This document shows positions 1 through 61,319 of a DNA stretch of 61,319 nucleotides, piece after piece (the first letter of the stretch is position 1; every line of letters starts with the position of its first letter). Source of the stretch: Bacteroidota bacterium. GTDB taxonomy: Bacteria > Bacteroidota > Bacteroidia > B-17B0 > Aurantibacillaceae. The stretch spans positions 1-61,319 of the forward strand of contig JANYEQ010000047.1 of assembly GCA_025363015.1 (NCBI GenBank). The letters are read 5' to 3'. The position numbers and the translations under genes were made by a program. The notes beneath the pieces were generated by a model. That model was not told the DNA's origin. It saw nothing but the letters and a program-made list of their open reading frames with translations, and did no database searches.

Positions 1-2206
1 CTGCCAATAAAAACGGTTCTAAATACGCCACCGCTTTTTTCATAACGCGTGCACTTTTTACAACTTGTGGTAAAAACATTTTTCCTTGTCCAAACAAATC
101 ACCAACAATGTTCATGCCGTCCATTAACGGGCCTTCAATTACGTGTAACGGTCTACCTAATTTTAATCGGGCTTCTTCAGTATCTGCATCAATATGCTCA
201 ACCAATCCTTTTACCAAAGCATAACTTAAACGTTCTTCTACTGTGCCTTTTCGCCATGCTTCATCTTTTTCTGTTTTTTCTTTTGTTATTCCTTTTAACG
301 ATTCTGCATGATCTACTAAGCGTTCAGTAGCATCGTCTCTACGATTTAATAAAACATCTTCTACTAACTCTAATAATGTTTTATCAATGTCATCGTACAC
401 TACTAATTGTGCAGGATTAACAATTCCCATATCCATTCCGTTTTTTACAGCATGGTATAAAAACGAGCTGTGTATGGCTTCGCGTACATGATCATTTCCT
501 CTAAACGAAAATGAAACATTACTTACACCACCGCTTACTTTGGCATGAGGTAAATTTTCTTTAATCCATTTTGTGGAGTTAAAAAAATCTAAAGCATTTA
601 AGCGATGCTCTTCCATACCTGTAGCTACAGGGAAAATGTTTGGGTCAAAAATAATATCTTGTGGTGGGAATTTTACTTTATCAACCAATACATCATAAGC
701 ACGTTTGCAAATTTCTTTACGGCGTTCAAACGTATCGGCTTGTCCCACTTCGTCAAATGCCATTACAATAACAGCAGCACCGTATTGTTTAATTTTATTT
801 GCTTGTTCAATAAATTTTTCTTCGCCTTCTTTTAACGAAATAGAATTTACAATTGCTTTGCCTTGAACACATTTTAACCCAGCTTCAATTACGCTCCATT
901 TGCTAGAGTCAATCATAATTGGTACGCGCGAAATATCGGGCTCGGAAGCAATTAAATTTAAAAACGTTGTCATTGCTTGTTCGCTATCCAACATCCCTTC
1001 ATCCATGTTTACATCAATTACTTGTGCGCCGCCATCTACCTGATCTTTAGCTATGGATAGAGCTTCTTCAAAATTCCCTTCTTTAATTAAACGTAAAAAC
1101 TTTTTTGAACCCGTAACATTGGTTCGTTCGCCTACATTTAAAAAATTACTTTCTGGCGTAAGCGTAAAAGGTTCTAAGCCGCTCAGGTGCATCAACGTAT
1201 CGGGCTTTGGTTTTTTACGCGGCTTGGCGTCCTTTGCCAATTCGGCAATTCGTTTAATATGTGCGGGAGTTGTACCACAGCAACCGCCAACAATATTTAA
1301 AAAACCTGCTTTTAAAAAATCTTCGATTTGATGCCCCATTTCGTGAGCATCTTGATCGTATTCACCAAACTGATTGGGCAAACCGGCGTTAGGATATGCA
1401 CTTACATAAAAGGGTGCTTTATTGGAAAGCTCCTCTAAATACGGACGCATATCTTTTGCACCTAAGGCACAATTTAAACCAACGCTTAATAATTCAACAT
1501 GCGAAACAGAATTTAAAAACGCTTCGGTTGTTTGTCCAGAAAGGGTTCTGCCACTTGCGTCGGTAATCGTTCCCGAAACCATTACTGGCATTTTTCTATC
1601 AATTTTTTCGCAATAGTTTTGAATGGCATATAAAGCCGCCTTTGCATTTAAAGTATCAAAAATAGTTTCAATTAGTAATAAATCTGCTCCGCCATCAATT
1701 AATCCGCGAACTTGTTCGGTGTAGGCTTCTACTAACTCATCAAAAGTAATGGCTCTATAGCCAGGGTCGTTAACGTTTGGTGATAGAGATAAGGTGCGGT
1801 TTGTGGGCCCAATTGCTCCAGCAACAAATTTTGGTATAGAAGAAAACTCGGGGAATTCCGTTTTAAATTCGACAATAGCTTCCTTAGCAATTTTAGCCGA
1901 TTCAAAATTTAATTCATAAACAAACTCTTGCAAATCGTAATCGGCCATACCAATAACGGTATCGCTAAAGGTGTTTGTTTCTATAATGTCAGCGCCTGCT
2001 TTTAAATATTCTTTATGAATAGTTTTAATAATTTGCGGTTGAGTAATGGATAACAAGTCGTTATTGCCTTGCAAATCTTTATGCCAATCGGCAAAGCGCT
2101 TGCCTCGAAATTCCTTTTCGGTTAATTTGTATTCTTGAATGAGTGAGCCCATTGCCCCATCAATTACTAATACACGTTTTTCTAATTCTTGTTGTATAGT
2201 ACTCAT
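1..2206 (-). CDS. metH: Cobalamin-dependent methionine synthase, N-terminal two thirds (cut by window edge)
   Basis: Transfers a methyl group from methyltetrahydrofolate through cobalamin to homocysteine, making methionine in the cytoplasm. I translated the minus strand from the ATG at 2206. It opens [10 protein letters not shown] and carries the zinc-binding cysteines of the homocysteine domain (GLNCALG near residue 244, GGCCGTT near residue 308). The pterin-binding module begins around residue 355 ([11 protein letters not shown]). The cobalamin cap domain starts near residue 640 and runs off the left edge, so the B12-binding DxHxxG motif and the activation domain are not visible. About 735 residues are present of the roughly 1,200 usual for MetH. 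Homocysteine and folate modules sit on one chain; in some Bacteroidota the first module is a separate gene. Upstream lie an intrinsic terminator, a SAM-I riboswitch and a TAnnTTTG promoter box, so expression should fall when SAM is plentiful. Confidence 0.97.
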
Positions 2207-2212
2207 ATATTT

Positions 2213-2251
2213 AAAATAAAAAATCTCTTCCGCAGTATGCAGAAGAGATTT
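2213..2251 (-). terminator. Riboswitch-controlled intrinsic terminator ahead of metH
   Basis: Read on the minus strand, arms AAATCTCTTC and GAAGAGATTT (2242-2251 and 2221-2230) form a perfect 10-bp stem with an 11-nt loop, followed by a T-rich tract that ends a few bases before the metH start. It lies between the SAM-I aptamer and the gene and is therefore the likely expression platform: formed when SAM is bound, avoided when it is not. I did not resolve an antiterminator pairing. Confidence 0.85.
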
Positions 2252-2286
2252 ATATGTATTTGCTTTATAATTTTTAAAATCTATTC

Positions 2287-2465
2287 TACTTATTTTTTCG
2301 ATTAAATCGAAACGAATTCCCACCTTCTTTAGGAAATTTTAAATGATACATTTTAAATGTTGAATTGTATTAATTCATTTAACATTTAATAATTTAAAAT
2401 TTAGCATTACTAAAAGGGTTGGTAAAGCATCATAGGGCGTATCCCTCAGCTTTTCTTAATAAGTA
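2287..2465 (-). promoter_or_regulatory. SAM-I (S-box) riboswitch aptamer upstream of metH
   Basis: On the minus strand the P1 helix is a perfect 8-bp pair, TACTTATT (2465-2458) with AATAAGTA (2294-2287). Inside it are S-box core segments in the expected order: AAGAAAAGCTGAGGGA, GCCCTATGATGC, ACCAACC and ATGCTAAA. An AT-rich hairpin of about 60 nt is inserted after the ATGCTAA segment, and a small TTTCGATT/AATCGAAA hairpin precedes the 3' P1 strand. The site is directly upstream of metH and is followed by a terminator. Family knowledge: SAM-I elements turn methionine and SAM synthesis genes off when SAM is bound. The long AT-rich arm is unusual, so a covariance-model search is the test. Confidence 0.85.
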
Positions 2466-2482
2466 TGTTAATGAACGTGATA

Positions 2483-2490
2483 CAAAGATA
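2483..2490 (-). promoter_or_regulatory. Putative -7 box of the metH leader promoter
   Basis: TATCTTTG on the minus strand matches the Bacteroidota -7 consensus TAnnTTTG and lies about 18 nt upstream of the riboswitch P1 helix, where a transcription start would need to be. I see no TTG at -33. Confidence 0.6.
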
Positions 2491-2558
2491 TAACATTTTA
2501 TGTAATTTTAAAACATATTGTGTAGCCTTATTTTATTAACATTTAGTCGATATTATAT

Positions 2559-2984
2559 ATGAAAAAATTATTGCTTGTATTATGCCTATTTTATTTGTCA
2601 AACCTATTTTCTCAAGAAAAAAATATGGAAGTAGATGACGTTTTAAAAAATATGAAAGCACAAGAAGTAGCATGGAATAGCGCAGATATTAAAGGGTTTA
2701 TGACTTATTATTGGCAGAGTGATAGCCTAAAATTTATTGGTAGCAAAGGCATTACGTATGGCTGGAAAAAAACATATGATAATTATGTAAAATCATATCC
2801 TACTAAAGAAGCTATGGGTATTTTAAATTTTACTATAAAGGAAGCTACGCAATTATCCGTCACAAGTATTTATGTGATTGGGCAATGGAAACTAAATAAA
2901 CAAAAAACAGTTGGCGGCTATTTTACTCTACTTTGGAAAAAAATAAATGGCAATTGGGTTATTGTAGCTGACCATACTAGTTAA
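2559..2984 (+). CDS. Secreted SnoaL-like/DUF4440-type protein
   Basis: A 141-residue protein with an N-terminal signal peptide (positive start MKK, hydrophobic core, cleavage after about residue 19 in LFSQ). The mature part resembles the small alpha+beta barrel of the NTF2/SnoaL superfamily: a helix with the pattern AWNSADIKGFMTYY, a middle TYGW segment and C-terminal strands GYFTLLWKKINGNWVIVADHTS. Members of this superfamily bind small molecules or act as ketosteroid-isomerase-like enzymes, but I cannot assign a substrate. It is transcribed alone and diverges from metH. Identification is by general pattern, not by a catalytic signature. Confidence 0.72.
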   Translation: MKKLLLVLCLFYLSNLFSQEKNMEVDDVLKNMKAQEVAWNSADIKGFMTYYWQSDSLKFIGSKGITYGWKKTYDNYVKSYPTKEAMGILNFTIKEATQLSVTSIYVIGQWKLNKQKTVGGYFTLLWKKINGNWVIVADHTS

Positions 2985-3291
2985 TTTACTACTAAAAAAT
3001 AAGAATATTATTTATGTATTTAAGGTAAAATTGTAAAATTTGTGTTAAGTGAATTAAGCAAACATCAACAAAATTTAAATCAAACATAATGTAGCTTTAA
3101 GTTTGAAGCCTTTGTAATTGAAGTAATTTGTGTTATAAGAGCAAAACTATCGTTAAACGATTCATCTTTACAGGTAAAAGTACCTAAAACATTGCCAGTT
3201 ATAAAAGGATACGAAAATAGAAAAATAGGCGGGAGGTATAATGGGAAATGAATTAAATATCACCTACATCAATATTTAACTAAATTACTTT
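2985..3291. other. Intergenic stretch of 307 bp, no confident gene
   Basis: AT-rich spacer between the convergent SnoaL-like and dihydroorotase-like genes. I see no terminator hairpin. On the plus strand one frame stays open for 53 codons (3090-3248) without an ATG and ends in TGA at 3249; it could be the tail of a decayed gene (see findings). Confidence 0.5.
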
Positions 3292-4557
3292 CTAATTAAA
3301 AAAACTCTTAGTACCATTAATAACGCCAATTACTTTACCTTGCATTTTTTTATTTAAAAATGGTGAGTTATTAGATTTTGAATGATTTGTTTTTTCAGTT
3401 AATATGCTTTCGCTTGATAGAGAAAACATAGTAAGGTTAGCTTCTGCACCCTCTTGTATTGTATGCTGTGCAATACCTAAAATTAAACGTGGGTTATACG
3501 TTAGTGCATTGATTATAAACTCAATATTTTTTTCTTTTAATCCTTCTAAAGCACAATTAAATGTTGTTTGTAAATTTATAATACCTACATCTGCCAAATC
3601 AAATTCTAATTCTTTACTCTCTGTATCTTGAGGTAAATGGTCGCTAATAATCACATCAATTACTCCACTTTCAACAGCGTTACGAAGCGCTTGTACATCT
3701 TTTTTGGTTCGCAAAGGCGGGTCTAGTTTATAATTGGTATCAAAATCGTGTAAAACAGAATCATCTAATAATAAATTAATTGCAGCAACACCACAAGTTA
3801 TTTGTAAACCATTTGTTTTTGCTTTTTTAATTAAATCAACACTACCTTTAGTACTAATTGTAGGTATATGCAACTTTCCACCCGTATAATTTAATATCGA
3901 AAGGTTTCGTTCTAACATTAATTCTTCGGCTAATGAGGGAATACCTTTTAATCCTATAGCTGTAGACGTTTCTCCTTCGTTCATTTGCCCGCCATGTGAA
4001 ATACTTTCATCGTTACAATGTGTAATAATAAACGCGTTTACATTTTCTGCATATTGCAAAGCGCGCATTACGGTTCCTGCATCTTTAATAGCATGTTTAT
4101 AATCACTAAACGCTGCTGCGCCAGATTGTTTCATATCATGCATTTCGGCAATATCTTTTCCTTTAGCATCAACCGTTATTGTACCAAAGGGATAAACGTT
4201 TACCGTTTTGTTTTGTGTATTATTTACAATGTATTCTATCTGCGCTTTTGAGTGTAAAACTGGGTTGTTATTACTATGTACACACACGCCAGTGAAACCG
4301 CCACTTGCCGCACACTTTAACAAACTAGTTAGCGTTTCTTTGTGTTCAAAACCTGGGTCGCCACTACTGCATTGCATATCTATCCAGCCTACAGAAACAC
4401 ACATGTCTTTTTCATCAATAACTTTAGTGTTTGCTTTTGCTACAATAGATTTTTTTATCTCTATAATTCTTCCACCTTCAATTAAAATATCCATTACTTT
4501 GCCATTTAGTGTACTTTGTGGCGAAATTAATTTTGCTTGTTTTAGTAATATGCTCAT
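3292..4557 (-). CDS. Dihydroorotase-family amidohydrolase lacking key metal ligands
   Basis: 421 residues with the overall layout of type I dihydroorotase, the third enzyme of pyrimidine synthesis: a small N-terminal beta part, a TIM barrel from about residue 50 and a C-terminal beta return. The metal site is incomplete. The usual D-x-H-x-H reads D60-M-Q62-C-S64, so both histidines are gone, and the bridging aspartate position in the SD(D)G motif is Tyr153. His180, His230 and the catalytic-type Asp306 (SDH) remain. Family knowledge: related Bacteroidota proteins with a similarly altered motif are often annotated pyrC, and PyrX-type homologues elsewhere are non-catalytic partners. A structural or otherwise altered role is likely here; ordinary dihydroorotase activity is doubtful. 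It lies 6 bp downstream of the BatA-domain gene, so the two are probably cotranscribed. Confidence 0.85.
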   Translation of the reverse strand: MSILLKQAKLISPQSTLNGKVMDILIEGGRIIEIKKSIVAKANTKVIDEKDMCVSVGWIDMQCSSGDPGFEHKETLTSLLKCAASGGFTGVCVHSNNNPVLHSKAQIEYIVNNTQNKTVNVYPFGTITVDAKGKDIAEMHDMKQSGAAAFSDYKHAIKDAGTVMRALQYAENVNAFIITHCNDESISHGGQMNEGETSTAIGLKGIPSLAEELMLERNLSILNYTGGKLHIPTISTKGSVDLIKKAKTNGLQITCGVAAINLLLDDSVLHDFDTNYKLDPPLRTKKDVQALRNAVESGVIDVIISDHLPQDTESKELEFDLADVGIINLQTTFNCALEGLKEKNIEFIINALTYNPRLILGIAQHTIQEGAEANLTMFSLSSESILTEKTNHSKSNNSPFLNKKMQGKVIGVINGTKSFFN

Positions 4558-4563
4558 TTAACT

Positions 4564-6615
4564 TTATTTTAAAAATCGTAAAAGTGCTGTTTCAATTGCA
4601 ATAAAAAGTAATGCCAAAAGTATAAATAATTTCCATAATTTTTTACCATCAACGTTTTGTAAAATTTGTTTTGAAATATCAGATTGTGTATCTTCAATTA
4701 GACTTAAATTTTTATTTCCTTTTTCTAAAATCAGTTTTGCTAATTCAACAATTGTATAACAGCTTAGGTTAGATTCTTTTCTCGAAAAATTAAAGGCCAA
4801 GGGCAATGTTACAGCATTGTTTTGTAAAACTTGGTAAAAGCCCTGCATATTTATTTGATTGCGCGTGTATAAAAATAAACCATTATCTACAGTTCGCATT
4901 TCGGGAATAATATCTAATTGCGAGTTAAGTTTTTTAATGTGGGGCGGTTGTTCTGAAGGCACGATATCATTTTTTAAATTGATAACTACGTTACTATTTG
5001 TTTGGTAAAATAACGGACTTGCCTTTAAACTACTAAAACAAATACGATACAGGGTTGGCACAAACAAGGCGTGTTTACTAAAGTTAGTACAATTTTGACT
5101 TAATGGCGCCGTAAATAAATATGCTTGAGAATTCCCATTTGCAGTTACTCCAAAAAAAGCATCAGATGTTTGTAATTGTAAAATAGTTTCAAATTTAGTG
5201 GTGTTTGTTTTTATTAATTTATAATGTTTATTTATTTGGGGTAGGTTAAGGTGATCTTCTACTTTATCAAACACACCTGTAAAAAATTTAGAGGCTAATT
5301 CTATTTTATCAATTTTTACTGTTGATGTATCAACGTCAACAAAATTTGGTAATTGTAAGCTTGTTAATGCTTGATTGTAGTTTATAAGGTTAGCCGTTTG
5401 AGCTGGAACAAACACTAAAGTTCCGCCTAGCTTTGTAAATTTTAAAAGTTCAGAGAGTAAGCCTGTGCTTATATCTGAAAGCTGATTTAAAATAAGTACA
5501 TCACTAATTTTAAATTTACTAAAATCTATCGTTTGTTCATTACTAATATTTAATTTAAATAAACTATCATTTTTTAATAGTGTTTCCAAACCATTACTTT
5601 CTTTTAAATCTTTACCATTAATTAATGTTACGCTCACATTTACTTTTGAATTAAAAGCAAAAAATAACTCGTCGTCAAATGTAATTGGATAATCATCAAT
5701 TTTTATAGAACCGAAATTAAAACCACTTTGCTTACATTCAAACGTAAATAAAATTTCGGCTTTTGAGTTAGCGTCAATACTAAAAGATGAAAGAGCTAAT
5801 TGTTGTTTATTTAAAAATAATTTTGCAGAACCTGCATCAATTATGGCATTACCATTATTTACAAGCGTAGCATGTAGTTTTTGAATAAAACCCTTTTGTT
5901 GTAATGGCGTTTCAAACCAACAACTATCAATATACACATTGTTTACTTGATTGGCTTGTAACGGAATTAATGTTGTTTTAATAGTCGTGTCTGTTTTTAA
6001 ATCTTGGATATTATATGTTGATTTTTGTGCATCAGATAGAATATATATTTTTTTATTTATAAGATTTGAAGTGTTTAAAAACTCTTCTTGGCGTTTAATA
6101 ACATCGCTTAATAGCCTTACTGATGATGATATTTTTAATTCATCTGTAACCGTAAGTGCATCTTCTTTACTTAAAAAACGTTGGTGTTTTCCTTCAAAAT
6201 CATTGGTAATTAATTGAAACTTATCAATACTACCATAGGCTTTAATTATTTCTTTAGTTCTGTTTTTTGCAACTTCTAATAAAGCGCCTTGTTTACTAAC
6301 GTTTTCCATACTAAACGAATTATCAATGTAAATACTAATAGCATTTGCACCAGTGTTAGCAATTGTATTGTTTTTTGATGGAAGAATAGGTTGCGCAAAT
6401 GCCAATACTAAACAAGCAAGGGTTAGGCATCGTGCAATTAATATTAAAATTTCTTTTAGACGTGATTTTGCTTTGCTTTGATGCTGAAGCTCTTTTAAAA
6501 AACGAACATTTGTAAAATATACTTTTTTGTATTTTTTAAAATTAAATAAATGAATAATAATTGGAATTGCAACTGCAAACAAAGCCCATAAAAAAGCGGG
6601 GTAAACAACTATCAT
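4564..6615 (-). CDS. BatA-domain membrane protein with VWA-like region
   Basis: 683 residues. The N-terminus is a typical Bacteroidota BatA domain: one membrane helix at about 7-25, a basic stretch (FNFKKYKKVYF), then a second helix at about 57-77. Next comes a von Willebrand factor A-like region starting SIYIDNSFSM near residue 94, which keeps the D-x-S-x-S metal-site pattern. A long periplasmic part made largely of beta strands follows, and a last membrane helix ends the chain at about 660-680. Proteins of this kind are envelope-anchored and related to the Bat (aerotolerance) proteins; the function of this long single-gene form is not known. A TAAATTTG box lies 14 nt upstream of the start codon. 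The dihydroorotase-like gene follows after 6 bp. Confidence 0.85.
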   Translation of the reverse strand: MIVVYPAFLWALFAVAIPIIIHLFNFKKYKKVYFTNVRFLKELQHQSKAKSRLKEILILIARCLTLACLVLAFAQPILPSKNNTIANTGANAISIYIDNSFSMENVSKQGALLEVAKNRTKEIIKAYGSIDKFQLITNDFEGKHQRFLSKEDALTVTDELKISSSVRLLSDVIKRQEEFLNTSNLINKKIYILSDAQKSTYNIQDLKTDTTIKTTLIPLQANQVNNVYIDSCWFETPLQQKGFIQKLHATLVNNGNAIIDAGSAKLFLNKQQLALSSFSIDANSKAEILFTFECKQSGFNFGSIKIDDYPITFDDELFFAFNSKVNVSVTLINGKDLKESNGLETLLKNDSLFKLNISNEQTIDFSKFKISDVLILNQLSDISTGLLSELLKFTKLGGTLVFVPAQTANLINYNQALTSLQLPNFVDVDTSTVKIDKIELASKFFTGVFDKVEDHLNLPQINKHYKLIKTNTTKFETILQLQTSDAFFGVTANGNSQAYLFTAPLSQNCTNFSKHALFVPTLYRICFSSLKASPLFYQTNSNVVINLKNDIVPSEQPPHIKKLNSQLDIIPEMRTVDNGLFLYTRNQINMQGFYQVLQNNAVTLPLAFNFSRKESNLSCYTIVELAKLILEKGNKNLSLIEDTQSDISKQILQNVDGKKLWKLFILLALLFIAIETALLRFLK

Positions 6616-6629
6616 AAAATGTAAATATA

Positions 6630-6637
6630 CAAATTTA
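6630..6637 (-). promoter_or_regulatory. Putative -7 box for the BatA-domain gene
   Basis: TAAATTTG on the minus strand matches TAnnTTTG and ends 14 nt before the ATG at 6615. That would give a leader of roughly 10 nt. No -33 TTG is obvious. Confidence 0.5.
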
Positions 6638-6657
6638 TAGCTAAATTAAAACACTAA

Positions 6658-8028
6658 TTAACTCGTTTTTAAAATTCGTAATTCATTTGGCAAATAATTG
6701 TTTATACGGTTTGGCAATAGTTTAGCCCAGCCTAAACCATAATTTTTATAAGTAATTAAATGTAATCCTAATTTTTCATCTTCCCTTCGACTATGTGCAG
6801 GGTGATGGGTATAATCAAAAGATTCTTTACGTAAATATTGCAAAGCTGTTTCTTTATCTAATTCTAATTTATTTACATTATTTTTTAAATAATTACACCA
6901 CGCCAACTCTTGATTCGGAATTAAATCCTGCCCTTTAATCTCCCCCACACAAATACCCGCTTTTTTAAAATAAAATTGCTTTTCAAAAATGGTTAAAAAG
7001 TTTAATGCTTCGGCATTTAAAAAATGAAATTGATTATTTTTTTTAATAAACTGATTTTCGCCTTTATCAATAAATTTTTCAAGTATAATAGATTCGTTTT
7101 TACTGATATCTACACTCTTTTTTTTAACAGAACGTTGCGTATGCATTTCAGAATCTTGCTTTTGTAATACCGCACAAAAAAAGCCTTCGCTCTTGGTTAA
7201 ATGTGGGTAAAAACGGTAACCAGCTTCTGTTTCAATAATCCCCCAAGTGTTATTAATAGGAATTTTGATGTAGGTTAAGTGGTGCTCTTTTATTAACCAA
7301 TTTACAATTTCTTCATTTTCTTCAATAGAATAAGAACAGGTACTATAAATTAAAAATCCGTTTTGTTTTAAAGAGGAAATTATTTCATTTAAAATATTTT
7401 TTTGTCGGATACTACATTTAACAACATTATCTATACTCCATTCGTTAATCGCCTCTGGTTGTTTGCGAAACAAGCCACTGCCACTACAAGGCGCGTCTAC
7501 AATTATGGCATCAAAGTAATTTTGTAATTCGGTAAATTTTGTAGGATCGTTGTTTGTAACAATAGTATTTGCACTACCCCATTTACTAAGGTTTTGAGCC
7601 AACACATCGGCTCTTGATTTTATAAATTCATTAGCTACCAATAAACTATTTTTGTTTAATAGCGAATTTATTAAAGTGCTTTTGCCACCAGGTGAGGCAC
7701 ACAAGTCCAATACTTTTAAATTAGAATTAAAGTTTAAAATACTTTTTAAAACATATTCTAAAAATAAACTTCCTGCTTCTTGCACATAATAGCAACCTGC
7801 ATTAAATAAAGGATCTAATGTAAACGAAGGACGATTATTTAAATAATAACTATTCTCGCACCATTTAACATTATCGTTTGTTTCAATATCTAGCTCTACA
7901 GGTTTAAAGGGGTTTAAGCGCATAGAAGTAATTTTATTTTCGGGATTATGCGCCTCAACAAAAGCCGCTTCATCAAAATGAGTTAATAAGTTTAAATTAC
8001 TTAAAAGTTGTTGTGGAAGGCTTTGCAT
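6658..8028 (-). CDS. RNA cytosine-C5 methyltransferase, RsmB/RsmF (NOL1/NOP2/sun) family
   Basis: 456 residues; methylates a cytosine in RNA, most likely rRNA, using SAM. The SAM-binding motif VLDLCASPGGKST is at 106-118. The two family cysteines are present: Cys181 in DAPCSGSG (motif IV, product release) and Cys231 in STCSYS (motif VI, the nucleophile). The C-terminal 150 residues, with AWCNYLKNN and later GLGWAKLLPNRINNYLP, look like the PUA-like RNA-binding extension found in RsmF (YebU)-type enzymes, which favours RsmF over RsmB. The target base cannot be read from sequence. A TAAATTTG box ends only 4 nt before the ATG, so the mRNA may be leaderless. Confidence 0.92.
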   Translation of the reverse strand: MQSLPQQLLSNLNLLTHFDEAAFVEAHNPENKITSMRLNPFKPVELDIETNDNVKWCENSYYLNNRPSFTLDPLFNAGCYYVQEAGSLFLEYVLKSILNFNSNLKVLDLCASPGGKSTLINSLLNKNSLLVANEFIKSRADVLAQNLSKWGSANTIVTNNDPTKFTELQNYFDAIIVDAPCSGSGLFRKQPEAINEWSIDNVVKCSIRQKNILNEIISSLKQNGFLIYSTCSYSIEENEEIVNWLIKEHHLTYIKIPINNTWGIIETEAGYRFYPHLTKSEGFFCAVLQKQDSEMHTQRSVKKKSVDISKNESIILEKFIDKGENQFIKKNNQFHFLNAEALNFLTIFEKQFYFKKAGICVGEIKGQDLIPNQELAWCNYLKNNVNKLELDKETALQYLRKESFDYTHHPAHSRREDEKLGLHLITYKNYGLGWAKLLPNRINNYLPNELRILKTS

Positions 8029-8032
8029 CTTA

Positions 8033-8040
8033 CAAATTTA
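8033..8040 (-). promoter_or_regulatory. Putative -7 box giving a nearly leaderless rsmF-like mRNA
   Basis: TAAATTTG on the minus strand, a match to TAnnTTTG, with only 4 nt between it and the ATG at 8028. Transcription would then start at or beside the start codon. Confidence 0.5.
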
Positions 8041-8044
8041 GTAA

Positions 8045-8052
8045 TAGTTTTG
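8045..8052 (+). promoter_or_regulatory. Possible -7 box for the alpha/beta hydrolase
   Basis: TAGTTTTG on the plus strand matches TAnnTTTG, about 55 nt upstream of the ATG at 8107. The match is short and no -33 element is seen, so this is weak. Confidence 0.35.
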
Positions 8053-8106
8053 TATAGAGCACTGATGACACCGATGATTATATTAAACATAATTTTTTAA
8101 TTGCTA

Positions 8107-8958
8107 ATGATTTTGAAGAAGCTTCGTTATATTTTTTTATTTTTCATACTTTCTATATTTCTACAAAATTGTTTTTTAAATAAATATATATATACAGATA
8201 AAGAATTAAAAGAACATTATAATAACAAAACTCTTTCGCCAGAATATAAAATCCAAACATTTTTAGGTAAAAAAATTCATTATGTAGTCATTAATAAAAA
8301 CGATACACTGCCCTTATTAGTTTTTATTCATGGCGCACCTGGGGCTTGGTATGGTTATTTAAATTTAATGGACGATAGCTTATTGCAAACAAAATTCAAA
8401 TTAATTTCAATAGATAGGCTGGGATATGGAAAATCTACTTATGGTAAAGCCGAACTATCTACGCAGCTACAAGCCCTCTCTATTAAACAAATTATAGATG
8501 CGGAAAACCAACATCATAAAAAAGTAATTTTAGTGGGGCGTTCATATGGTGCACCAATTGCAGCTTGGCTGGCCATTAATTATCCACAGCAAATAAAAGA
8601 ATTAGTAATGGTATCGCCGGTTATTGACCCTGAAAAAGAGAAATTTTATTGGTTTAGCAATATTGGCAGGTGGAAAGCTGTTCAGGTTTTTTTACCAAAA
8701 ATGTTGAATGTAGCTACTAAAGAAAAATTTGCGCATCAGAAAGAAATGAAAGCAATGTTACCTAAATGGAAAAAACTATACGTTAGCACTACTGTTATTA
8801 CTGGGCAAAATGATAAAATTGCCGATACTTTAAATTTTACATTTGCCAAACGTAATTTAATTAATTGCCCAACTAATTTTATACTATTAAAAAATACGGG
8901 GCACTTGGTAACCTACGAACAGCCTGAATTAATAAAAAAATTATTTTTAGGATTATAA
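8107..8958 (+). CDS. Alpha/beta hydrolase, probable membrane-anchored lipoprotein
   Basis: 283 residues from the ATG at 8107; a TTG two codons earlier directly follows a stop and is less likely. The first 21 residues are strongly hydrophobic and end FLQNC, so Cys22 may be lipid-modified, although the lipobox is not canonical. The hydrolase fold is clear: oxyanion segment FIHGAPGAW (74-81), nucleophile elbow G-R-S146-Y-G, acid Asp236 (TGQNDK) and His266 (NTGHLVTYEQPE). That is a complete catalytic triad for an esterase- or peptidase-like enzyme. Substrate unknown. It converges on the Omp28-like gene with 4 bp between stops. Confidence 0.85.
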   Translation: MILKKLRYIFLFFILSIFLQNCFLNKYIYTDKELKEHYNNKTLSPEYKIQTFLGKKIHYVVINKNDTLPLLVFIHGAPGAWYGYLNLMDDSLLQTKFKLISIDRLGYGKSTYGKAELSTQLQALSIKQIIDAENQHHKKVILVGRSYGAPIAAWLAINYPQQIKELVMVSPVIDPEKEKFYWFSNIGRWKAVQVFLPKMLNVATKEKFAHQKEMKAMLPKWKKLYVSTTVITGQNDKIADTLNFTFAKRNLINCPTNFILLKNTGHLVTYEQPELIKKLFLGL

Positions 8959-8962
8959 AAAA

Positions 8963-11056
8963 TTATTTTTGTATAACTATTTTTTCGTTCATAGTTTTTG
9001 CATTGCCGCTAATACTTAAAAAATATACGCCATTTTTAAGTCCAGTTAAATCAATACTTTTAGGCGCTATGGTATTATAATTGTTTTGTATAAAAACACA
9101 ATTGCCTAATACATCAACTACCTTTAATTCGTAATTACTAATTTGTTGTGTGGTTTCAAAAAACACAAGCCCTGTTGATGGATTTGGATAGATAATAATT
9201 TGATTTTTATCGCTAATAATTTCTTTTACACCAATAATTTCTGGATTAGTTGTGATTTTTGTTTGCGTTACATTTAAAACAGTTCGTGCATTTTTATTGG
9301 TACTATACTCAGCCACAAAACCAACTATGTACATATTGTCTTCGTTATATTTACTAACACCTGGCGTGGCTGTAGCGATAGTTAATGTATATGTTTTTTG
9401 ATACGATTGTCCCTGCGTACCTCCTGTTAAAGGAATTGGTCCGCCCGAAAACCCAAACGATCCATCTATAGAACGCACTAGCGTGTTTTGATGTTTATAT
9501 TGCCAAGTATTTAAAACATACGTATTATTTGTACTTGAAAAATAACCTGTGTTATAATACTGCGACCAAGGTGTGGTATAATAATTATTAAATTGATTAA
9601 ATCCATTTACGGTAGTATCGGCACTATTACCCGACACGTTGTTTTCGGTTAGATAAGCGTTAAAACGGTAATCGCCTTTTACTTCGCCCACAAAATCAGC
9701 TTGTAACGTAAACATTAATTGACGCGTAAAACTATTATAGGTTTTATTAATAATACTCACACTTACTGGCGTTACAGCATTTAAACGTGCATTTATTTTG
9801 TTGGCATAATAAGGGCGAGTAATAGCAACCGTAGCCAAACTGTCAAAATATTGTCTATCAATTAAAGCGGTGGAAAAATATTTTTTATACGCACTAATAA
9901 CGCCTGTAGAACTTATTTCTCTTAACGAATCTAAATCATGAATGTTAACGGCTATAATTGTGCTATCGTTTTTTAATGCCATTAGTTTACTTTGTGCGTC
10001 ACAACTTTCGCCATCGTAAGCGCTTACATATTGCTCTACCAAAACGCGTTTTTTTGGCGTGGTAGCTTGAATAGTTATATTTGTTGTTAAAGTATCATTT
10101 GTTTGGCTTTGGTCAGTTGTGCCATTTACATTGCTTAACCAGCATTTTAAAGGATATAAACCCGCACTTGAAACTGAATACGGTAAGCCAAATGTAAACA
10201 CATTTGTTTCATTATAATTTAAGGGGTTTGTAAGCGCCAAAGTTTCTGTTTGCACCGCAGATGAGCCTATTTTATAATTTAAAGTAATTGTATTAATGGC
10301 CGTAGCACCATAATTGGTATAGCTTAAACCAACTGTATTTTGTGTATTTATTAATACGTATTTGTTAGTTTTTAAATTACTTAATCCTGCATCTAAACTA
10401 TTTGCAAGGGTTACAACTTGTATGTCGTCAATCCAAAGTTGATATTTATTAGTTGAATAATTTTTAAACGCAAAACGTAAATTTTGTCCAGCAAAGGGCG
10501 TAAGGTTGATTGAACGTTTTGTCCATGTACTATTTTCACCACCAGTAGTTGTGCTAAAATTGGAAATGGTAAATAATCTATCGCCAATGGTAAAATCGGC
10601 GCTGGTTAATGTACCTGTTTTATTTGTACCATAAACTTCATAAGCATCAGCGTTATTAGGATCGGGGCTTTTAGCATACCATGTTAAAACGGTATTAGGT
10701 ACTATGCCAGTAATTTGTGGTGTAATTAACCATCGATTAGCTGCAATTGTTGTAGTATCAAACCAACTGGTACTTACAAAAAAAGTATCGTTATCTGTTG
10801 CATTATAAACTACTGCCCAACCCTTATTTTTTAATGTCGGAACATTAAATGGTTTGTTTGGATTACCAGCGAAACCTACATTATTATTATGCCCATCTTG
10901 TATAGTAGAAAATAATGTGGGTACCGTTGTATATTGTGTTGCCCCAACCGAAAAGCTTTGCAATGTGAGATTACCAGCGCTATTACTAAAAATTACTTGC
11001 GCATAATTAGTTAGCATACAAACTAAGGCTATTACTATTAACGGAAATTTTCTCAT
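8963..11056 (-). CDS. Omp28-related secreted protein with T9SS C-terminal sorting domain
   Basis: 697 residues. A signal peptide ends near residue 19 (NYAQ). Residues about 20-215 form a jelly-roll of the cleaved-adhesin/choice-of-anchor-J type (FFVSTSWFD, RWLITPQI, YQLWIDDIQV). A CARDB/Ig-like stretch follows. Residues about 335-600 match the Omp28-related family (KRVLVEQYVSAYDGESC, thioredoxin-like start). The last 80 residues are a type A T9SS sorting domain beginning IIIYPNPSTG and ending KIVIQK. The protein should be exported to the periplasm, pass the outer membrane by the type IX system and be attached to the surface or released. Its ATG lies 6 nt after the T-tract of a terminator, so how it is expressed is a puzzle (see findings). 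Confidence 0.9.
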   Translation of the reverse strand: MRKFPLIVIALVCMLTNYAQVIFSNSAGNLTLQSFSVGATQYTTVPTLFSTIQDGHNNNVGFAGNPNKPFNVPTLKNKGWAVVYNATDNDTFFVSTSWFDTTTIAANRWLITPQITGIVPNTVLTWYAKSPDPNNADAYEVYGTNKTGTLTSADFTIGDRLFTISNFSTTTGGENSTWTKRSINLTPFAGQNLRFAFKNYSTNKYQLWIDDIQVVTLANSLDAGLSNLKTNKYVLINTQNTVGLSYTNYGATAINTITLNYKIGSSAVQTETLALTNPLNYNETNVFTFGLPYSVSSAGLYPLKCWLSNVNGTTDQSQTNDTLTTNITIQATTPKKRVLVEQYVSAYDGESCDAQSKLMALKNDSTIIAVNIHDLDSLREISSTGVISAYKKYFSTALIDRQYFDSLATVAITRPYYANKINARLNAVTPVSVSIINKTYNSFTRQLMFTLQADFVGEVKGDYRFNAYLTENNVSGNSADTTVNGFNQFNNYYTTPWSQYYNTGYFSSTNNTYVLNTWQYKHQNTLVRSIDGSFGFSGGPIPLTGGTQGQSYQKTYTLTIATATPGVSKYNEDNMYIVGFVAEYSTNKNARTVLNVTQTKITTNPEIIGVKEIISDKNQIIIYPNPSTGLVFFETTQQISNYELKVVDVLGNCVFIQNNYNTIAPKSIDLTGLKNGVYFLSISGNAKTMNEKIVIQK

Positions 11057-11061
11057 TTTGT

Positions 11062-11095
11062 AAAAACCTTAAAGGCTATTTAAAACCTTTAAGGC
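11062..11095 (-). terminator. Intrinsic terminator after the TMTC-like gene, touching the next start codon
   Basis: Arms CCTTAAAGG (11094-11086 read on minus) and CCTTTAAGG (11075-11067) are exact reverse complements separated by a 10-nt loop and followed by five T residues on the minus strand. It terminates the TMTC-like transcript. The T-tract ends only 5-6 nt before the ATG of the Omp28-like gene. Confidence 0.75.
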
Positions 11096-11107
11096 TTATA
11101 TTAATTA

Positions 11108-13606
11108 TTAATTATGAATTGGTTTAGATGTTGGCATAACACTTACCGAAGGCACTTGCCCCAATAATTGTGGTGTACACATTGGTAATGCTTTTTTAAC
11201 CTCAGCATAATTTGGATTAAGTTGTAAAGCACGTTCCCAACACTGTTTGGCTTGTTGGTATTTTTGACGATTAAAATAGGCGCCGCCTAAATTATACCAA
11301 CCCTCTGGGTTTTCTGGCGATAAAATAGTGCACTTATTATATTCAATTGCAGCACTATCCATTTTACCTTTATTAAACATTGTTTGCCCACGGTTTTTTA
11401 AATCGTTGTAATAAACAGCATAATAATTGCGTAAATAAGGGTTGTTTGGGTATAAGCGTTCTGCATTTTTCCAATAGTAAAGGGCTTCAAAATCTTTACG
11501 TAATTTAAAGTGCGCTAAGCCTAAATTTAAATACCCATTTACGTAGCGTGGGTGCAATTCAACAGCATGTTTTAAAAATCCAATACCTTTATATAGAGCC
11601 GCTTCTCGTTTATCTTTGTATCCACCTTGTTTTACTTCTTCATCTGTAATATGTAAAGTACCATTATAATCGTTAAAACGAGTACTATCTTGCCCTACCA
11701 CTTTAATACCTGTCACCTCTTTGGTATCGGCCAAATCCACCCAACGGGCTCCAGCGTTTCCTAAAACCAATACTGAGTTTGGCATTGTATTTACGTCTTT
11801 TAAAAATAAGGTTACATCATTTTTCCAATCAAAATTACGCTCCCAAGTTTTGCAACCAAATAAAAATCCTATTACTAATACAATTGCTGTTAACGCCACT
11901 CTGCGCACATTAATGGTAATGGCTGATAGTTTTTCAAACCCTTGTAAAATAAGCCAAGCAGCTGCAATACAAAAACCAATGTTGGAGTGAAAGATAAGAC
12001 GTTCGCCCATGGTAGCTCCAATATCCATTAACACGTTACCAATTAGTAAAGCAAACACAATATACGTCATAATTGCAAAACCAAGTATGTGCTTTTTTAA
12101 AGTTAATTTAATGCCTGCATACACCATACCAATATGTATTATTAATGAGGCTATAAAATCCCAACTTGTAAAATGGCGGTAAATAATAGTGTTATACGAA
12201 TAATCTGACGATAATGTTTTAGGGAAGGTTTGTAGTATTAAATATTTTAATAATACATAGGCTTTTGTACAAAAACGTTCTTCGCCAGTAGCTAATAAAT
12301 AAGGGTTATTTAAAATTTCGGTATCGGGTACGCCTGGTTTTAATTTAACAGCTAACAAGCGCATTGCTAAATAAAATAACATAATAAAATAAAACCATGC
12401 CATTAGAGTATGAAAATTTTTCTTTTTATTAGCCCCCATCATATAAATACCAACACCAATATACACAAACGGAAACAACCAAAATGCTTTAATTGGCTTA
12501 GCCCCTGGAGGTGCGTGCATATCAAAACTACGTTTCATGTACAGCATTAAAAAAGCACAGGCCACAAAGGCTAAACCAACATATAGAGTAGATTTAAATT
12601 CGCTTGTTTTAAAAAATGTTTTAACATCAAAATCATTTTCGGTAAAAGTATAAACTGCTAAAGGCACTAATATTAATAAGGTTACAGCATATTCTTTTGA
12701 GAGAAGTGCCAATAAAAACATAACAGATGCCCAAATTAAATCGCCTCGCTTTTTGGTTTCTAAATACTTAAAAGCATAGAGGAACGTGAGGGAGCAAAAA
12801 ATGAGTGAGAAAATTTCGTCACGACTTTTTACATTAGCAATGGCTTCGCTGTGTATTGGATGCATAGTAAATATTAAGGCTGCTAAAAATGCCAAATCTT
12901 GATTGGTTCTAAAAAAGCATTTACTAAACACTAAATACAAAAACACGCAGCCAAGGGCAAACGTCCAAATATTATTAAAATGGCGAAGTTTAGCCCCATA
13001 TACTTGGCAATCTACCTCATTAAAAACACCATCAATGTTTAAATCTTCGTCAAAATCATTTTTAAAATTTTTGTTTAAATCCCAACAAGCGTAACACTCG
13101 TTCCCCTCAACAATACCGTTATTATTAATATCTACATAATCGTTAAATTCATAGTTTGATTCTGGTCGACCGCAAGGCGATGTATAATTTACCTTCTCAT
13201 TATCTAATTTTCCATTCTGATTTAAATCTTGCGTTTGCATGTATAGCCCACTTCGATAGGGGGTTATAAACTCTTGTTCAATAGCAAAACTAACTACTGA
13301 AAGTGGGCGGTAACGACCTCCAGCTAATTGATCGGTAGCACACATACGACGGTAAAAACTTTCGTAGGCATCTTTAGTTAAAATGCCAGGTATGCCGCGT
13401 ACCCCTTTTATTACCCAATCGTTTTGATGTATAATAATACCATCATCTAAGGCATATTCGCCATTTATTGAGGTAATGTAAAACGTAAACCCAACAATAC
13501 CAACAATTATCATTGCCATTTTGTGAGTTAAAAACGTAAAATACTTAAAGTGCTGAGTTAACTCAGGAAACGTAGGTGCTTTTAAAGATTTTTGTGCTTG
13601 CGCCAT
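11108..13606 (-). CDS. TMTC-like GT-C-type membrane protein with EF-hand-like insertion and C-terminal TPRs
   Basis: 832 residues. The N-terminal membrane part (about 12 helices, residues 30-590) resembles TMTC/O-mannosyltransferase-like GT-C proteins: EYALDD at 50-55 gives the acidic pair expected in the first external loop, followed by GGRYRPLS (96-103), HPIHSEAIANVKSRDE and LLSKEYAVT. C-terminal tetratricopeptide repeats run from about 680 to 810 (RYVNGYLNLGLAHFKL; PEGWYNLGGAYFNR). Residues 127-199, in the same external loop, carry four Asp/Asn-rich loops of dockerin/EF-hand type: DLNQNGKLD, DINNNGIVE, DLNKNFKND and DLNIDGVFN. I do not recall that block in ordinary TMTC proteins. A lipid-linked sugar transferase role is inferred, not shown. 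A terminator follows the gene. Confidence 0.8.
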   Translation of the reverse strand: MAQAQKSLKAPTFPELTQHFKYFTFLTHKMAMIIVGIVGFTFYITSINGEYALDDGIIIHQNDWVIKGVRGIPGILTKDAYESFYRRMCATDQLAGGRYRPLSVVSFAIEQEFITPYRSGLYMQTQDLNQNGKLDNEKVNYTSPCGRPESNYEFNDYVDINNNGIVEGNECYACWDLNKNFKNDFDEDLNIDGVFNEVDCQVYGAKLRHFNNIWTFALGCVFLYLVFSKCFFRTNQDLAFLAALIFTMHPIHSEAIANVKSRDEIFSLIFCSLTFLYAFKYLETKKRGDLIWASVMFLLALLSKEYAVTLLILVPLAVYTFTENDFDVKTFFKTSEFKSTLYVGLAFVACAFLMLYMKRSFDMHAPPGAKPIKAFWLFPFVYIGVGIYMMGANKKKNFHTLMAWFYFIMLFYLAMRLLAVKLKPGVPDTEILNNPYLLATGEERFCTKAYVLLKYLILQTFPKTLSSDYSYNTIIYRHFTSWDFIASLIIHIGMVYAGIKLTLKKHILGFAIMTYIVFALLIGNVLMDIGATMGERLIFHSNIGFCIAAAWLILQGFEKLSAITINVRRVALTAIVLVIGFLFGCKTWERNFDWKNDVTLFLKDVNTMPNSVLVLGNAGARWVDLADTKEVTGIKVVGQDSTRFNDYNGTLHITDEEVKQGGYKDKREAALYKGIGFLKHAVELHPRYVNGYLNLGLAHFKLRKDFEALYYWKNAERLYPNNPYLRNYYAVYYNDLKNRGQTMFNKGKMDSAAIEYNKCTILSPENPEGWYNLGGAYFNRQKYQQAKQCWERALQLNPNYAEVKKALPMCTPQLLGQVPSVSVMPTSKPIHN

Positions 13607-13641
13607 AATTAAAAATTTATGCTATAAAACTGTGCAAAATA

Positions 13642-13649
13642 CAAATTTA
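13642..13649 (-). promoter_or_regulatory. Putative -7 box for the TMTC-like gene
   Basis: TAAATTTG on the minus strand matches TAnnTTTG and ends 35 nt before the ATG at 13606. No TTG is found at the expected -33 spacing. Confidence 0.4.
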
Positions 13650-13721
13650 ATGCCAAATAAATTACTAAAAATGCTATTTTAACGTTTAAAAATTAATAAA
13701 AATAGTTAATTTGGGGCTTTA

Positions 13722-16700
13722 ATGGGCAAAATTAAAAATTATTGGGGGTTAATAACCATTGGTATCTTAATTATTTTAAGTGCTGAATTTATTTTTAAAA
13801 TAAACTCAAAATCGCTAACAAGTATTGCGCAAAAAACAAGCCAACTTTTTACCCAAAAACAAATTAGCACCAACAACGTTTTACAAAATGTATTGCAAGA
13901 TAACGGTTGGAGTCATTATATAAATTATCAAAACCTTTACGAAACAGAAAAAACAGGCATTTATTTATTTAATAATGATAGCTTAATATTTTGGAACAAT
14001 GCTCAAATTGAAGTAACAAAAGAATTAAATAAACAAACAGATACACAAGGCTTAATAAAATTAAAACAAGGTTATTTTTTGTATTTTATTGAAAAACAAG
14101 CTAACAAAACAGCTTTGGCATTATGCTTAATAAAGCCAACCTATAATTTACAAAACAATTACTTAAAAAACGATTTTAGCCAATGGCTGGGGCTACCAAA
14201 AGAAATAGACTTAACAGAAAAATACACTTTACAAAATGCAGTTAATTTAAATAATAAAATTTTATTTGGTTTAAATGGTGGCGATGTAAGTTATTGCTCT
14301 AAACACGTTTCAAATATAAGTACACTTATTTATTTTTTTGGTATTGGTGTTTTATTTTTAGGACTGTTGTTGTATTACAATTCAACCAAAAGTTTTAAAA
14401 CTGCTTGCTTTGTTTTGTTAACACCATTAATATTTAAAGTACTGTTGTGGTTACAATTACCTGCCTTTTTAGTAAACACATTTTTGTTTGATGTACAATT
14501 ATTTGGCAATGCACAATCTACCTTAAATCCATTTTTGGGCGATGTACTGTTTAATGCCATTGTATTAATTTACGTATCGGCATTTATTTTTTTAACAAAA
14601 ATAAACTCTACTCAAAAAGTTTTACAAATAATGCATAAAACATTTGTTTTTATTTTTATTATTTTAATAACAATACAAATAAACCATTGCATAAAAAGTT
14701 TAGTAAGTAATTCTACCCTATCTTTTGATTTTTTAAGTATTTTTAATATTAAGCTTCCTACGTTAATTGGCTTGCTATCATTAGTATTTAATGCTATAGC
14801 TTTATTTATATGCAGTTATAAAAGCATATTGTTTTTTAATAAAAATGTATTTTTAGATGGCTTAAAATTTGCATTACTAATTTTAACAAGTTGCGTGCTA
14901 ATACAATTTATTACTAAACCCGATATTATTTATTTAAGCTATTGGTTATTTTTATTTTGCAGTGTATTATTTGTATTAATAAAACTAAATTTTGCTAAAA
15001 TTACACTCGGCTTAGGGTTACAAGTGTTGTTAATGAGTGGCATTACCGCGGGTTTTTTAAACTACTATATTTCAAAAAATAAAAAGCTAGACTTAGAAGT
15101 ATTAGCATACAAGTTAAGCGAACGCCAAGACCCCAACTTACAAAGTGAATTTGCTCAAATTCCAAATAAAATTATTGCTGATGAAAAATTAAAAGTATTG
15201 CTAGACTTTTTACCCAACAGCCAAAAAGAAATTGAGCAGGTTTTAAAACAAAATTTTTTTGGTGGCTATTTTAATCGTTATAATATAGAGTTTACCCTAT
15301 TTGATAAAGACTGCAAGCCATTGTTACAAACTAAAGACCCCCGCTTATTAAACGAAGGATATTTAGAAGACCAATTAAAATATTTAGATACCGACTCGCT
15401 TACTGATCATTTATTTTATATTGCAAATTACAAAAAAAATTCGCGCTATGTTGCAAGGGTTGTTTTAGGAACAAAAAAATTATACCTACAATTAGAGCCC
15501 AAACAATTTGAAGAGTTAGGTAGTTTTCCTGATTTATTTTTAGATCAATCGCAACAAAAACAAGAAAAATTAAAAAACTTTAGTTATGCTGTATATCGCT
15601 CGGGGCAAAACACCAGCCGATACGGCGAGTATAATTATCCTTTTTTTATAAGTGATTCGGCAAGTTTAACAAAATCAAATTTAAATTATGTACATCATTA
15701 TTTTAAATACGATGATGGTACAACCGAAATTATAATTAGCGAAAAAACAAAAAGTTGGAATTATTTTTTTACATATAATTCTTATCTATTTTTATTTTTT
15801 TCGGTAATAACCTATTTGTGTTATTTTATTTATGCTTTAATACTTACAAGCAGATTTGCTACAGCATCGCTCACCCGTCGCATTCAAAGTATTGTAATTG
15901 TGCTGCTATTATTAGCAATGAGTGCTGTTGGTTTAACGAGTGGCAGTTTGGTAACCCATCAATTTGAAAATGATAACAAAAAACAATTACAAGAAAAAAC
16001 AGTAACGATTATTAACGAATTAGAGCAACAATTTAAAACGCAAGAATTATTTTTAAGTACGCAAAAAGAATTGGTAAACTTAAAATTAAAAGAATTTGCC
16101 CATTTGTTTAATACCGACATTAGTTTGTTTAATAAAAATGGTGTATTGTTTAATACTAGCCAAGCACGTTTATATGATTTTGGCTTAGCCTCTACCTTGG
16201 CTAATCCACAAGCATTTGAAGAGCTATCTCACAATCAATCATCAGGGGTTTGCGTAAACGAAAAGGCTGGTAATTTAAATTATTTATCATTTTACACACC
16301 GTTATACGATAGTAAAAAACAACTGGTTGGTTTTATTAACTTACCTTATTTTGCCAAACAAAGCGATTTAGCAAACGAACTTTCGGGCATTATAAGTACA
16401 TTAATAAATGTGTATGTAATTTTATTTGTTATTAGTATTTTATCGGGTTTAATTTTAGCAAGTTATATTACGCAGCCCCTGCGGCTTATAAAACAACAAA
16501 TTGCAAACATTACTTTAGGTAAACAAAACGAAAAAATTACATGGCAAAGTAATGATGAAATTGGGAAATTAGTAAACGAATACAATCAAATGCTTATTAA
16601 ATTAGAAGAGAGTGCAAACCTTTTAGCACAAAGTGAGCGCGAAAGTGCTTGGCGCGAAATGGCAAAACAAGTAGCACACGAAATAAAAAACCCCTTAACG

Positions 16701-17312
16701 CCAATGAAATTAAATTTACAGTATTTACAACATTTAATAAAAAATAATCCTAACGATTTTAATTTAAAATTTGAAAAAGCTAGCGCTGGCATTATTGAAC
16801 AAATAGACACTTTAGCCAATATTGCAACTGAATTTGGCAACTTTGCAAAACTACCTAGCACACAATTACAAACCATTAATTTAGTGGAAATAATTAATTC
16901 TGCTGCTTTAATTTTTGAAAATTATACAGATATTAAACTCACTAATTCTATAACCAAAACAGAGTTGTTAGCCAAAGGGGACAAAGATCAGGCATTGCGT
17001 GTGTTTAACAATGTGTTAAAAAATGCAGTGCAAGCTTTGGCCGAAACTCAGCAACCACAAATTAATATTGAAATAAATGAAAAAGAAAATACATTAACTG
17101 TTTTAATAACAGATAACGGTTGTGGTATTGCAGAAGAATTAACGTCAAAATTATTTACACCAAATTTTACTACTAAAACTACCGGCTCGGGTTTAGGTTT
17201 GGCAATGGTAAAAAGCAGTATGCAAAGTTTTGATGGTACTGTTTGGTTTAAATCTAAAATAAACCAAGGCACTACCTTTTACTTAGAATTTATAAAAGCT
17301 AACGTTATTTAA
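13722..17312 (+). CDS. Very large multi-membrane-span sensor histidine kinase, NtrY-like C-terminus
   Basis: 1,196 residues, far longer than most kinases. Architecture: a first membrane helix at about 9-25, a periplasmic part to about 200, a block of seven or eight helices at about 200-440, a second periplasmic domain (about 440-680), two helices near 690-745, another sensor domain, then a helix near 930-955 followed by HAMP. The catalytic part has the H-box WREMAKQVAHEIKNPLTPMK with phospho-acceptor His986, N-box NNVLKNAVQAL, G1 box DNGCGI (Asp1131) and G2 box TTGSGLGLAMVK. The E-I-K-N-P-L-T-P form of the H-box is typical of NtrY-like kinases. No response regulator is adjacent, so its partner is elsewhere. 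Its stop codon overlaps that of the convergent protease gene. Confidence 0.93.
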   Translation: MGKIKNYWGLITIGILIILSAEFIFKINSKSLTSIAQKTSQLFTQKQISTNNVLQNVLQDNGWSHYINYQNLYETEKTGIYLFNNDSLIFWNNAQIEVTKELNKQTDTQGLIKLKQGYFLYFIEKQANKTALALCLIKPTYNLQNNYLKNDFSQWLGLPKEIDLTEKYTLQNAVNLNNKILFGLNGGDVSYCSKHVSNISTLIYFFGIGVLFLGLLLYYNSTKSFKTACFVLLTPLIFKVLLWLQLPAFLVNTFLFDVQLFGNAQSTLNPFLGDVLFNAIVLIYVSAFIFLTKINSTQKVLQIMHKTFVFIFIILITIQINHCIKSLVSNSTLSFDFLSIFNIKLPTLIGLLSLVFNAIALFICSYKSILFFNKNVFLDGLKFALLILTSCVLIQFITKPDIIYLSYWLFLFCSVLFVLIKLNFAKITLGLGLQVLLMSGITAGFLNYYISKNKKLDLEVLAYKLSERQDPNLQSEFAQIPNKIIADEKLKVLLDFLPNSQKEIEQVLKQNFFGGYFNRYNIEFTLFDKDCKPLLQTKDPRLLNEGYLEDQLKYLDTDSLTDHLFYIANYKKNSRYVARVVLGTKKLYLQLEPKQFEELGSFPDLFLDQSQQKQEKLKNFSYAVYRSGQNTSRYGEYNYPFFISDSASLTKSNLNYVHHYFKYDDGTTEIIISEKTKSWNYFFTYNSYLFLFFSVITYLCYFIYALILTSRFATASLTRRIQSIVIVLLLLAMSAVGLTSGSLVTHQFENDNKKQLQEKTVTIINELEQQFKTQELFLSTQKELVNLKLKEFAHLFNTDISLFNKNGVLFNTSQARLYDFGLASTLANPQAFEELSHNQSSGVCVNEKAGNLNYLSFYTPLYDSKKQLVGFINLPYFAKQSDLANELSGIISTLINVYVILFVISILSGLILASYITQPLRLIKQQIANITLGKQNEKITWQSNDEIGKLVNEYNQMLIKLEESANLLAQSERESAWREMAKQVAHEIKNPLTPMKLNLQYLQHLIKNNPNDFNLKFEKASAGIIEQIDTLANIATEFGNFAKLPSTQLQTINLVEIINSAALIFENYTDIKLTNSITKTELLAKGDKDQALRVFNNVLKNAVQALAETQQPQINIEINEKENTLTVLITDNGCGIAEELTSKLFTPNFTTKTTGSGLGLAMVKSSMQSFDGTVWFKSKINQGTTFYLEFIKANVI

Positions 17313-18382
17313 TCGCGTTTATAAACCAATACATTAAATACGTATGGGTTTATACGCTTAATTTGTTCGGTACGTTTTAAGTTTTTAAGTGTCGATTTTT
17401 TAGAGTAAACCGTAACATCTTTTACGTTACTATCGTTAGCAAAATTACTAATCGCTTTTATAATTTCGTTGGTTTTAATAGCAAAGCCAGTACCCTCAGC
17501 ATTTGTTATTTTTCCTCTTACAACGCCTATTACATTACCCTGCTCGTCTAATAATGGCCCGCCACTATTACCAGGGTTTACAGGTATTGATATTTGATAC
17601 ATGGTGGTATCGTTATAAAATCCACTTAACGAACTTAAAGAGCCCTCGCCGTAAACCATATCTTTACGAGGATAGCCAAGGGTAAATACTTTTTCTCCAA
17701 TTTCGGATAGCTTATCGTTAAAGGCAAAAGGCACTTGCCAGTTTTTTATAAGCTCAGCATCTTCTATTTTTAATATGGCTAAATCTAAACTTGGTTCGCA
17801 CAAAACTACTTTGGCTAAAGTACGCTCAATAGTATTATTTTGTATAAAAACACTATCGGCTCCATTTACCATGTGCCAACTGGTAATAATATACCCTTCA
17901 TTGTTTAGCGCAAATGCACTACCTTCAAGATTTGCAGGGGCATAATTTAATTTAGAATTTGTTTTACCTATTTCGTTAATAATAGCATCTTTAGTAGATT
18001 GTAAGGCCAATACATCACGCTTTAAATCGGTAATTTGATTACTATTATTTTTTTGAGCCGTTAATAATGCTAACGAGCCCACCATTACAATAGCCGCAGT
18101 GCTTGCCGCAACAGCAATCGTTTTACCATAACGTTGAAAAAATGTACTATTAATTGAAATTACTTTAGCTTCATTACCAAATTCATTAGCATGAATAGTT
18201 TGTAATTTTTTCTTTAATTCAATTTTTTGTGCATTTAATGTAAGTGCGTCAACAACTAATTTATGTTCGTTAAATGCTTTACAAAAAACAACATCGCTAT
18301 TTAATTGTGCTTCAAAATTTAATTTCTCCTCTACACTAAGATGATTGTTTAAGTAATCATCAAATAAATCTACATTTTTCAT
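17309..18382 (-). CDS. Transmembrane anti-sigma-like/trypsin-like serine protease fusion
   Basis: 357 residues. Residues 1-80 are cytoplasmic and resemble the helical N-terminus of ECF anti-sigma factors (FDDYLNNHLSVEEKLNFEAQL), without zinc ligands. One membrane helix follows at about 88-108, then a coiled-coil-prone linker (110-145). Residues 150-315 form a periplasmic HtrA-type trypsin fold with an intact triad: His170 (ITSWHMV), Asp200 (SLDLAILKI) and Ser273 (GNSGGPL). There is no PDZ domain. The gene starts 12 bp after the stop of the sigma factor gene, so they share an operon. I infer that the cytoplasmic part holds the sigma factor and the periplasmic protease senses or processes an envelope signal. 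A plain membrane-bound HtrA-like protease is the alternative. Confidence 0.85.
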   Translation of the reverse strand: MKNVDLFDDYLNNHLSVEEKLNFEAQLNSDVVFCKAFNEHKLVVDALTLNAQKIELKKKLQTIHANEFGNEAKVISINSTFFQRYGKTIAVAASTAAIVMVGSLALLTAQKNNSNQITDLKRDVLALQSTKDAIINEIGKTNSKLNYAPANLEGSAFALNNEGYIITSWHMVNGADSVFIQNNTIERTLAKVVLCEPSLDLAILKIEDAELIKNWQVPFAFNDKLSEIGEKVFTLGYPRKDMVYGEGSLSSLSGFYNDTTMYQISIPVNPGNSGGPLLDEQGNVIGVVRGKITNAEGTGFAIKTNEIIKAISNFANDSNVKDVTVYSKKSTLKNLKRTEQIKRINPYVFNVLVYKRD

Positions 18383-18394
18383 TTTTATCTTTAA

Positions 18395-18979
18395 TTAATT
18401 CAATTCGTGTTCAACTTGTTTTTCGAAAAAATATTTTTTTAAACGTTGTAAGCATTTGTATTTTTGTGTTTTAGCATTATCACTATTGGTATAGCCAAAT
18501 TTTTCGGCAATATCATCCATGCTCAATTTTAAAACATAAAAATCGGTTATAATGGTATTACAAGGTTCGCCTAACAACTCCATACTTTGATTCATTTTAA
18601 AAATATTATCTTCTTTTTTAAAATGTTCGCTTAAATCGTTCGTTACATCGGCAACCTCCTCTTCTTCACCTTCTTTAAACAAAAATGTTTTACCATTTCT
18701 TTTCAATTGCTTTAGCCAAAGGCGTTTTGCTATTGAGTAAATATAGGTTTGTAACTGGCAATTTAACTCAAACTCTGGTTTTTTTACATTTTCAAACACT
18801 ATAATTATAGTTTCTTGATAAATGTCTTGCGCCTCCTCTTGTGTACCATTATTACTTACAATAAGTTTAAGAACGATGTTGTAATATTTTTTGTACAAAG
18901 CCGTCAATACTTCATTGCTGTTGGTGCGCAAGCCATCTATAAATTGGCTATCGGTAAACTGCAATTTGGGTTTTGACAT
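18395..18979 (-). CDS. ECF-type RNA polymerase sigma factor
   Basis: 194 residues with the two conserved ECF regions. Region 2 lies at about 20-95 (ALYKKYYNIVLKLI, then EEAQDIYQETIIIVFEN, which binds core polymerase and opens the -10 region). Region 4 lies at about 130-185 (helix-turn-helix MDDIAEKFGYTNSDNAKTQK). The linker is acidic (GEEEEVADVTND). It is the first gene of a two-gene operon with the anti-sigma-like protease, an arrangement in which the second product normally restrains the first. The operon diverges from the small lipoprotein gene at 19195, 215 bp away, which is a candidate target. Confidence 0.93.
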   Translation of the reverse strand: MSKPKLQFTDSQFIDGLRTNSNEVLTALYKKYYNIVLKLIVSNNGTQEEAQDIYQETIIIVFENVKKPEFELNCQLQTYIYSIAKRLWLKQLKRNGKTFLFKEGEEEEVADVTNDLSEHFKKEDNIFKMNQSMELLGEPCNTIITDFYVLKLSMDDIAEKFGYTNSDNAKTQKYKCLQRLKKYFFEKQVEHELN

Positions 18980-19194
18980 ATAACCTTGTTTTAATTAATA
19001 CAACTTTTTGCTAAAGGTAACCCTTTTGGGAATTATAAATTTTAAATTAAAATGTAAAATTAAAAAAATATAATTTTATTTATTTGATAATCAGTAGTTT
19101 ACAATTTATTTAAAAATAATATAATTTTTATGGGTTACTATTTTTTGTTTTGGGTATAAATATAAAATTAACAAACAATTTAAAACAAAACAAC

Positions 19195-19443
19195 ATGAAA
19201 AAAGTATTATCATTTATCGCCGTAGCAATGGTTGCTACTATGGTTTCTTGTGGACCTTCAGCTGAAGAAAAAGCTAAAATGGAAGAAAGAGCTAAGTTTT
19301 TAGTTGATTCAGCTGCTGCAGTAGTTACTGCACAAACTGAAGCTGCTGCTGCTGCTGCTACTGCTACTGCAGATAGTTTAGCTAAAGTTGCTGCTGATGC
19401 AGCTGCTGCAACTGCAACTGTAGTTGAAACTAAAAAACATTAA
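19195..19443 (+). CDS. Small Ala-rich lipoprotein, paralogue 1
   Basis: 82 residues from the ATG at 19195, which begins a standard lipoprotein signal (MKKVLSFIAVAMVATMVSC); an upstream GTG/TTG-type start would add 15 polar residues before the signal and is unlikely. The mature protein starts CGPSAEEKAKMEE, is highly charged for 25 residues, then becomes an alanine-rich helix with threonine and a few charges (positions about 42-77). It resembles the small coiled-coil outer-membrane lipoproteins of other bacteria in general make-up only. The acidic residues just after the Cys could act as a surface-export signal, which is inference. Strong terminator downstream. The next gene is a related lipoprotein with the same C-G-P-x-A-E start. 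Confidence 0.8.
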   Translation: MKKVLSFIAVAMVATMVSCGPSAEEKAKMEERAKFLVDSAAAVVTAQTEAAAAAATATADSLAKVAADAAAATATVVETKKH

Positions 19444-19468
19444 TAATTTGTGTTTAGTTAGCTGATTA

Positions 19469-19500
19469 GCCTCAAGCCTTGTGCTTGGGGCTTTTCTGTT
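19469..19500 (+). terminator. Intrinsic terminator after the Ala-rich lipoprotein
   Basis: Arms GCCTCAAGC (19469-19477) and GCTTGGGGC (19483-19491) pair over 9 bp with one G-U, with a 5-nt loop followed by TTTT and a further T-rich run. Confidence 0.88.
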
Positions 19501-19566
19501 TTTTATACTTTTTTGTTAAAGCTCAATAAAATAAATTTCTTACTTTTATAAGTTAAAATATATACA

Positions 19567-19782
19567 ATGAAAAACACACTAATCTTTGCTCTATCTTTAA
19601 TTACAATAGCATTTACTAATTGTGGTCCTGCGGCCGAAGATCGTATACAGTCAGATGCACGCAATAAAATTATTCAAGATTCGATGATCAACGCCATCCA
19701 GTCTCGTATTAATCAACCCATGCAAATAATGAACGAACAACCTCTAGTTCAGCCAACAATAAAGGATACAACTAAAAAGTAA
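19567..19782 (+). CDS. Small lipoprotein, paralogue 2
   Basis: 71 residues with a lipoprotein signal (MKNTLIFALSLITIAFTNC). After the Cys the sequence CGPAAEDRIQSDARNK parallels CGPSAEEKAKMEERAK of the upstream lipoprotein in length and charge, so the two look like diverged tandem copies. The rest lacks the alanine repeats and is Gln/Asn/Pro-rich (QSRINQPMQIMNEQPLVQP). Function unknown; an outer-membrane or inner-membrane anchored peptide. It has its own transcription unit because a terminator lies between the two genes. An AACATTT/AAATGTT inverted repeat follows at 19821-19835 but has no T-tract. Confidence 0.75.
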   Translation: MKNTLIFALSLITIAFTNCGPAAEDRIQSDARNKIIQDSMINAIQSRINQPMQIMNEQPLVQPTIKDTTKK

Positions 19783-19865
19783 AAAGGTTTAATTTAATTA
19801 ATATTGGCCATTGAACAGTTAACATTTTAAATGTTCAATTAGTACTTTATAATTCTCAATAAGTT

Positions 19866-20945
19866 ATGGAAATTACCGTTCAAACCGTATTAGAAGCTCT
19901 AAAATATGTAGATGATCCTGATCTTAAAAAAGATTTGGTAACCCTAAATATGATTAAAGATGTAGAAGTTAACGGTAAAAATATAGCCTTTACGGTTGTG
20001 CTTACTACACCAGCATGCCCCATGAAAGACATGATACATAATGCGTGTATGAATGCCATTTTACATTATGTAGATAAAGACGCAAAGGTTAAAATTAACA
20101 TGACGGCTACTGTTACTTCTAAAAAAGAAAAAGATGAAACCACCCTTCGCGATGTAAAAAACATTATTGCAGTAGCCAGTGGTAAAGGTGGGGTTGGTAA
20201 AAGTACCATTGCGGCAAATTTAGCATTAGGTTTAGCGCAACAGGGCGCAAAAGTGGGTATTGTTGATGCTGATATTTATGGGCCATCGCAACACATAATG
20301 TTTGGCGTTGAGCGGGAAATGCCAGGACCAGGTGATTTTAATGGACAAAAAAAAATGAGTCCTGTGCTTAGTTACGGCGTTAAAATAAATTCGGTTGGTT
20401 TTTTAGCAGGTCCTAATCAGGTAATAGCTTTACGTGGGCCAATGGCTAGCAAAGCGCTTACGCAATTATTTTACGATACCGTTTGGGGCGAATTAGATTA
20501 TTTAATTGTAGATTTACCCCCAGGCACAGGCGATATTCAAATAAGTTTATGTAGCCAAGTACCTTTAACAGGCGCTGTAATTGTATGTACACCACAAGAT
20601 GTGGCTATTAGCGACGCTCGAAAAGGAATAGCCCTATTTCAATTGCCTGCTATTAATGTACCTATATTAGGTTTAGTAGAAAACATGGCCTGGTTTACAC
20701 CTGCCGAATTACCTAATAATAAATATTATATTTTTGGCAAAGACGGTGTAAAAAATTTAGCTGAAGAATTACAGGTACCCTTATTAGCTCAACTGCCTTT
20801 AGTACAAAGCATTCGCGAAGCAGCAGATATTGGACGCCCAGCAGTATTGCAAGAAAATACCGAACAAGCTTTAAATTTTTTAGAATTAGCGCAAAACGTA
20901 GCACAACAAATTGCTATTAAAAATGCTGAAGTAGTAACCGTTTAA
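19866..20945 (+). CDS. mrp: Mrp/ApbC/NBP35-type iron-sulfur cluster carrier ATPase
   Basis: 359 residues; a cytoplasmic P-loop ATPase that binds and passes on Fe-S clusters. Residues 1-80 form the MIP18/DUF59 domain with the conserved TTPACPMKD segment (Cys51). The deviant Walker A motif SGKGGVGKST is at 105-114, followed by VDADIYGPSQH and DLPPGTGDIQ. In many homologues a C-x-x-C pair follows the ENMSYF segment and bridges the dimer through the cluster. Here the equivalent segment ENMAWFTPAELPNNKYY has no cysteines, as I recall for other Bacteroidota, so cluster binding must differ. Gene stands between a lipoprotein and a hydrolase, with no operon partner obvious. Confidence 0.93.
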   Translation: MEITVQTVLEALKYVDDPDLKKDLVTLNMIKDVEVNGKNIAFTVVLTTPACPMKDMIHNACMNAILHYVDKDAKVKINMTATVTSKKEKDETTLRDVKNIIAVASGKGGVGKSTIAANLALGLAQQGAKVGIVDADIYGPSQHIMFGVEREMPGPGDFNGQKKMSPVLSYGVKINSVGFLAGPNQVIALRGPMASKALTQLFYDTVWGELDYLIVDLPPGTGDIQISLCSQVPLTGAVIVCTPQDVAISDARKGIALFQLPAINVPILGLVENMAWFTPAELPNNKYYIFGKDGVKNLAEELQVPLLAQLPLVQSIREAADIGRPAVLQENTEQALNFLELAQNVAQQIAIKNAEVVTV

Positions 20946-21009
20946 TTTTTTTGAAACTGAGTAGTTACACTCAATTTATCGAAGTAAGAATCAAAGCCAC
21001 ACATACATT

Positions 21010-22899
21010 ATGAAAACATTTTTAATTAATTTATTTTTTACTATAGTAACAACCACTTTTTCTCAAACTATTGATAGCGCTTGGGTGTATAACAACTATA
21101 ACAAACAAGAAGTGCAAATAACCATGCGCGATGGTAAAAAATTATTTACCTGTGTGTATGCGCCTAAAAGTAATACCGAAAAACATCCTATTTTAATGGT
21201 GCGTACGCCTTACTCCTGCTCTCCATACGGAAAAAATTTTAGTACGCGTTTATACACTAGTTATTGGAGAGAGTATTTAAAAGAAGGTTACATCATGGTA
21301 ATACAAGACGTTCGCGGACGTTATATGAGTGAAGGTGATTTTGTAGATGTACGTCCGTTTATTGAAAATAAAAAAACAAATACTTCGACAGGCTCAATAG
21401 ATATTGATGAAGCAAGCGATACCTACGATGCAGTAGATTGGTTAATTAAAAATGTTACAAATAATAACGGCAATGTTGGTGTATTTGGTATTTCGTACCC
21501 TGGGTTTTATAGCACCATGGCAGCTCTGTCTAATCATCCTGCTATAAAAGCGGTTAGTCCGCAGGCACCTGTTACCGATTGGTTTATAGGCGATGATTTT
21601 CATCACAATGGTGCCTTTGCCATCATGGACGGATTTAATTTTTACTCTAGTTTTGGCTTGCCACATCCTAAGCCAACTTCTGAAGATGAAAAAAGATTTG
21701 AGTTTCCTGAAAATGACAATTATAACTTTTATTTAAAGCAAGGCGCCTTACGTAATTTTAAAAAATTGTTTACTGATACCATAAAATTTTGGAACGATTT
21801 AATGAATCACCCAAATTACGACAACTGGTGGAAAGCCCGCGATGCTCGCCGAGCTTGTAAAAATATTAAACCCGCCATGTTGGTTGTTGGCGGTACTTTT
21901 GATGCCGAAGATTGTTTTGGCGCTTGGAATTTATACAAGGCTATTGAAAAACAAAGCCCTGCAACAACTAATAAATTGGTAATGGGTCCTTGGTTTCATG
22001 GAGGCTGGAGCAGAGGCTATGGTGCTAATTTAGGCAACATTAGGTTTGGAAGTAAAACATCGGAATATTACCAACAAAACATTGAAATACCCTACTTTAA
22101 TTATTATTTAAAAAACAAAGGCGATGTTAAAAACATAGCCGAGGCTACCGTTTTTTTTACTGGCGAAAATAACTGGAAAACCTTTACAGAATGGCCATCT
22201 AAAAAGATAGAATTATTGCCCATTTATTTTAACCAAAATCAAAAATTGTCGTTTCAAAAACCTAATTCCGACAACTCATTTTCAAAATATACTAGCAACC
22301 CCAACAAGCCCGTACCTTATACCGAAGATGTGCATTTGAATAGAACGCGCGAGTACATGAGCGATGACCAACGCTTTGCTGCTCGCCGAACAGATGTATT
22401 GGTATTTGAAACCGAAGTTTTACAAAACGATATGACATTGGCAGGAAATGTACTTGCCGATTTAAAAGTAAGCATCTCAACTACAGATGCTGATTTTGTT
22501 GTAAAAATAATTGATATTTTTCCTAATGATTTTAAATACGATACCAGCTATTGTTGTAAGGGTGTAAAAAATGAAGTGGAAATGGCAGGCTACCAAATGT
22601 TAGTGCGTGGTGAAATTATGCGTGGACGTTTTAGAAATAGTTTTGAAAACCCACAAGCCTTTAAACCAAATACTATTGAAACTGTAAAATTTGAATTACC
22701 CGATGTAGCGCATACCTTTAAAAAAGGGCATAAATTAATGATACAAATACAAAGCTCGTGGTTTCCTATTTTTGATAGAAACCCACAGCAATTTGTAGAT
22801 ATTTATAAATGTAGTGATAGCGATTTTATTGAAAGCGATATAAAATTGTTCCATCAAAGTAATCATTCATCCACTCTACTTTTACCAATTTTAAAATAA
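21010..22899 (+). CDS. Secreted CocE/NonD-family acyl hydrolase (X-Pro dipeptidyl-peptidase fold)
   Basis: 629 residues with a signal peptide ending near residue 19 (TTFSQ). Residues about 35-345 form the alpha/beta hydrolase domain with its triad: Ser162 in the G-I-S-Y-P-G elbow, Asp298 in GGTFDAED and His330 in GPWFHGGW. The C-terminal 250 residues form the jelly-roll (GHKLMIQIQSSWFPIFDRNPQ) shared by cocaine esterase, alpha-amino-acid ester hydrolases and glutaryl acylases. It probably acts in the periplasm on peptide or amino-acid esters, or on X-Pro peptides; the precise substrate cannot be told. A tiny Cys-rich membrane-protein gene follows after 5 bp. Confidence 0.9.
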   Translation: MKTFLINLFFTIVTTTFSQTIDSAWVYNNYNKQEVQITMRDGKKLFTCVYAPKSNTEKHPILMVRTPYSCSPYGKNFSTRLYTSYWREYLKEGYIMVIQDVRGRYMSEGDFVDVRPFIENKKTNTSTGSIDIDEASDTYDAVDWLIKNVTNNNGNVGVFGISYPGFYSTMAALSNHPAIKAVSPQAPVTDWFIGDDFHHNGAFAIMDGFNFYSSFGLPHPKPTSEDEKRFEFPENDNYNFYLKQGALRNFKKLFTDTIKFWNDLMNHPNYDNWWKARDARRACKNIKPAMLVVGGTFDAEDCFGAWNLYKAIEKQSPATTNKLVMGPWFHGGWSRGYGANLGNIRFGSKTSEYYQQNIEIPYFNYYLKNKGDVKNIAEATVFFTGENNWKTFTEWPSKKIELLPIYFNQNQKLSFQKPNSDNSFSKYTSNPNKPVPYTEDVHLNRTREYMSDDQRFAARRTDVLVFETEVLQNDMTLAGNVLADLKVSISTTDADFVVKIIDIFPNDFKYDTSYCCKGVKNEVEMAGYQMLVRGEIMRGRFRNSFENPQAFKPNTIETVKFELPDVAHTFKKGHKLMIQIQSSWFPIFDRNPQQFVDIYKCSDSDFIESDIKLFHQSNHSSTLLLPILK

Positions 22900-22904
22900 T
22901 TTAA

Positions 22905-23021
22905 TTGCAACAAATAATAGCATATTGTTTAGTTGGCATTGCCATTGTTTATTTACTTTTTAAGTTTATAAAAAAAAACAAAGCCAAACCTGGTTGCAAT
23001 AACGATTGTAGTTGCCATTAA
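22905..23021 (+). CDS. FeoB-associated Cys-rich membrane protein-like microprotein
   Basis: A 38-residue protein that is easy to miss. It starts with TTG at 22905, immediately after an in-frame TAA, so no other upstream start exists. It has one membrane helix (QIIAYCLVGIAIVYLLFKFI), a basic stop (KKNKAKPG) and a Cys-rich tail (CNNDCSCH). That pattern, a single helix then C-x3-C-x-C, is typical of FeoB-associated Cys-rich membrane proteins, which are thought to assist ferrous iron transport. No feoA or feoB is in the window, so it is an orphan. It ends 1 bp before the convergent recN stop and follows the CocE-like gene by 5 bp. Confidence 0.7.
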   Translation: MQQIIAYCLVGIAIVYLLFKFIKKNKAKPGCNNDCSCH

Positions 23022-23022
23022 T

Positions 23023-24681
23023 TTAATTTACACTCAACAAATCTTTTGCGTTTACTAATGCAGCTGGTGTTGGATTACCAGTGCTTAGCATTTTTGCAAT
23101 TTCGGTAATGCGTTCTTCTTGTGTAAGTTGTTTTATAAACGACGAGGTTTTATTAGCGCCATCTTTTTTATACACAAATAAATGATGATGACCCTTACTT
23201 GCCATTTGTGGTAAATGCGTAATGGTTATTACTTGCAGGGTACTGCCCATATTTAATAATATGGTTCCAATTTTATCGGCTACATCGCCGCTAACTCCTG
23301 TATCAATTTCATCAAAAATAATGGTGGGTAATTGTTTTTTTTCAGCCAGTAACGATTTTAAAGTCAGCATTAAACGCGATAGTTCTCCGCCACTGGCTAC
23401 TTTGTGTAATTCGTTTAAAGGAGCACCTTTGTTGGCACTAAATAAAAACTTTACTTGATCGAAACCATTTATTGTTAACTCTGGCGTTTGCTGAATATCT
23501 ATTTTAAAAATAGCATTGGGCATAGAGAGGTTTGTTAAAATATTTTTTACTTTAGTTTCAATAGTAGTTAAGGATTTTGTTCTGAGCTTTGTTAAATCAG
23601 TAGCCAATTTAGTACTCGTAGCTTTAACTTGTGCCAGTTCTTTTTTAGTTTTTTCTATTTGTGTTTCAATAGAACTAAATTGCGATAGTTTATTTTCAAT
23701 ATCGGTTTTAATGGTTAATAATTCTTCTTCGCTTTTTACATTGTGTTTTTTTAGTAAGCGGTTAAGTTTATCTAATTTTAAATTTACGGTTTCTAACTTT
23801 TTAGTATCGTAATTTACGGCGCCTTCAGCATCTTCTAAATCGGTTGCTAATTCTTTTAACTCAATATACGTAGAGCTTAAGCGCGATAAAAATTCAGCAT
23901 AATTACTGCCGTATTTACTAATTGTATTTAATTGTTGTTTTAGTTGCGATAGATTGCTGAGTATATTTATATCGCCCCCATTAATAGCATTGGCAACGTT
24001 TAGCAAATTGATTTTAATGGTTTCGGCATTTTCGAGGGTGTTACTTTCTTCTTCTAAAGTTTTTAAACTACCTTGTTTAATGTCGGCTTCGTTCAATTCG
24101 TTAAACAAAAATTGATAATAATCTAACTCTTTTTTTGCTTGGGTTTCTTGCTGGGTAAGGGTGGTAAGCGTGGTGTTTAATTTAGTATGATGATTAAAGT
24201 TTAGTTTGTAATTTTTAAACACATCTAAACTTTCTGCAAATGCATCTACAATTTGTAATTGAAAGTTGGTTTGATTTAATAACAAGGTTTGGTGTTGCGA
24301 ATGTATATCAATTAATTTTTCGGATAATAGTTTTAGCACATTTAAGGCAACGGGTGTATCGTTTAAAAAACTGCGCGATTTACCTTCGGCACTAATTTCG
24401 CGACGGAGCACTAAGGTGTTTTCAAAATCTAATTCGTGCTCGGTAAAAAAAGAATGTAGGCTTAATGTTTGGGCATTAAAGGTGGCTTCTATAATGCATT
24501 TTTTAGTTTTATTTTGTAGAGCGGCCACATCGGCTCTATTACCAAGCACAAGACCCAGAGCTTCTAAAAAAATAGATTTACCAGCGCCTGTTTCGCCAGT
24601 AATAACGGTGAGGTTACCAGGAAAGGTAACATCCATCTCGTCTATTAACGCAAAATTATGAATGTATAAGTGTGTTAGCAT
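23023..24681 (-). CDS. recN: DNA repair ATPase RecN
   Basis: 552 residues, the usual RecN length; an SMC-like cytoplasmic ATPase recruited to DNA double-strand breaks. Walker A GETGAGKS is at 29-36 after the typical N-terminus LTHLYIHNFALIDEMDV. The middle, about 150-365, is a long antiparallel coiled coil. The ABC signature VASGGELSRLML precedes Walker B TIIFDEIDTGVSGDVA, and the H-loop is ITHLPQMAS. All ATPase motifs are intact. Single-gene unit; no LexA/SOS box recognised upstream. Confidence 0.97.
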   Translation of the reverse strand: MLTHLYIHNFALIDEMDVTFPGNLTVITGETGAGKSIFLEALGLVLGNRADVAALQNKTKKCIIEATFNAQTLSLHSFFTEHELDFENTLVLRREISAEGKSRSFLNDTPVALNVLKLLSEKLIDIHSQHQTLLLNQTNFQLQIVDAFAESLDVFKNYKLNFNHHTKLNTTLTTLTQQETQAKKELDYYQFLFNELNEADIKQGSLKTLEEESNTLENAETIKINLLNVANAINGGDINILSNLSQLKQQLNTISKYGSNYAEFLSRLSSTYIELKELATDLEDAEGAVNYDTKKLETVNLKLDKLNRLLKKHNVKSEEELLTIKTDIENKLSQFSSIETQIEKTKKELAQVKATSTKLATDLTKLRTKSLTTIETKVKNILTNLSMPNAIFKIDIQQTPELTINGFDQVKFLFSANKGAPLNELHKVASGGELSRLMLTLKSLLAEKKQLPTIIFDEIDTGVSGDVADKIGTILLNMGSTLQVITITHLPQMASKGHHHLFVYKKDGANKTSSFIKQLTQEERITEIAKMLSTGNPTPAALVNAKDLLSVN

Positions 24682-25217
24682 TGGTGTAAAGTTGGTAATT
24701 TTTTATTATAAGGCATAATTTTTTATTAAGAGGAATAGCGATTGAAGAGACAAAAGAGATTGCAGAATGGTAAGAGACAGGAATAAAAGATATAACAGTA
24801 AGTTATATAATCTATTTGGGCGACAATGAACTTTTTAGAAGAAAGGTTTTATGTTTTTGATTTAGTTTTTGGTTTCGGTAGATGTTTAGTAACCTCATAG
24901 AAAATAGTGAAAAAGCAGTAGCGATATTAATTTGTACTATTACCCTTGAATATTTGTGATATTGTACTTTTAACAAGGTATAAAAAAATATTTTCATAAC
25001 TCTTAAATTAAACCTTGTATTAGTTTAATAGTCAATTACATATTATAAAATTTAAAATGAAATATACTTTATTACTGTAGAAAAAATAATAAACTTTTAA
25101 TGACACAAAAAATAGTTATTAATAGGTGATGATAAAATTACTTATTACAAATACTTTATATTTTTTTTAATACCAATTAATTACCTTAGTTAATAAATTT
25201 AAAACAACTGTAAATAC
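24682..25217. other. Gene-poor AT-rich stretch of 536 bp
   Basis: Lies between the start of recN and the stop of msrC. No convincing gene, terminator or repeat. Short open frames exist on both strands, but their translations are low-complexity and start-less or lack any family resemblance. One plus-strand frame (24711-24857) reads like a charged protein interrupted by one stop at 24771 and could be a gene remnant (see findings). Confidence 0.5.
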
Positions 25218-25697
25218 TTATTTAAATAAAATTAAGTCTAAAATTTGTTTTAAATAATGTTCGTCCACATCGTTAAACGAATTTAACTCGTCACTATCCA
25301 CATCTAACACCCCTATTACGGTGTTGTTTTTATTAAAAATAGGAATAACAATTTCGCTTTTGGTTAAGCTACTACAAGCAATGTGTCCTTCAAACTCATC
25401 TACATTAGGTACTATTAATGTGTGTGCTTTTTGCCAAGCAGCACCACACACACCTCTACCATTATTAATACGGGTACAGGCTACTGGCCCTTGAAAAGGG
25501 CCCAACACTAATTGATTATTTTTTACGAGATAAAAGCCAACCCAAAAAAAATTTAAACCGTATTTTAAAGCCGCACACACATTTGCCATATTGGCAACGG
25601 CATCGTCTTCGCCATTTAGTAATGCTTCAATTTGTGGTAAAAGTTGTTTATACTTTTCTTCTTTTGTAGAAGCTGTTATTATTAAATCGTCGGCCAT
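25218..25697 (-). CDS. msrC: Free methionine-(R)-sulfoxide reductase, GAF domain
   Basis: 159 residues making one GAF domain. It reduces free methionine-R-sulfoxide in the cytoplasm with thioredoxin-derived electrons. The three fRMsr cysteines are in place: Cys74 (GPVACTRI), Cys84 (GRGVCGAA) and Cys108 (HIACSSLTKSEIVIP), with the acidic residue Glu115 and the C-terminal GVLDVDSDELNSFNDVDE. The start ATG fits family length. It lies 64 bp downstream of the polyprenol-phosphate sugar transferase gene, the two probably sharing a transcript. Confidence 0.95.
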   Translation of the reverse strand: MADDLIITASTKEEKYKQLLPQIEALLNGEDDAVANMANVCAALKYGLNFFWVGFYLVKNNQLVLGPFQGPVACTRINNGRGVCGAAWQKAHTLIVPNVDEFEGHIACSSLTKSEIVIPIFNKNNTVIGVLDVDSDELNSFNDVDEHYLKQILDLILFK

Positions 25698-25761
25698 AAG
25701 AATTTAGTCGTTTGTTGTAAGTCATTGTCGAATTAACTCATTATCAAATTAATTCATTTGC

Positions 25762-26472
25762 TTAATGTTTAGAAAAACGCATTTGTAGCACGCCTAAAAA
25801 TGCTTCTTTAAAAATTTTAGTACTCATTTTACTAACGCCCTCTACCCTATCAATAAAAGTAATTGGTACTTCGGCAATTTTAAATCCTTTTTTATACGCT
25901 CGGTATTTCATTTCTATTTGAAAGGCGTAGCCCATAAATTTAATAGCATCTAAATTAATAGTTTGTAACACTTTACGTTTGTAACATTTAAAACCTGCTG
26001 TAGTATCTTTTACCTTAATCCATAAAATCATTCGCACATAAATAGAGGCGCAATAGGATAAAAAAATACGTTTATTGTCCCAATTACTAACATTGCCACC
26101 TTTTACATAACGCGAGCCTACAGCCACATCTGCACCATTTTCGCAAGCCTGTTGTAAACGAATTAAATCGTTAGGGTTATGACTAAAATCGCAGTCCATT
26201 TCAAAAATAAAATCGTAATTTTTTGCCAATGCCCATTTAAAACCGTGAATGTATGCAGTGCCTAAACCTAATTTGCCTTTTCGTTCTTGAATAAATAATT
26301 TATCAAAAAATTCAACTTGTAATTCTTTTACTTTATTAGCCGTACCATCGGGGCTTCCATCATCTACAATTAAAATATGAAATGGGTTGGGCAATGAGAA
26401 CACCGTACGAATCATTTTTTCAATGTTTTCGATTTCGTTGTAAGTAGGTATTATAACCAAACTGGCGCTCAT
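25762..26472 (-). CDS. Polyprenol-phosphate mannosyltransferase-like GT2 enzyme (DPM1 type)
   Basis: 236 residues, the soluble GT-A domain alone. It should transfer a sugar, classically mannose from GDP-mannose, to a polyprenyl phosphate at the inner face of the cytoplasmic membrane. Motifs: IIPTYNEIENIE (8-19), IVDDGSPDGT (35-44) for nucleotide binding, the DxD-type metal site Asp93-Cys-Asp95 in EMDCDFSHNP, and GSRYVKGGNVSNW later. No membrane helices follow, as in DPM1-type enzymes. The TMTC-like protein at 11.1-13.6 kb could use such a lipid-linked sugar, but that link is inference. Confidence 0.9.
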   Translation of the reverse strand: MSASLVIIPTYNEIENIEKMIRTVFSLPNPFHILIVDDGSPDGTANKVKELQVEFFDKLFIQERKGKLGLGTAYIHGFKWALAKNYDFIFEMDCDFSHNPNDLIRLQQACENGADVAVGSRYVKGGNVSNWDNKRIFLSYCASIYVRMILWIKVKDTTAGFKCYKRKVLQTINLDAIKFMGYAFQIEMKYRAYKKGFKIAEVPITFIDRVEGVSKMSTKIFKEAFLGVLQMRFSKH

Positions 26473-26539
26473 TTATTGCGAATATAATTATAATGTAAGA
26501 AATACAATGTATAAAAAAGTATAATTATTTAAACAATAA

Positions 26540-27874
26540 CTAAAACTTCTCACCCTCTAACCTAGCAACAACTGCACTTGCTACTGCATTACCCACAACG
26601 TTAGTGGCACTACGGCCCATATCCAATAATTGGTCAACTGCCAATAATAATAACAAGCCTTCACCAGGAATTTTAAATAAACTTAGCATACCTGCAATTA
26701 CTACTAATGAAGCACGAGGTACACCCGCCATACCTTTACTGGTAACTAATAAAATTAACATCATTTTAATTTGGTCGGCCATGGTAATATCAATACCATA
26801 ACTTTGTGCAATAAAAACGGTGGCAAAGGTCATGTACATAATACTGCCATCTAAATTAAACGAGTAACCTAAAGGCAAAACAAAACTAACAATGCGGTTA
26901 CTGATGCCGTGTTTTTCTAAAGCTTCAATGGTTTTTGGCATAGCGCTTTCACTACTGGCGGTACTAAAAGCTAATAAAATAGGTTCTTTTACATCTCTTA
27001 AAAGTGTGTAAAATTTTATTTTAAATGCTACACAAATTAAAAACAACACTACAAATACAAAAAATAATAAGCCTCCAAAAAAGCAGGCAATTAAATACAC
27101 ATAGCCTCCCAAAACGTCTAATCCTTGCTGAATGACGACGGCGGTAATAGCACCAAATACACCAATGGGGGCAAAATTCATTACAAAATTAGTTACTTTA
27201 AACATAACGTGGCTTAAGCTTTCAAAGGCATTTATAATAGGTTTACCTTGCGCACCAATACTTGTAGCCGCCACACCAAAAAATAAGGCAAATACCACAA
27301 TGGGTAAAATATCGTTTGAGGCCATGGAGCGTATTAAACTTTCGGGAATAACATGGTCGATAAAATTTTTAGCATCTTGTGTATTGGCTTTAATACCAGT
27401 AGTTGCAGTTACATCGGGCTTATCTAAATGCATTACTTTACCGGGTTCAAAAATATTTACAATTACTAATCCTAATGCCAAGGCTATTAAAGTAGCACTT
27501 GTAAAATATATTAAAGTTTTGAGTCCTATTCTACCAACGCTTTTAAAATCGCCCACCTTAGCCACGCCAATTACTAAAACGGCGAGTACCAAGGGCGCAA
27601 TTATCATTTTAATAAGGTGTAAAAAAATATCGCTTAAAATAGAAAAGTAAGCCGCTATTGATTTTTTTTGCTCTTTAAATGAAGTACTTTCATATTTGGC
27701 AATAATTTTTTCTACCGAATTTTTTACAGCTGTGTTTGAAATGGTAGTTATGCTTTGCCTATCGTAAACAAACTTATTTTTAGTAAGTGATACGTTGATG
27801 ATGTAACCTACTAAAATGCCTATTAGCATGGCTAATAGAATAAAAATTATTAGTTTGTTTTTTTTAAAGTTCAT
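26540..27874 (-). CDS. DAACS-family dicarboxylate/amino acid:cation symporter
   Basis: 444 residues with the glutamate-transporter fold: eight membrane helices and two re-entrant loops. The serine-rich HP1 loop STASSESAMPKT, the NLDGSIMY sequence of helix 7 (family NMDGT) and the HP2 region GMAGVPRAS are present, and helix 8 carries DQLLDMGRSATNVVGN, whose Asp and Arg contact substrate. Imports glutamate/aspartate or a C4-dicarboxylate with Na+ or H+; the substrate is not decidable here. An extra periplasmic stretch of about 50 residues follows the first helix. Confidence 0.94.
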   Translation of the reverse strand: MNFKKNKLIIFILLAMLIGILVGYIINVSLTKNKFVYDRQSITTISNTAVKNSVEKIIAKYESTSFKEQKKSIAAYFSILSDIFLHLIKMIIAPLVLAVLVIGVAKVGDFKSVGRIGLKTLIYFTSATLIALALGLVIVNIFEPGKVMHLDKPDVTATTGIKANTQDAKNFIDHVIPESLIRSMASNDILPIVVFALFFGVAATSIGAQGKPIINAFESLSHVMFKVTNFVMNFAPIGVFGAITAVVIQQGLDVLGGYVYLIACFFGGLLFFVFVVLFLICVAFKIKFYTLLRDVKEPILLAFSTASSESAMPKTIEALEKHGISNRIVSFVLPLGYSFNLDGSIMYMTFATVFIAQSYGIDITMADQIKMMLILLVTSKGMAGVPRASLVVIAGMLSLFKIPGEGLLLLLAVDQLLDMGRSATNVVGNAVASAVVARLEGEKF

Positions 27875-27963
27875 GTTTAATTTTATAAATCGTACAGTAA
27901 AACGCTTCAGCTCCGCTTTGCGTTACAGGATTTAGTATTTCTAAAATCCTTATAAAAATTTGG

Positions 27964-28740
27964 TTATTGTTTTCCGTATTTCTTTTTCATTTCTTCAATA
28001 TACTGGGCTCTTTCTTCGGGTGTCATTTTCATAATTTCTTGTTGTGTTTTTATTTCTGCCGTTCCGCCGCTTGGGTTAGCTGTTGATTCGCCATTTTTAG
28101 TATAACCAACCGGAATATCAAAATCTGTTTTAGTAAATGTTTTTTTATCAATTTTTACTAATTCCATTGTCATATCGCCTTCGCGCTCACTTCCTTTTTT
28201 TATCATTTTTACAAAAAACCCCTCGCAGCCTGCATCTTTTAAGGCTTTATTTCGTTTGGTTGTTGATATATTTTTATTGGTTATTAATGCTTCGGTATAT
28301 TTTTCATATTCTTTTATATCTTTTGTATTCCACACCTCACTGGTTTGTGCGCCTTCTGTCACCATAGCATGGGCACACTTGTAGCCATTAACAGTTTCTT
28401 CGCCTAATTTTTTTACAGTATAGGTTTTAGTATCTTCTGCCTCAGTAGTTTGTTTTTTTATTTCTTTATACGTTTTTGACTTATCATTAATGGCATAAAT
28501 AATATCTGGATTGTTTTTTTGCGATATATATTTTGTGATGATGCCACCACCTGGCATTTGAGGAATTATCATGTTTAATTCAGATATACTACCAAACTCC
28601 GAATAATTAATTTTCATAGTACCTGTTGCATTTTTTGACGTCGTCATTTTATATTCAATAGCTGCACCATTTTGTGCATTTAATACCATTGTTGTAAAAG
28701 CAATAGAGGTTGTTAAAATGTATTTTATCATTGTATCCAT
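27964..28740 (-). CDS. Secreted DUF4412 protein
   Basis: 258 residues from the first ATG, or 255 if the ATG at 28731 is used; the second starts a cleaner signal peptide (MIKYILTTSIAFTTMVLNAQ) and fits better with the promoter box 8 nt upstream of 28740. The mature protein matches the DUF4412 pattern common in Bacteroidota: EYKMTTSKNATGTMKINYS, IYAINDKSKTYKEI, LGEETVNGYKCAHAMVT and SEVWNTKDI. The C-terminus is a charged helix (MTPEERAQYIEEMKKKYG). Function unknown; probably periplasmic. It diverges from the PPIase cluster across a shared palindrome. Confidence 0.85.
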   Translation of the reverse strand: MDTMIKYILTTSIAFTTMVLNAQNGAAIEYKMTTSKNATGTMKINYSEFGSISELNMIIPQMPGGGIITKYISQKNNPDIIYAINDKSKTYKEIKKQTTEAEDTKTYTVKKLGEETVNGYKCAHAMVTEGAQTSEVWNTKDIKEYEKYTEALITNKNISTTKRNKALKDAGCEGFFVKMIKKGSEREGDMTMELVKIDKKTFTKTDFDIPVGYTKNGESTANPSGGTAEIKTQQEIMKMTPEERAQYIEEMKKKYGKQ

Positions 28741-28748
28741 ATTTTAGC

Positions 28749-28765
28749 CAAATTTATTAAATTTG
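28749..28765. promoter_or_regulatory. Palindromic back-to-back -7 boxes between DUF4412 and PPIase genes
   Basis: The 17-nt perfect palindrome CAAATTTATTAAATTTG contains TAAATTTG on the plus strand (28758-28765) and TAAATTTG on the minus strand (28756-28749). Each box is oriented toward its own gene, 9 nt from the FKBP ATG at 28775 and 8 nt from the DUF4412 ATG at 28740. Both match TAnnTTTG. Two polymerases could not occupy it at once. Confidence 0.55.
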
Positions 28766-28774
28766 TTTACAATT

Positions 28775-29302
28775 ATGGCATATCGTTTTATAATACTTTT
28801 TTTTAGTTTGTTTTTGGTAGGCTGTGAACATTCTGAACAGAAAAAAATCGAACACGTAAAGCCCGAAATTAACCAAAAAAAAATAAACGAATTATTTGTA
28901 AAGGCTAACCAACAAGTAATACAAAAAGAAAACGACGAAATGGATTTTTATGTAAAATCGCATAAAATGTCATTTATAAAAACAAATTCGGGCATACGCT
29001 ATTATGTTTACAAACCAAGCGCTAAAGGCGATAGCATTAAAGAGGGCAACGAAATTAAAATGAATTTTACATTGAGTTTATTAGATGGTACAGAATGCTA
29101 CAACTCTAAAACAACTGGCGCAAAAACTTTTATTGTTGGGCACGAAGATTTAGAAAGTGGCATTCATAAAGGGGTTCAGTTTTTAAAGCGGGGCGATAAA
29201 GCTTTGTTTTTAATCCCATCGCATTTAGCGCACGGTTTATTGGGCGATATGAATAAAATTCCACCTCAAATGCCAATTATTTATGATGTGGAGGTTTTGT
29301 AA
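28775..29302 (+). CDS. FKBP-fold lipoprotein, GldI-like, degenerate active site
   Basis: 175 residues from the ATG at 28775; a TTG four codons earlier would lie on top of the promoter box and is rejected. Lipoprotein signal with Cys17 (FLVGC). Residues about 85-175 form an FKBP domain (GNEIKMNFTLSLLDGTECY, KRGDKALFLIPSHLAHG, IPPQMPIIYDVEVL). Several active-site aromatic positions are changed: the usual HYTG is NFTL, FDSS is CYNS and the GW is SGIH. So binding rather than strong isomerase activity is likely. Size and position resemble the gliding-motility lipoprotein GldI. First of four consecutive PPIase-family genes; its last 20 bp overlap the next gene. Confidence 0.85.
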   Translation: MAYRFIILFFSLFLVGCEHSEQKKIEHVKPEINQKKINELFVKANQQVIQKENDEMDFYVKSHKMSFIKTNSGIRYYVYKPSAKGDSIKEGNEIKMNFTLSLLDGTECYNSKTTGAKTFIVGHEDLESGIHKGVQFLKRGDKALFLIPSHLAHGLLGDMNKIPPQMPIIYDVEVL

Positions 29303-30152
29303 ATTTTTTTTTACAATTATTTTTATTTTTTTAATAATAAGTAGCTGTAGAAATACTTCAAAAAAAACAAGATTTACATACAATAAATTAGGCTATTGGT
29401 ATCAACTTATTTCGTTTAACAATAACACATTACCAAACAATAAAAATACAATATATTGGTTAGGTGCTACGTTTAAAACCCAGTCAGATTCTGTTTTTTG
29501 GGATAGTTACAACAATTTAAACGATAATTTTTTTATAGCATTAAATACCAATTTACAATCTAATTATTTAAGCCATTTTATTTCAACCAAAACAGAGCAA
29601 GATAGTTGTTTGTTGCTTATTAAAACATCTGATTTTTTTAACCAACAATTTAATACCCATCAAATACCTTTTTTTAGTAAAAACGATAGTATTGTAAAAA
29701 TAAACTTAAAAGTAAAACGCATTTACTCTCAAGCCCAGTTTATAAATCTTCAGCAAAATTTTGCTAAAAAAGAACTTGAGCAAATTGAAAATTATTTTAA
29801 TTCTGCACAAAAATTTGAAGCCAGTAAAGACAGTTTAGGCTTTTACTGGATTGATAAACCAACCAAAAACCAATTACCTAAAATTAAAAATGGGGATGAT
29901 ATTTACCTAAGTTACCAAGGCAGTTTTTTAAACGGGCAATTAGTAGATTCTTCACCCAAAAACTTTAAAATAACCTACGGCACCCCCGACCAACTTTTAA
30001 AAGGTTTAAATTATGTTATAAGTAGGTTAAAATTAGGCGATAATGCAAAAATTATCTTACCTTCACGCCTTACTTTTGGCGAAAAAGGAAGCACTAATAA
30101 TTTTATACCCCCTTACACACCACTAGTTTATACACTAAAAATTAACGAATAA
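29283..30152 (+). CDS. FKBP-fold lipoprotein with long N-terminal domain, degenerate
   Basis: 289 residues, starting at ATG ATG 20 bp inside the preceding gene, so translation is probably coupled. Lipoprotein signal with Cys22 (LIISSC). Residues about 30-180 contain no family I recognise. Residues about 200-289 are an FKBP domain (GDDIYLSYQGSFLNGQLVDSS, LKLGDNAKIILPSRLTFGEKG, IPPYTPLVYTLKI). The active site is partly altered: HYTG is SYQG and FDSS is VDSS. Probably a periplasmic chaperone-like partner of its neighbours. Very rich in Asn, Lys and Phe even for this genome. Confidence 0.8.
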   Translation: MMWRFCKFFFTIIFIFLIISSCRNTSKKTRFTYNKLGYWYQLISFNNNTLPNNKNTIYWLGATFKTQSDSVFWDSYNNLNDNFFIALNTNLQSNYLSHFISTKTEQDSCLLLIKTSDFFNQQFNTHQIPFFSKNDSIVKINLKVKRIYSQAQFINLQQNFAKKELEQIENYFNSAQKFEASKDSLGFYWIDKPTKNQLPKIKNGDDIYLSYQGSFLNGQLVDSSPKNFKITYGTPDQLLKGLNYVISRLKLGDNAKIILPSRLTFGEKGSTNNFIPPYTPLVYTLKINE

Positions 30153-30166
30153 AAAAAACAAAAAAA

Positions 30167-31135
30167 ATGAACAAATTAATTCTTCTTTCATCTACAGCAT
30201 TAGCAATTGGCTTTAGTGCTTGTAAAAGTGATGGTAATTCGGCTTTTGATGGTTATACTCGAACCGAAAACGGCTTACATTACAAATTTTTTAAACATAA
30301 CGAAAAAGATACCTTAGCTAAAGATGGCGATGGCGTTGTGTTTAGTTACGTTATTAAAACGGAGAAAACCGATTCGTTAGTAGTTGATTCAAAAGCACAA
30401 AGCCAAGATGGTAGTGGGTTTACTCGCTTTATGTTAAAGAAAAGTTCGTTTGTAGGGAGCTTAGAAGATGGCATGAAGTTAATGGCCAAGGGCGATAGCG
30501 CTTCGTTTATTATTCCTGCCGATTCGTTTTTCTTAAAAACTATGGGCATGAACGAATTACCAAAATCAATTGCAAAAGGTAGTTTTTTACGTGCCATAAT
30601 TGTTATGAAGGATATACTTTCTGCCAAGCAAATTGAAGAAAATCAAAAAAAGCAAATGGCCGAACGCGAGATAATGATGAAAGAAGCCGAAGGCAAAGAA
30701 AAAACAGAATTTGATGCTTATTTAGCAGAAAATAAAATTACAACAAAACCTACAGAAAGTGGTTTAATTTATGTTGAGACTAAAAAAGGAAATGGTAAAC
30801 ACCCAAAAGCTACTGATATGGTAACGGTACATTACACAGGTACTTTATTAAATGGCACAAAATTTGATAGTTCGTTGGATAGAGGCCAACCCGCTGAATT
30901 TCCTTTAAACCAAGTAATACCAGGTTGGACAGAAGGCATACAATTAATGAGCAAAGGCAGCAAAGGTAAATTAATTATTCCTTCAAAAATTGGTTACGGT
31001 GCGCAAGGCGCTGGCGAAAAAATACCGCCATTTGCACCATTGGTTTTTGAAGTTGAATTATTAGATTTTAAGGAAGCCCCAGCTCAACAACAGATGCCAC
31101 AACAACACGGCCCTAACGACGGACACGGACACTAA
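30167..31135 (+). CDS. Tandem-FKBP peptidyl-prolyl isomerase lipoprotein
   Basis: 322 residues. Lipoprotein signal with Cys19 (GFSAC). Two FKBP-type domains: a degenerate one at about 30-150 (GDGVVFSYVIKTEKTDSLVVDS) and a canonical one at about 205-305 with an intact active site (VHYTGTLLNGTKFDSS, VIPGWTEG, PSKIGYG, IPPFAPLVFEVELLD). A Lys/Glu-rich helix (about 150-190) joins them. The tail is Gln/His-rich (QQQMPQQHGPNDGHGH) and could bind metal. It should catalyse prolyl isomerisation in folding of exported proteins. Third gene of the cluster, 14 bp after the second. Confidence 0.93.
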   Translation: MNKLILLSSTALAIGFSACKSDGNSAFDGYTRTENGLHYKFFKHNEKDTLAKDGDGVVFSYVIKTEKTDSLVVDSKAQSQDGSGFTRFMLKKSSFVGSLEDGMKLMAKGDSASFIIPADSFFLKTMGMNELPKSIAKGSFLRAIIVMKDILSAKQIEENQKKQMAEREIMMKEAEGKEKTEFDAYLAENKITTKPTESGLIYVETKKGNGKHPKATDMVTVHYTGTLLNGTKFDSSLDRGQPAEFPLNQVIPGWTEGIQLMSKGSKGKLIIPSKIGYGAQGAGEKIPPFAPLVFEVELLDFKEAPAQQQMPQQHGPNDGHGH

Positions 31136-31176
31136 TTTTGTTAAACTATTTGTAAGTAATATTAAAAAAACATAAA

Positions 31177-32277
31177 ATGAAAAAATTACTTTTAATAATC
31201 ACAGCAATTTCAGCTTTAAACCTTGGAGCGATTGCGCAAAAAAAACAAAAACAAAAATTAAGCAAAATGGATAAAGAATTTTTAACAAAACAACCCGATG
31301 GCTTATACGCCAAATTTGAAACAAACCGTGGCAATATTTACGCCATGCTCGAATACAAACAAGCGCCACTTACGGTTGCAAACTTTATTGGCTTAGCCGA
31401 GGGCAAATTAAAAAATAACAAAAAAGCGGAAAACGTTCCTTATTATGATGGACTTAAATTTCATAGAGTAATACCTGGTTTTATGATACAAGGTGGTTGC
31501 CCATTAGGAAACGGCACTGGCGACCCTGGTTATAAATTTAATGATGAATTAGATGCAAATAACGAAATTGGAAAAAGAGGCTATAAACGTGGTGTTTTAG
31601 CAATGGCTAATTCAGGACAAAATACAAATGGCAGCCAATTTTTTATTATGCATAAAGATTATGCTTTACCATTAAGTTACAATATTTTTGGTATAGTTGT
31701 ATCTGGTATAGAAGCAGTAGATTCTATAGCCACCACGCCACGTAACGGCAGCGATTTACCAAATCAAGATCAACTCATACAACACATTACAATTTTACGC
31801 AAAGGTAAAGAAGCTGAAAGTTTTGATGCAGCTAAAGCATTTACTGACGAACAAGTTAATGCACAAAAAAAGATACAAGAAGCTGCTGCAAAAGCCGAAG
31901 CTGAAGCTAAAATAGCAATGCGTGCTTTTGACTCAGGTAAAACAACTGCAAGCGGCTTAAAATATATTGTATTAAAAGAAGGTACAGGCGCAACACCAAC
32001 CGCTACTAGTAATGTAAAAGTACATTATACAGGCACTTTTATTGATGGCAAAGTATTTGATAGTAGTGTACAACGCGGGCAACCTATTGATTTTGGCTTA
32101 AACCAAGTTATTAAAGGTTGGACAGAAGGCGTGCAACTTATGAAAGAAGGCGCTAAATATAAATTTTATATTCCTTACACTTTAGCCTATGGCGAACAAG
32201 GTTACCCAGGTGCTATACCACCCAAAAGTGATTTAATTTTTGAAGTAGAGCTTATTAAAATAAACTCGAATAACTAA
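31177..32277 (+). CDS. Periplasmic cyclophilin-FKBP fusion PPIase
   Basis: 366 residues with a cleavable signal (NLGAIAQ). Residues about 40-205 are a cyclophilin (FETNRGNIYAMLEY, LKFHRVIPGFMIQGG, GSQFFIMHKD); the catalytic Arg of FHRVIPGF is present. An Ala/Lys/Glu-rich linker (about 210-250) leads to an FKBP domain at 260-365 with canonical residues (VHYTGTFIDGKVFDSS, VIKGWTEG, YTLAYGEQG, IPPKSDLIFEVELIK). So one chain holds two unrelated prolyl-isomerase folds, both apparently active. Last gene of the cluster; a terminator follows at once. Confidence 0.95.
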   Translation: MKKLLLIITAISALNLGAIAQKKQKQKLSKMDKEFLTKQPDGLYAKFETNRGNIYAMLEYKQAPLTVANFIGLAEGKLKNNKKAENVPYYDGLKFHRVIPGFMIQGGCPLGNGTGDPGYKFNDELDANNEIGKRGYKRGVLAMANSGQNTNGSQFFIMHKDYALPLSYNIFGIVVSGIEAVDSIATTPRNGSDLPNQDQLIQHITILRKGKEAESFDAAKAFTDEQVNAQKKIQEAAAKAEAEAKIAMRAFDSGKTTASGLKYIVLKEGTGATPTATSNVKVHYTGTFIDGKVFDSSVQRGQPIDFGLNQVIKGWTEGVQLMKEGAKYKFYIPYTLAYGEQGYPGAIPPKSDLIFEVELIKINSNN

Positions 32278-32280
32278 CAA

Positions 32281-32312
32281 AAAAGCCCTCATATAAAATT
32301 GAGGGTTTTTTT
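32281..32312 (+). terminator. Intrinsic terminator closing the PPIase cluster
   Basis: Arms CCCTC (32286-32290, extendable by A-T pairs) and GAGGG (32301-32305) with a 10-nt loop, followed by seven T residues. Confidence 0.85.
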
Positions 32313-32346
32313 ATTTTATGCAAAAGCTATTTACTATCAAAATGTT

Positions 32347-32354
32347 TATATTTG
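32347..32354 (+). promoter_or_regulatory. Putative -7 box for the TPR/SpoIIE gene
   Basis: TATATTTG matches TAnnTTTG, ends 25 nt before the ATG at 32380 and lies just after the preceding terminator. No -33 TTG seen. Confidence 0.5.
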
Positions 32355-32379
32355 ATTTGCAAATTGTTTTTATATTTAA

Positions 32380-34434
32380 ATGCAAAAAAAAATTAACTAT
32401 ATATTCTGTTTATTTTTACTAATAATTGGTAGCCATTTTTATTGCCAAATAAAAATAGATACCGTTTTATTTAATAAAAAGTATAAAAAAATTAATAAAC
32501 TTTTAGAAACAAAAGTTGACTCTGCATTTCCGTTAATAAACCAAAATTTAGTAAATACATTGCGCCAAAAATATGCAAATGGTTATTCAAAAAGTAATTT
32601 ACAGCTTGCCCGGTATTATACCTTAAAAGGTTTTAACGATTCGGCAATTTTATATACGCCAATAGCTATAAAATATGCAAGGGTTAGTAAGGATAGCGCT
32701 CTAATCGTAAATAGCTATTTATCACATGCCAGAGTATTAGCCAATACTGCCAACTATAACGAAGCAGTAGAAAACTGTTTATTAGCACAACGTTTTGCTG
32801 AAGGATTAAAAGACAGCAAACTAAACATAAAAGTTTTTCACGATTTAGGGTATGTGTACAGTAATATTGGCACCATTCAAAAAGCAATAATTTATTATAA
32901 AAAAGGCTTAGCCATTGCAAAACTTAATAACGATACGTTTAATATTGCAAATATTACTGCTCGTATTGGTGGCGAATTTAACACCTTAGGCAAATACGAT
33001 TCTTCCTTGTATTATGGTAAAATAGGGCTATATAATTTTAAATTAATAAAACACAAACGGGGTATTGGCGCAACATTAACAAATTTAGCCGCTACCTACA
33101 ACTCTTTAAAGCAAGTTGATAAAGCCATAGAAATAACCAACGAAGCCTTAAAAATTAGAACCGAACTTGGTGACGATTATGCTATTACCATTTTAAAAAA
33201 TAATTTAACCCAATGCTATATTGATAAAAAAGAATATACTAAAGCACTACAGATAGGTAAAGAAGCCGAATTATTAAACGCAAAGCAAAACGATTTAAGT
33301 TTACAAACCGAAAACTATGCCTGCCTTAAAACCATTTATCACCAACTAAAACAAAACGATTTGGCTTACGTGTATGCTAACAAATATATTTTATTAAAAG
33401 ATTCGTTTTACAATAAAACTAATTTAAAAGCCTTGGGCGAATTACAAGCCAAATACGAAAACGATAAACAAGAAAAAGAAATTACCCTTTTACAATTAGA
33501 AAAAAAGAATGTAGAAGAGAAAACCGAAGCCGAAAACAAGCGTAGCAATATCATCTTAATTTCAATAACCAGTGTATTAGCATTAATTATAGTGTTTGCA
33601 ATTATGCTGTATAAACGCTTTAAACAATCCATAAAACAAAAACAAATTATTGAAAAACAAAAACAATTAGTTGACGAAAAACAAAAAGAAATTATTGATT
33701 CTATTAATTACGCTCTTACTATTCAACAAGCAATTATTCCTACTGAAGAAGATTTAAAACTCGAAACAAAAAATGCCTGTGTGTTTTTTAAACCAAAAGA
33801 TATTGTAAGCGGCGATTTTTATTGGTACAGTAAATTAAATAATTACCTATTTATTGCCGTAGCCGATTGTACCGGCCATGGGGTTCCTGGCGCCTTTATG
33901 AGCCTAATGGGTATATCGTACCTCAGCGAAATTATTAACGAAAATAAAATTATTGATACAGATATAATTTTAAATAATTTACGTAGCAAAGTAATTTCTA
34001 ATTTAAATAAAACAACCAATACTAAAGCAAAAAGCGATGGCATGGATATTGTAATTATTCGTATAAATACTGCCACTTTGCAACTACAATTCAGTGGCGC
34101 AAACAATACCATTTATATTATTCAAAATTCACAATTAAGCGAGTTAAAGGGTAATAAAATGCCCGTTGGTTTATATACCGATGTTTTAAAACCATTTACC
34201 AAAACCGAACTTCAATTAAATAAAGGCGATAAACTATTTGCAACTACCGATGGCTTGCCCGACCAGTTTGGTGGCCCTAAAGGTAAAAAATTTATGTATA
34301 AACAACTTGAGCAATTACTTAGCTCTGAACCTAACCTATTGCAACTTAAAAAAAATATAATATCTAATTTTGAAACCTGGAAAGGAAATAACGAACAAAT
34401 TGATGATATAACCTTTGTAGGAATCGAATTTTAA
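32380..34434 (+). CDS. TPR sensor with SpoIIE-type serine phosphatase domain
   Basis: 684 residues. Signal peptide to about residue 22. Residues about 50-370 are tetratricopeptide repeats placed in the periplasm (LNIKVFHDLGYVYSNIG, GIGATLTNLAATYNSL). One membrane helix at 389-410, then a coiled coil (KQKQIIEKQKQLVDEKQKE). Residues about 465-684 are a SpoIIE/PP2C phosphatase: FKPKDIVSGDFYWY and VADCTGHGVPGAFMS supply the metal-binding aspartates, and later comes ATDGLPDQFGG. It should dephosphorylate a serine on a cytoplasmic anti-sigma antagonist or similar regulator in response to an outside cue. No partner switch genes lie nearby. Confidence 0.93.
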   Translation: MQKKINYIFCLFLLIIGSHFYCQIKIDTVLFNKKYKKINKLLETKVDSAFPLINQNLVNTLRQKYANGYSKSNLQLARYYTLKGFNDSAILYTPIAIKYARVSKDSALIVNSYLSHARVLANTANYNEAVENCLLAQRFAEGLKDSKLNIKVFHDLGYVYSNIGTIQKAIIYYKKGLAIAKLNNDTFNIANITARIGGEFNTLGKYDSSLYYGKIGLYNFKLIKHKRGIGATLTNLAATYNSLKQVDKAIEITNEALKIRTELGDDYAITILKNNLTQCYIDKKEYTKALQIGKEAELLNAKQNDLSLQTENYACLKTIYHQLKQNDLAYVYANKYILLKDSFYNKTNLKALGELQAKYENDKQEKEITLLQLEKKNVEEKTEAENKRSNIILISITSVLALIIVFAIMLYKRFKQSIKQKQIIEKQKQLVDEKQKEIIDSINYALTIQQAIIPTEEDLKLETKNACVFFKPKDIVSGDFYWYSKLNNYLFIAVADCTGHGVPGAFMSLMGISYLSEIINENKIIDTDIILNNLRSKVISNLNKTTNTKAKSDGMDIVIIRINTATLQLQFSGANNTIYIIQNSQLSELKGNKMPVGLYTDVLKPFTKTELQLNKGDKLFATTDGLPDQFGGPKGKKFMYKQLEQLLSSEPNLLQLKKNIISNFETWKGNNEQIDDITFVGIEF

Positions 34435-34462
34435 CTAAATCGCTACGCTGGTATAACAATAA

Positions 34463-34470
34463 TATCTTTG
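34463..34470 (+). promoter_or_regulatory. Putative -7 box for the TonB receptor gene
   Basis: TATCTTTG, identical to the box ahead of metH, ends 21 nt before the TTG start at 34492. -33 element not recognised. Confidence 0.5.
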
Positions 34471-34491
34471 TATCTTCGTTATCTTATATAA

Positions 34492-36993
34492 TTGAGCCTT
34501 TTAAAAACATATTATTCTGTTATTTTTTTAGTATTTGCGTTGCATGTAACATCTCAAACAGCAACAATTAGCGGCTATGTAAAAAGTACCGAAGGCGAAT
34601 CAATAGAAAATGTAACTATTGGTGTAAAAGAAAATTCGCAACAAAATACTCAAAGCAATGATAAAGGTTTTTATGCCCTCACCATTGATGCCCAAAAGCC
34701 TATTAGCATTGTATTTTATAATATTAATTTTGAAGTATATAATTATACAATTACTGCTAAAAATGGCGAAAAAATTAGCTTAAACCCAAAACTAAAATTT
34801 AAAAACACATTTAGTGTTATTGAAGTTACCGATACAAAAGATAGGAATAACGAAGTTGTACGCATCGACCCAAAATTATTTACACAACTACCCTCGCCCA
34901 CTGGTAATATTGAAGATTTAATTAAAACACAAATTGGGGTAAGTAGTAATAACGAGTTAAGTAGCGGTTACAGTGTGCGTGGTGGTAATTTTGACGAAAA
35001 TTTAGTTTATGTAAACGATATTGAAGTGTATCGCCCATTTTTAGTACGTAGCGGGCAGCAAGAAGGCTTAAGCTTTGCTAACCCTAACATGGTACAAAGC
35101 ATTAATTTTAGTAGCGGGGGTTTTGAAGCCAAATACGGAGATAAATTAAGTAGTGTGTTAGACATAACTTATAAAAAACCTTTAAAATTTGCAGGTACTG
35201 CCTCTGGTAGTTTTTTGGGCGGTAATGTGCAATTAGAAGGCATTAGTAACAACCGCCTAATTGCTTGGAACATTGGCACACGCTACCGCACCAATAGTTA
35301 TTTACTAAAAGGCTTAGATACAAAGGGAGAATACAAGCCCAGCGCATTAGATGTTCAAAGTTTTATTACTTTTAATATAAGTCCAAAATTTAAAATAGAA
35401 CTTTTAAGTAGCATAGCACAAAATAAATATTTTGTAAAACCTACAAATAGGCAAACTAATTTTGGCACCGTAAAAGATGCTTTACGATTTACTGTTTACT
35501 TTGATGGACAAGAGTTAATGCAATACACCACTTTTATGAGTGGCCTTTCGGCAACATACAGACCACGCGCAAACACAAAACTAAAATTCATAACCTCTGC
35601 TTATAGGGCTAACGAACAAGAACTTTATACTGTACAAGGTCAGTATTATATTGATCAATTAGAAGCCGATTTAGGAAAACCAAATTTTGGACAAGTAGCC
35701 TTTAATCGTGGTGTTGGTACATTTATAAATAACGGACGAAATTATTTAACTGCCACCGTTTTTAATTTTGAACATAAAGGCACGCGATATTTAAAAAATA
35801 ATAACGAATTATTATGGGGCGCACGCTATCAATCAGAATTAATACAAGATAAGCTGAGTGAGTGGCGAATTATAGATTCAGCAGGGTTTATAATACCTTA
35901 CAGCCCCGCCGAAATAAATTTAATTGATGCCTATAAAACAAAAATAACATTGCCTAGTTCGCGTATGCAGGCTTACACACAATACAATTATAACAAAGTA
36001 TTAGCCGATTCGTCAACCATCAATATAACCGCTGGGGTACGCGGCAATTACTGGACAGTAAATCAACAACTTGTAGTTTCGCCTCGCATTACCATTTCCT
36101 TTAAACCCAACTGGCATCGCGATTGGCTATTTAAATTAAGTGGTGGTTTATATTATCAACCCCCATTTTACCGCGAGTTACGTAACATAGGCGGCACTAT
36201 TAATACGCAAGTAAAAGCACAACAAAGTATTCACTTTGTATTTACAAGCGATTATAATTTTAAAATGTGGGATAGGCCTTTTAAACTTATCATGGCAGGT
36301 TACTTTAAAGATTTAAAAAATATAATTCCGTATGAAGTGGATAATGTCCGCATACGCTATTTTGCAAATAATAATGCTAAAGGTTTTGCCACAGGGGCCG
36401 ATGTTAGAATAAATGGCGAGTTTGTAAAAAGTGTAGAAAGTTGGGCAACCATTGGCTTTTTAAGAACATATGAATACAGTAAAGATAATATTCACTACAA
36501 TTATTTTAATAAAGATGGCGAGCAAATTGTAAGAGGTTATACATTTGACCAAGTTAAAGTAGATAGTCAAAGAGTAGACCCCGGTTATATACCACGCCCA
36601 ACCGATCAATTAGTAACCTTTGGTATGTTTTTTCAAGATTATTTGCCAAAAATACCTGCTATAAAATTTAATTTAAATTTACAATTTGGTAGCGGTTTAC
36701 CATTTGGCCCACCCACCCATTTACGTTGGCAACAACTTTTACGCATGCCTCCGTATAGAAGAGTAGATGCAGGTTTTGCGTATAATATTATAAAGGAAAA
36801 CCGCGAGTTTAAGAAAAAAAACGTATTTAATAATTTAAAAGAAATGTGGCTATTTTTAGAAGTATTTAATTTATTACAAGTGCAAAATACCGTTTCATAT
36901 ACTTGGATACAAGATGTAACCGGCAACCGTTACGCAATTCCCAATTACTTAACCAATAGGCAAATTAACGTGCGCTTACAAATACGTTTTTAA
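34492..36993 (+). CDS. TonB-dependent outer membrane receptor with carboxypeptidase-like N-domain
   Basis: 833 residues, starting with TTG at 34492 directly after an in-frame TAA; the first residues form a good signal peptide (SLLKTYYSVIFLVFALHVTSQ), which confirms the start. Residues about 23-110 are a carboxypeptidase-regulatory-like domain (ATISGYVKSTEGESIENVTIGV). The plug follows at about 125-235 (SSGYSVRGGNFDENLVYVNDIEVY, GGFEAKYGDKLSSVLDITYK), then a beta barrel ending IPNYLTNRQINVRLQIRF. Uses TonB energy to import a ligand that cannot be read from sequence. The next gene, a response regulator, begins 2 bp later, so the two are cotranscribed. Confidence 0.92.
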   Translation: MSLLKTYYSVIFLVFALHVTSQTATISGYVKSTEGESIENVTIGVKENSQQNTQSNDKGFYALTIDAQKPISIVFYNINFEVYNYTITAKNGEKISLNPKLKFKNTFSVIEVTDTKDRNNEVVRIDPKLFTQLPSPTGNIEDLIKTQIGVSSNNELSSGYSVRGGNFDENLVYVNDIEVYRPFLVRSGQQEGLSFANPNMVQSINFSSGGFEAKYGDKLSSVLDITYKKPLKFAGTASGSFLGGNVQLEGISNNRLIAWNIGTRYRTNSYLLKGLDTKGEYKPSALDVQSFITFNISPKFKIELLSSIAQNKYFVKPTNRQTNFGTVKDALRFTVYFDGQELMQYTTFMSGLSATYRPRANTKLKFITSAYRANEQELYTVQGQYYIDQLEADLGKPNFGQVAFNRGVGTFINNGRNYLTATVFNFEHKGTRYLKNNNELLWGARYQSELIQDKLSEWRIIDSAGFIIPYSPAEINLIDAYKTKITLPSSRMQAYTQYNYNKVLADSSTINITAGVRGNYWTVNQQLVVSPRITISFKPNWHRDWLFKLSGGLYYQPPFYRELRNIGGTINTQVKAQQSIHFVFTSDYNFKMWDRPFKLIMAGYFKDLKNIIPYEVDNVRIRYFANNNAKGFATGADVRINGEFVKSVESWATIGFLRTYEYSKDNIHYNYFNKDGEQIVRGYTFDQVKVDSQRVDPGYIPRPTDQLVTFGMFFQDYLPKIPAIKFNLNLQFGSGLPFGPPTHLRWQQLLRMPPYRRVDAGFAYNIIKENREFKKKNVFNNLKEMWLFLEVFNLLQVQNTVSYTWIQDVTGNRYAIPNYLTNRQINVRLQIRF

Positions 36994-36995
36994 TA

Positions 36996-37691
36996 GTGCA
37001 AGGCTGTACAATCCATATTATTGAAGATGAAGTAAATTTAGCCAACACGCTAAAATTAAATTTAGATTTGGAGCACTACAAAACCATTGTTTCTAGTACT
37101 GGTAGCAGCGCTCTTATCGATTTTGATAAAAACAAACAAAACATCCATTTAGTATTATTAGATGTAATGTTGTCCGATGTTAATGGTTTCGAAATTTGTA
37201 AATATATTAAACAAAAAAGTCCCACCACACCCGTAATTTTTTTAACTGCAAAAAACCAAACTATTGATAAAATAAAGGGTTTAAAATTGGGGGCTGATGA
37301 TTACATTACTAAACCTTTTGATTTAGAAGAGTTGTTACTAAGAATAACTAACCTTATTAAACGCACACAAAAACAAAACAATGCCGTGTTTAAATTTAAT
37401 AATGGTGCAATAAATTTTGAAACTTTTGAAATTGTTGATGTATTAGGTAATAAACGCAGCATTTCTAAACGCGAAATAGGCTTACTACATTTATTAACTA
37501 TAAATACCAATAAGGTAATTTCGCGCGATGATATTATTGAAAAGTTATGGGATGTAAACGAAAACGCATCGGCACGAACAATAGATAATTATATTTTAAA
37601 TTTTAGAAAATGGTTTGAATTAAATCCTAAAGAGCCTGTTTATTTTCACTCGATAAGAGGAGTAGGCTATAAGTTTACGATGGATGCCTAG
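36996..37691 (+). CDS. OmpR-family response regulator
   Basis: 231 residues from a GTG at 36996. Receiver domain about 4-120 with acidic pocket Glu10-Asp11, phospho-acceptor Asp56 (LVLLDVML), Thr84 and Lys106 (TKPFD). Winged-helix DNA-binding domain about 135-230 (SKREIGLLHLLTINTNKVISRDDI, ARTIDNYILNFRKWF, IRGVGYKF). It is cotranscribed with the TonB receptor and has no kinase next to it; the orphan kinase at 13.7 kb is a possible but unsupported partner. It converges on the IPExxxVDY gene with 10 bp between stops. Confidence 0.93.
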   Translation: MQGCTIHIIEDEVNLANTLKLNLDLEHYKTIVSSTGSSALIDFDKNKQNIHLVLLDVMLSDVNGFEICKYIKQKSPTTPVIFLTAKNQTIDKIKGLKLGADDYITKPFDLEELLLRITNLIKRTQKQNNAVFKFNNGAINFETFEIVDVLGNKRSISKREIGLLHLLTINTNKVISRDDIIEKLWDVNENASARTIDNYILNFRKWFELNPKEPVYFHSIRGVGYKFTMDA

Positions 37692-37701
37692 TTTTTTAGC
37701 C

Positions 37702-38187
37702 TTAAAACATTAGGTTTTTTTTACTTACTAATTCTTCAACGGCAATAGATTGTACTTGTAAAAAATCGCTAACGGTTTTTAGTTTATCAATAATTTTAAA
37801 TTGATAGTTGTGTAAATCTTCGCCTTTTAAAATAATAAAATAATCCGTTTTGGGTAATTCTTTTATTAATCGCACACTTTCATCAACATTAGTTTCTGCA
37901 AATAAATCGTTAGTGTTTGTTGCGTGTATGTTTGGCTTTTCAAAATTACTTTGGTTAGGTATTACGTTATATTCTAAGCCTAACTCTTCATCTTTAAAAC
38001 CATAAAGCGAAAAATTAAACATCTTCCCATCTTTTAAATTAAAAGGTTCTATCGATTGTAAGTACAAATTAATTTTTAATACATCGTTAATAGCACTAAT
38101 AATTTGGTATTGGTTATTTGGACACATAATGCCAATGAGCACAAAATCAAAATCATCGTTAACGGTATTTAAATTATATTTAGCCAA
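37702..38187 (-). CDS. IPExxxVDY-family protein
   Basis: 161 residues. Its place immediately after rnc in an acpP-fabF-rnc operon, its size and its C-terminus (VEELVSKKNLMF, where family members have SKxNLIF) identify a Bacteroidota family named for the motif IPExxxVDY. Here that stretch reads ELPKTDYFIILKGED, so the motif itself is degenerate. The N-terminus LNTVNDDFDFVLIGI also fits. Function unknown; cytoplasmic. Its start overlaps the end of rnc by 8 bp. Confidence 0.8.
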   Translation of the reverse strand: MAKYNLNTVNDDFDFVLIGIMCPNNQYQIISAINDVLKINLYLQSIEPFNLKDGKMFNFSLYGFKDEELGLEYNVIPNQSNFEKPNIHATNTNDLFAETNVDESVRLIKELPKTDYFIILKGEDLHNYQFKIIDKLKTVSDFLQVQSIAVEELVSKKNLMF

Positions 38188-38926
38188 CTTCTTTTTGTAA
38201 TTCTTGTAACGTTAATTGTGCTGCCTTTTGTTCAGCTACGCGTTTACTGTAGTTTTCAAATGTTACATAGGGCTTATCATTAATTATAGTTTGTATAATA
38301 TATATTTTGTTTGCTCCCTGTCTATCTTCGCTTAACAGCTTATACTCTAAAATGTATTTGTTTTTTTGGCAGTAAATTTGCAACTGGCTTTTATAATCCT
38401 CGTTTGTTTCAGCCAATTCGCTTATATCAACATGGGTTTGTATAATTTTAGTAAGTACAAATTTTTTTGTTTTTTCGTAACCAATATCCACATAAACAGC
38501 GCCAATAAATGCCTCAAAGGCGTCTCCATAGGCACTACTTTTTGTTTTTTCATTATGGCTTAGGCTTGCTTTTAAAAATGTATTAAAGCCAAATTTTAAT
38601 GCCAACTCTTTTAAATGCTGTCCATTTACAATTTTGCTTCTTAATTGAGTTAAAAAACCTTCATCTTTAAACGGATAAATATTGAATAAATGTTCGGCTA
38701 TAATAGCTCCTATAATAGCATCGCCCAAAAACTCCAGGCGTTCGTTACTAGGCGATGACGTTGCATCTTTTTTACTAATAACGCTGCTGTGTGAAAATGC
38801 TTGTTTGTATAGCGTAATGTTTTTTGGCGCAAAACCGGTAGTATGCTTTATCCATTTTTTAAAATCTTTATCGCTTTTGTTGTTTTTAAATACAACCAAT
38901 TGCAATAAAAAGTTTTTAAAAGCCAA
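38180..38926 (-). CDS. rnc: Ribonuclease III
   Basis: 248 residues; cleaves double-stranded RNA during rRNA and mRNA processing. The signature NERLEFLGDAIIG is at 61-73 and the second acidic cluster is GDAFEAFIGAVYVD, giving the metal-binding glutamates and aspartates. A double-stranded RNA-binding domain fills about 175-245 (DYKSQLQIYCQKN, RVAEQKAAQLTLQEL). Lies 4 bp downstream of fabF and overlaps the next gene by 8 bp, so it is cotranscribed with fatty-acid genes, as is usual in this phylum. Confidence 0.96.
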   Translation of the reverse strand: MAFKNFLLQLVVFKNNKSDKDFKKWIKHTTGFAPKNITLYKQAFSHSSVISKKDATSSPSNERLEFLGDAIIGAIIAEHLFNIYPFKDEGFLTQLRSKIVNGQHLKELALKFGFNTFLKASLSHNEKTKSSAYGDAFEAFIGAVYVDIGYEKTKKFVLTKIIQTHVDISELAETNEDYKSQLQIYCQKNKYILEYKLLSEDRQGANKIYIIQTIINDKPYVTFENYSKRVAEQKAAQLTLQELQKEVG

Positions 38927-38930
38927 AATA

Positions 38931-40184
38931 TTATGGGTTAAATTTTTTAATTACCACAGCCGCATTATGCCCTCCAAAACCAAAAGTATTGCTAATAGCA
39001 ATGTTTACAACACGTTTTTGCATTTTGTTAAGTGTAAGGTTTAGTTTTGGATCAATGTCAGGGTCTGCTGTTACGTGATTTATAGTTGGGGGAATAATAT
39101 CGTTTTTAACAGCTAAAATAGTAGCTATACCTTCAATAGCACCAGCTCCTCCCAATAAATGACCAGTCATACTTTTAGTAGAGCTAATATTTAATTTGTA
39201 AGCTTGTTCGCCAAAAATAGTGGTAATGGCTTTTAATTCGGCAGTATCACCTAATGGTGTACTTGTACCGTGAGTATTTATATAATCAATTTGGTTTGGT
39301 AAAATTTCAGCGTCTTTTAAGGCGCGTTGCATCACCAAAGTAGCTCCTAAACCCTCGGGGTGAGGTGCTGTAATGTGATGTGCATCGGCACTCATGCCTC
39401 CGCCAATAATTTCAGCATAAATTTTTGCTCCTCGTGCAAGGGCGTGTTCTAATTCTTCTAATACAATAGCGCCACCACCTTCGCCTAAAACAAAACCATC
39501 ACGGTCTTTATCATAGGGGCGGCTAGCTGTTGCTGGACTATCATTTCGGGTACTCATGGCTTGGCAAGCATTAAAGCCTCCTACTCCACTTTCGTTAATG
39601 GCGGCTTCACTTCCACCACTAATAATGGCGTTAGCTTTACCTAAGCGAATGTAGTTAAATGCATCAATTAAGGCATTGGTAGAAGAAGCACAAGCCGAAA
39701 CGGTAGTAAAATTAGGGCCACGTAAACCAAAACGTATAGAAATATGACCACTACATATATCAGCAATCATTTTTGGAATAAAAAAGGGGTTAAAACGAGG
39801 AGTACCATCGCCTTTAGCAAAAGCAAACGTTTCGTTTTGAAAAGTATCTAAACCTCCAATACCACTTCCCCAAATAACACCAATTTCATTTCTATCAATA
39901 CCTTCGGTGTCTAAACCACTATCGGCAAAAGCTTGCACACTTGCTGCAATACCATAGTGGCTATAGGCATCTAATTTACGAGCTTCTTTTTTATCAAAAT
40001 AATCTTCAACATTAAAGCCTTTTACTTCACAAGCAAATTGGGTTTTAAATTTAGATGCATCAAAACGTGTAATAGGCGCAGCTCCGCTAACGCCATTAAT
40101 AAGGTTATTCCAGTAATCGTTAACATTACTACCCAATGGGGTTACAGCGCCTAGGCCTGTAACTACTACACGTTTTAATTGCAT
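38931..40184 (-). CDS. fabF: Beta-ketoacyl-ACP synthase II
   Basis: 417 residues; condenses malonyl-ACP with acyl-ACP in fatty-acid elongation. Catalytic triad present: Cys165 (SACASSTN), His305 (THGTSTPLGD) and His342 (TGHLLGGAG). The N-terminus VVVTGLGAVTPLG and C-terminal NTFGFGGHNA are standard. Directly downstream of acpP (6 bp), forming an acpP-fabF-rnc operon. Confidence 0.98.
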   Translation of the reverse strand: MQLKRVVVTGLGAVTPLGSNVNDYWNNLINGVSGAAPITRFDASKFKTQFACEVKGFNVEDYFDKKEARKLDAYSHYGIAASVQAFADSGLDTEGIDRNEIGVIWGSGIGGLDTFQNETFAFAKGDGTPRFNPFFIPKMIADICSGHISIRFGLRGPNFTTVSACASSTNALIDAFNYIRLGKANAIISGGSEAAINESGVGGFNACQAMSTRNDSPATASRPYDKDRDGFVLGEGGGAIVLEELEHALARGAKIYAEIIGGGMSADAHHITAPHPEGLGATLVMQRALKDAEILPNQIDYINTHGTSTPLGDTAELKAITTIFGEQAYKLNISSTKSMTGHLLGGAGAIEGIATILAVKNDIIPPTINHVTADPDIDPKLNLTLNKMQKRVVNIAISNTFGFGGHNAAVVIKKFNP

Positions 40185-40190
40185 AAAAAA

Positions 40191-40430
40191 TTATCCTTTT
40201 GCGTTTGCTTCAATGTAAGCAATAGCATCGCCTACGGTACCAATTTTTTCAGCTTGTTCGTCTGGTATAGCTATATTGAATTCTTTTTCAAATTCCATAA
40301 TTAACTCTACAGTATCTAATGAATCGGCTCCTAAATCGTTAGTAAAACTAGCTGTTGGGGTTACTTCTTTTTCATCAACACCTAATTTATCAACGATGAT
40401 TGATTTTACTTTGTTTGAAATGTCTGACAT
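40191..40430 (-). CDS. acpP: Acyl carrier protein
   Basis: 79 residues, very acidic; carries growing acyl chains on a phosphopantetheine arm attached to Ser37 in the motif [11 protein letters not shown]. Full length and typical in all respects. First gene of the acpP-fabF-rnc operon, with a good promoter 23 bp upstream of the start. Confidence 0.98.
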
Positions 40431-40452
40431 TATATTTGTTTTAAAATTTTCA

Positions 40453-40482
40453 CAAAAATAAAGATAACAACGTTAAAACAAA
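40453..40482 (-). promoter_or_regulatory. Promoter of the acpP-fabF-rnc operon
   Basis: On the minus strand TTTG (40482-40479) and TATTTTTG (40460-40453) are separated by 18 nt, matching the Bacteroidota -33 TTTG / -7 TAnnTTTG promoter in both boxes and spacing. This is the best promoter match in the window. The transcription start should fall near 40448, about 18 nt before the ATG. Confidence 0.7.
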
Positions 40483-40537
40483 ATTTTAAATACTTTTTTA
40501 AAGTAAATTTTTTAACAAAAAGTTAATATTTGAAGCC

Positions 40538-40579
40538 AAAAAACTCCTAACCTATTAAAAATAATAGGTTTAGGAGTTT
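40538..40579 (-). terminator. Intrinsic terminator after the His-tailed membrane protein gene
   Basis: Arms AAACTCCTAAACCTATTA and TAATAGGTTAGGAGTTT (minus strand) pair with one bulged A around an A/T loop; the T-run TTTTTT extends from the stem on the minus strand. Ends the transcript of the 92-residue gene and insulates the acpP operon. Confidence 0.85.
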
Positions 40580-40596
40580 ATATGTTTGTAAATAAA

Positions 40597-40875
40597 TTAA
40601 GCTGTTTTTCGAACAACATGCCTATGATGACGATGAGAATTGTGTTTATGTGGTCGTTTAACCTCTTCTTCGTCTTTTATTACGTGATTAAATATGTAAT
40701 AAAGCAACAAACTTCCACCCACAATGCCAGTAATAATATAAATACCTACCGGATCTCCAAAATTATTACTAATTATCTTTTCAAAACTGTTCCAAGCCCC
40801 TGCCCTGGCTTCAAAACTTACTGCAAGCAACAATCCTAACAGAATTGTAAACGCTTTAAACGGTGTTTTTTTCAT
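40597..40875 (-). CDS. Small exported one-helix membrane protein with His/Arg-rich tail
   Basis: 92 residues; no family recognised. N-terminal signal peptide ending near residue 25 (SFEARAGA), a short periplasmic stretch, one membrane helix at about 47-65 (GIYIITGIVGGSLLLYYIF), then a charged tail (KDEEEVKRPHKHNSHRHHRHVV). The tail carries seven histidines among lysines and arginines and may bind metal or anionic lipid; that is inference. Its own terminator follows. A small hairpin (40907-40927) lies in its leader. Shares a 238-bp divergent region with rimP. Confidence 0.7.
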   Translation of the reverse strand: MKKTPFKAFTILLGLLLAVSFEARAGAWNSFEKIISNNFGDPVGIYIITGIVGGSLLLYYIFNHVIKDEEEVKRPHKHNSHRHHRHVVRKTA

Positions 40876-41039
40876 AATTATTATGTTTTAATAACCCTAA
40901 GCTTGGGCATTGTGCTAAGCGCAATGCTTACACAGGGGGTTTGTTTCTTATCTATTTAAACGAACAAAACCCCAAAAAGGTTGGCTAAAAGCCCTTATTT
41001 TTATAAAAATTTATATTTTTTTATAAAAAAAATTATACT

Positions 41040-41047
41040 TACATTTG
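41040..41047 (+). promoter_or_regulatory. Putative -7 box for the rimP-nusA-infB operon
   Basis: TACATTTG matches TAnnTTTG. It overlaps a possible TTG start at 41045, so that codon would not be in the mRNA; this supports the rimP start at 41114 and a leader of about 60 nt. Confidence 0.5.
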
Positions 41048-41113
41048 TATCGCAAAATAAAAAAAGTTGAAGGAAAGGGGGACAAAAAAGTCCCCTATTT
41101 TATTGCTAAAAAA

Positions 41114-41578
41114 TTGATAACAAAAGATTACATATTAAAATTATTAAATCAACATTTAGGTGATGGAAATGTTTTTGTTACTGGTGTTAGAGTAAGTAGC
41201 AGTAATGAAATAAATGTTTTTTTAGATGGCGACACTGGAGTTACCATTGCTGATTGCGTGGCCGCTAGTCGTTTTTTAGAAAAAAATTTAGACTCTGAAA
41301 AAAACGATTTTAGTTTAGATGTAAGTTCGCATGGTGCCACCACCCCCCTAGTAATGCCACGCCAATATACTAAACATTTGGGGCGCGATTTTCAAATAAA
41401 GCTAAACGACGATACAAAATTAGAAGGCAAATTATTAGAATTTAATGCCAATGAACTAAAACTAGAATACAGCGTAAAAGAAGATAAGCCCATTGGCAAA
41501 GGCAAAGTTTTAGTAACAAAATACCATATCATACAATACAATCAAATAAAAGAATCAAAAATTAAACTTAAATTTTAA
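41114..41578 (+). CDS. rimP: Ribosome maturation factor RimP
   Basis: 154 residues from the TTG at 41114 (ITKDYILKLLNQHL), matching the usual RimP N-terminus and length. A TTG at 41045 would add 23 residues but lies within the promoter box. Assists 30S subunit maturation. Features: GVRVSSSNEINVFLDGDTGVTIADCVAASRFLE (N-terminal alpha/beta domain) and DVSSHGATTPLVMPRQYTKHLGRDFQIKL (start of the SH3-like domain). The family's usual S-PG-x-x-RPL is S-HGATTPL here. First gene of rimP-nusA-infB; nusA follows after 10 bp. Confidence 0.93.
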   Translation: MITKDYILKLLNQHLGDGNVFVTGVRVSSSNEINVFLDGDTGVTIADCVAASRFLEKNLDSEKNDFSLDVSSHGATTPLVMPRQYTKHLGRDFQIKLNDDTKLEGKLLEFNANELKLEYSVKEDKPIGKGKVLVTKYHIIQYNQIKESKIKLKF

Positions 41579-41588
41579 CAACAAAACA

Positions 41589-42851
41589 ATGGAAAGTGCA
41601 GCAAACCTGATAGAATCGTTTTCGCTATTTAAAGACGATAAAAACATTGATAGAGCAACATTAATGAGCATTATTGAAGATGTGTTTAGAAGCATGCTCA
41701 TTAAAAAGTATGGTTCAGACAAAAATTTCGATATTATCGTTAATCCTGATAAAGGAGATGTGGAAATATTTAAAAATCGTAAAATTGTTGACGATGAATT
41801 TGCTGAAGATTCGTTTGATTATGATGAAAATAAGCACATAAGTTTTAGCGAAGCTCAAAAAATTGAACCTGATTTTGAAATTGGTGAAGATTTATCTGAA
41901 CGTGTAAAATTAGATGATTTTGGCCGTCGTGCGGTATTATCAGTACGCCAAAACTTAGTACAAAAAATATTAGAATTAGAAAAATCTGAAATTTACAATA
42001 AGTATAAAGAAAAAGTTGGCGAAGTTATTACTGCAGAAGTTTACCAAGTTTGGAAAAAAGAAATTATGTTAATGGATGATGAAGGCAATGAGTTATTGCT
42101 TCCAAAAACCGAACAAATACCCTCTGATTTCTTTAAAAAAGGCGATACCGTAAAAGCAGTAGTTAGTAAGGTGGATTTAAAAAATGGTACACCAAGTATT
42201 GTTGTCTCTCGCACATCGCCCGTATTTTTAGAGCGCTTGTTTGAAACCGAAGTACCCGAAATTTTTGACGGATTAATTACCATTAAAAAAATTGTACGCG
42301 AACCAGGCGAACGTGCAAAAGTAGCCGTTGAAAGTTACGACGATCGTATTGACCCTGTTGGTGCTTGCGTAGGCATGAAAGGCTCACGTATTCATGGCAT
42401 TGTACGCGAGTTAAAAAACGAAAATATTGATGTTATTAACTACACAACCAATTCGCAATTATTAATTCAACGCTCGTTAAGCCCTGCAAAAATTACTAAT
42501 ATTAAATTAAACGAAGATACCAAACGTGCCGAAGTATTTTTAAAACCCGACCAAATTAGCCTTGCCATTGGTAAAGGGGGATTTAATATTAAATTAGCAG
42601 GTAAATTAACCGGTTACGAAATTGATGTGTTCCGCGATACAGACGTAGATATTGATACTGAAGATGTGGACTTAGAAGAATTTGCAGACGAAATTGAAAG
42701 CCACGTAATTGAAAAATTAAAAGCTATTGGTTGCGATACAGCAAAATCAGTATTAGAATTAAACGATGCCGAATTAGCTCGTAGAACAGGATTAGAAGAA
42801 GATGTTATTGCTAGCGCACGCGCTGTATTAGCATCAGAATTTGAAGATTAA
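41589..42851 (+). CDS. nusA: Transcription termination/antitermination factor NusA
   Basis: 420 residues, without the acidic repeats that lengthen the E. coli protein. N-terminal RNA polymerase-binding domain (1-125), S1 domain (about 130-200; VGEVITAEVYQVWKKEIML), then two KH domains (about 205-345; DPVGACVGMKGSRIHGIVREL and SLAIGKGGFNIKLAGKLTG). A helix-hairpin-helix-like end (LNDAELARRTGLEEDVIASARAVL) follows. Binds polymerase and nascent RNA to set pausing. Lies between rimP and infB, the standard order. Confidence 0.97.
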   Translation: MESAANLIESFSLFKDDKNIDRATLMSIIEDVFRSMLIKKYGSDKNFDIIVNPDKGDVEIFKNRKIVDDEFAEDSFDYDENKHISFSEAQKIEPDFEIGEDLSERVKLDDFGRRAVLSVRQNLVQKILELEKSEIYNKYKEKVGEVITAEVYQVWKKEIMLMDDEGNELLLPKTEQIPSDFFKKGDTVKAVVSKVDLKNGTPSIVVSRTSPVFLERLFETEVPEIFDGLITIKKIVREPGERAKVAVESYDDRIDPVGACVGMKGSRIHGIVRELKNENIDVINYTTNSQLLIQRSLSPAKITNIKLNEDTKRAEVFLKPDQISLAIGKGGFNIKLAGKLTGYEIDVFRDTDVDIDTEDVDLEEFADEIESHVIEKLKAIGCDTAKSVLELNDAELARRTGLEEDVIASARAVLASEFED

Positions 42852-43000
42852 ACTAATTTATTTAATCAGACACTAAGCTCTCACCCTAGCCTAGTCAAAG
42901 GAAAGCTACTGTCCGCTTAAAATAAAATACTACTAACGGTTTACAACTTTCCAAAATAAAGTTGGGTACTTACAAAATTAAATAGAAGGAAAAATAAAAT

Positions 43001-45811
43001 ATGTCAGAAGGAACATCAACGCTTCGATTAAGCAAAGTAGCAAAAGAATTCAACCTTTCATTAGGAAAGATTGTAGAATTTCTTGGCTCAAAAGGTCTAA
43101 AAGTAGACAGTAACCCCAACGGAAAAATTGGCGATTCTGAATACAAGCTATTGCTTAAAGAATTTTCGAGCGATAAATCTGCCCGCGAAGAAGCTCAACA
43201 TGTTTCGCAAAATAGCATTAAAATTAAGCGCGAAACCATTGTTTTAGACGATTTAAAAGCTAAAAAAAATAAAGAAGATGATGCCGAAATAGTTATTAAA
43301 GATTTAACTATTGCACAAACAACCTTTATCGCTCCAAAAATTGTTGAAGAAACAAAAGAAATAATTGAACCGGTTAAACAAACAACCGAAACAGTTGAGG
43401 GCCCAAAAATACTTGGCAAGGTAGATTTAGATTCGATGAATTTAAAAACCAAACCAAGTAAAAAAACCAAAAAAGTTGAAGAAGAAAAGCCAACAAAAGG
43501 TAAAAAGAAAATAGTTGAAGACACCAAAGAAGTAGTTGCTGAGGTTGTGCCTGTTATTAAAGAACAAGTTATTCCAACAATAGTTACACCACCAGTAGTA
43601 GAGTTTATTGAAACCAAATACGAAAAACTAGAAGGTCCAAAAATTTTAAGAAGTATTGTATTACCCGTTATAAAAGAAACTCCTAAAAAACAAATTGGCG
43701 ATGCGCGTACAAAACGTAAACGCATTAAAAAAGGTGGCTTAAGCCCTGAAGAAATTAAAAAAGTAGGTACCGAGCAAACTAAAATTGCCGACGAGCGCAA
43801 AAAAGAAAAATACGGCACCCCTCGTGGCAACACACCGTTTAATAAAGGTCCGCGTACAAATACAAATGCTAATACGCCCGCAAAACCTCGCCACGAATTA
43901 ACAGAAGAGGAAATACAAAAACAAATTAAAGAAACCTTAGCACGTTTAAGTTCAAAAGGTAATAAATCTAAAACATCAAAATACCGTAGAGATAAGCGTG
44001 ATGACGTAAGAGGTAAAATGGCCGAACGTGCCGTTATTGCCGAAGAAGATAGAAAAACGCTTACCGTTGCCGAATTTGTGAGCGCTAATCAATTAGCAAA
44101 AATGATGGATGTGCAGGTAACTCAAATTATTAGTACGTGTATGAGTTTGGGTTTATTTGTTAGTATTAATCAACGTTTAGACGCTGAAACGATTAGCATT
44201 GTAGCCGAAGAATTTGGTTACAAAGTAGCCTTTGCAAGTGCCGAAGATATTGAAACCATAAAAGAAGAAGAAGCCGATAAACCAGAAGATTTAATTACGC
44301 GTGCACCAATTGTTACCGTTATGGGTCACGTTGACCACGGTAAAACATCATTACTAGATTTTATTCGTAAAGCTACTGTTGTAGCTGGCGAAGCGGGTGG
44401 TATCACTCAACACATTGGTGCGTATAACGTACAATTAGCCGATGGCAGTGGACGCAGCATGACCTTTTTAGATACTCCTGGTCACGAAGCCTTTACTGCT
44501 ATGCGTGCCCGTGGTGCTAAAGTTACCGATATTGCAATTATTGTTGTTGCTGCTGATGATAGCGTAATGCCTCAAACAAAAGAGGCAATTAACCATGCGC
44601 AAGCAGCTGGTGTACCCATGATTTTTGCCATCAATAAAATTGATAAACCAGGCGCTAACCCCGATAAAATAAGAGAAGCCTTATCGGCTATGAATATTTT
44701 AGTAGAAGAATGGGGCGGTAAATACCAGTGTCAGGAAGTATCTGCCAAAAAAGGATTAGGCATTGACTTACTTTTAGAAAAAGTGTTGTTAGAAGCCGAC
44801 ATGATGGATTTAAAAGCAAATCCAGACAAAAACGCACAAGGCAGCGTAATTGAAGCCAGTATGGAAGAAGGTCGTGGTTATGTAGCCACAATATTAGTGC
44901 AAAGCGGAACTTTAAAAATTGGCGATGTAATGTTAGCTGGTGGTTATAGCGGCCGTGTACGTGCCATGTTTAACGAACGTGGACAAAAAGTAAAATCTGC
45001 TGGCCCCTCTCATCCCGTTAAGGTATTAGGTTTAACAGGTGCGCCAACAGCGGGCGATAAATTTAACGTAATGAGCGATGAACGCGAAGCCCGCGAAATT
45101 GCTACAAAACGTTTACAATTACAACGCGAACAAGGTATTCGTACCCACAAACATATTACTTTAGATGAAATTGGTCGTCGTTTAGCGATTGGCGATTTTA
45201 AAGAATTAAATGTAATTGTAAAAGGTGATGTGGATGGGTCGATTGAAGCCTTATCTGATTCCTTATTAAAATTAAGCACTGAAAAAGTTGCTGTAAATAT
45301 TATTCATAAATCAGTTGGTGCCATTAGCGAAAGCGATGTGTTATTAGCATCAGCATCAAACGCCATTATAATTGGTTTCCAAGTTAGGCCAAGTACTAGC
45401 GCTCGTAAATTAGCCGAAGTGGAAGAAATTGACATTCGTTTATACTCTATTATTTACGATGCTATTAACGAAATTAAAGCAGCCATGGAAGGCATGTTAG
45501 CCCCAGAGTTTGTTGAAAAAATTGTATGTAATATTGAAATTAGAGAAGTGTTTAACATTACTAAAGTGGGTACCATTGCCGGTTGTTATGTATTAGATGG
45601 CAAAGTAATGCGTAACACCAAAGTACGTATTATACGCGATGGTATTGTGGTACATACTGGTGGCTTAGGCTCATTAAAACGCTTTAAAGACGATGTAAAA
45701 GAAGTAGCCACTGGTTACGAGTGTGGTTTAAATATTGAAAACTATAACGACATTAAACAAGGCGATATAATTGAAGGATACGATTTAGTAGAAGTAAAAG
45801 CTAAATTGTAA
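43001..45811 (+). CDS. infB: Translation initiation factor IF-2
   Basis: 936 residues. A short N-terminal IF2_N domain ([21 protein letters not shown]), a long Lys/Glu/Thr-rich disordered region (about 60-340), a second N-domain, and the GTPase domain from residue 438: G1 [10 protein letters not shown]3 DTPGHEAF, G4 NKID. Domains II-IV follow and bind fMet-tRNA. The start has a rare purine-rich AGAAGGA 10 nt upstream, one of few Shine-Dalgarno-like sites in the window. The 149-bp leader between nusA and infB has a small CAACTTT/AAGTTG hairpin. Confidence 0.98.
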
Positions 45812-45868
45812 TAAATGTACCTAGCCCTAAAACGGCTTACACCTAACGTTAGCATAAACAATTAAATT

Positions 45869-46684
45869 ATGTCGGTTCATAAAGAGTTTAAAAAAGTAAC
45901 TACCCACTCGCTACAGGAAATGAAAAGCCGAGGCGAAAAAATATCAATGCTTACCGCATATGATTATACCATGGCTAAAATTATTGATAACAGTGGTGTT
46001 GATGTAATATTAGTGGGCGATAGTGCCAGTAACGTTATGGCAGGGCATCAAACAACTTTACCCATTACGTTAGATCAAATGATTTACCACGCCTCATCTG
46101 TAATTAGAGCAATTGATAGAGCATTGGTGGTAGTTGATTTGCCTTTTGGTTCGTACCAGGGCAATTCAAAAGAAGCCCTGCAATCGGCCGTAAAAATAAT
46201 GAAAGAAAGTGGCGCCCACGCCGTAAAAATGGAAGGTGGCCGCGAAATTAAAGATTCTATTGAACGTATTTTAACAGCTGGCATACCCGTTATGGGGCAT
46301 TTAGGCTTAACCCCACAAAGTATTTATAAATTTGGTACTTATAACGTACGCGCTAAAGAAGAGGAAGAAGCCGATAGGCTTTTACAAGATGCTAAATTGT
46401 TGCAAGATTATGGTTGCTTTGCTTTAGTGTTAGAAAAAATACCCGCACACTTAGCCACAAAAGTAGCCCAAAGTGTGGCTATACCCGTAATAGGCATTGG
46501 CGCTGGTGGTGGGGTAGATGGGCAAGTATTAGTAACCCACGACATGTTAGGCATGACCCACGAATTTAACCCACGCTTTTTACGCCGTTACTTAAACCTT
46601 TATGATAGTATGGGTAATGCTTTTAAACAATACATTGCCGATGTGAAAAGCAAAAATTTTCCTAGCGAAAAAGAACAATATTAG
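45869..46684 (+). CDS. panB: 3-methyl-2-oxobutanoate hydroxymethyltransferase
   Basis: 271 residues; first committed step of pantothenate synthesis, using methylene-tetrahydrofolate. TIM-barrel motifs: [31 protein letters not shown] (metal-binding Asp), [18 protein letters not shown] and [10 protein letters not shown], then [16 protein letters not shown] and HDMLG. Complete and canonical. It follows infB by 57 bp and may be read through from it. It converges on the DUF4880-like gene. Confidence 0.97.
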
Positions 46685-46776
46685 CAATAAAGGGAAACAA
46701 GACTTAAGAGAAACAAAAGGCTTTATATTGGTAACAAATTTAATTAATTTTAATGATTCGTTTTTTTATCAATAGG

Positions 46777-47259
46777 TCATTTTTTTGTTATGCCTTTTAC
46801 AAACCGCCACATAACATGGTGTTTTTTTGTTTCAATAAAATAATTTACAAATTCTAAGGCAATAAACCCTATTATAACAGAAACTGTCCATTGAAACCAT
46901 TCAGGTGTATCGTTAACAATTACTTTTTTACGGCCCGCTAAGCCAAATAAATTATTTACTCCCCTTTTTTCTATTACGTAATGTGAAAAAAAATGTGTTA
47001 CAGATAATCCAATTATAAACCCAATTAAGTTTCCTATTACTTGATTAACCACAAACCACTTTATTTTTTTTGGTGTAAATTTTCCCAAAAACGTGGTGGC
47101 TTTTTTTTCAGGTTGGTTCCAAAGCTCTTTAACTTTTTGATAATAAGTATTATTGCTTTCACTTTCCTTTCTCCATTTTAAAAAAGCCTCTCGTTCTTCA
47201 GCACTGTGAACACCCGAAAGGCTTTTTATGATAGAAATACAGGCTTGTGTCTCATCCAT
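46777..47259 (-). CDS. FecR N-terminal-like (DUF4880-type) protein with two membrane helices
   Basis: 160 residues. Residues 1-50 (ISIIKSLSGVHSAEEREAFLKWRKESESN then YYQKVKELW) resemble the cytoplasmic sigma-binding N-terminus of FecR anti-sigma regulators: L-x-G-x-x-x-x-x-E-x-x-x-F-x-x-W and a later K-x-L-W. Instead of the periplasmic FecR domain there are two membrane helices (about 70-92 and 121-142) joined by a basic loop (KRGVNNLFGLAGRKKV), and a basic C-terminus. No sigma factor is adjacent. I infer a regulator or scaffold borrowing the anti-sigma module; the match is by pattern only. It lies 7 bp after the OMP gene, so they form an operon. Confidence 0.6.
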   Translation of the reverse strand: MDETQACISIIKSLSGVHSAEEREAFLKWRKESESNNTYYQKVKELWNQPEKKATTFLGKFTPKKIKWFVVNQVIGNLIGFIIGLSVTHFFSHYVIEKRGVNNLFGLAGRKKVIVNDTPEWFQWTVSVIIGFIALEFVNYFIETKKHHVMWRFVKGITKK

Positions 47260-47266
47260 ATTAAAA

Positions 47267-47938
47267 TTAAAACTTAAGACTTAGTCCGCCAGTTAAATAT
47301 GATATTCCATAACCCGCCTCAGCAAATAATCCAATATTTTTTGTTAAATAATATCTTCCACCCACAAATATTGAAAAAGTTGGAAAAACGTTTCCTGAGT
47401 TTACGTAATAATTATCGGCATATGGGTCTGGATTATTTGTTTCATAATGATAATTTTGAAATCTAAGTCCAGCTAATCCTCCAAAATAAAGTTCTCCCTT
47501 TTCAAAATTTAAAGCGTCGGCATGATACACCCCGCGAACAGCTACCATAAAATTAGTCCAATTATTTCTATAATAATAATTATTGTTGTATCCATGCTTA
47601 TCCCAATAGTAGTTATATGTAGAATAAGCACTCTGGTATCCTAAATAAATACCTAAACCCAAATAACCAGGTCCCAATTTTTTAGGAATGGCATGCTCGT
47701 AAGAAAAACTAAAAGCTGGGCTTGAATGATAACTATAGCCACGCCCACTATAAGCAGAATAATAATTACCGCTTCCTAAGCCTACGCCTAAATTTATAAT
47801 ATTGGTATTTGCATCAAAACATTTTTCTCCACTTTCAGAATCTACACTGGTATTTTTTTTGCCACTTTGAGCATTTGCTATTGTAAAGCTAAAAAGTAAC
47901 GCTGTTACCATTATGCTTTTTTTTATAAAATTATTCAT
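47267..47938 (-). CDS. Outer membrane beta-barrel protein
   Basis: 223 residues with a signal peptide (MVTALLFSFTIANAQ ending near residue 23). The mature part alternates aromatic and polar residues as in a small 8-stranded barrel: NIINLGVGLGSGNYYS, FSFSYEHAI, YLGLGIYLGYQS, ELYFGGLAGLRFQ and IGLFAEAGYGISYLTGGLSLKF with a terminal Phe. The external loops are very rich in Tyr and Asn. An early Cys (EKCFDANTN) is unusual for the class. Ligand unknown. Upstream lie a tandem repeat in the presumed leader and an 18-bp element shared with the ice-binding-like operon. Confidence 0.85.
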   Translation of the reverse strand: MNNFIKKSIMVTALLFSFTIANAQSGKKNTSVDSESGEKCFDANTNIINLGVGLGSGNYYSAYSGRGYSYHSSPAFSFSYEHAIPKKLGPGYLGLGIYLGYQSAYSTYNYYWDKHGYNNNYYYRNNWTNFMVAVRGVYHADALNFEKGELYFGGLAGLRFQNYHYETNNPDPYADNYYVNSGNVFPTFSIFVGGRYYLTKNIGLFAEAGYGISYLTGGLSLKF

Positions 47939-47959
47939 ACATTAAAATTTAAAATTAGT

Positions 47960-48005
47960 CTTCAGTTACACTGTTGCCTGTTCTTCAGTTTTGCTGTTGC
48001 CCATT
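47960..48005. repeat. Imperfect 23-nt tandem repeat in the OMP leader
   Basis: Two adjacent 23-nt units (47960-47982 and 47983-48005) share 18 of 23 positions; both begin CTTCAGTT and contain CTGTTGCC. They lie 22-67 nt upstream of the OMP start codon, probably within its untranslated leader. Confidence 0.65.
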
Positions 48006-48116
48006 TATTTAATTTTGGTTTGCTTACTTTTGGTTAATACAGTTACTACTAACTTAGTTTCGCACTGTAAAGATGAGGTTAAAAAAAATAATTTTACTTA
48101 CAAAAATAAAATATAT

Positions 48117-48134
48117 AGTTATATAATTCACACT
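48117..48134 (-). promoter_or_regulatory. 18-nt operator-like element, copy A (OMP operon)
   Basis: Plus-strand sequence AGTTATATAATTCACACT, identical to copy B at 49625-49642. It lies about 180 bp upstream of the OMP start. A CACTGTAAAGATG segment 54 nt to its left parallels CACGGTACAAAGTTG 55 nt to the left of copy B, so the two regions share a spaced pair of motifs. Confidence 0.5.
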
Positions 48135-48242
48135 TTTATAAAGCGTTACTTTTAACTCCATTAGGCTTTAAATAGCCCAACAAGGCGTTTGTTTCAAAAA
48201 ATTTAACGGCTCTTCTCCCTTTTATTATAACCAGGAATTAAT

Positions 48243-48280
48243 TTAAATAAAAGAAACACTACGTTTCTGCAGTGTTTCTT
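48243..48280 (-). terminator. Intrinsic terminator after the lipocalin-like gene
   Basis: Arms AAGAAACACT (48271-48280 complement) and AGTGTTTCTT (48251-48260 complement) form a 10-bp stem on the minus strand followed by TTATTT. Ends the two-gene operon of the DUF3494 and lipocalin-like genes. Confidence 0.75.
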
Positions 48281-48300
48281 TAAAAAAGATACGGTTTTTA

Positions 48301-48726
48301 TTATTTGGGAATCATGTGAAATTCATATTTATCATTTCCTTCAAGATAATAATACCAAAACGATTTTTCTTCTAACTTAAGAATAATTAAGGTATGTGAA
48401 GATTGTTGACTTACTCCTTTTAAATTTATTTCTTTATCCTTGTTTTGAAACGCCCAAGTACCCGTTCCACCAAAGCTACCCCACACATACGAATAGTCTC
48501 CACCTTTGGTATAGGTTTCGGTATAACCCGACATAAATGATGTATAATCAGACCCATTTTTTTTGGCGTTATCAATTTTCCAAGCCTGAGCAACTCTTGC
48601 TGTTCTTGTTCTAAAACTAATTAACGGCCCGTCGGGGTATTTTTTACAACTTTGAACGGGAAGCATTACTGCCGTAAATAAAAAAATGGCTAGAGATACA
48701 TTTTTAATTATTTTAATTATTCTCAT
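48301..48726 (-). CDS. Lipocalin-like lipoprotein
   Basis: 141 residues. Lipoprotein signal with Cys27 (LPVQSC). The mature start KKYPDGPLISFRTRTARVAQAWKID is a pattern I recognise from a common Bacteroidota lipoprotein group with a lipocalin-like beta barrel; strands such as YTETYTKGGDYSYVWG, GTGTWAFQNKDKEINL and HTLIILKLEEKSFWYYY follow. Probably binds a small ligand or polymer at the periplasmic or outer face. It lies 35 bp after the ice-binding-like gene in the same operon and ends at a terminator. Confidence 0.8.
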   Translation of the reverse strand: MRIIKIIKNVSLAIFLFTAVMLPVQSCKKYPDGPLISFRTRTARVAQAWKIDNAKKNGSDYTSFMSGYTETYTKGGDYSYVWGSFGGTGTWAFQNKDKEINLKGVSQQSSHTLIILKLEEKSFWYYYLEGNDKYEFHMIPK

Positions 48727-48761
48727 AAATATATTTTAATTTGGTTTAGTTTATAAAAAAA

Positions 48762-49517
48762 TTATTGGTTTACAATGGTGTTTCCTGACATAGTGATTGC
48801 GCCATTTCTTGCTAATGCTCTACCAGTAAGTGTTGCACCAGTATTAAACGAAATAGATTGAAGAGCCATTACCGTTCCTTTAAAAACCGAAGTGGTTCCA
48901 AAAGTTGCCGATGTGCCTACTTGCCAAAAAATATTTGCAGCAGAAGCCCCATTGGCTAAAATTACTTTACGATCGGAAGTTACAGTAAGTGCAGATGCAA
49001 TTTGTATAATAAAAACAGCATTTGGATTTCCTTTGCCATCAAAGGTTAAATCGCCAGATGATAATTCTAATGAAGATGTTGACTTATACAAACCTGGTGT
49101 AAATGTGAGTCCGCCAACGTTGCCAGCTATTGCTACAATATCGGTACAAGTTCTTCCGGCAGCATCGTTATATGCGGCTGTTAAATCAAGTTTAGCTTGG
49201 TTGGCAATAGCATCATTAACGTGTTGCGTTCCAACCAATATACCTGGAGGAAAACCACCAATTGACGTTCCTGGGCTTAAACCCATGTCGCCTGTAATAT
49301 TTGTTGCGCCTGTATTTGTAATGCCTGAGCCTGCAAGAATAGCAAGATTTGCTGCGCCAGCCATTGCTACCTGAGCTTGAGTGGTGGTTTGTATGGGTAT
49401 TACAATAGGGTTAGATGTTGTTGGCGAGGTAGCTTCTGTTGTGGTCTTTTTTTTACATCCTGTAAATAAACTAATGGATACAATCGCAATAGTTGTAATA
49501 ATTTTTCCTGTTTTCAT
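48762..49517 (-). CDS. DUF3494 ice-binding-like lipoprotein
   Basis: 251 residues. Lipoprotein signal with Cys21 (SLFTGCKKK), a Thr/Ser/Pro-rich linker to about residue 50, then a DUF3494 domain (about 55-251): LAILAGSGITNTGATNITGDMG, GVTIADQ-like capping replaced by LTAAYNDAAGRTC, GGLTFTPGLYKS, VFIIQIASALTV, NIFWQVGTSATFGTTSVFKG and a C-terminal GRALARNGAITMSGNTIV. Family knowledge: this beta-solenoid fold includes bacterial and algal ice-binding (antifreeze) proteins, but many members are adhesins or untested. It is anchored to the envelope by a lipid, which favours a surface role. First gene of an operon with the lipocalin-like gene. Confidence 0.9.
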   Translation of the reverse strand: MKTGKIITTIAIVSISLFTGCKKKTTTEATSPTTSNPIVIPIQTTTQAQVAMAGAANLAILAGSGITNTGATNITGDMGLSPGTSIGGFPPGILVGTQHVNDAIANQAKLDLTAAYNDAAGRTCTDIVAIAGNVGGLTFTPGLYKSTSSLELSSGDLTFDGKGNPNAVFIIQIASALTVTSDRKVILANGASAANIFWQVGTSATFGTTSVFKGTVMALQSISFNTGATLTGRALARNGAITMSGNTIVNQ

Positions 49518-49624
49518 TTTTTTTGTTTTAGTTTTACGCCACTAGTATATATAAAGGTGAAGGCGTTTTCACGGTACAAAGTTGCAGCACTTAAATATGA
49601 ATGTGTTACATTGCCAAACTAAAA

Positions 49625-49642
49625 AGTTATATAATTCACACT
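49625..49642 (-). promoter_or_regulatory. 18-nt operator-like element, copy B (DUF3494 operon)
   Basis: Plus-strand AGTTATATAATTCACACT, identical to 48117-48134 and in the same orientation, about 108 bp upstream of the DUF3494 start. Between it and the gene is CACGGTACAAAGTTG, whose complement contains AACTTTG, close to a -7 box. Confidence 0.5.
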
Positions 49643-49738
49643 ATTAAAGAGGTGTATTAGAAATCACAAAACAATAAAAACTAAAAGAATAATATGGACA
49701 AGGGGTGAAACTGAAAGGCTACAAGGCTTATGTTTACC

Positions 49739-50956
49739 TTACTTTAAATTAAAATACTCGGTAGCCATTAATGCAATTTCGTTCCCATAGGCTAAACTAG
49801 CTGTAGCTGCGGGGCTTGGGCTATTAATAACGTGTAAGGCATTGCCATTTTTTTCTATTTTAAAATCGTCTAACATTTCGCCTTCGGGGGCTAAGGCCAT
49901 GGCCCTAATACCACAGCGGGCTGCCACAATATCGTCTTGCTCTAAACTCGGAATTAATTTGCGTAACCTGTTTAAAAAATAGGTTTTACTAAATGCACCT
50001 CGGTATTCGTCTAAACCAAAACGCCAGTGTTTTGCAAAAAATTTCCATGTGCCGCCATAGGTAAAGGCTTGAGTAGTATCTTTTAAACTAAATGCTGTTT
50101 TTTTATAACCTTCTCTATCAAATACAAATACGGCGTTGGGTCCGCACTCGGTACCACCTTTTATCATGCGCGTAAAGTGCACTCCTAAAAATGGAAATTT
50201 AGGATTGGGTACGGGGTAAATTAAATGATTTACTTTTGATAAACCTTTTGGCGTTAAATCGTAATAATCGCCCCTAAAACCTACAATAGCGGCGTTAGTT
50301 TTTGTACCCTCTTTTTTTGTAAGCCTATCGGCTTGTAAGCCAGCAGTGCTAATAATGTATTTACCTATAAACTTTGCTTTATTAGTAACCACCGTTGTAT
50401 AATTGGTACTTTTTATAAAATCTATCACCTTTTGACCGGTTAAAACTTTGCTACCATTGGTTTTGGCATTAATTAATTCGGCATACTTTCGGGCCACATC
50501 TCCATAATCAATAATACCGGTGCAACCTACTCTAATACCTGCAATGCCTTCGCAAAAAGGTTCAATTTCTTTTATTTGTGCGCTGGTAATTAACTCTACA
50601 TCTTCTACCCCATTTGCAATACCGTTGTTAAATACTTTGTTCATGTGTGGTAGTTCGCTTTCATCGGTAGCTACTATTATTTTACCACATATATCAAATT
50701 TAATTTTATGTTCTTTAGCAAACTGTACTAATTCTCTGCGCCCACTTACACAATTACGCGCCTTGTAAGAGCCTGGTTTATAGTAAATACCACTGTGTAT
50801 AACGCCGCTGTTGTGCGATGTTTGGTGAGCCGCCACTTGGTTTTCTTTTTCTAAAACCAAAACTGTTTTAGTGGGGTGTTGGGTTACCAATTTTAAAGCA
50901 GTAGCCAGGCCCACAATGCCGCCACCAATTATAATAATATCAAACGTTTGTTCCAT
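49739..50956 (-). CDS. lhgO: L-2-hydroxyglutarate oxidase
   Basis: 405 residues; an FAD enzyme that oxidises L-2-hydroxyglutarate to 2-oxoglutarate, repairing a side product of central metabolism. FAD-binding GxGxxG site IIIIGGGIVGLATALKL (7-23), then HQTSHNSGVIHSGIYYKPGS and KARNCVSGRREL, typical of LhgO. C-terminal AGIRAMALAPEG-like sequence (RCGIRAMALAPEGEMLDDF) and INSPSPAATASLAYGNEIA close the fold. Single gene; the 221-bp region on its left holds operator copy B. Confidence 0.94.
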   Translation of the reverse strand: MEQTFDIIIIGGGIVGLATALKLVTQHPTKTVLVLEKENQVAAHQTSHNSGVIHSGIYYKPGSYKARNCVSGRRELVQFAKEHKIKFDICGKIIVATDESELPHMNKVFNNGIANGVEDVELITSAQIKEIEPFCEGIAGIRVGCTGIIDYGDVARKYAELINAKTNGSKVLTGQKVIDFIKSTNYTTVVTNKAKFIGKYIISTAGLQADRLTKKEGTKTNAAIVGFRGDYYDLTPKGLSKVNHLIYPVPNPKFPFLGVHFTRMIKGGTECGPNAVFVFDREGYKKTAFSLKDTTQAFTYGGTWKFFAKHWRFGLDEYRGAFSKTYFLNRLRKLIPSLEQDDIVAARCGIRAMALAPEGEMLDDFKIEKNGNALHVINSPSPAATASLAYGNEIALMATEYFNLK

Positions 50957-51071
50957 AAAAAAGGTAAAGTTATAAATTTATAGAGATACAGCTTACAAGC
51001 TTACTTAAATTTTAACAAAACCCATTGTTATTTTTTATATCTTAGCTTAATTAATTACTAACCCTTACAGC

Positions 51072-52094
51072 ATGAAAAAACTTTACTTAACACTTTTAAC
51101 ATTATTATTTGCAATTAACATTGCCACTGCGCAATTAAGTTTAACTAAAGCTAATAACGAACCCATTATTGGCGATACCAACAAGGCTTATTTAGTAGAT
51201 ACAGGAATGGTAAATATTAAAACCATTAATGCTGTAACGGGCAATAATGTAATTTGGGATTATTCTACCCTTACGGTATTGGGCAACTCGGTTACCTCCA
51301 CCATTTATACGTCCTCTACAGCAGTAGCATCTGCTACCGATTACCCTGGAACGAACTTTGTACAAAACAGCAATAATTTTTTTAAATCAACGGCTACACC
51401 CACTATGCAAACCGAATTAATTGGTACTAATTTTTCTGGCATTGCCAGCTTAAATTTTACAAATACAGCTATTGTTGCAAAGTTTCCGTTTACGTATGCC
51501 AATACGTATAACGATGCCTTTAGTGGTACAGTTAAAACCTCAACTTCTAATAGTAATTTTTCGGGTAATTTAACCGTAAATGCCGATGGTAATGGCACCT
51601 TAAACATACCTGGTGGGCAAGTATTTACTAATGTGTTGCGTGTTAAAACAACTCAATCAACAACCGTAAACGGAATTATTACCACTCCTTTTCCAATACC
51701 TGTTACTGTTAGAATAACAAATTACGATTATTATCATGCCACTCAAAAATACCCTATTTTTTCAGTAAGCTACAATTCAATAGCAATATTTACACCTACA
51801 GTTACAGCAAGGGTAAGCGCTAACACAAAATCTACGGTTGTAGGTTTAAACGAAAATGTGTTGTTAAATAAAGATGTTACGGTATTTCCTAACCCAAGTA
51901 ACTCTACTTTAAATTTTACCTTAAATACATTATTAAACCCTAAACGTATTTTAATTTATTCGCAAATGGGTACACTAGTTTACAGTGGCACTTACTCGTC
52001 ACAAATTACTATTTTAAACTTAGCAGCAGGTATTTACATGCTACAGCTTGAAACCGATAAGGGCATCATCCACAAAAAAATTGTGAAAGAGTAA
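51072..52094 (+). CDS. T9SS-secreted protein of unknown function
   Basis: 340 residues. Signal peptide to about residue 20 (INIATAQ). Residues about 20-255 are beta-rich, Thr/Asn/Ser-rich and have no family I recognise (NVIWDYSTLTVLGNSVTST, GNGTLNIPGGQVFTNVLRV). The last 75 residues are a type A T9SS sorting domain (TVFPNPSNSTLNFT, LNLAAGIYMLQLETD, IVKE). Secreted or surface-attached. Followed by a strong terminator and then the B12 locus, so it is not part of that operon. Confidence 0.82.
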   Translation: MKKLYLTLLTLLFAINIATAQLSLTKANNEPIIGDTNKAYLVDTGMVNIKTINAVTGNNVIWDYSTLTVLGNSVTSTIYTSSTAVASATDYPGTNFVQNSNNFFKSTATPTMQTELIGTNFSGIASLNFTNTAIVAKFPFTYANTYNDAFSGTVKTSTSNSNFSGNLTVNADGNGTLNIPGGQVFTNVLRVKTTQSTTVNGIITTPFPIPVTVRITNYDYYHATQKYPIFSVSYNSIAIFTPTVTARVSANTKSTVVGLNENVLLNKDVTVFPNPSNSTLNFTLNTLLNPKRILIYSQMGTLVYSGTYSSQITILNLAAGIYMLQLETDKGIIHKKIVKE

Positions 52095-52116
52095 AGTGTA
52101 TAAACTATTACAAACT

Positions 52117-52152
52117 AAAAAGCATTTCCATTTAAATGGAAATGCTTTTTTA
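52117..52152 (+). terminator. Strong, possibly bidirectional intrinsic terminator
   Basis: A 32-bp perfect inverted repeat (AAAAGCATTTCCATTT and its complement, 52117-52148) flanked by A and T tracts. Ends the T9SS gene and insulates the B12 locus. Confidence 0.88.
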
Positions 52153-52179
52153 ATAATATAAAAATTCATTTTTAATCAT

Positions 52180-52187
52180 TACATTTG
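52180..52187 (+). promoter_or_regulatory. Putative -7 box of the cobalamin riboswitch transcript
   Basis: TACATTTG matches TAnnTTTG and ends about 10 nt before the first base of the riboswitch, a sensible spacing for a start near 52193. Confidence 0.55.
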
Positions 52188-52197
52188 CCTTGCAATT

Positions 52198-52365
52198 GGT
52201 TTTGTGTAACAACAAGATAATAGGGAATAACGTGCAAATCGTTAACAGTACCCGCTGCTGTATGTTCTTAATAAAGTTTTGTCATTCTTAGCCACTGTTT
52301 AATTAAAACGGGAAGGCGACAAAGCAAGAACGAGTCAGAAGACCTGCCAAAGGCAACACAGTTCA
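52198..52365 (+). promoter_or_regulatory. Cobalamin (B12) riboswitch
   Basis: Core segments occur in the standard order: GGGAATAACGTGCAAATCG, ACAGTACCCGCTGCTGTATG, AGCCACTGT, AACGGGAAGGCGAC, GAGTCAGAAGACCTGCC. The distal GTGTAAC (52204-52210) and later AACACAG can close the outer helix. It lies 48 nt upstream of a BtuB-like receptor. Family knowledge: adenosyl- or methylcobalamin binding shuts off translation or transcription. After the aptamer no T-tract terminator is seen, so translational control is likelier. The GGGAGGTATGG at 52374-52384 may take part in the switch. Confidence 0.93.
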
Positions 52366-52412
52366 ACACTATCGGGAGGTATGGTTTAGAGCGACTAAAA
52401 ATTTTCATTGCA

Positions 52413-54341
52413 TTGAATGTAGTTTTAAATAGGTGTATTGCCTGTCGATTATTTTTTATTTTCGGCCTGATACTATTTTGTCCGCTTTATTTTGTAGCGC
52501 AAGATACTGTTGTACTAAATGAGGTAGATGTTGTTGCAAAAAAAATAACACTCTCGCAAATTGGTAAAAAAACCGAAACAATAGATTCAAGCCTTCAACA
52601 ACAATTTAAGTTTAACTCCATAGCCGATGTGTTAAGCCTAAACTCAAGCGTATTTATAAAAAACTATGGCCCTGGCGCATTAGCAACTACTGCTTTTAGA
52701 GGAGGTAATGCTAGCCAAACAGCCGTTTTGTGGAATGGATTTAACATACAAAACGCTATGTTGGGACAATTAGATTTAGCGTTATTGCCCAGCGTGTTGT
52801 TTGATCATGTGGAAGTAGAGTATGGCGGTTCGAGTGGTAACTGGGGTAGCGGAGCTGTAGGCGGAAGCATACATTTAAACAATACCTTAAATTTTAATAA
52901 GGGGCTGTTTACATCTGTAAATATTAGCCGTGGTAATTTTGGTTTGCTTAATGCAAGTACACAGCTTAATTACAGTGCCAAACGGTTTATAAGCTCTACT
53001 AAAATGTATACCAATAGCAGTAAAAATAATTTTACTTATAAAGATACTACCGATAAAGAACACACATTAAAACACCAACAGCATGCGGCATATGCGTTTT
53101 ATGGTTTGCTACAAGAACTTAAATTTTTAATTAATCCAAAGCAACTACTAAGTATTAATGCTTGGTTAACTACAAATAATAGGGAGCTGCCCATGTTTAA
53201 TAAAAGCAGTATTAGTAAACAATACCAATACGATAAAAGTGCTCGTATTACAGTTAACTGGAGTTACGTGACCAACAAATATACCGCAAGTATTAGAGGC
53301 GCTTTTTTTAACGATAATTTAAATTATACAGATAGCGTTGCGGGTCTGTTTTCTAAAAGTCGGGTACAAACTATTATTTTTGAAAACGAGCATTTTTATA
53401 AATGGCTACACAGCCAGCAAATAAATGTAGGGCTTAATGCTACCTCAAATACAGCATTTACGCAAAACTATGTAAGTACAAAAAGTTTAAACAAAGTGTC
53501 TTTATTGCTTGGCAACAAGGGCGAATATTTTAACACAAAATTAATTGTTTATACGCAGGCACGCGTTGAATATTATAACACCAGCGCCTTACCCATTACC
53601 GGAAACGTAAGTGCCACTTATTTTCTATATAAAAACATAAGCAGTAAAATTAATATTGCCAAAATTTATCGCATGCCCACCTTAAACGAATTGTATTGGC
53701 AACCTGGCGGAAACATCAACCTAAAACCCGAACAGGGCTACACTTACGAGGGCGAATTAAATTACAAACAACAATACCATAATTTTTTAGTCTCTATTTC
53801 GGGGGCAGCATTTAGTAGAACCGTAAACGATTGGATTTTATGGACACCAGGTGCTTATGGAAACCCACAACCTATAAACATTCAACAGGTTTGGAGCAGA
53901 GGAACAGAAACCACATGGAAATTACATTATCAAAAAAATAAATTTAAAGCCTTTACAACCGTTGCTACAAGCTATGTATTATCTACCGTTAAAAGTAATT
54001 ATCAAGAAAATGATAACACACAAAACAAACAATTAATTTATACGCCACGCTATAGCGTTAATGCCAATTTTTCTATAGGATATGATAACACCATATTAAC
54101 CTACTATCATCAATACCTGGGTTACCGATTTACTACTAGTGATAATACACAGTGGCTAACTCCTTACCATTACTCATCGTTACGCTTAACTACTACTTTA
54201 AATTTAAACCAAAGTAAATTAATTTTATTTGCTGCTTGTAATAATTTATTTAACATTAATTATACCATTATCTCTAATCGCCCAATGCCATTGCAAAACT
54301 TTGAAGTAGGTATTTCGTTACAGTATACTAAAAAGTCGTAA
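52413..54341 (+). CDS. btuB: BtuB-like TonB-dependent cobalamin receptor
   Basis: 642 residues from the TTG at 52413; no in-frame ATG or GTG lies earlier, and the N-terminus is a signal peptide (CRLFFIFGLILFCPLYFVAQ). Plug domain about 35-150 (SIADVLSLNSSVFIKNYGPGALATTAFRGGN split by strands, then VEVEYGGSSGNWGSGAVGGSIHL). A short 22-stranded barrel follows, ending MPLQNFEVGISLQY. Length is close to E. coli BtuB, shorter than most Bacteroidota sugar receptors, and there is no SusD. The cobalamin riboswitch upstream fixes the likely substrate as B12 or cobinamide. DUF4465 and DUF71 genes follow. Confidence 0.9.
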   Translation: MNVVLNRCIACRLFFIFGLILFCPLYFVAQDTVVLNEVDVVAKKITLSQIGKKTETIDSSLQQQFKFNSIADVLSLNSSVFIKNYGPGALATTAFRGGNASQTAVLWNGFNIQNAMLGQLDLALLPSVLFDHVEVEYGGSSGNWGSGAVGGSIHLNNTLNFNKGLFTSVNISRGNFGLLNASTQLNYSAKRFISSTKMYTNSSKNNFTYKDTTDKEHTLKHQQHAAYAFYGLLQELKFLINPKQLLSINAWLTTNNRELPMFNKSSISKQYQYDKSARITVNWSYVTNKYTASIRGAFFNDNLNYTDSVAGLFSKSRVQTIIFENEHFYKWLHSQQINVGLNATSNTAFTQNYVSTKSLNKVSLLLGNKGEYFNTKLIVYTQARVEYYNTSALPITGNVSATYFLYKNISSKINIAKIYRMPTLNELYWQPGGNINLKPEQGYTYEGELNYKQQYHNFLVSISGAAFSRTVNDWILWTPGAYGNPQPINIQQVWSRGTETTWKLHYQKNKFKAFTTVATSYVLSTVKSNYQENDNTQNKQLIYTPRYSVNANFSIGYDNTILTYYHQYLGYRFTTSDNTQWLTPYHYSSLRLTTTLNLNQSKLILFAACNNLFNINYTIISNRPMPLQNFEVGISLQYTKKS

Positions 54342-54401
54342 GTCATAGGAAAATAGTCATAAATCAGTAAAATAAATCAACAAAAAAAACCAAACGAAAA
54401 A

Positions 54402-55394
54402 ATGAAAAAACAATTACAAAACATGGTAATAGTAGCTACTATAGCTCTTGCTTCAATTACAACCACAGCGCAAACAACAGCCGATTTGCAAAACCTAAGT
54501 CTTAGCCCAAACTCTTATTGGAATGGGTCTACCAGCAACCCAACCGTATCTACAAGCGGTACCTTTACAAGTGGCAATTGTATATTTCCAAACACTTATA
54601 ATGGTAACTTTGGCGGCTATTGGGAAAGTGGTTGGGCATACAGTAATATGAAAGATAGCTCAACGGCAGGCTCAGGGAATCAGTACAGTGCACGTTCGGC
54701 AGTAGGTTATACCAACTCTACAAACTATGCAGTAGGACAAGGTGGCTCTGTATTAAAATTTAACACAACGGCACAAGGCAAACAAATGGCAGGCTTTTAT
54801 GTAAACAACAATACCTTTGCTGCCATTAGTATGCGTGATGGTGATATGTTTGCTAAAAAATTTGGTGGTACAACAGGTAACGACCCAGATTGGTTTAAAC
54901 TAAAAATTCAAAAATATTTGGGCGGTGTTATTGGTACAGATAGTGTTACCTTTTATTTAGCCGATTACCGTTTTACAAATAACACACAAGATTATATTGT
55001 AAAAACGTGGCAATATGTAAACTTAACAAGTTTGGGTAATGCGGATAGTTTAATATTTACGCTATCATCAAGTGATAATGGTAGTTTTGGAATGAATACG
55101 CCAAGTTATTTTTGTTTAGATAATTTTACAACTTTAAATGTAGTAACTGGGCTTAATGACATTAAAAATAGTGAAAGTGAAAGTGTACTTTATCCTAACC
55201 CAGCGCAACACCAAATTACAATTCGTTCAATCGTTGCTTTTACAAGCGCAGAGATTGTAAACCAATTAGGGCAAGTAATTATTACAACAACCCAAAATAC
55301 AATTGCTTTAACTGATTTACAAACTGGCATTTATTTTATTAAAACGTACAACAACGCCCAATTAATTTCTACTAAAAAGTTTATTAAAAACTAA
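54402..55394 (+). CDS. DUF4465 protein with T9SS sorting domain, B12-locus partner
   Basis: 330 residues. Signal peptide to about residue 24 (TTTAQ). Residues about 30-245 match DUF4465: SLSPNSYWNGS, FPNTYNGNFGGYWESGWAYSN, RDGDMFAKKFGGTTGNDPDWFKL, VTFYLADYRFTNNTQDYI and GSFGMNTPSYFCLDNF. The C-terminus is a type A T9SS domain (SVLYPNPAQHQI, FIKN). Family knowledge: DUF4465 genes recur in B12-regulated loci, and surface B12-binding proteins (BtuG, BtuH) are known in Bacteroides; whether this subgroup binds B12 is inference. It lies 60 bp after btuB and 4 bp before the DUF71 gene. Confidence 0.88.
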   Translation: MKKQLQNMVIVATIALASITTTAQTTADLQNLSLSPNSYWNGSTSNPTVSTSGTFTSGNCIFPNTYNGNFGGYWESGWAYSNMKDSSTAGSGNQYSARSAVGYTNSTNYAVGQGGSVLKFNTTAQGKQMAGFYVNNNTFAAISMRDGDMFAKKFGGTTGNDPDWFKLKIQKYLGGVIGTDSVTFYLADYRFTNNTQDYIVKTWQYVNLTSLGNADSLIFTLSSSDNGSFGMNTPSYFCLDNFTTLNVVTGLNDIKNSESESVLYPNPAQHQITIRSIVAFTSAEIVNQLGQVIITTTQNTIALTDLQTGIYFIKTYNNAQLISTKKFIKN

Positions 55395-55398
55395 GCTG

Positions 55399-56112
55399 TT
55401 GCAAAAGAAAAAAGTTATCTTTTCATGGAGTGGAGGTAAAGATTCATCTCTTTGCCTCCATTTTATATTGCAACAAAATATATACGAAGTGTGTTATTTA
55501 CTCACATCCATAAACGGACATTTAAAGCGAGTATCTATGCACGGCATACACGAAAGCCTAATGGAAGCGCAAGCCCATTCAATAGGTATTCCCTTAAAAA
55601 AAGTATACGTATATGAAGCCAGTAATGAAGAATATGAGCAACAATTAACAAAAGTTTTATTAGAGGCAAAAGCCGAAGGCATTAATACCGTTGTTTTTGG
55701 CGATATTTTTTTAGAAGATTTGCGCACATATCGCGAAGAAAAATTAGCTACACTAAATATGGCAGCCATTTTTCCTTTATGGAAAATGAATACTGCTAAA
55801 CTAATACAGCAATTTTTAAATTTAAATTATAAAACAATAGTATGTTGTGGTAACGATGCTTATTTAAAAAAAGAGCAGGTGGGCAAAATAATTGATGAAG
55901 ATTATATAAATAGCCTAGCGAAAGACATTGACCCCTGCGGAGAAAATGGCGAATACCATAGCTATTGCTACGAAGGTTTTATTTTTAAAAAGCCCATATT
56001 AGTTGCAGTTACGGATATATTATATAAACCTTTGGATATAGCCCTACAGCTACCCGATAAAAACAATAAAATAACCAAAGGGTTTTGGTATGCAAACGTT
56101 GAATTAATCTAA
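55399..56112 (+). CDS. DUF71/COG2102 PP-loop ATPase, predicted B12 salvage type
   Basis: 237 residues, starting at TTG 55399. PP-loop motif FSWSGGKDSSL is at 9-19. Later come LKRVSMHGIHESLMEAQA, FGDIFLEDLRTYREEK and PCGENGEYHSYCYEG, all typical of the DUF71/COG2102 (diphthine-ammonia ligase-like) family. Bacteria have no diphthamide, and published comparative genomics predicted that a bacterial DUF71 subgroup works in B12 salvage. Being third in a cobalamin-riboswitch operon with btuB agrees with that. The exact reaction, perhaps amide chemistry on the corrin ring or side chain, is not shown here. Confidence 0.88.
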   Translation: MQKKKVIFSWSGGKDSSLCLHFILQQNIYEVCYLLTSINGHLKRVSMHGIHESLMEAQAHSIGIPLKKVYVYEASNEEYEQQLTKVLLEAKAEGINTVVFGDIFLEDLRTYREEKLATLNMAAIFPLWKMNTAKLIQQFLNLNYKTIVCCGNDAYLKKEQVGKIIDEDYINSLAKDIDPCGENGEYHSYCYEGFIFKKPILVAVTDILYKPLDIALQLPDKNNKITKGFWYANVELI

Positions 56113-56167
56113 GAATATAGGGATTCATCTATCCAAAAAATAATTACCGTTTCCGCCTCAATTTGTG

Positions 56168-56175
56168 TACTTTTG
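56168..56175 (+). promoter_or_regulatory. Putative -7 box for the ccmF gene
   Basis: TACTTTTG matches TAnnTTTG and ends 11 nt before the ATG at 56187, implying a very short leader. It overlaps the alternative TTG start region (56163), arguing for the ATG. Confidence 0.5.
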
Positions 56176-56186
56176 TACGCATAAAA

Positions 56187-58775
56187 ATGAACTCTATTAA
56201 TTACATTAGCGAACGTTTGTGGGCTGGCAACATGGGTAATGCCTTTGTGGTTTTATCATTTGTAGCTGCCCTACTCTCTTTTTTTTCATATTATTTGGCC
56301 TCTAAAAATACTGATTTTAAAAAATTAGCCCGCTTTTCCTTTAACCTACACAGTTTTGCGGTACTTGGAATCATTGGAATATTATTTTTTATGTTATTCA
56401 ATCATTATTTTGAATACCAATACGTTTATCAGCACAGTAATAAAGCAATGGATATGAAATACATTCTATCCTGCTTTTGGGAAGGACAAGAAGGTAGTTT
56501 TTTATTATGGACGTTTTGGAACATTGTTTTAGGAGGTATTTTAAAACGCCAACTTAAAAATAATGAATGGGAAGTACCAGTAATGACGGTTTTTTCGTTG
56601 GTACAAGTATTTTTAGCAAGTATGCTGTTAGGTATTTATTTTATAGATTACAAAATTGGATCTAATCCCTTTTTATTACTTCGCGAACATTCTTTATTTC
56701 AAAACCTGCCTTTTCTAAAAAACCCAAACTATCTTTCTAAAATTGATGGACGAGGCTTAAATCCTTTGTTAATGAATTATTGGATGACCATTCATCCACC
56801 CACATTATTTTTAGGCTTTGCCTCTACCCTGGTGCCCTTTGCTTTTGCCATTGCCGCTTTATGGAACAGAAGTTACGCCAGTTGGCAAAAAATTGCTTTA
56901 CCTTGGACATACTTTGGCATTTTAATTTTAGGAATAGGTATTTTAATGGGAGGTGCTTGGGCTTACGAAGCTTTAAGCTTTGGTGGTTTTTGGGCTTGGG
57001 ATCCGGTTGAAAATTCATCGTTAGTGCCTTGGTTAATTTTAGTAGCCGCAGGGCATACTATGATTATTAATAAAAATAAAGGCGGTAGTTTATTTACCAC
57101 TCATTTATTAGCAATTGGTGGATTTTTATTGGTTCTCTATTCTACTTTTTTAACCCGAAGCGGTGTATTAGGCAACGCATCTGTACATGCTTTTACCGAT
57201 TTGGGCATGACAGGGCAATTGGTGCTGTATGTGCTTACCTTTATTTTTATCAGCGTATTTTTATTAATAACCAACCAATTATTTAGGGTAAGTTATATTG
57301 TTGGTTCGCTACTTTTATTATTTTTTGGATTACTGTACGGCTATAAAACCTACTTATTAATGGTGTGGATAGGCGCGTCGGTTGTTGTAACCTTTATTTC
57401 GTATTATAAATTTTTTCCAAAAGAAAAAGAAGAAGAAGAATTATACTCGCGCGAATTTTGGATGTTTTTAGGCTCTTTATTATTTTTATTATCTGGTTTA
57501 ATTATTACGTATTTTACATCTATCCCTGTAATAAATAAATTATTTGGCACCGAATATGCGCCACCAAAAGTGCCTGTTTATAATATGTGGATTGTGCCTT
57601 TTGCTATTTTAATACTTATTGTTATTGCATCGGCACAATTTTTAAAATACAAAAAAACAAATGCCAAGCAATTTTACAAACGCATAAGTTACAGTTTTGG
57701 TTTAGCTGTTTTATTTGGGTTAGCCTGTTCTATACCGCTTTATTTTTTAAATGGTTTTTCAAGCTCTGATCAAAAATGGAATTTAATTAGCTACTCTATG
57801 TTATTTATTACTGGCTTATTTGCTGTGTTTGCAAATGTTGATTATTGGCTAAATATTTTAAAAGGCAACATTAAAAAAAGTGGGGCTTCTATCGCTCATA
57901 TTGGTTTTGCTTTAATTTTAATTGGTGCTTTAATTTCAACTTCTAAAAAAGTAGTATTATCAAAAAATACAGCCGCTAAAAAAGTAAGCAGTTTGGGTAG
58001 CGATTTTGATGATAAAAAAAGTATTTTATTAACCCAAGGTGATACGTTAACAATGGGTCCGTATTTAGTAACCTACACAGGTAAAAAACAAGAAGGCATA
58101 AATTTTTATTTTAATATAGATTATTTAAAATTAAATAAAGACCATAAACCCGAACTTGACTTTACACTAATACCTCGTGTACAAGATAATCCATTAATGG
58201 GTAAAGCCCCCGAGCCTGCAACTAAACATTATTTAAGCCGCGATGTATATACCCACGTTACCTATGCTGTTTTAAGTGTTGACACGACTACAAAGAAAAA
58301 AAATGCTTACGCATCAGCAAAAAATTATATAGGCCATGTAGGCGACACCTTATTTTCAAGCAACGCCATTATTGTAATTGATTCGTTACGCACAAATTTA
58401 AACAAAGAGCAATATCAAAAAAACGATTCGTTATTAGAAGTTACCGCGGTATTAAGGGCTATTGATGCTCAAAGCAATGAGTTTAAAGCCTTACCTAAAT
58501 ACATTATAAAAAACAATGTTGTTATTCCGCAAGAAGATGTAATTGATAAACTAGGCTTAAAGTTTGTGTTTTGGAAAATTAATCCTGAAGAAGGAACTAT
58601 TGAAATTACCATGAGCGAAAAATTAGCAAATAATAAAGATTTTATTGTAATGGAGGCCTATGTTTTTCCATACATAAATGTTTTATGGTTAGGTTGTTTA
58701 ATAATGGCAATAGGCACTTTTATTGCAATGATGGAAAGACTAAGAACATCAAAATTAAAATCCATAAAAGAATAA
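56187..58775 (+). CDS. ccmF: CcmF/CcsA-family cytochrome c haem lyase component
   Basis: 862 residues from the ATG at 56187 (the TTG at 56163 would sit on the promoter). About 15 membrane helices. Family marks: His203 in TIHPPTLFLGF, the tryptophan-rich WWD-like segment GGFWAWDPVENSSLVPW (266-282) that presents haem, and His290 in AAGHTMIINK. A periplasmic domain follows at about 600-830 (GPYLVTYTGKKQEGINFYFNIDY, NPEEGTIEITMSEK), and a last helix ends the chain (INVLWLGCLIMAIGTF). Attaches haem to apocytochrome c. Other ccm genes are not in the window. The next gene's ATG directly follows the stop. Confidence 0.93.
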   Translation: MNSINYISERLWAGNMGNAFVVLSFVAALLSFFSYYLASKNTDFKKLARFSFNLHSFAVLGIIGILFFMLFNHYFEYQYVYQHSNKAMDMKYILSCFWEGQEGSFLLWTFWNIVLGGILKRQLKNNEWEVPVMTVFSLVQVFLASMLLGIYFIDYKIGSNPFLLLREHSLFQNLPFLKNPNYLSKIDGRGLNPLLMNYWMTIHPPTLFLGFASTLVPFAFAIAALWNRSYASWQKIALPWTYFGILILGIGILMGGAWAYEALSFGGFWAWDPVENSSLVPWLILVAAGHTMIINKNKGGSLFTTHLLAIGGFLLVLYSTFLTRSGVLGNASVHAFTDLGMTGQLVLYVLTFIFISVFLLITNQLFRVSYIVGSLLLLFFGLLYGYKTYLLMVWIGASVVVTFISYYKFFPKEKEEEELYSREFWMFLGSLLFLLSGLIITYFTSIPVINKLFGTEYAPPKVPVYNMWIVPFAILILIVIASAQFLKYKKTNAKQFYKRISYSFGLAVLFGLACSIPLYFLNGFSSSDQKWNLISYSMLFITGLFAVFANVDYWLNILKGNIKKSGASIAHIGFALILIGALISTSKKVVLSKNTAAKKVSSLGSDFDDKKSILLTQGDTLTMGPYLVTYTGKKQEGINFYFNIDYLKLNKDHKPELDFTLIPRVQDNPLMGKAPEPATKHYLSRDVYTHVTYAVLSVDTTTKKKNAYASAKNYIGHVGDTLFSSNAIIVIDSLRTNLNKEQYQKNDSLLEVTAVLRAIDAQSNEFKALPKYIIKNNVVIPQEDVIDKLGLKFVFWKINPEEGTIEITMSEKLANNKDFIVMEAYVFPYINVLWLGCLIMAIGTFIAMMERLRTSKLKSIKE

Positions 58776-59570
58776 ATGACCAAAATACAAAAGCAACATA
58801 TTGTAATTATTGGTTGCGGCAATGTAGCTTGGCATTTAGCAAAACATTTTTGTTCATTAAAAAAATTCGAAATTTCGGTTTACAATCATAAAGCAAACAA
58901 AGCCTTAAACGATTTTAAAACCCAATTAAACTGCAACACTTTTATTAATTTAAACGAGATAATTACTGGCGCTAATTTTTATTTTATTTGTGTATCTGAT
59001 TCTCATATTTCTTCTGTATCAAAAAAAATAATGCCTTTTAATAAAGAATCTATTGTTGTGCATACTTCGGGGAGCACAGCTATTGAAGCCATTAAAACAA
59101 ATAATTATTGCCAAGCTGTTTTTTACCCTCTACAAACCTTTAGTAAAGGCGATACCATTAACTGGAAAAAAATTCCCATCTTAATTGGTGCAAATAATAA
59201 TCATACTTTTAAATTAGTAACACGTTTAGCAAAGTTATTTTCAAAACACACATTACAAGTTAATTACAATCAACGTTTACATATTCATTTAGCGGCAGTA
59301 TTAGTTAATAATTTTACAAATGCGTTGTACGCTTCTGCCAATCATCAACTAAAAAGAGTAAATGTTGATTTTAAAATTTTACTTCCCTTAATTCAACAAT
59401 CTATTTTTAAATTAAATACCATAACGCCGTTGGAAGCACAAACTGGACCAGCAAAACGACATGATGAACCGGTTATAAAAAAACATATAAAGCTATTGAA
59501 AACCGATAGGGATTTAAAAAAAATTTATACACACTTAACCCAATTAATTATTAAACAACAAACTCATTAA
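58776..59570 (+). CDS. DUF2520 Rossmann-fold oxidoreductase-like protein
   Basis: 264 residues. N-terminal NAD(P)-binding fold (HIVIIGCGNVAWHLAKHF, 8-25; VVHTSGSTAIEAI), then an all-helical DUF2520 domain (about 130-260; HLAAVLVNNFTNALYASANHQL, LEAQTGPAKRHDEPVIKKH). Related to pyrroline-5-carboxylate reductase and prephenate dehydrogenase-type folds; no substrate is known. Starts immediately after the ccmF stop and ends 1 bp before the KdsC-like gene, in the order DUF2520-HAD-UbiA-Maf that is common in Bacteroidota. Confidence 0.9.
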   Translation: MTKIQKQHIVIIGCGNVAWHLAKHFCSLKKFEISVYNHKANKALNDFKTQLNCNTFINLNEIITGANFYFICVSDSHISSVSKKIMPFNKESIVVHTSGSTAIEAIKTNNYCQAVFYPLQTFSKGDTINWKKIPILIGANNNHTFKLVTRLAKLFSKHTLQVNYNQRLHIHLAAVLVNNFTNALYASANHQLKRVNVDFKILLPLIQQSIFKLNTITPLEAQTGPAKRHDEPVIKKHIKLLKTDRDLKKIYTHLTQLIIKQQTH

Positions 59571-59571
59571 T

Positions 59572-60084
59572 ATGCTTAATTTTAAACAAGCGCTTACAAA
59601 AATTACAACCTTAATATTTGATGTTGATGGTGTAATGACCGATGGCAAAGTACTGGTAATGGAAAGTGGCGAAATGGTTCGAAATATGAATAGTAAAGAT
59701 GGGTATGCTCTTCACATGGCTGTGCAAAAAAAATACAGAGTGGTAATCATCACAGGCGGTAATAATGTAGCCGTAAAAAAAGCCTTAGAAAAAACATATA
59801 TTACAGATATTTTTATTAATCAACACGATAAATTACAATGCTATAAAGATTATATTTATGCCAATAACTTGAAGGATGAAGAGGTGCTTTATATGGGCGA
59901 TGATTTACCCGATTGGGAAGTAATGAGTAGAGTTGGTGTAGCTGTTTGCCCAAATGATGCCGCTACAGAAATAAAAAGTATTTGTCAATATGTATCCTCA
60001 CAAAAAGGGGGCGAAGGCTGTGTAAGAGATGTAATTGAGCAAGTATTGCGTGTACAAGGTAAATGGGAAATTGTAAAGTGGTAA
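59572..60084 (+). CDS. kdsC: KdsC-like HAD phosphatase
   Basis: 170 residues; C0-type HAD hydrolase of the 3-deoxy-D-manno-octulosonate 8-phosphate phosphatase family, acting in LPS inner-core synthesis. Motif I IFDVDGVMTDG (Asp17 nucleophile, Asp19), motif II IITGG, and motif IV YMGDDLPDWEVM. The tail GGEGCVRDVIEQVLR is the family's Gly-rich C-terminal segment. It follows the DUF2520 gene by 1 bp. A related sugar phosphatase activity is possible, because no kdsA or kdsD is nearby. Confidence 0.9.
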   Translation: MLNFKQALTKITTLIFDVDGVMTDGKVLVMESGEMVRNMNSKDGYALHMAVQKKYRVVIITGGNNVAVKKALEKTYITDIFINQHDKLQCYKDYIYANNLKDEEVLYMGDDLPDWEVMSRVGVAVCPNDAATEIKSICQYVSSQKGGEGCVRDVIEQVLRVQGKWEIVKW

Positions 60085-60123
60085 TGCTATTTTAGATTTA
60101 CAATTTCAAAAACTAAACTATAA

Positions 60124-61101
60124 TTGAAAAACAATTTATTAAATAATAAACTCATTGCTTTTTTAAAGCTTATAAGACTCGAAAACCTTATTATTATTGC
60201 TTTAACGCAAATACTATTACGTTATTTTGTAATGCAAAAAATTTTAATTTTAAATGGTATTACATTAGAGTTAAATAATATTTTATTTAACTTAATTGTT
60301 TTAAGCACTGTTTTAATTGCAGCTGCGGGCTATATCATTAACGATTATTTTGATGTAAAAACCGATTTAATAAATCACCCCGAAACCGTAGTGTTAGATA
60401 GGGTTATTAAACGTCGTTGGGCCATAATTTTACATCTTACATTTACAATTTTAGGTGTTTTAATAGGTGTATTTGCCGCTTTAAAAGTAGGATATTTACG
60501 CCTATCTATTTTTCATTTTGCAGCAGCTATACTGCTTTGGTTTTATAGTACGCATTTTAAAAAACAATTGTTAGTGGGTAATATTGTTGTTTCGGTGTTA
60601 TCATCAGCCGTAGCTTTTATGCCTTTTGTGTTTGAAATGGGTGTTATGCAGCATGTATACCCTAATTTTAATTCTAATCATTGGACAGTTATTTTATCAT
60701 GTTTTAAAATAACATTTATTTTTTCGTTATTTGCTTTTATTACAAGTTTAGCCCGCGAAATTATTAAAGACATAGAAGATTATAAAGGCGATAAAGAAAC
60801 TGGGGGTAAAACTATGCCTATAAGTTGGGGCATACAATCAAGCAAGTTAACAGCATTTTTTTTATTAGTAATATCGGCCGTTTTGCTATTGGTTGTCGTT
60901 TATAATTCGTTTAAACCTCAGCATATTTTAATTACAACAAGTAATGGGTATATAGTAATAGGTTTAATTTTACCACTTTTGTTTTTGGCATATAACACAT
61001 TAAAAGCGCAAACAGCAAAACAATTTAAACGCACAAGTTTAATGCTTAAATTTGTTATGTTTATAGGCCTAGCTTATAGTATAATTTTTTATTACAATTA
61101 A
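60124..61101 (+). CDS. UbiA-family prenyltransferase
   Basis: 325 residues, starting with TTG at 60124 straight after an in-frame TAA. Nine or so membrane helices. The two Asp-rich motifs are NDYFDVKTD (73-81) and EIIKDIEDYKGDKETGGKT, which bind the prenyl diphosphate through Mg2+. Resembles the geranylgeranylglycerol-phosphate-transferase-like UbiA subgroup often found beside Maf in Bacteroidota; the acceptor is not known. Same operon as the preceding genes, after a 39-bp gap; Maf follows after 5 bp. Confidence 0.9.
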   Translation: MKNNLLNNKLIAFLKLIRLENLIIIALTQILLRYFVMQKILILNGITLELNNILFNLIVLSTVLIAAAGYIINDYFDVKTDLINHPETVVLDRVIKRRWAIILHLTFTILGVLIGVFAALKVGYLRLSIFHFAAAILLWFYSTHFKKQLLVGNIVVSVLSSAVAFMPFVFEMGVMQHVYPNFNSNHWTVILSCFKITFIFSLFAFITSLAREIIKDIEDYKGDKETGGKTMPISWGIQSSKLTAFFLLVISAVLLLVVVYNSFKPQHILITTSNGYIVIGLILPLLFLAYNTLKAQTAKQFKRTSLMLKFVMFIGLAYSIIFYYN

Positions 61102-61106
61102 AATAT

Positions 61107-61319
61107 ATGAACACAATCGAAAACACACTTAAAGATTTTCCTTACCAATTAATTTTAGGCTCGGCATCGCCCCGCAGACAAGATTTATTAAAAAGTCTTG
61201 GTTTTGAATTTTTAAACAAACCTGTTAAAGTAGACGAAACCCTTTGGCCTAAAGATTTACAAGCCCAAGAAATTTGTATTTATTTAGCCGAATTAAAAGC
61301 CGATGCTTACGAAGAAGAA
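61107..61319 (+). CDS. maf: Maf-family nucleotide pyrophosphatase, N-terminal part (cut by window edge)
   Basis: I translated from the ATG at 61107: the first 71 residues contain the Maf signature LILGSASPRRQDLLKSLG, which binds the nucleotide phosphates, and the later KADAYEEE segment of the family. Hydrolyses non-canonical or pyrimidine nucleoside triphosphates to monophosphates. The remaining two thirds lie beyond the right edge. Last visible gene of the DUF2520-HAD-UbiA-Maf run. Confidence 0.93.
   Translation, partial: MNTIENTLKDFPYQLILGSASPRRQDLLKSLGFEFLNKPVKVDETLWPKDLQAQEICIYLAELKADAYEEE

Follow-up and report, generated by a model that had tools for sequence, protein, structure and literature searches.

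A composite promoter element before stress and envelope genes of a Bacteroidota bacterium points to a probable AraC-family regulon

The window, by which we mean the whole 61,319-base stretch that was analysed, carries two neighbouring gene pairs on the minus strand. The upper pair starts with a DUF3494 (ice-binding-like) lipoprotein of 251 aa (48762-49517, minus strand), a label that had been given from the letters alone and was confirmed by Pfam (Ice_binding PF11999, E 1.6e-65; lipoprotein by eye). The second gene of this operon encodes a 141-aa protein (48301-48726, minus strand), a lipoprotein by eye and without Pfam match. The lower pair consists of an OMP-like protein of 223 aa (47267-47938, minus strand), without Pfam match of weight, and a 160-aa protein (46777-47259, minus strand) with a weak DUF4880-like N-terminus. 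Hence, the earlier lipocalin-like and OMP labels stand without Pfam backing, whereas for DUF4880 a match does exist (E 0.002), but at 18.4 bits it stays below the curated cut-off of 25 bits. Between both operons, a terminator scan placed a terminator-like stem-loop of 13 pairs with a T-rich tail (48250-48281, minus strand). Terminator-like sites are about as frequent in the region as in shuffles (4 versus 3.6), and the case for a terminator at 48281-48250 comes only from the 13-pair stem and its position. We take the OMP and DUF3494 gene pairs as two transcription units, each with a site of its own. An Rfam search of 46700-51000 returned no RNA element, and sigma-70 type promoters were discarded, with 16 found versus 17.3 in shuffles.

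The 18-mer AGTTATATAATTCACACT is present at 48117-48134 and 49625-49642, both on one strand, which agrees with the sequence-only reading, where an identical 18-mer in the same orientation had been reported for these two places. It is the sole 18-mer repeated on one strand in the whole window, and no further match with up to 3 mismatches was detected there. Markov controls (60 each) held at least one repeated 18-mer in 52% of the cases for order 1 and in 47% for order 3. Because about half of the controls also contain such a repeat, the bare 18-mer repeat without context is not significant, and the caution that it could be a chance match in an AT-rich window was justified. In the genome, 15 matches to the 18-mer were found at up to 3 mismatches, 5 of them with 0-2 and 10 with 3. 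TGTAA at a fixed spacing accompanies all five of the closer matches and one of the ten with 3 mismatches, and it played no part in selecting them. Six of the 15 matches were carried forward; the other nine, with 3 mismatches each, have no TGTAA at the spacing.

Read in gene direction, the composite element consists of AA-WGTGTGAATTATGTAACT, 14 nt, TGTAAC, 24-25 nt and, within a CWWCTTTG-like -7 box, TTTG. The 18-mer supplies the putative upstream half-site; unlike the bare repeat, the composite promoter is significant. At the DUF3494 promoter, half-site 1 (AGTGTGAATTATATAACT in gene direction; 49625-49642, minus strand, with conserved columns in the alignment) lies at about -70 to -53 of the predicted start. 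It is followed by the TGTAAC core of half-site 2 (49605-49610, minus strand) at the -33 position, at a distance of 21 bp from the TATAAC in half-site 1, and by the -7 box CAACTTTG (49577-49584, minus strand), with a predicted start near 49572. At the OMP promoter, the identical 18-mer forms half-site 1 (48117-48134, minus strand, about -71 to -54), with a TGTAAG core as half-site 2 (48097-48102, minus strand) and the -7 box CATCTTTA (48068-48075, minus strand), the predicted start lying near 48063. Both composite promoters match model R1 (DUF3494, 49574-49642, E 7.3e-13; OMP, 48066-48136, E 3.2e-8; minus strand), whose E-values are rough and whose 26 training sites, 6 of them from the own genome, include these two as well as at least one (L017) that is apparently from G030, a genome later searched. 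A position-weight scan, with both window sites in its training set, scored them at 46.6 and 41.9; all other positions of the window stay below 15.

A second motif had been noted 54 and 55 nt to the left of the 18-mer, and it does lie at exactly these distances, at 48063 and 49570. The conserved spaced pair is real as to position, but what pairs with the 18-mer is TGTAAC, which follows after 14 nt in gene direction and had been missed. Likewise, the proposal of one activator site above two promoters is well supported by the sequence, whereas the second motif is the -7 promoter box and no activator site. The available text of PMC6847099 gives the -7 consensus as TANNTTTG, with 4-5 nt from box to start and a nearly invariant T. 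Compared with this sigma-ABfr box, TTT is invariant and the A nearly invariant among the 26 sites, the first T is mostly replaced by C and the last G in some cases by A.

Upstream of the -7 box, the element resembles a pair of direct-repeat half-sites with a spacing of 21 bp, of which the second lies at -33. Using 106 non-redundant sites, the self-resemblance of the matrix at offset 21 was r 0.64 (next best 0.30 among offsets 12-39), a value that is partly built in, as the site-finding scan used both TGTAAC cores. For the neighbouring columns unused by the scan downstream, the resemblance was 0.24 at 21 bp and 0.12 at 22 bp, with all other offsets from 15 to 27 at or below 0.06.

A profile search of the own genome, in which the best 150 of 7,768 first-look candidates were scored with R1, yielded 15 near-full-length sites at E < 0.002, followed mostly by partial matches. 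Six of these sites were already part of the R1 model and nine are new. Each of the 15 precedes an ORF start by 2-127 nt (one counted from the second of two possible starts), and their promoters are spread over ten contigs. The genome scan hence gave no sign of an 18-mer scattered at random, with the composite element standing before 15 ORFs. Among the site-bearing genes are four ice-binding-like (DUF3494) genes as well as CsbD, OmpA, lipoprotein and receiver genes. The idea that the window genes belong to one regulon is well supported by the sequence, and it needs widening from two promoters because 15 own-genome promoters carry the element.

Conservation was analyzed upstream of DUF3494 homologues. 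Here, 31 of 77 loci were scanned (Bacteroidota, Ignavibacteria, Balneola), the other 46 being from other phyla or fragments. The element was present at 20 of the 31 loci, compared to 1/31 in the reversed control, which is in agreement with a shared regulon; a first pass with the six own-genome sites only had recovered 17/31. The weakest of the 20 accepted sites scores 17.0, below the top shuffle score of 18.2 (n=6,200). L022, one of the 11 loci without a site, is apparently identical to G004:C22, where the site precedes the preceding gene of the operon. No site was found at L038 (Eisenbacteria), one of 28 loci in a preceding scan, which was left out of the 31-locus count.

The site-bearing genes of relatives add ferritin-like/Dps, UspA, BON, AhpC/TSA and DUF892 proteins to the list. 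For CsbD, ferritin-like, Usp, BON, AhpC-TSA and DUF892, Pfam confirmed a single representative of each kind, mostly from a relative. One element is thus found before numerous unlinked operons that encode stress-protective products, as expected for a general stress regulon. Judged by these comparisons, the composite element recurs across much of Bacteroidota, at near-fixed spacing, before predicted stress and cell-surface genes. The sequence-only reading had also guessed at a cold-related response. This guess is unsupported because most of the remaining targets belong to general stress or the envelope (CsbD, ferritin-like/Dps, UspA, BON, AhpC/TSA) and because DUF3494 is linked to surface adhesion besides ice binding in the available text of PMC12337378; some cold control may nonetheless exist.

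The regulator is likely a 199-aa AraC-family protein encoded on contig C140 of the own genome (G000:C140). HTH_18 (E 1.6e-15) and HTH_AraC (E 1.8e-11) both match it above the curated cut-off of Pfam; an NCBIfam search returned AraC-family matches below cut-off only. In a fold search, residues 64-191 of the AlphaFold model match AraC-type DNA-binding domains (Z 14.2 for AraT, 11.9 for AraC), and the protein is accordingly predicted to possess an AraC-type double helix-turn-helix domain. The sites in turn show direct-repeat half-sites about two helical turns apart, the proximal one overlapping -35/-33. Residues 1-63 have no Pfam match and show comparable similarity to the HMA proteins GolB and Atx1 (Z 7.8) and to ACT domains (Z 8.3), with no row of the fold search separating HMA from ACT; this N-terminal domain is modelled as ferredoxin-like, either metallochaperone-like (HMA) or ACT-like. 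The metal-binding motif of HMA domains is MxCxxC. The candidate deviates from it and reads MVSxRC, with S10 and C13 invariant in 19/19 aligned sequences. Its operon also encodes a PAS histidine kinase and stand-alone receivers, and among the other own-genome operon products that were tested, kinase and receiver domains were identified, and none showed a DNA-binding domain of weight. Receiver-only proteins beside two C77 sites were rejected as regulators, as the one receiver and the kinase scanned from this cluster showed receiver and kinase domains and none for DNA binding.

The distribution of sites largely follows that of the AraC gene. Sites occur in 16 of 16 family genomes with a homologue of at least 65% identity versus 5 of 25 others, and in the phylum sample in 14 of 15 genomes with a close homologue versus 22 of 183 without; as the compared genomes are related, Fisher p values overstate their independence. 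For these counts, 120 first-look candidates were scored per family genome and 24 per phylum-sample genome, and weak matches are missed in searches spanning 40 genomes. Some relatives carry the regulator and targets on one island, where co-inheritance without a direct link could be at work. Exceptions exist on both sides. G051 and G056 have 8 sites each and a diverged homologue only (profile E 6e-41 and 1e-41), G232 has 3 sites, two of them near contig ends, with no homologue found, and sites without a close homologue are also present in G023 (6 sites, 720 contigs) and G040 (8 sites, 56% complete) as well as, with two to five sites each in the phylum sample, in G124, G135, G194, G210 and G214. 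Conversely, G183 lacks R1 sites at 0.001 in spite of a close homologue (weaker ones occur in the vicinity), and no site accompanies the homologue of G144 (60%, E 4.6e-69).

Proximity points in the same direction. Among 63 loci, mostly of 3 kb, that were fetched by similarity to the AraC protein, 36 hold a site, compared to 0/63 in the reversed control; the set includes one duplicate (the own-genome gene is counted twice) and a few partial or non-family AraC matches, and 13 of its loci come from 12 genomes most of which were picked because they carried sites but no close homologue. Of 20 family AraC genes in 12 genomes, 11 are located no more than 2 kb from a listed site; the 20 do not include the 53-residue fragment G028:C104 or the 30% match G007:C35. 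The same distance holds for 0/45 other AraC genes, 0/29 Crp genes and, among the sites listed with the weakest excluded, 1/149 LytTR genes. The 45 other AraC genes are drawn from 48; two of the remaining three sit on contigs with no listed site, and the third is 5.9 kb away from its nearest one. Another AraC-type gene, G000:C68:80293, lies about 0.8 kb from the C68:81292 site, which is listed only in the own-genome search. A same-strand site was present within 400 nt upstream of 10 of the 13 closest homologues; the own-genome AraC gene is preceded by a weak one (21.6), which is absent from the R1 listing.

These data have to be weighed against the possibility that the box belongs to another regulator and that the AraC gene is a mere co-travelling target of the regulon. 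Such a target would have a site upstream, as the AraC gene does, its operon encodes a kinase and receivers too, and several genomes carry sites without a close AraC homologue. We nevertheless regard this as unlikely, since none of the other tested operon products offers a DNA-binding domain of weight, hardly any LytTR, Crp or other AraC gene is found close to a listed site in the 12 genomes, and a 21-bp direct repeat with its second half at -33 has the layout known from AraC-type activators. LytTR, Crp and ECF-sigma systems, first guessed from spacing and resemblance, were dropped after testing or weighing. The consensus of a Crp box is GTGA-N6-TCAC, and GTGA-N6-TAAC resembles it; a Crp/Fnr-family protein would bind the 18-mer at about -62, a class-I position that also fits the distance to the -7 box, leaving TGTAAC as merely a variant -33 element. 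Palindromic self-similarity, however, is 0.14 at the Crp-like centre (best 0.39 among the centres tried) versus a partly built-in 0.64 at the 21-bp direct repeat, only one weak HTH_Crp_2 match (E 5e-9) turned up in the own genome, and with none of the 29 Crp genes within 2 kb of a listed site, such a protein is very improbable.

LytTR sites are direct repeats with a period of about 21 bp, and LytTR genes are present in 12/12 genomes tested, but binding of a LytTR response regulator to the 21-bp-spaced repeat has even less in its favour, as neither orientation of the repeat agrees with the LytTR consensus and only one LytTR gene in 149 is located within 2 kb of a listed site. Slighter still are the chances of an ECF sigma factor promoter with TGTAAC as its -35 element. 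AAC is typical of ECF -35 elements, and that of TGTAAC agrees with this type. An ECF promoter would require no upstream repeat, though, and the conserved downstream box resembles TANNTTTG; the CGT that marks the ECF -10 element of Flavobacterium psychrophilum in the available text of PMC9723704 is not seen as a conserved feature in the columns downstream of TGTAAC. A chance repeat in AT-rich DNA has the Markov controls on its side (47-52%), but it is ruled out, to within a negligible residue, by a composite element that stands before 15 own-genome ORFs and recurs across much of the phylum at near-fixed spacing.

We therefore favour, as the quite probable best explanation, an AraC/XylS activator that would act at a two-half-site box to drive a general-stress and envelope regulon of at least 15 promoters. 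The box would consist of two direct repeats with the core AATTATGTAAC and a 21-bp period, in which the upstream copy is strong (WGTGTGAATTATGTAACT) and the downstream copy retains mainly TGTAAC at -33, ahead of a presumed -7 box that is a CWWCTTTG-like variant of the sigma-ABfr box. The small activator from contig C140 (199 aa) is predicted to bind the half-site pair and to recruit RNA polymerase, as AraC does at araI1-I2. It would thereby turn on genes for ice-binding-like/adhesin, CsbD-YtxH-like, lipoprotein, OmpA and signalling proteins and may autoregulate its own operon, whose PAS histidine kinase and stand-alone receivers probably supply the signal.

At araBAD of E. coli, AraC occupies araI1-I2, direct-repeat half-sites spaced by 21 bp, of which the downstream one is the weaker and overlaps -35/-33. 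The element described here shares this arrangement, with 21-bp direct repeats, a weaker downstream copy at -35/-33 and a double-HTH domain in the candidate. Differences are the ferredoxin-like (HMA or ACT) N-terminus in place of the sugar-binding cupin of AraC, the length of only 199 aa, the -7 box of the Bacteroidota kind and, apparently, many stress and envelope operons instead of one catabolic pathway. SoxS, MarA and Rob of E. coli are small AraC-family activators of multi-operon stress regulons, and the fold of the candidate matches SoxS (7w5w, Z 12.1) and MarA (1bl0, Z 12.6). SoxS and MarA bind a single asymmetric site as monomers, in contrast to the two conserved half-sites here, and an operon with kinase and receivers sets the candidate further apart. 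The SigmaB general stress regulons of Firmicutes share target types such as CsbD and Dps-like proteins, but here a predicted activator would work on an apparent primary-sigma promoter without an alternative sigma factor.

Among the matches listed from open-licence papers, none was on point for such a regulon, its regulator or DUF3494 promoters, and the available texts of PMC12337378, PMC9957290, PMC9723704 and PMC6847099 contain nothing on point for these three subjects. If correct, our reading would provide the binding site, regulator and target list of a conserved stress regulon in a large bacterial phylum, place DUF3494 ice-binding genes under general stress/surface instead of cold control, and allow functions to be guessed for numerous small, unnamed site-bearing proteins. 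A wider and clearly more tentative picture is that of a Bacteroidota general stress response without an alternative sigma factor, in which kinase and receivers might signal to a separate AraC protein with a degenerate metallochaperone-like (SxxC) domain for sensing, the stress/surface regulon, DUF3494 adhesins included, being mobile, island-forming and patchy in the phylum. The DNA-binding domains of the AraC-type response regulators YesN and AraT are the nearest solved relatives of the candidate by sequence and fold (3lsg, 6swi); compared with AraC-type response regulators and hybrid two-component systems, receiver, kinase and DNA-binding protein are separate genes of one operon here.

The 18-nt element occurs exactly at 48117-48134 and 49625-49642, upstream of two minus-strand operons, and the second motif that the sequence-only reading had paired with it lies 54 and 55 nt to the left of the copies. 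The element is the sole 18-mer repeated on one strand across the window, and 52% and 47% of Markov-simulated sequences of the window's length and composition (60 each) contained at least one repeated 18-mer. As about half of the simulations hold such a repeat, the bare repeat is no evidence by itself, and the earlier caution that one 18-nt match can arise by chance was well placed. In gene direction (minus strand), both promoters read AGTGTGAATTATATAACT, exactly 14 nt, TGTAA and, 24-25 nt from the sixth base of TGTAAC/TGTAAG, the TTTG/TTTA of a -7 box. The spaced pair is real, its second motif being this -7 box; the TGTAA element had been overlooked. Beyond the shared elements the promoters align poorly, so nothing points to a recent duplication. 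In Bacteroidota the -7 consensus is TANNTTTG and the start follows the -7 box by 4-5 nt (PMC6847099); on this basis transcription starts are predicted near 49572 (DUF3494 promoter) and 48063 (OMP promoter). Relative to them, the TGTAA element spans about -38 to -33 and the 18-mer about -70 to -53. The DUF3494 operon is separated from the OMP promoter by a terminator-like stem-loop of 13 pairs (48281-48250). The DUF3494 gene also contains an opposite-strand open frame of 160 codons (48892-49374, plus strand), probably a by-product of codon composition.

Allowing up to 3 mismatches, the 18-mer has 15 matches in the own genome and its reversed pattern 7. This search took no account of TGTAA, which at the fixed spacing accompanies 5/5 matches with 0-2 mismatches and 1/10 with 3; the genome-wide scan for the 18-mer and its spaced partner thereby yielded six copies, all upstream of ORFs and all with the complete composite element. 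R1, a sequence-only profile of the whole composite promoter (half-site 1, TGTAAC half-site 2, -7 box), was built from 26 sites, these six and 20 upstream of DUF3494 homologues. It gave 15 near-full-length matches in the own genome at E < 0.002, and mostly partial ones below that; nine of the 15 were absent from the sites used for building, and each is followed by an ORF start at a distance of 2-127 nt. The proposal of one regulon of four genes therefore stood as regards the shared site and had to be widened to 15 promoters. Predicted targets are four DUF3494 genes (Pfam), a CsbD/lipoprotein/Lmo0937-like/YtxH-like operon (CsbD and Lmo0937 by domain match, YtxH by eye), a lipoprotein with a glycine zipper (assigned by eye and from a match below cut-off), a 159-aa lipoprotein and OmpA operon (OmpA by domain match), a PD40/TPR protein (PD40 above cut-off), the window's OMP/DUF4880-like operon, an 81-aa lipoprotein, a coiled-coil protein and a 286-aa lipoprotein (all three by eye), a 132-aa protein without Pfam or NCBIfam match, and two signalling units on contig C77 with receivers and a histidine kinase. 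A sixteenth, weaker site precedes an AraC-family gene on contig C140. The own-genome sites are dispersed over ten contigs, compared with much of the regulon in one island of the relative G004.

The upstream regions of DUF3494 genes in relatives, to which the sequence-only reading had pointed as a check, carry the element in many cases as well. A first pass with the six own-genome sites alone detected it in 17/31 loci, and the composite element was present within 600 nt upstream in 20 of the 31 loci scanned out of 77 fetched (Bacteroidota, Ignavibacteria, Balneola); the reversed-sequence control had it in 1/31. The 20 hits score 17.0-34.9, while 99.9% of 6,200 mononucleotide-shuffled upstream regions stay below 14.1 (largest 18.2). 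At E <= 0.001, R1 sites were found in 21/41 family genomes, several with many-site islands spanning 10-30 kb. By eye, one island of roughly 30 kb (G004:C22:2522-31345; loci L160, L161) lines up much of the regulon: several DUF3494 genes, CsbD, Lmo0937-like, lipocalin-like, OMP, kinases and receivers. In the loci retrieved from the own genome and relatives, 142 unique sites score at least 25; for 135 of them an ORF begins no more than 250 nt away, and another four sit at the ends of loci. When the genes directly downstream were clustered by blastp, the most frequent were DUF3494 (21), CsbD (12), PD40/TPR proteins (8), the AraC gene itself (7), receivers (6) and OMPs (6); these counts are a description of targets and not a test, as most loci were picked for having sites. 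BON, ferritin-like/Dps, UspA, AhpC/TSA, DUF892 and SOUL genes, one representative each Pfam-confirmed, also lie downstream of sites. A 126-132-aa protein with GIWMDHSxAHLIE near its start recurs under a site or within an island (L101:1588-1983, L168:4991-5368, L161:10087-10479), with no match in Pfam (two members) or NCBIfam (one member).

Half-site 1 matches the downstream sequence best at a 21-bp offset (r 0.64 over 106 non-redundant sites, partly built in because the site-finding scan used both TGTAAC cores), with r <= 0.30 at the remaining offsets of 12-39. In spacer columns 27-30, unused by the scan, A, A, T and T lead (0.57-0.72), the same letters as before the half-site 1 core, and the likewise unused AA at -2 and -1 is conserved (0.74 and 0.94). 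Column-wise correlation in the unused spacer columns is only 0.24 at 21 bp, 0.12 at 22 bp and <=0.06 at the others of 15-27. Palindromic similarity is weak (0.14 at a Crp-like centre, <=0.39 elsewhere). The box is best read as two putative direct repeats of AATTATGTAAC, of which the upstream copy carries WGTGTG as an extension and the downstream copy lies at -33. This would be the arrangement of AraC at araI1-I2, where the downstream repeat likewise overlaps the -35/-33 region.

In the G004 island, the first gene that carries a site codes for a small AraC-family protein. The own genome has a homologue of it on C140 (199 aa, 76% identical), in an operon ordered receiver, site, AraC, PAS histidine kinase, receiver. 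Comparable AraC-kinase-receiver operons were recognized by eye in G004, G016, G027 and G036 within the family and in G069 and G182 outside it. Ignoring relatedness and counting the own genome in both samples, R1 sites occur in 16/16 family genomes with an AraC homologue of at least 65% identity and in 5/25 others (Fisher p 2.4e-7), and in the phylum sample (198 genomes) in 14/15 with a close homologue (best E <= 2e-70) versus 22/183 others; two or more sites are present in 12/15 versus 8/183. Among loci fetched by AraC similarity (mostly 3 kb), 36/63 contain a site scoring at least 15 and the same DNA reversed 0/63, the 63 including one duplicate, a few partial or non-family hits and 13 mostly from genomes chosen for sites without a close homologue. 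Within 12 site-rich genomes, a listed site lies within 2 kb of 11/20 candidate-family AraC genes versus 0/45 other AraC genes, and of 0/29 Crp and 1/149 LytTR genes. Since 10/13 closest homologues have a same-strand site no more than 400 nt upstream, the candidate gene may well autoregulate. Sites occur at the loci of more distant members too, and several of them coincide with or immediately follow the AraC stop codon and have a weaker upstream box. Such a related site starts at or just past the stop codon in L188, L237, L240, L241, L244, L247, L250 and L197, as if the following gene were a dedicated target.

The correspondence is not complete. Five family genomes have sites without a homologue that reaches 65% identity: G023 (720 contigs), G040 (56% complete), G032 (73% complete), G031 and G005. 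G051 and G056 carry 8 sites each with just a diverged homologue (profile E 6e-41 and 1e-41), G124, G135, G194, G210 and G214 have two to five sites with more distant homologues only, and in G232, with 3 sites, no AraC homologue was found. Conversely, G183 has a homologue and no R1 site at 0.001, with weaker sites nearby, and G144 a 60% homologue and no sites. Because sites and close homologue do not always coincide, a diverged homologue or another protein would read the box in part of the phylum. Two of the three G232 sites are near contig ends (C28:10104-10173, C77:5034-5105); regulon genes there may be repeated or hard to assemble.

The AlphaFold model of the candidate regulator (mean pLDDT 84.5) has a ferredoxin-like domain at the N-terminus (1-63), then a helix and then a DNA-binding domain of the AraC type. 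Its C-terminal part fits AraC-type domains well (AraT, Z 14.2; SoxS, 12.1; AraC, 11.9), and the N-terminal part fits metallochaperones (GolB, Atx1, CopZ) and ACT domains about equally (Z 7-8); residues 1-63 of L201:9412-10008 had no Pfam match. As the metallochaperone motif MxCxxC is replaced by MVSxRC, a classical metal site is not expected; S10 and C13 are invariant in 19/19 homologues, and SxxC instead of CxxC leaves a single conserved cysteine.

Among the papers listed from an openly licensed library, none described the regulon, the regulator or DUF3494 promoter control of this kind, and the combination of this N-terminal domain, a kinase-receiver operon, a Bacteroidota-type promoter and a general-stress/surface regulon distributed over the phylum did not appear in them. 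For Flavobacterium psychrophilum, a study of start sites and sigma motifs reports sigma-A variants, sigma-54, a TAnnTTGY motif and an ECF motif; AraC is not mentioned in its main text (PMC9723704).

We infer that the kinase and receivers of the AraC operon probably pass a signal to the AraC-type protein, which would bind both repeats side by side. The promoter-proximal half-site would put it against the sigma factor at target promoters that appear to have TGTAAC in place of the TTTG -33 element, and many surface, envelope and stress operons would be switched on together. Such action would resemble that of AraC, SoxS and related activators, with whose family the protein shares its DNA-binding domain. 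Histidine kinases with long KELAFQNEEKEKRAAEL-type tandem repeats, apparently of variable copy number, are also encoded in site-controlled operons (L123:783-2390, own-genome contig C77; L160:3240-6002).
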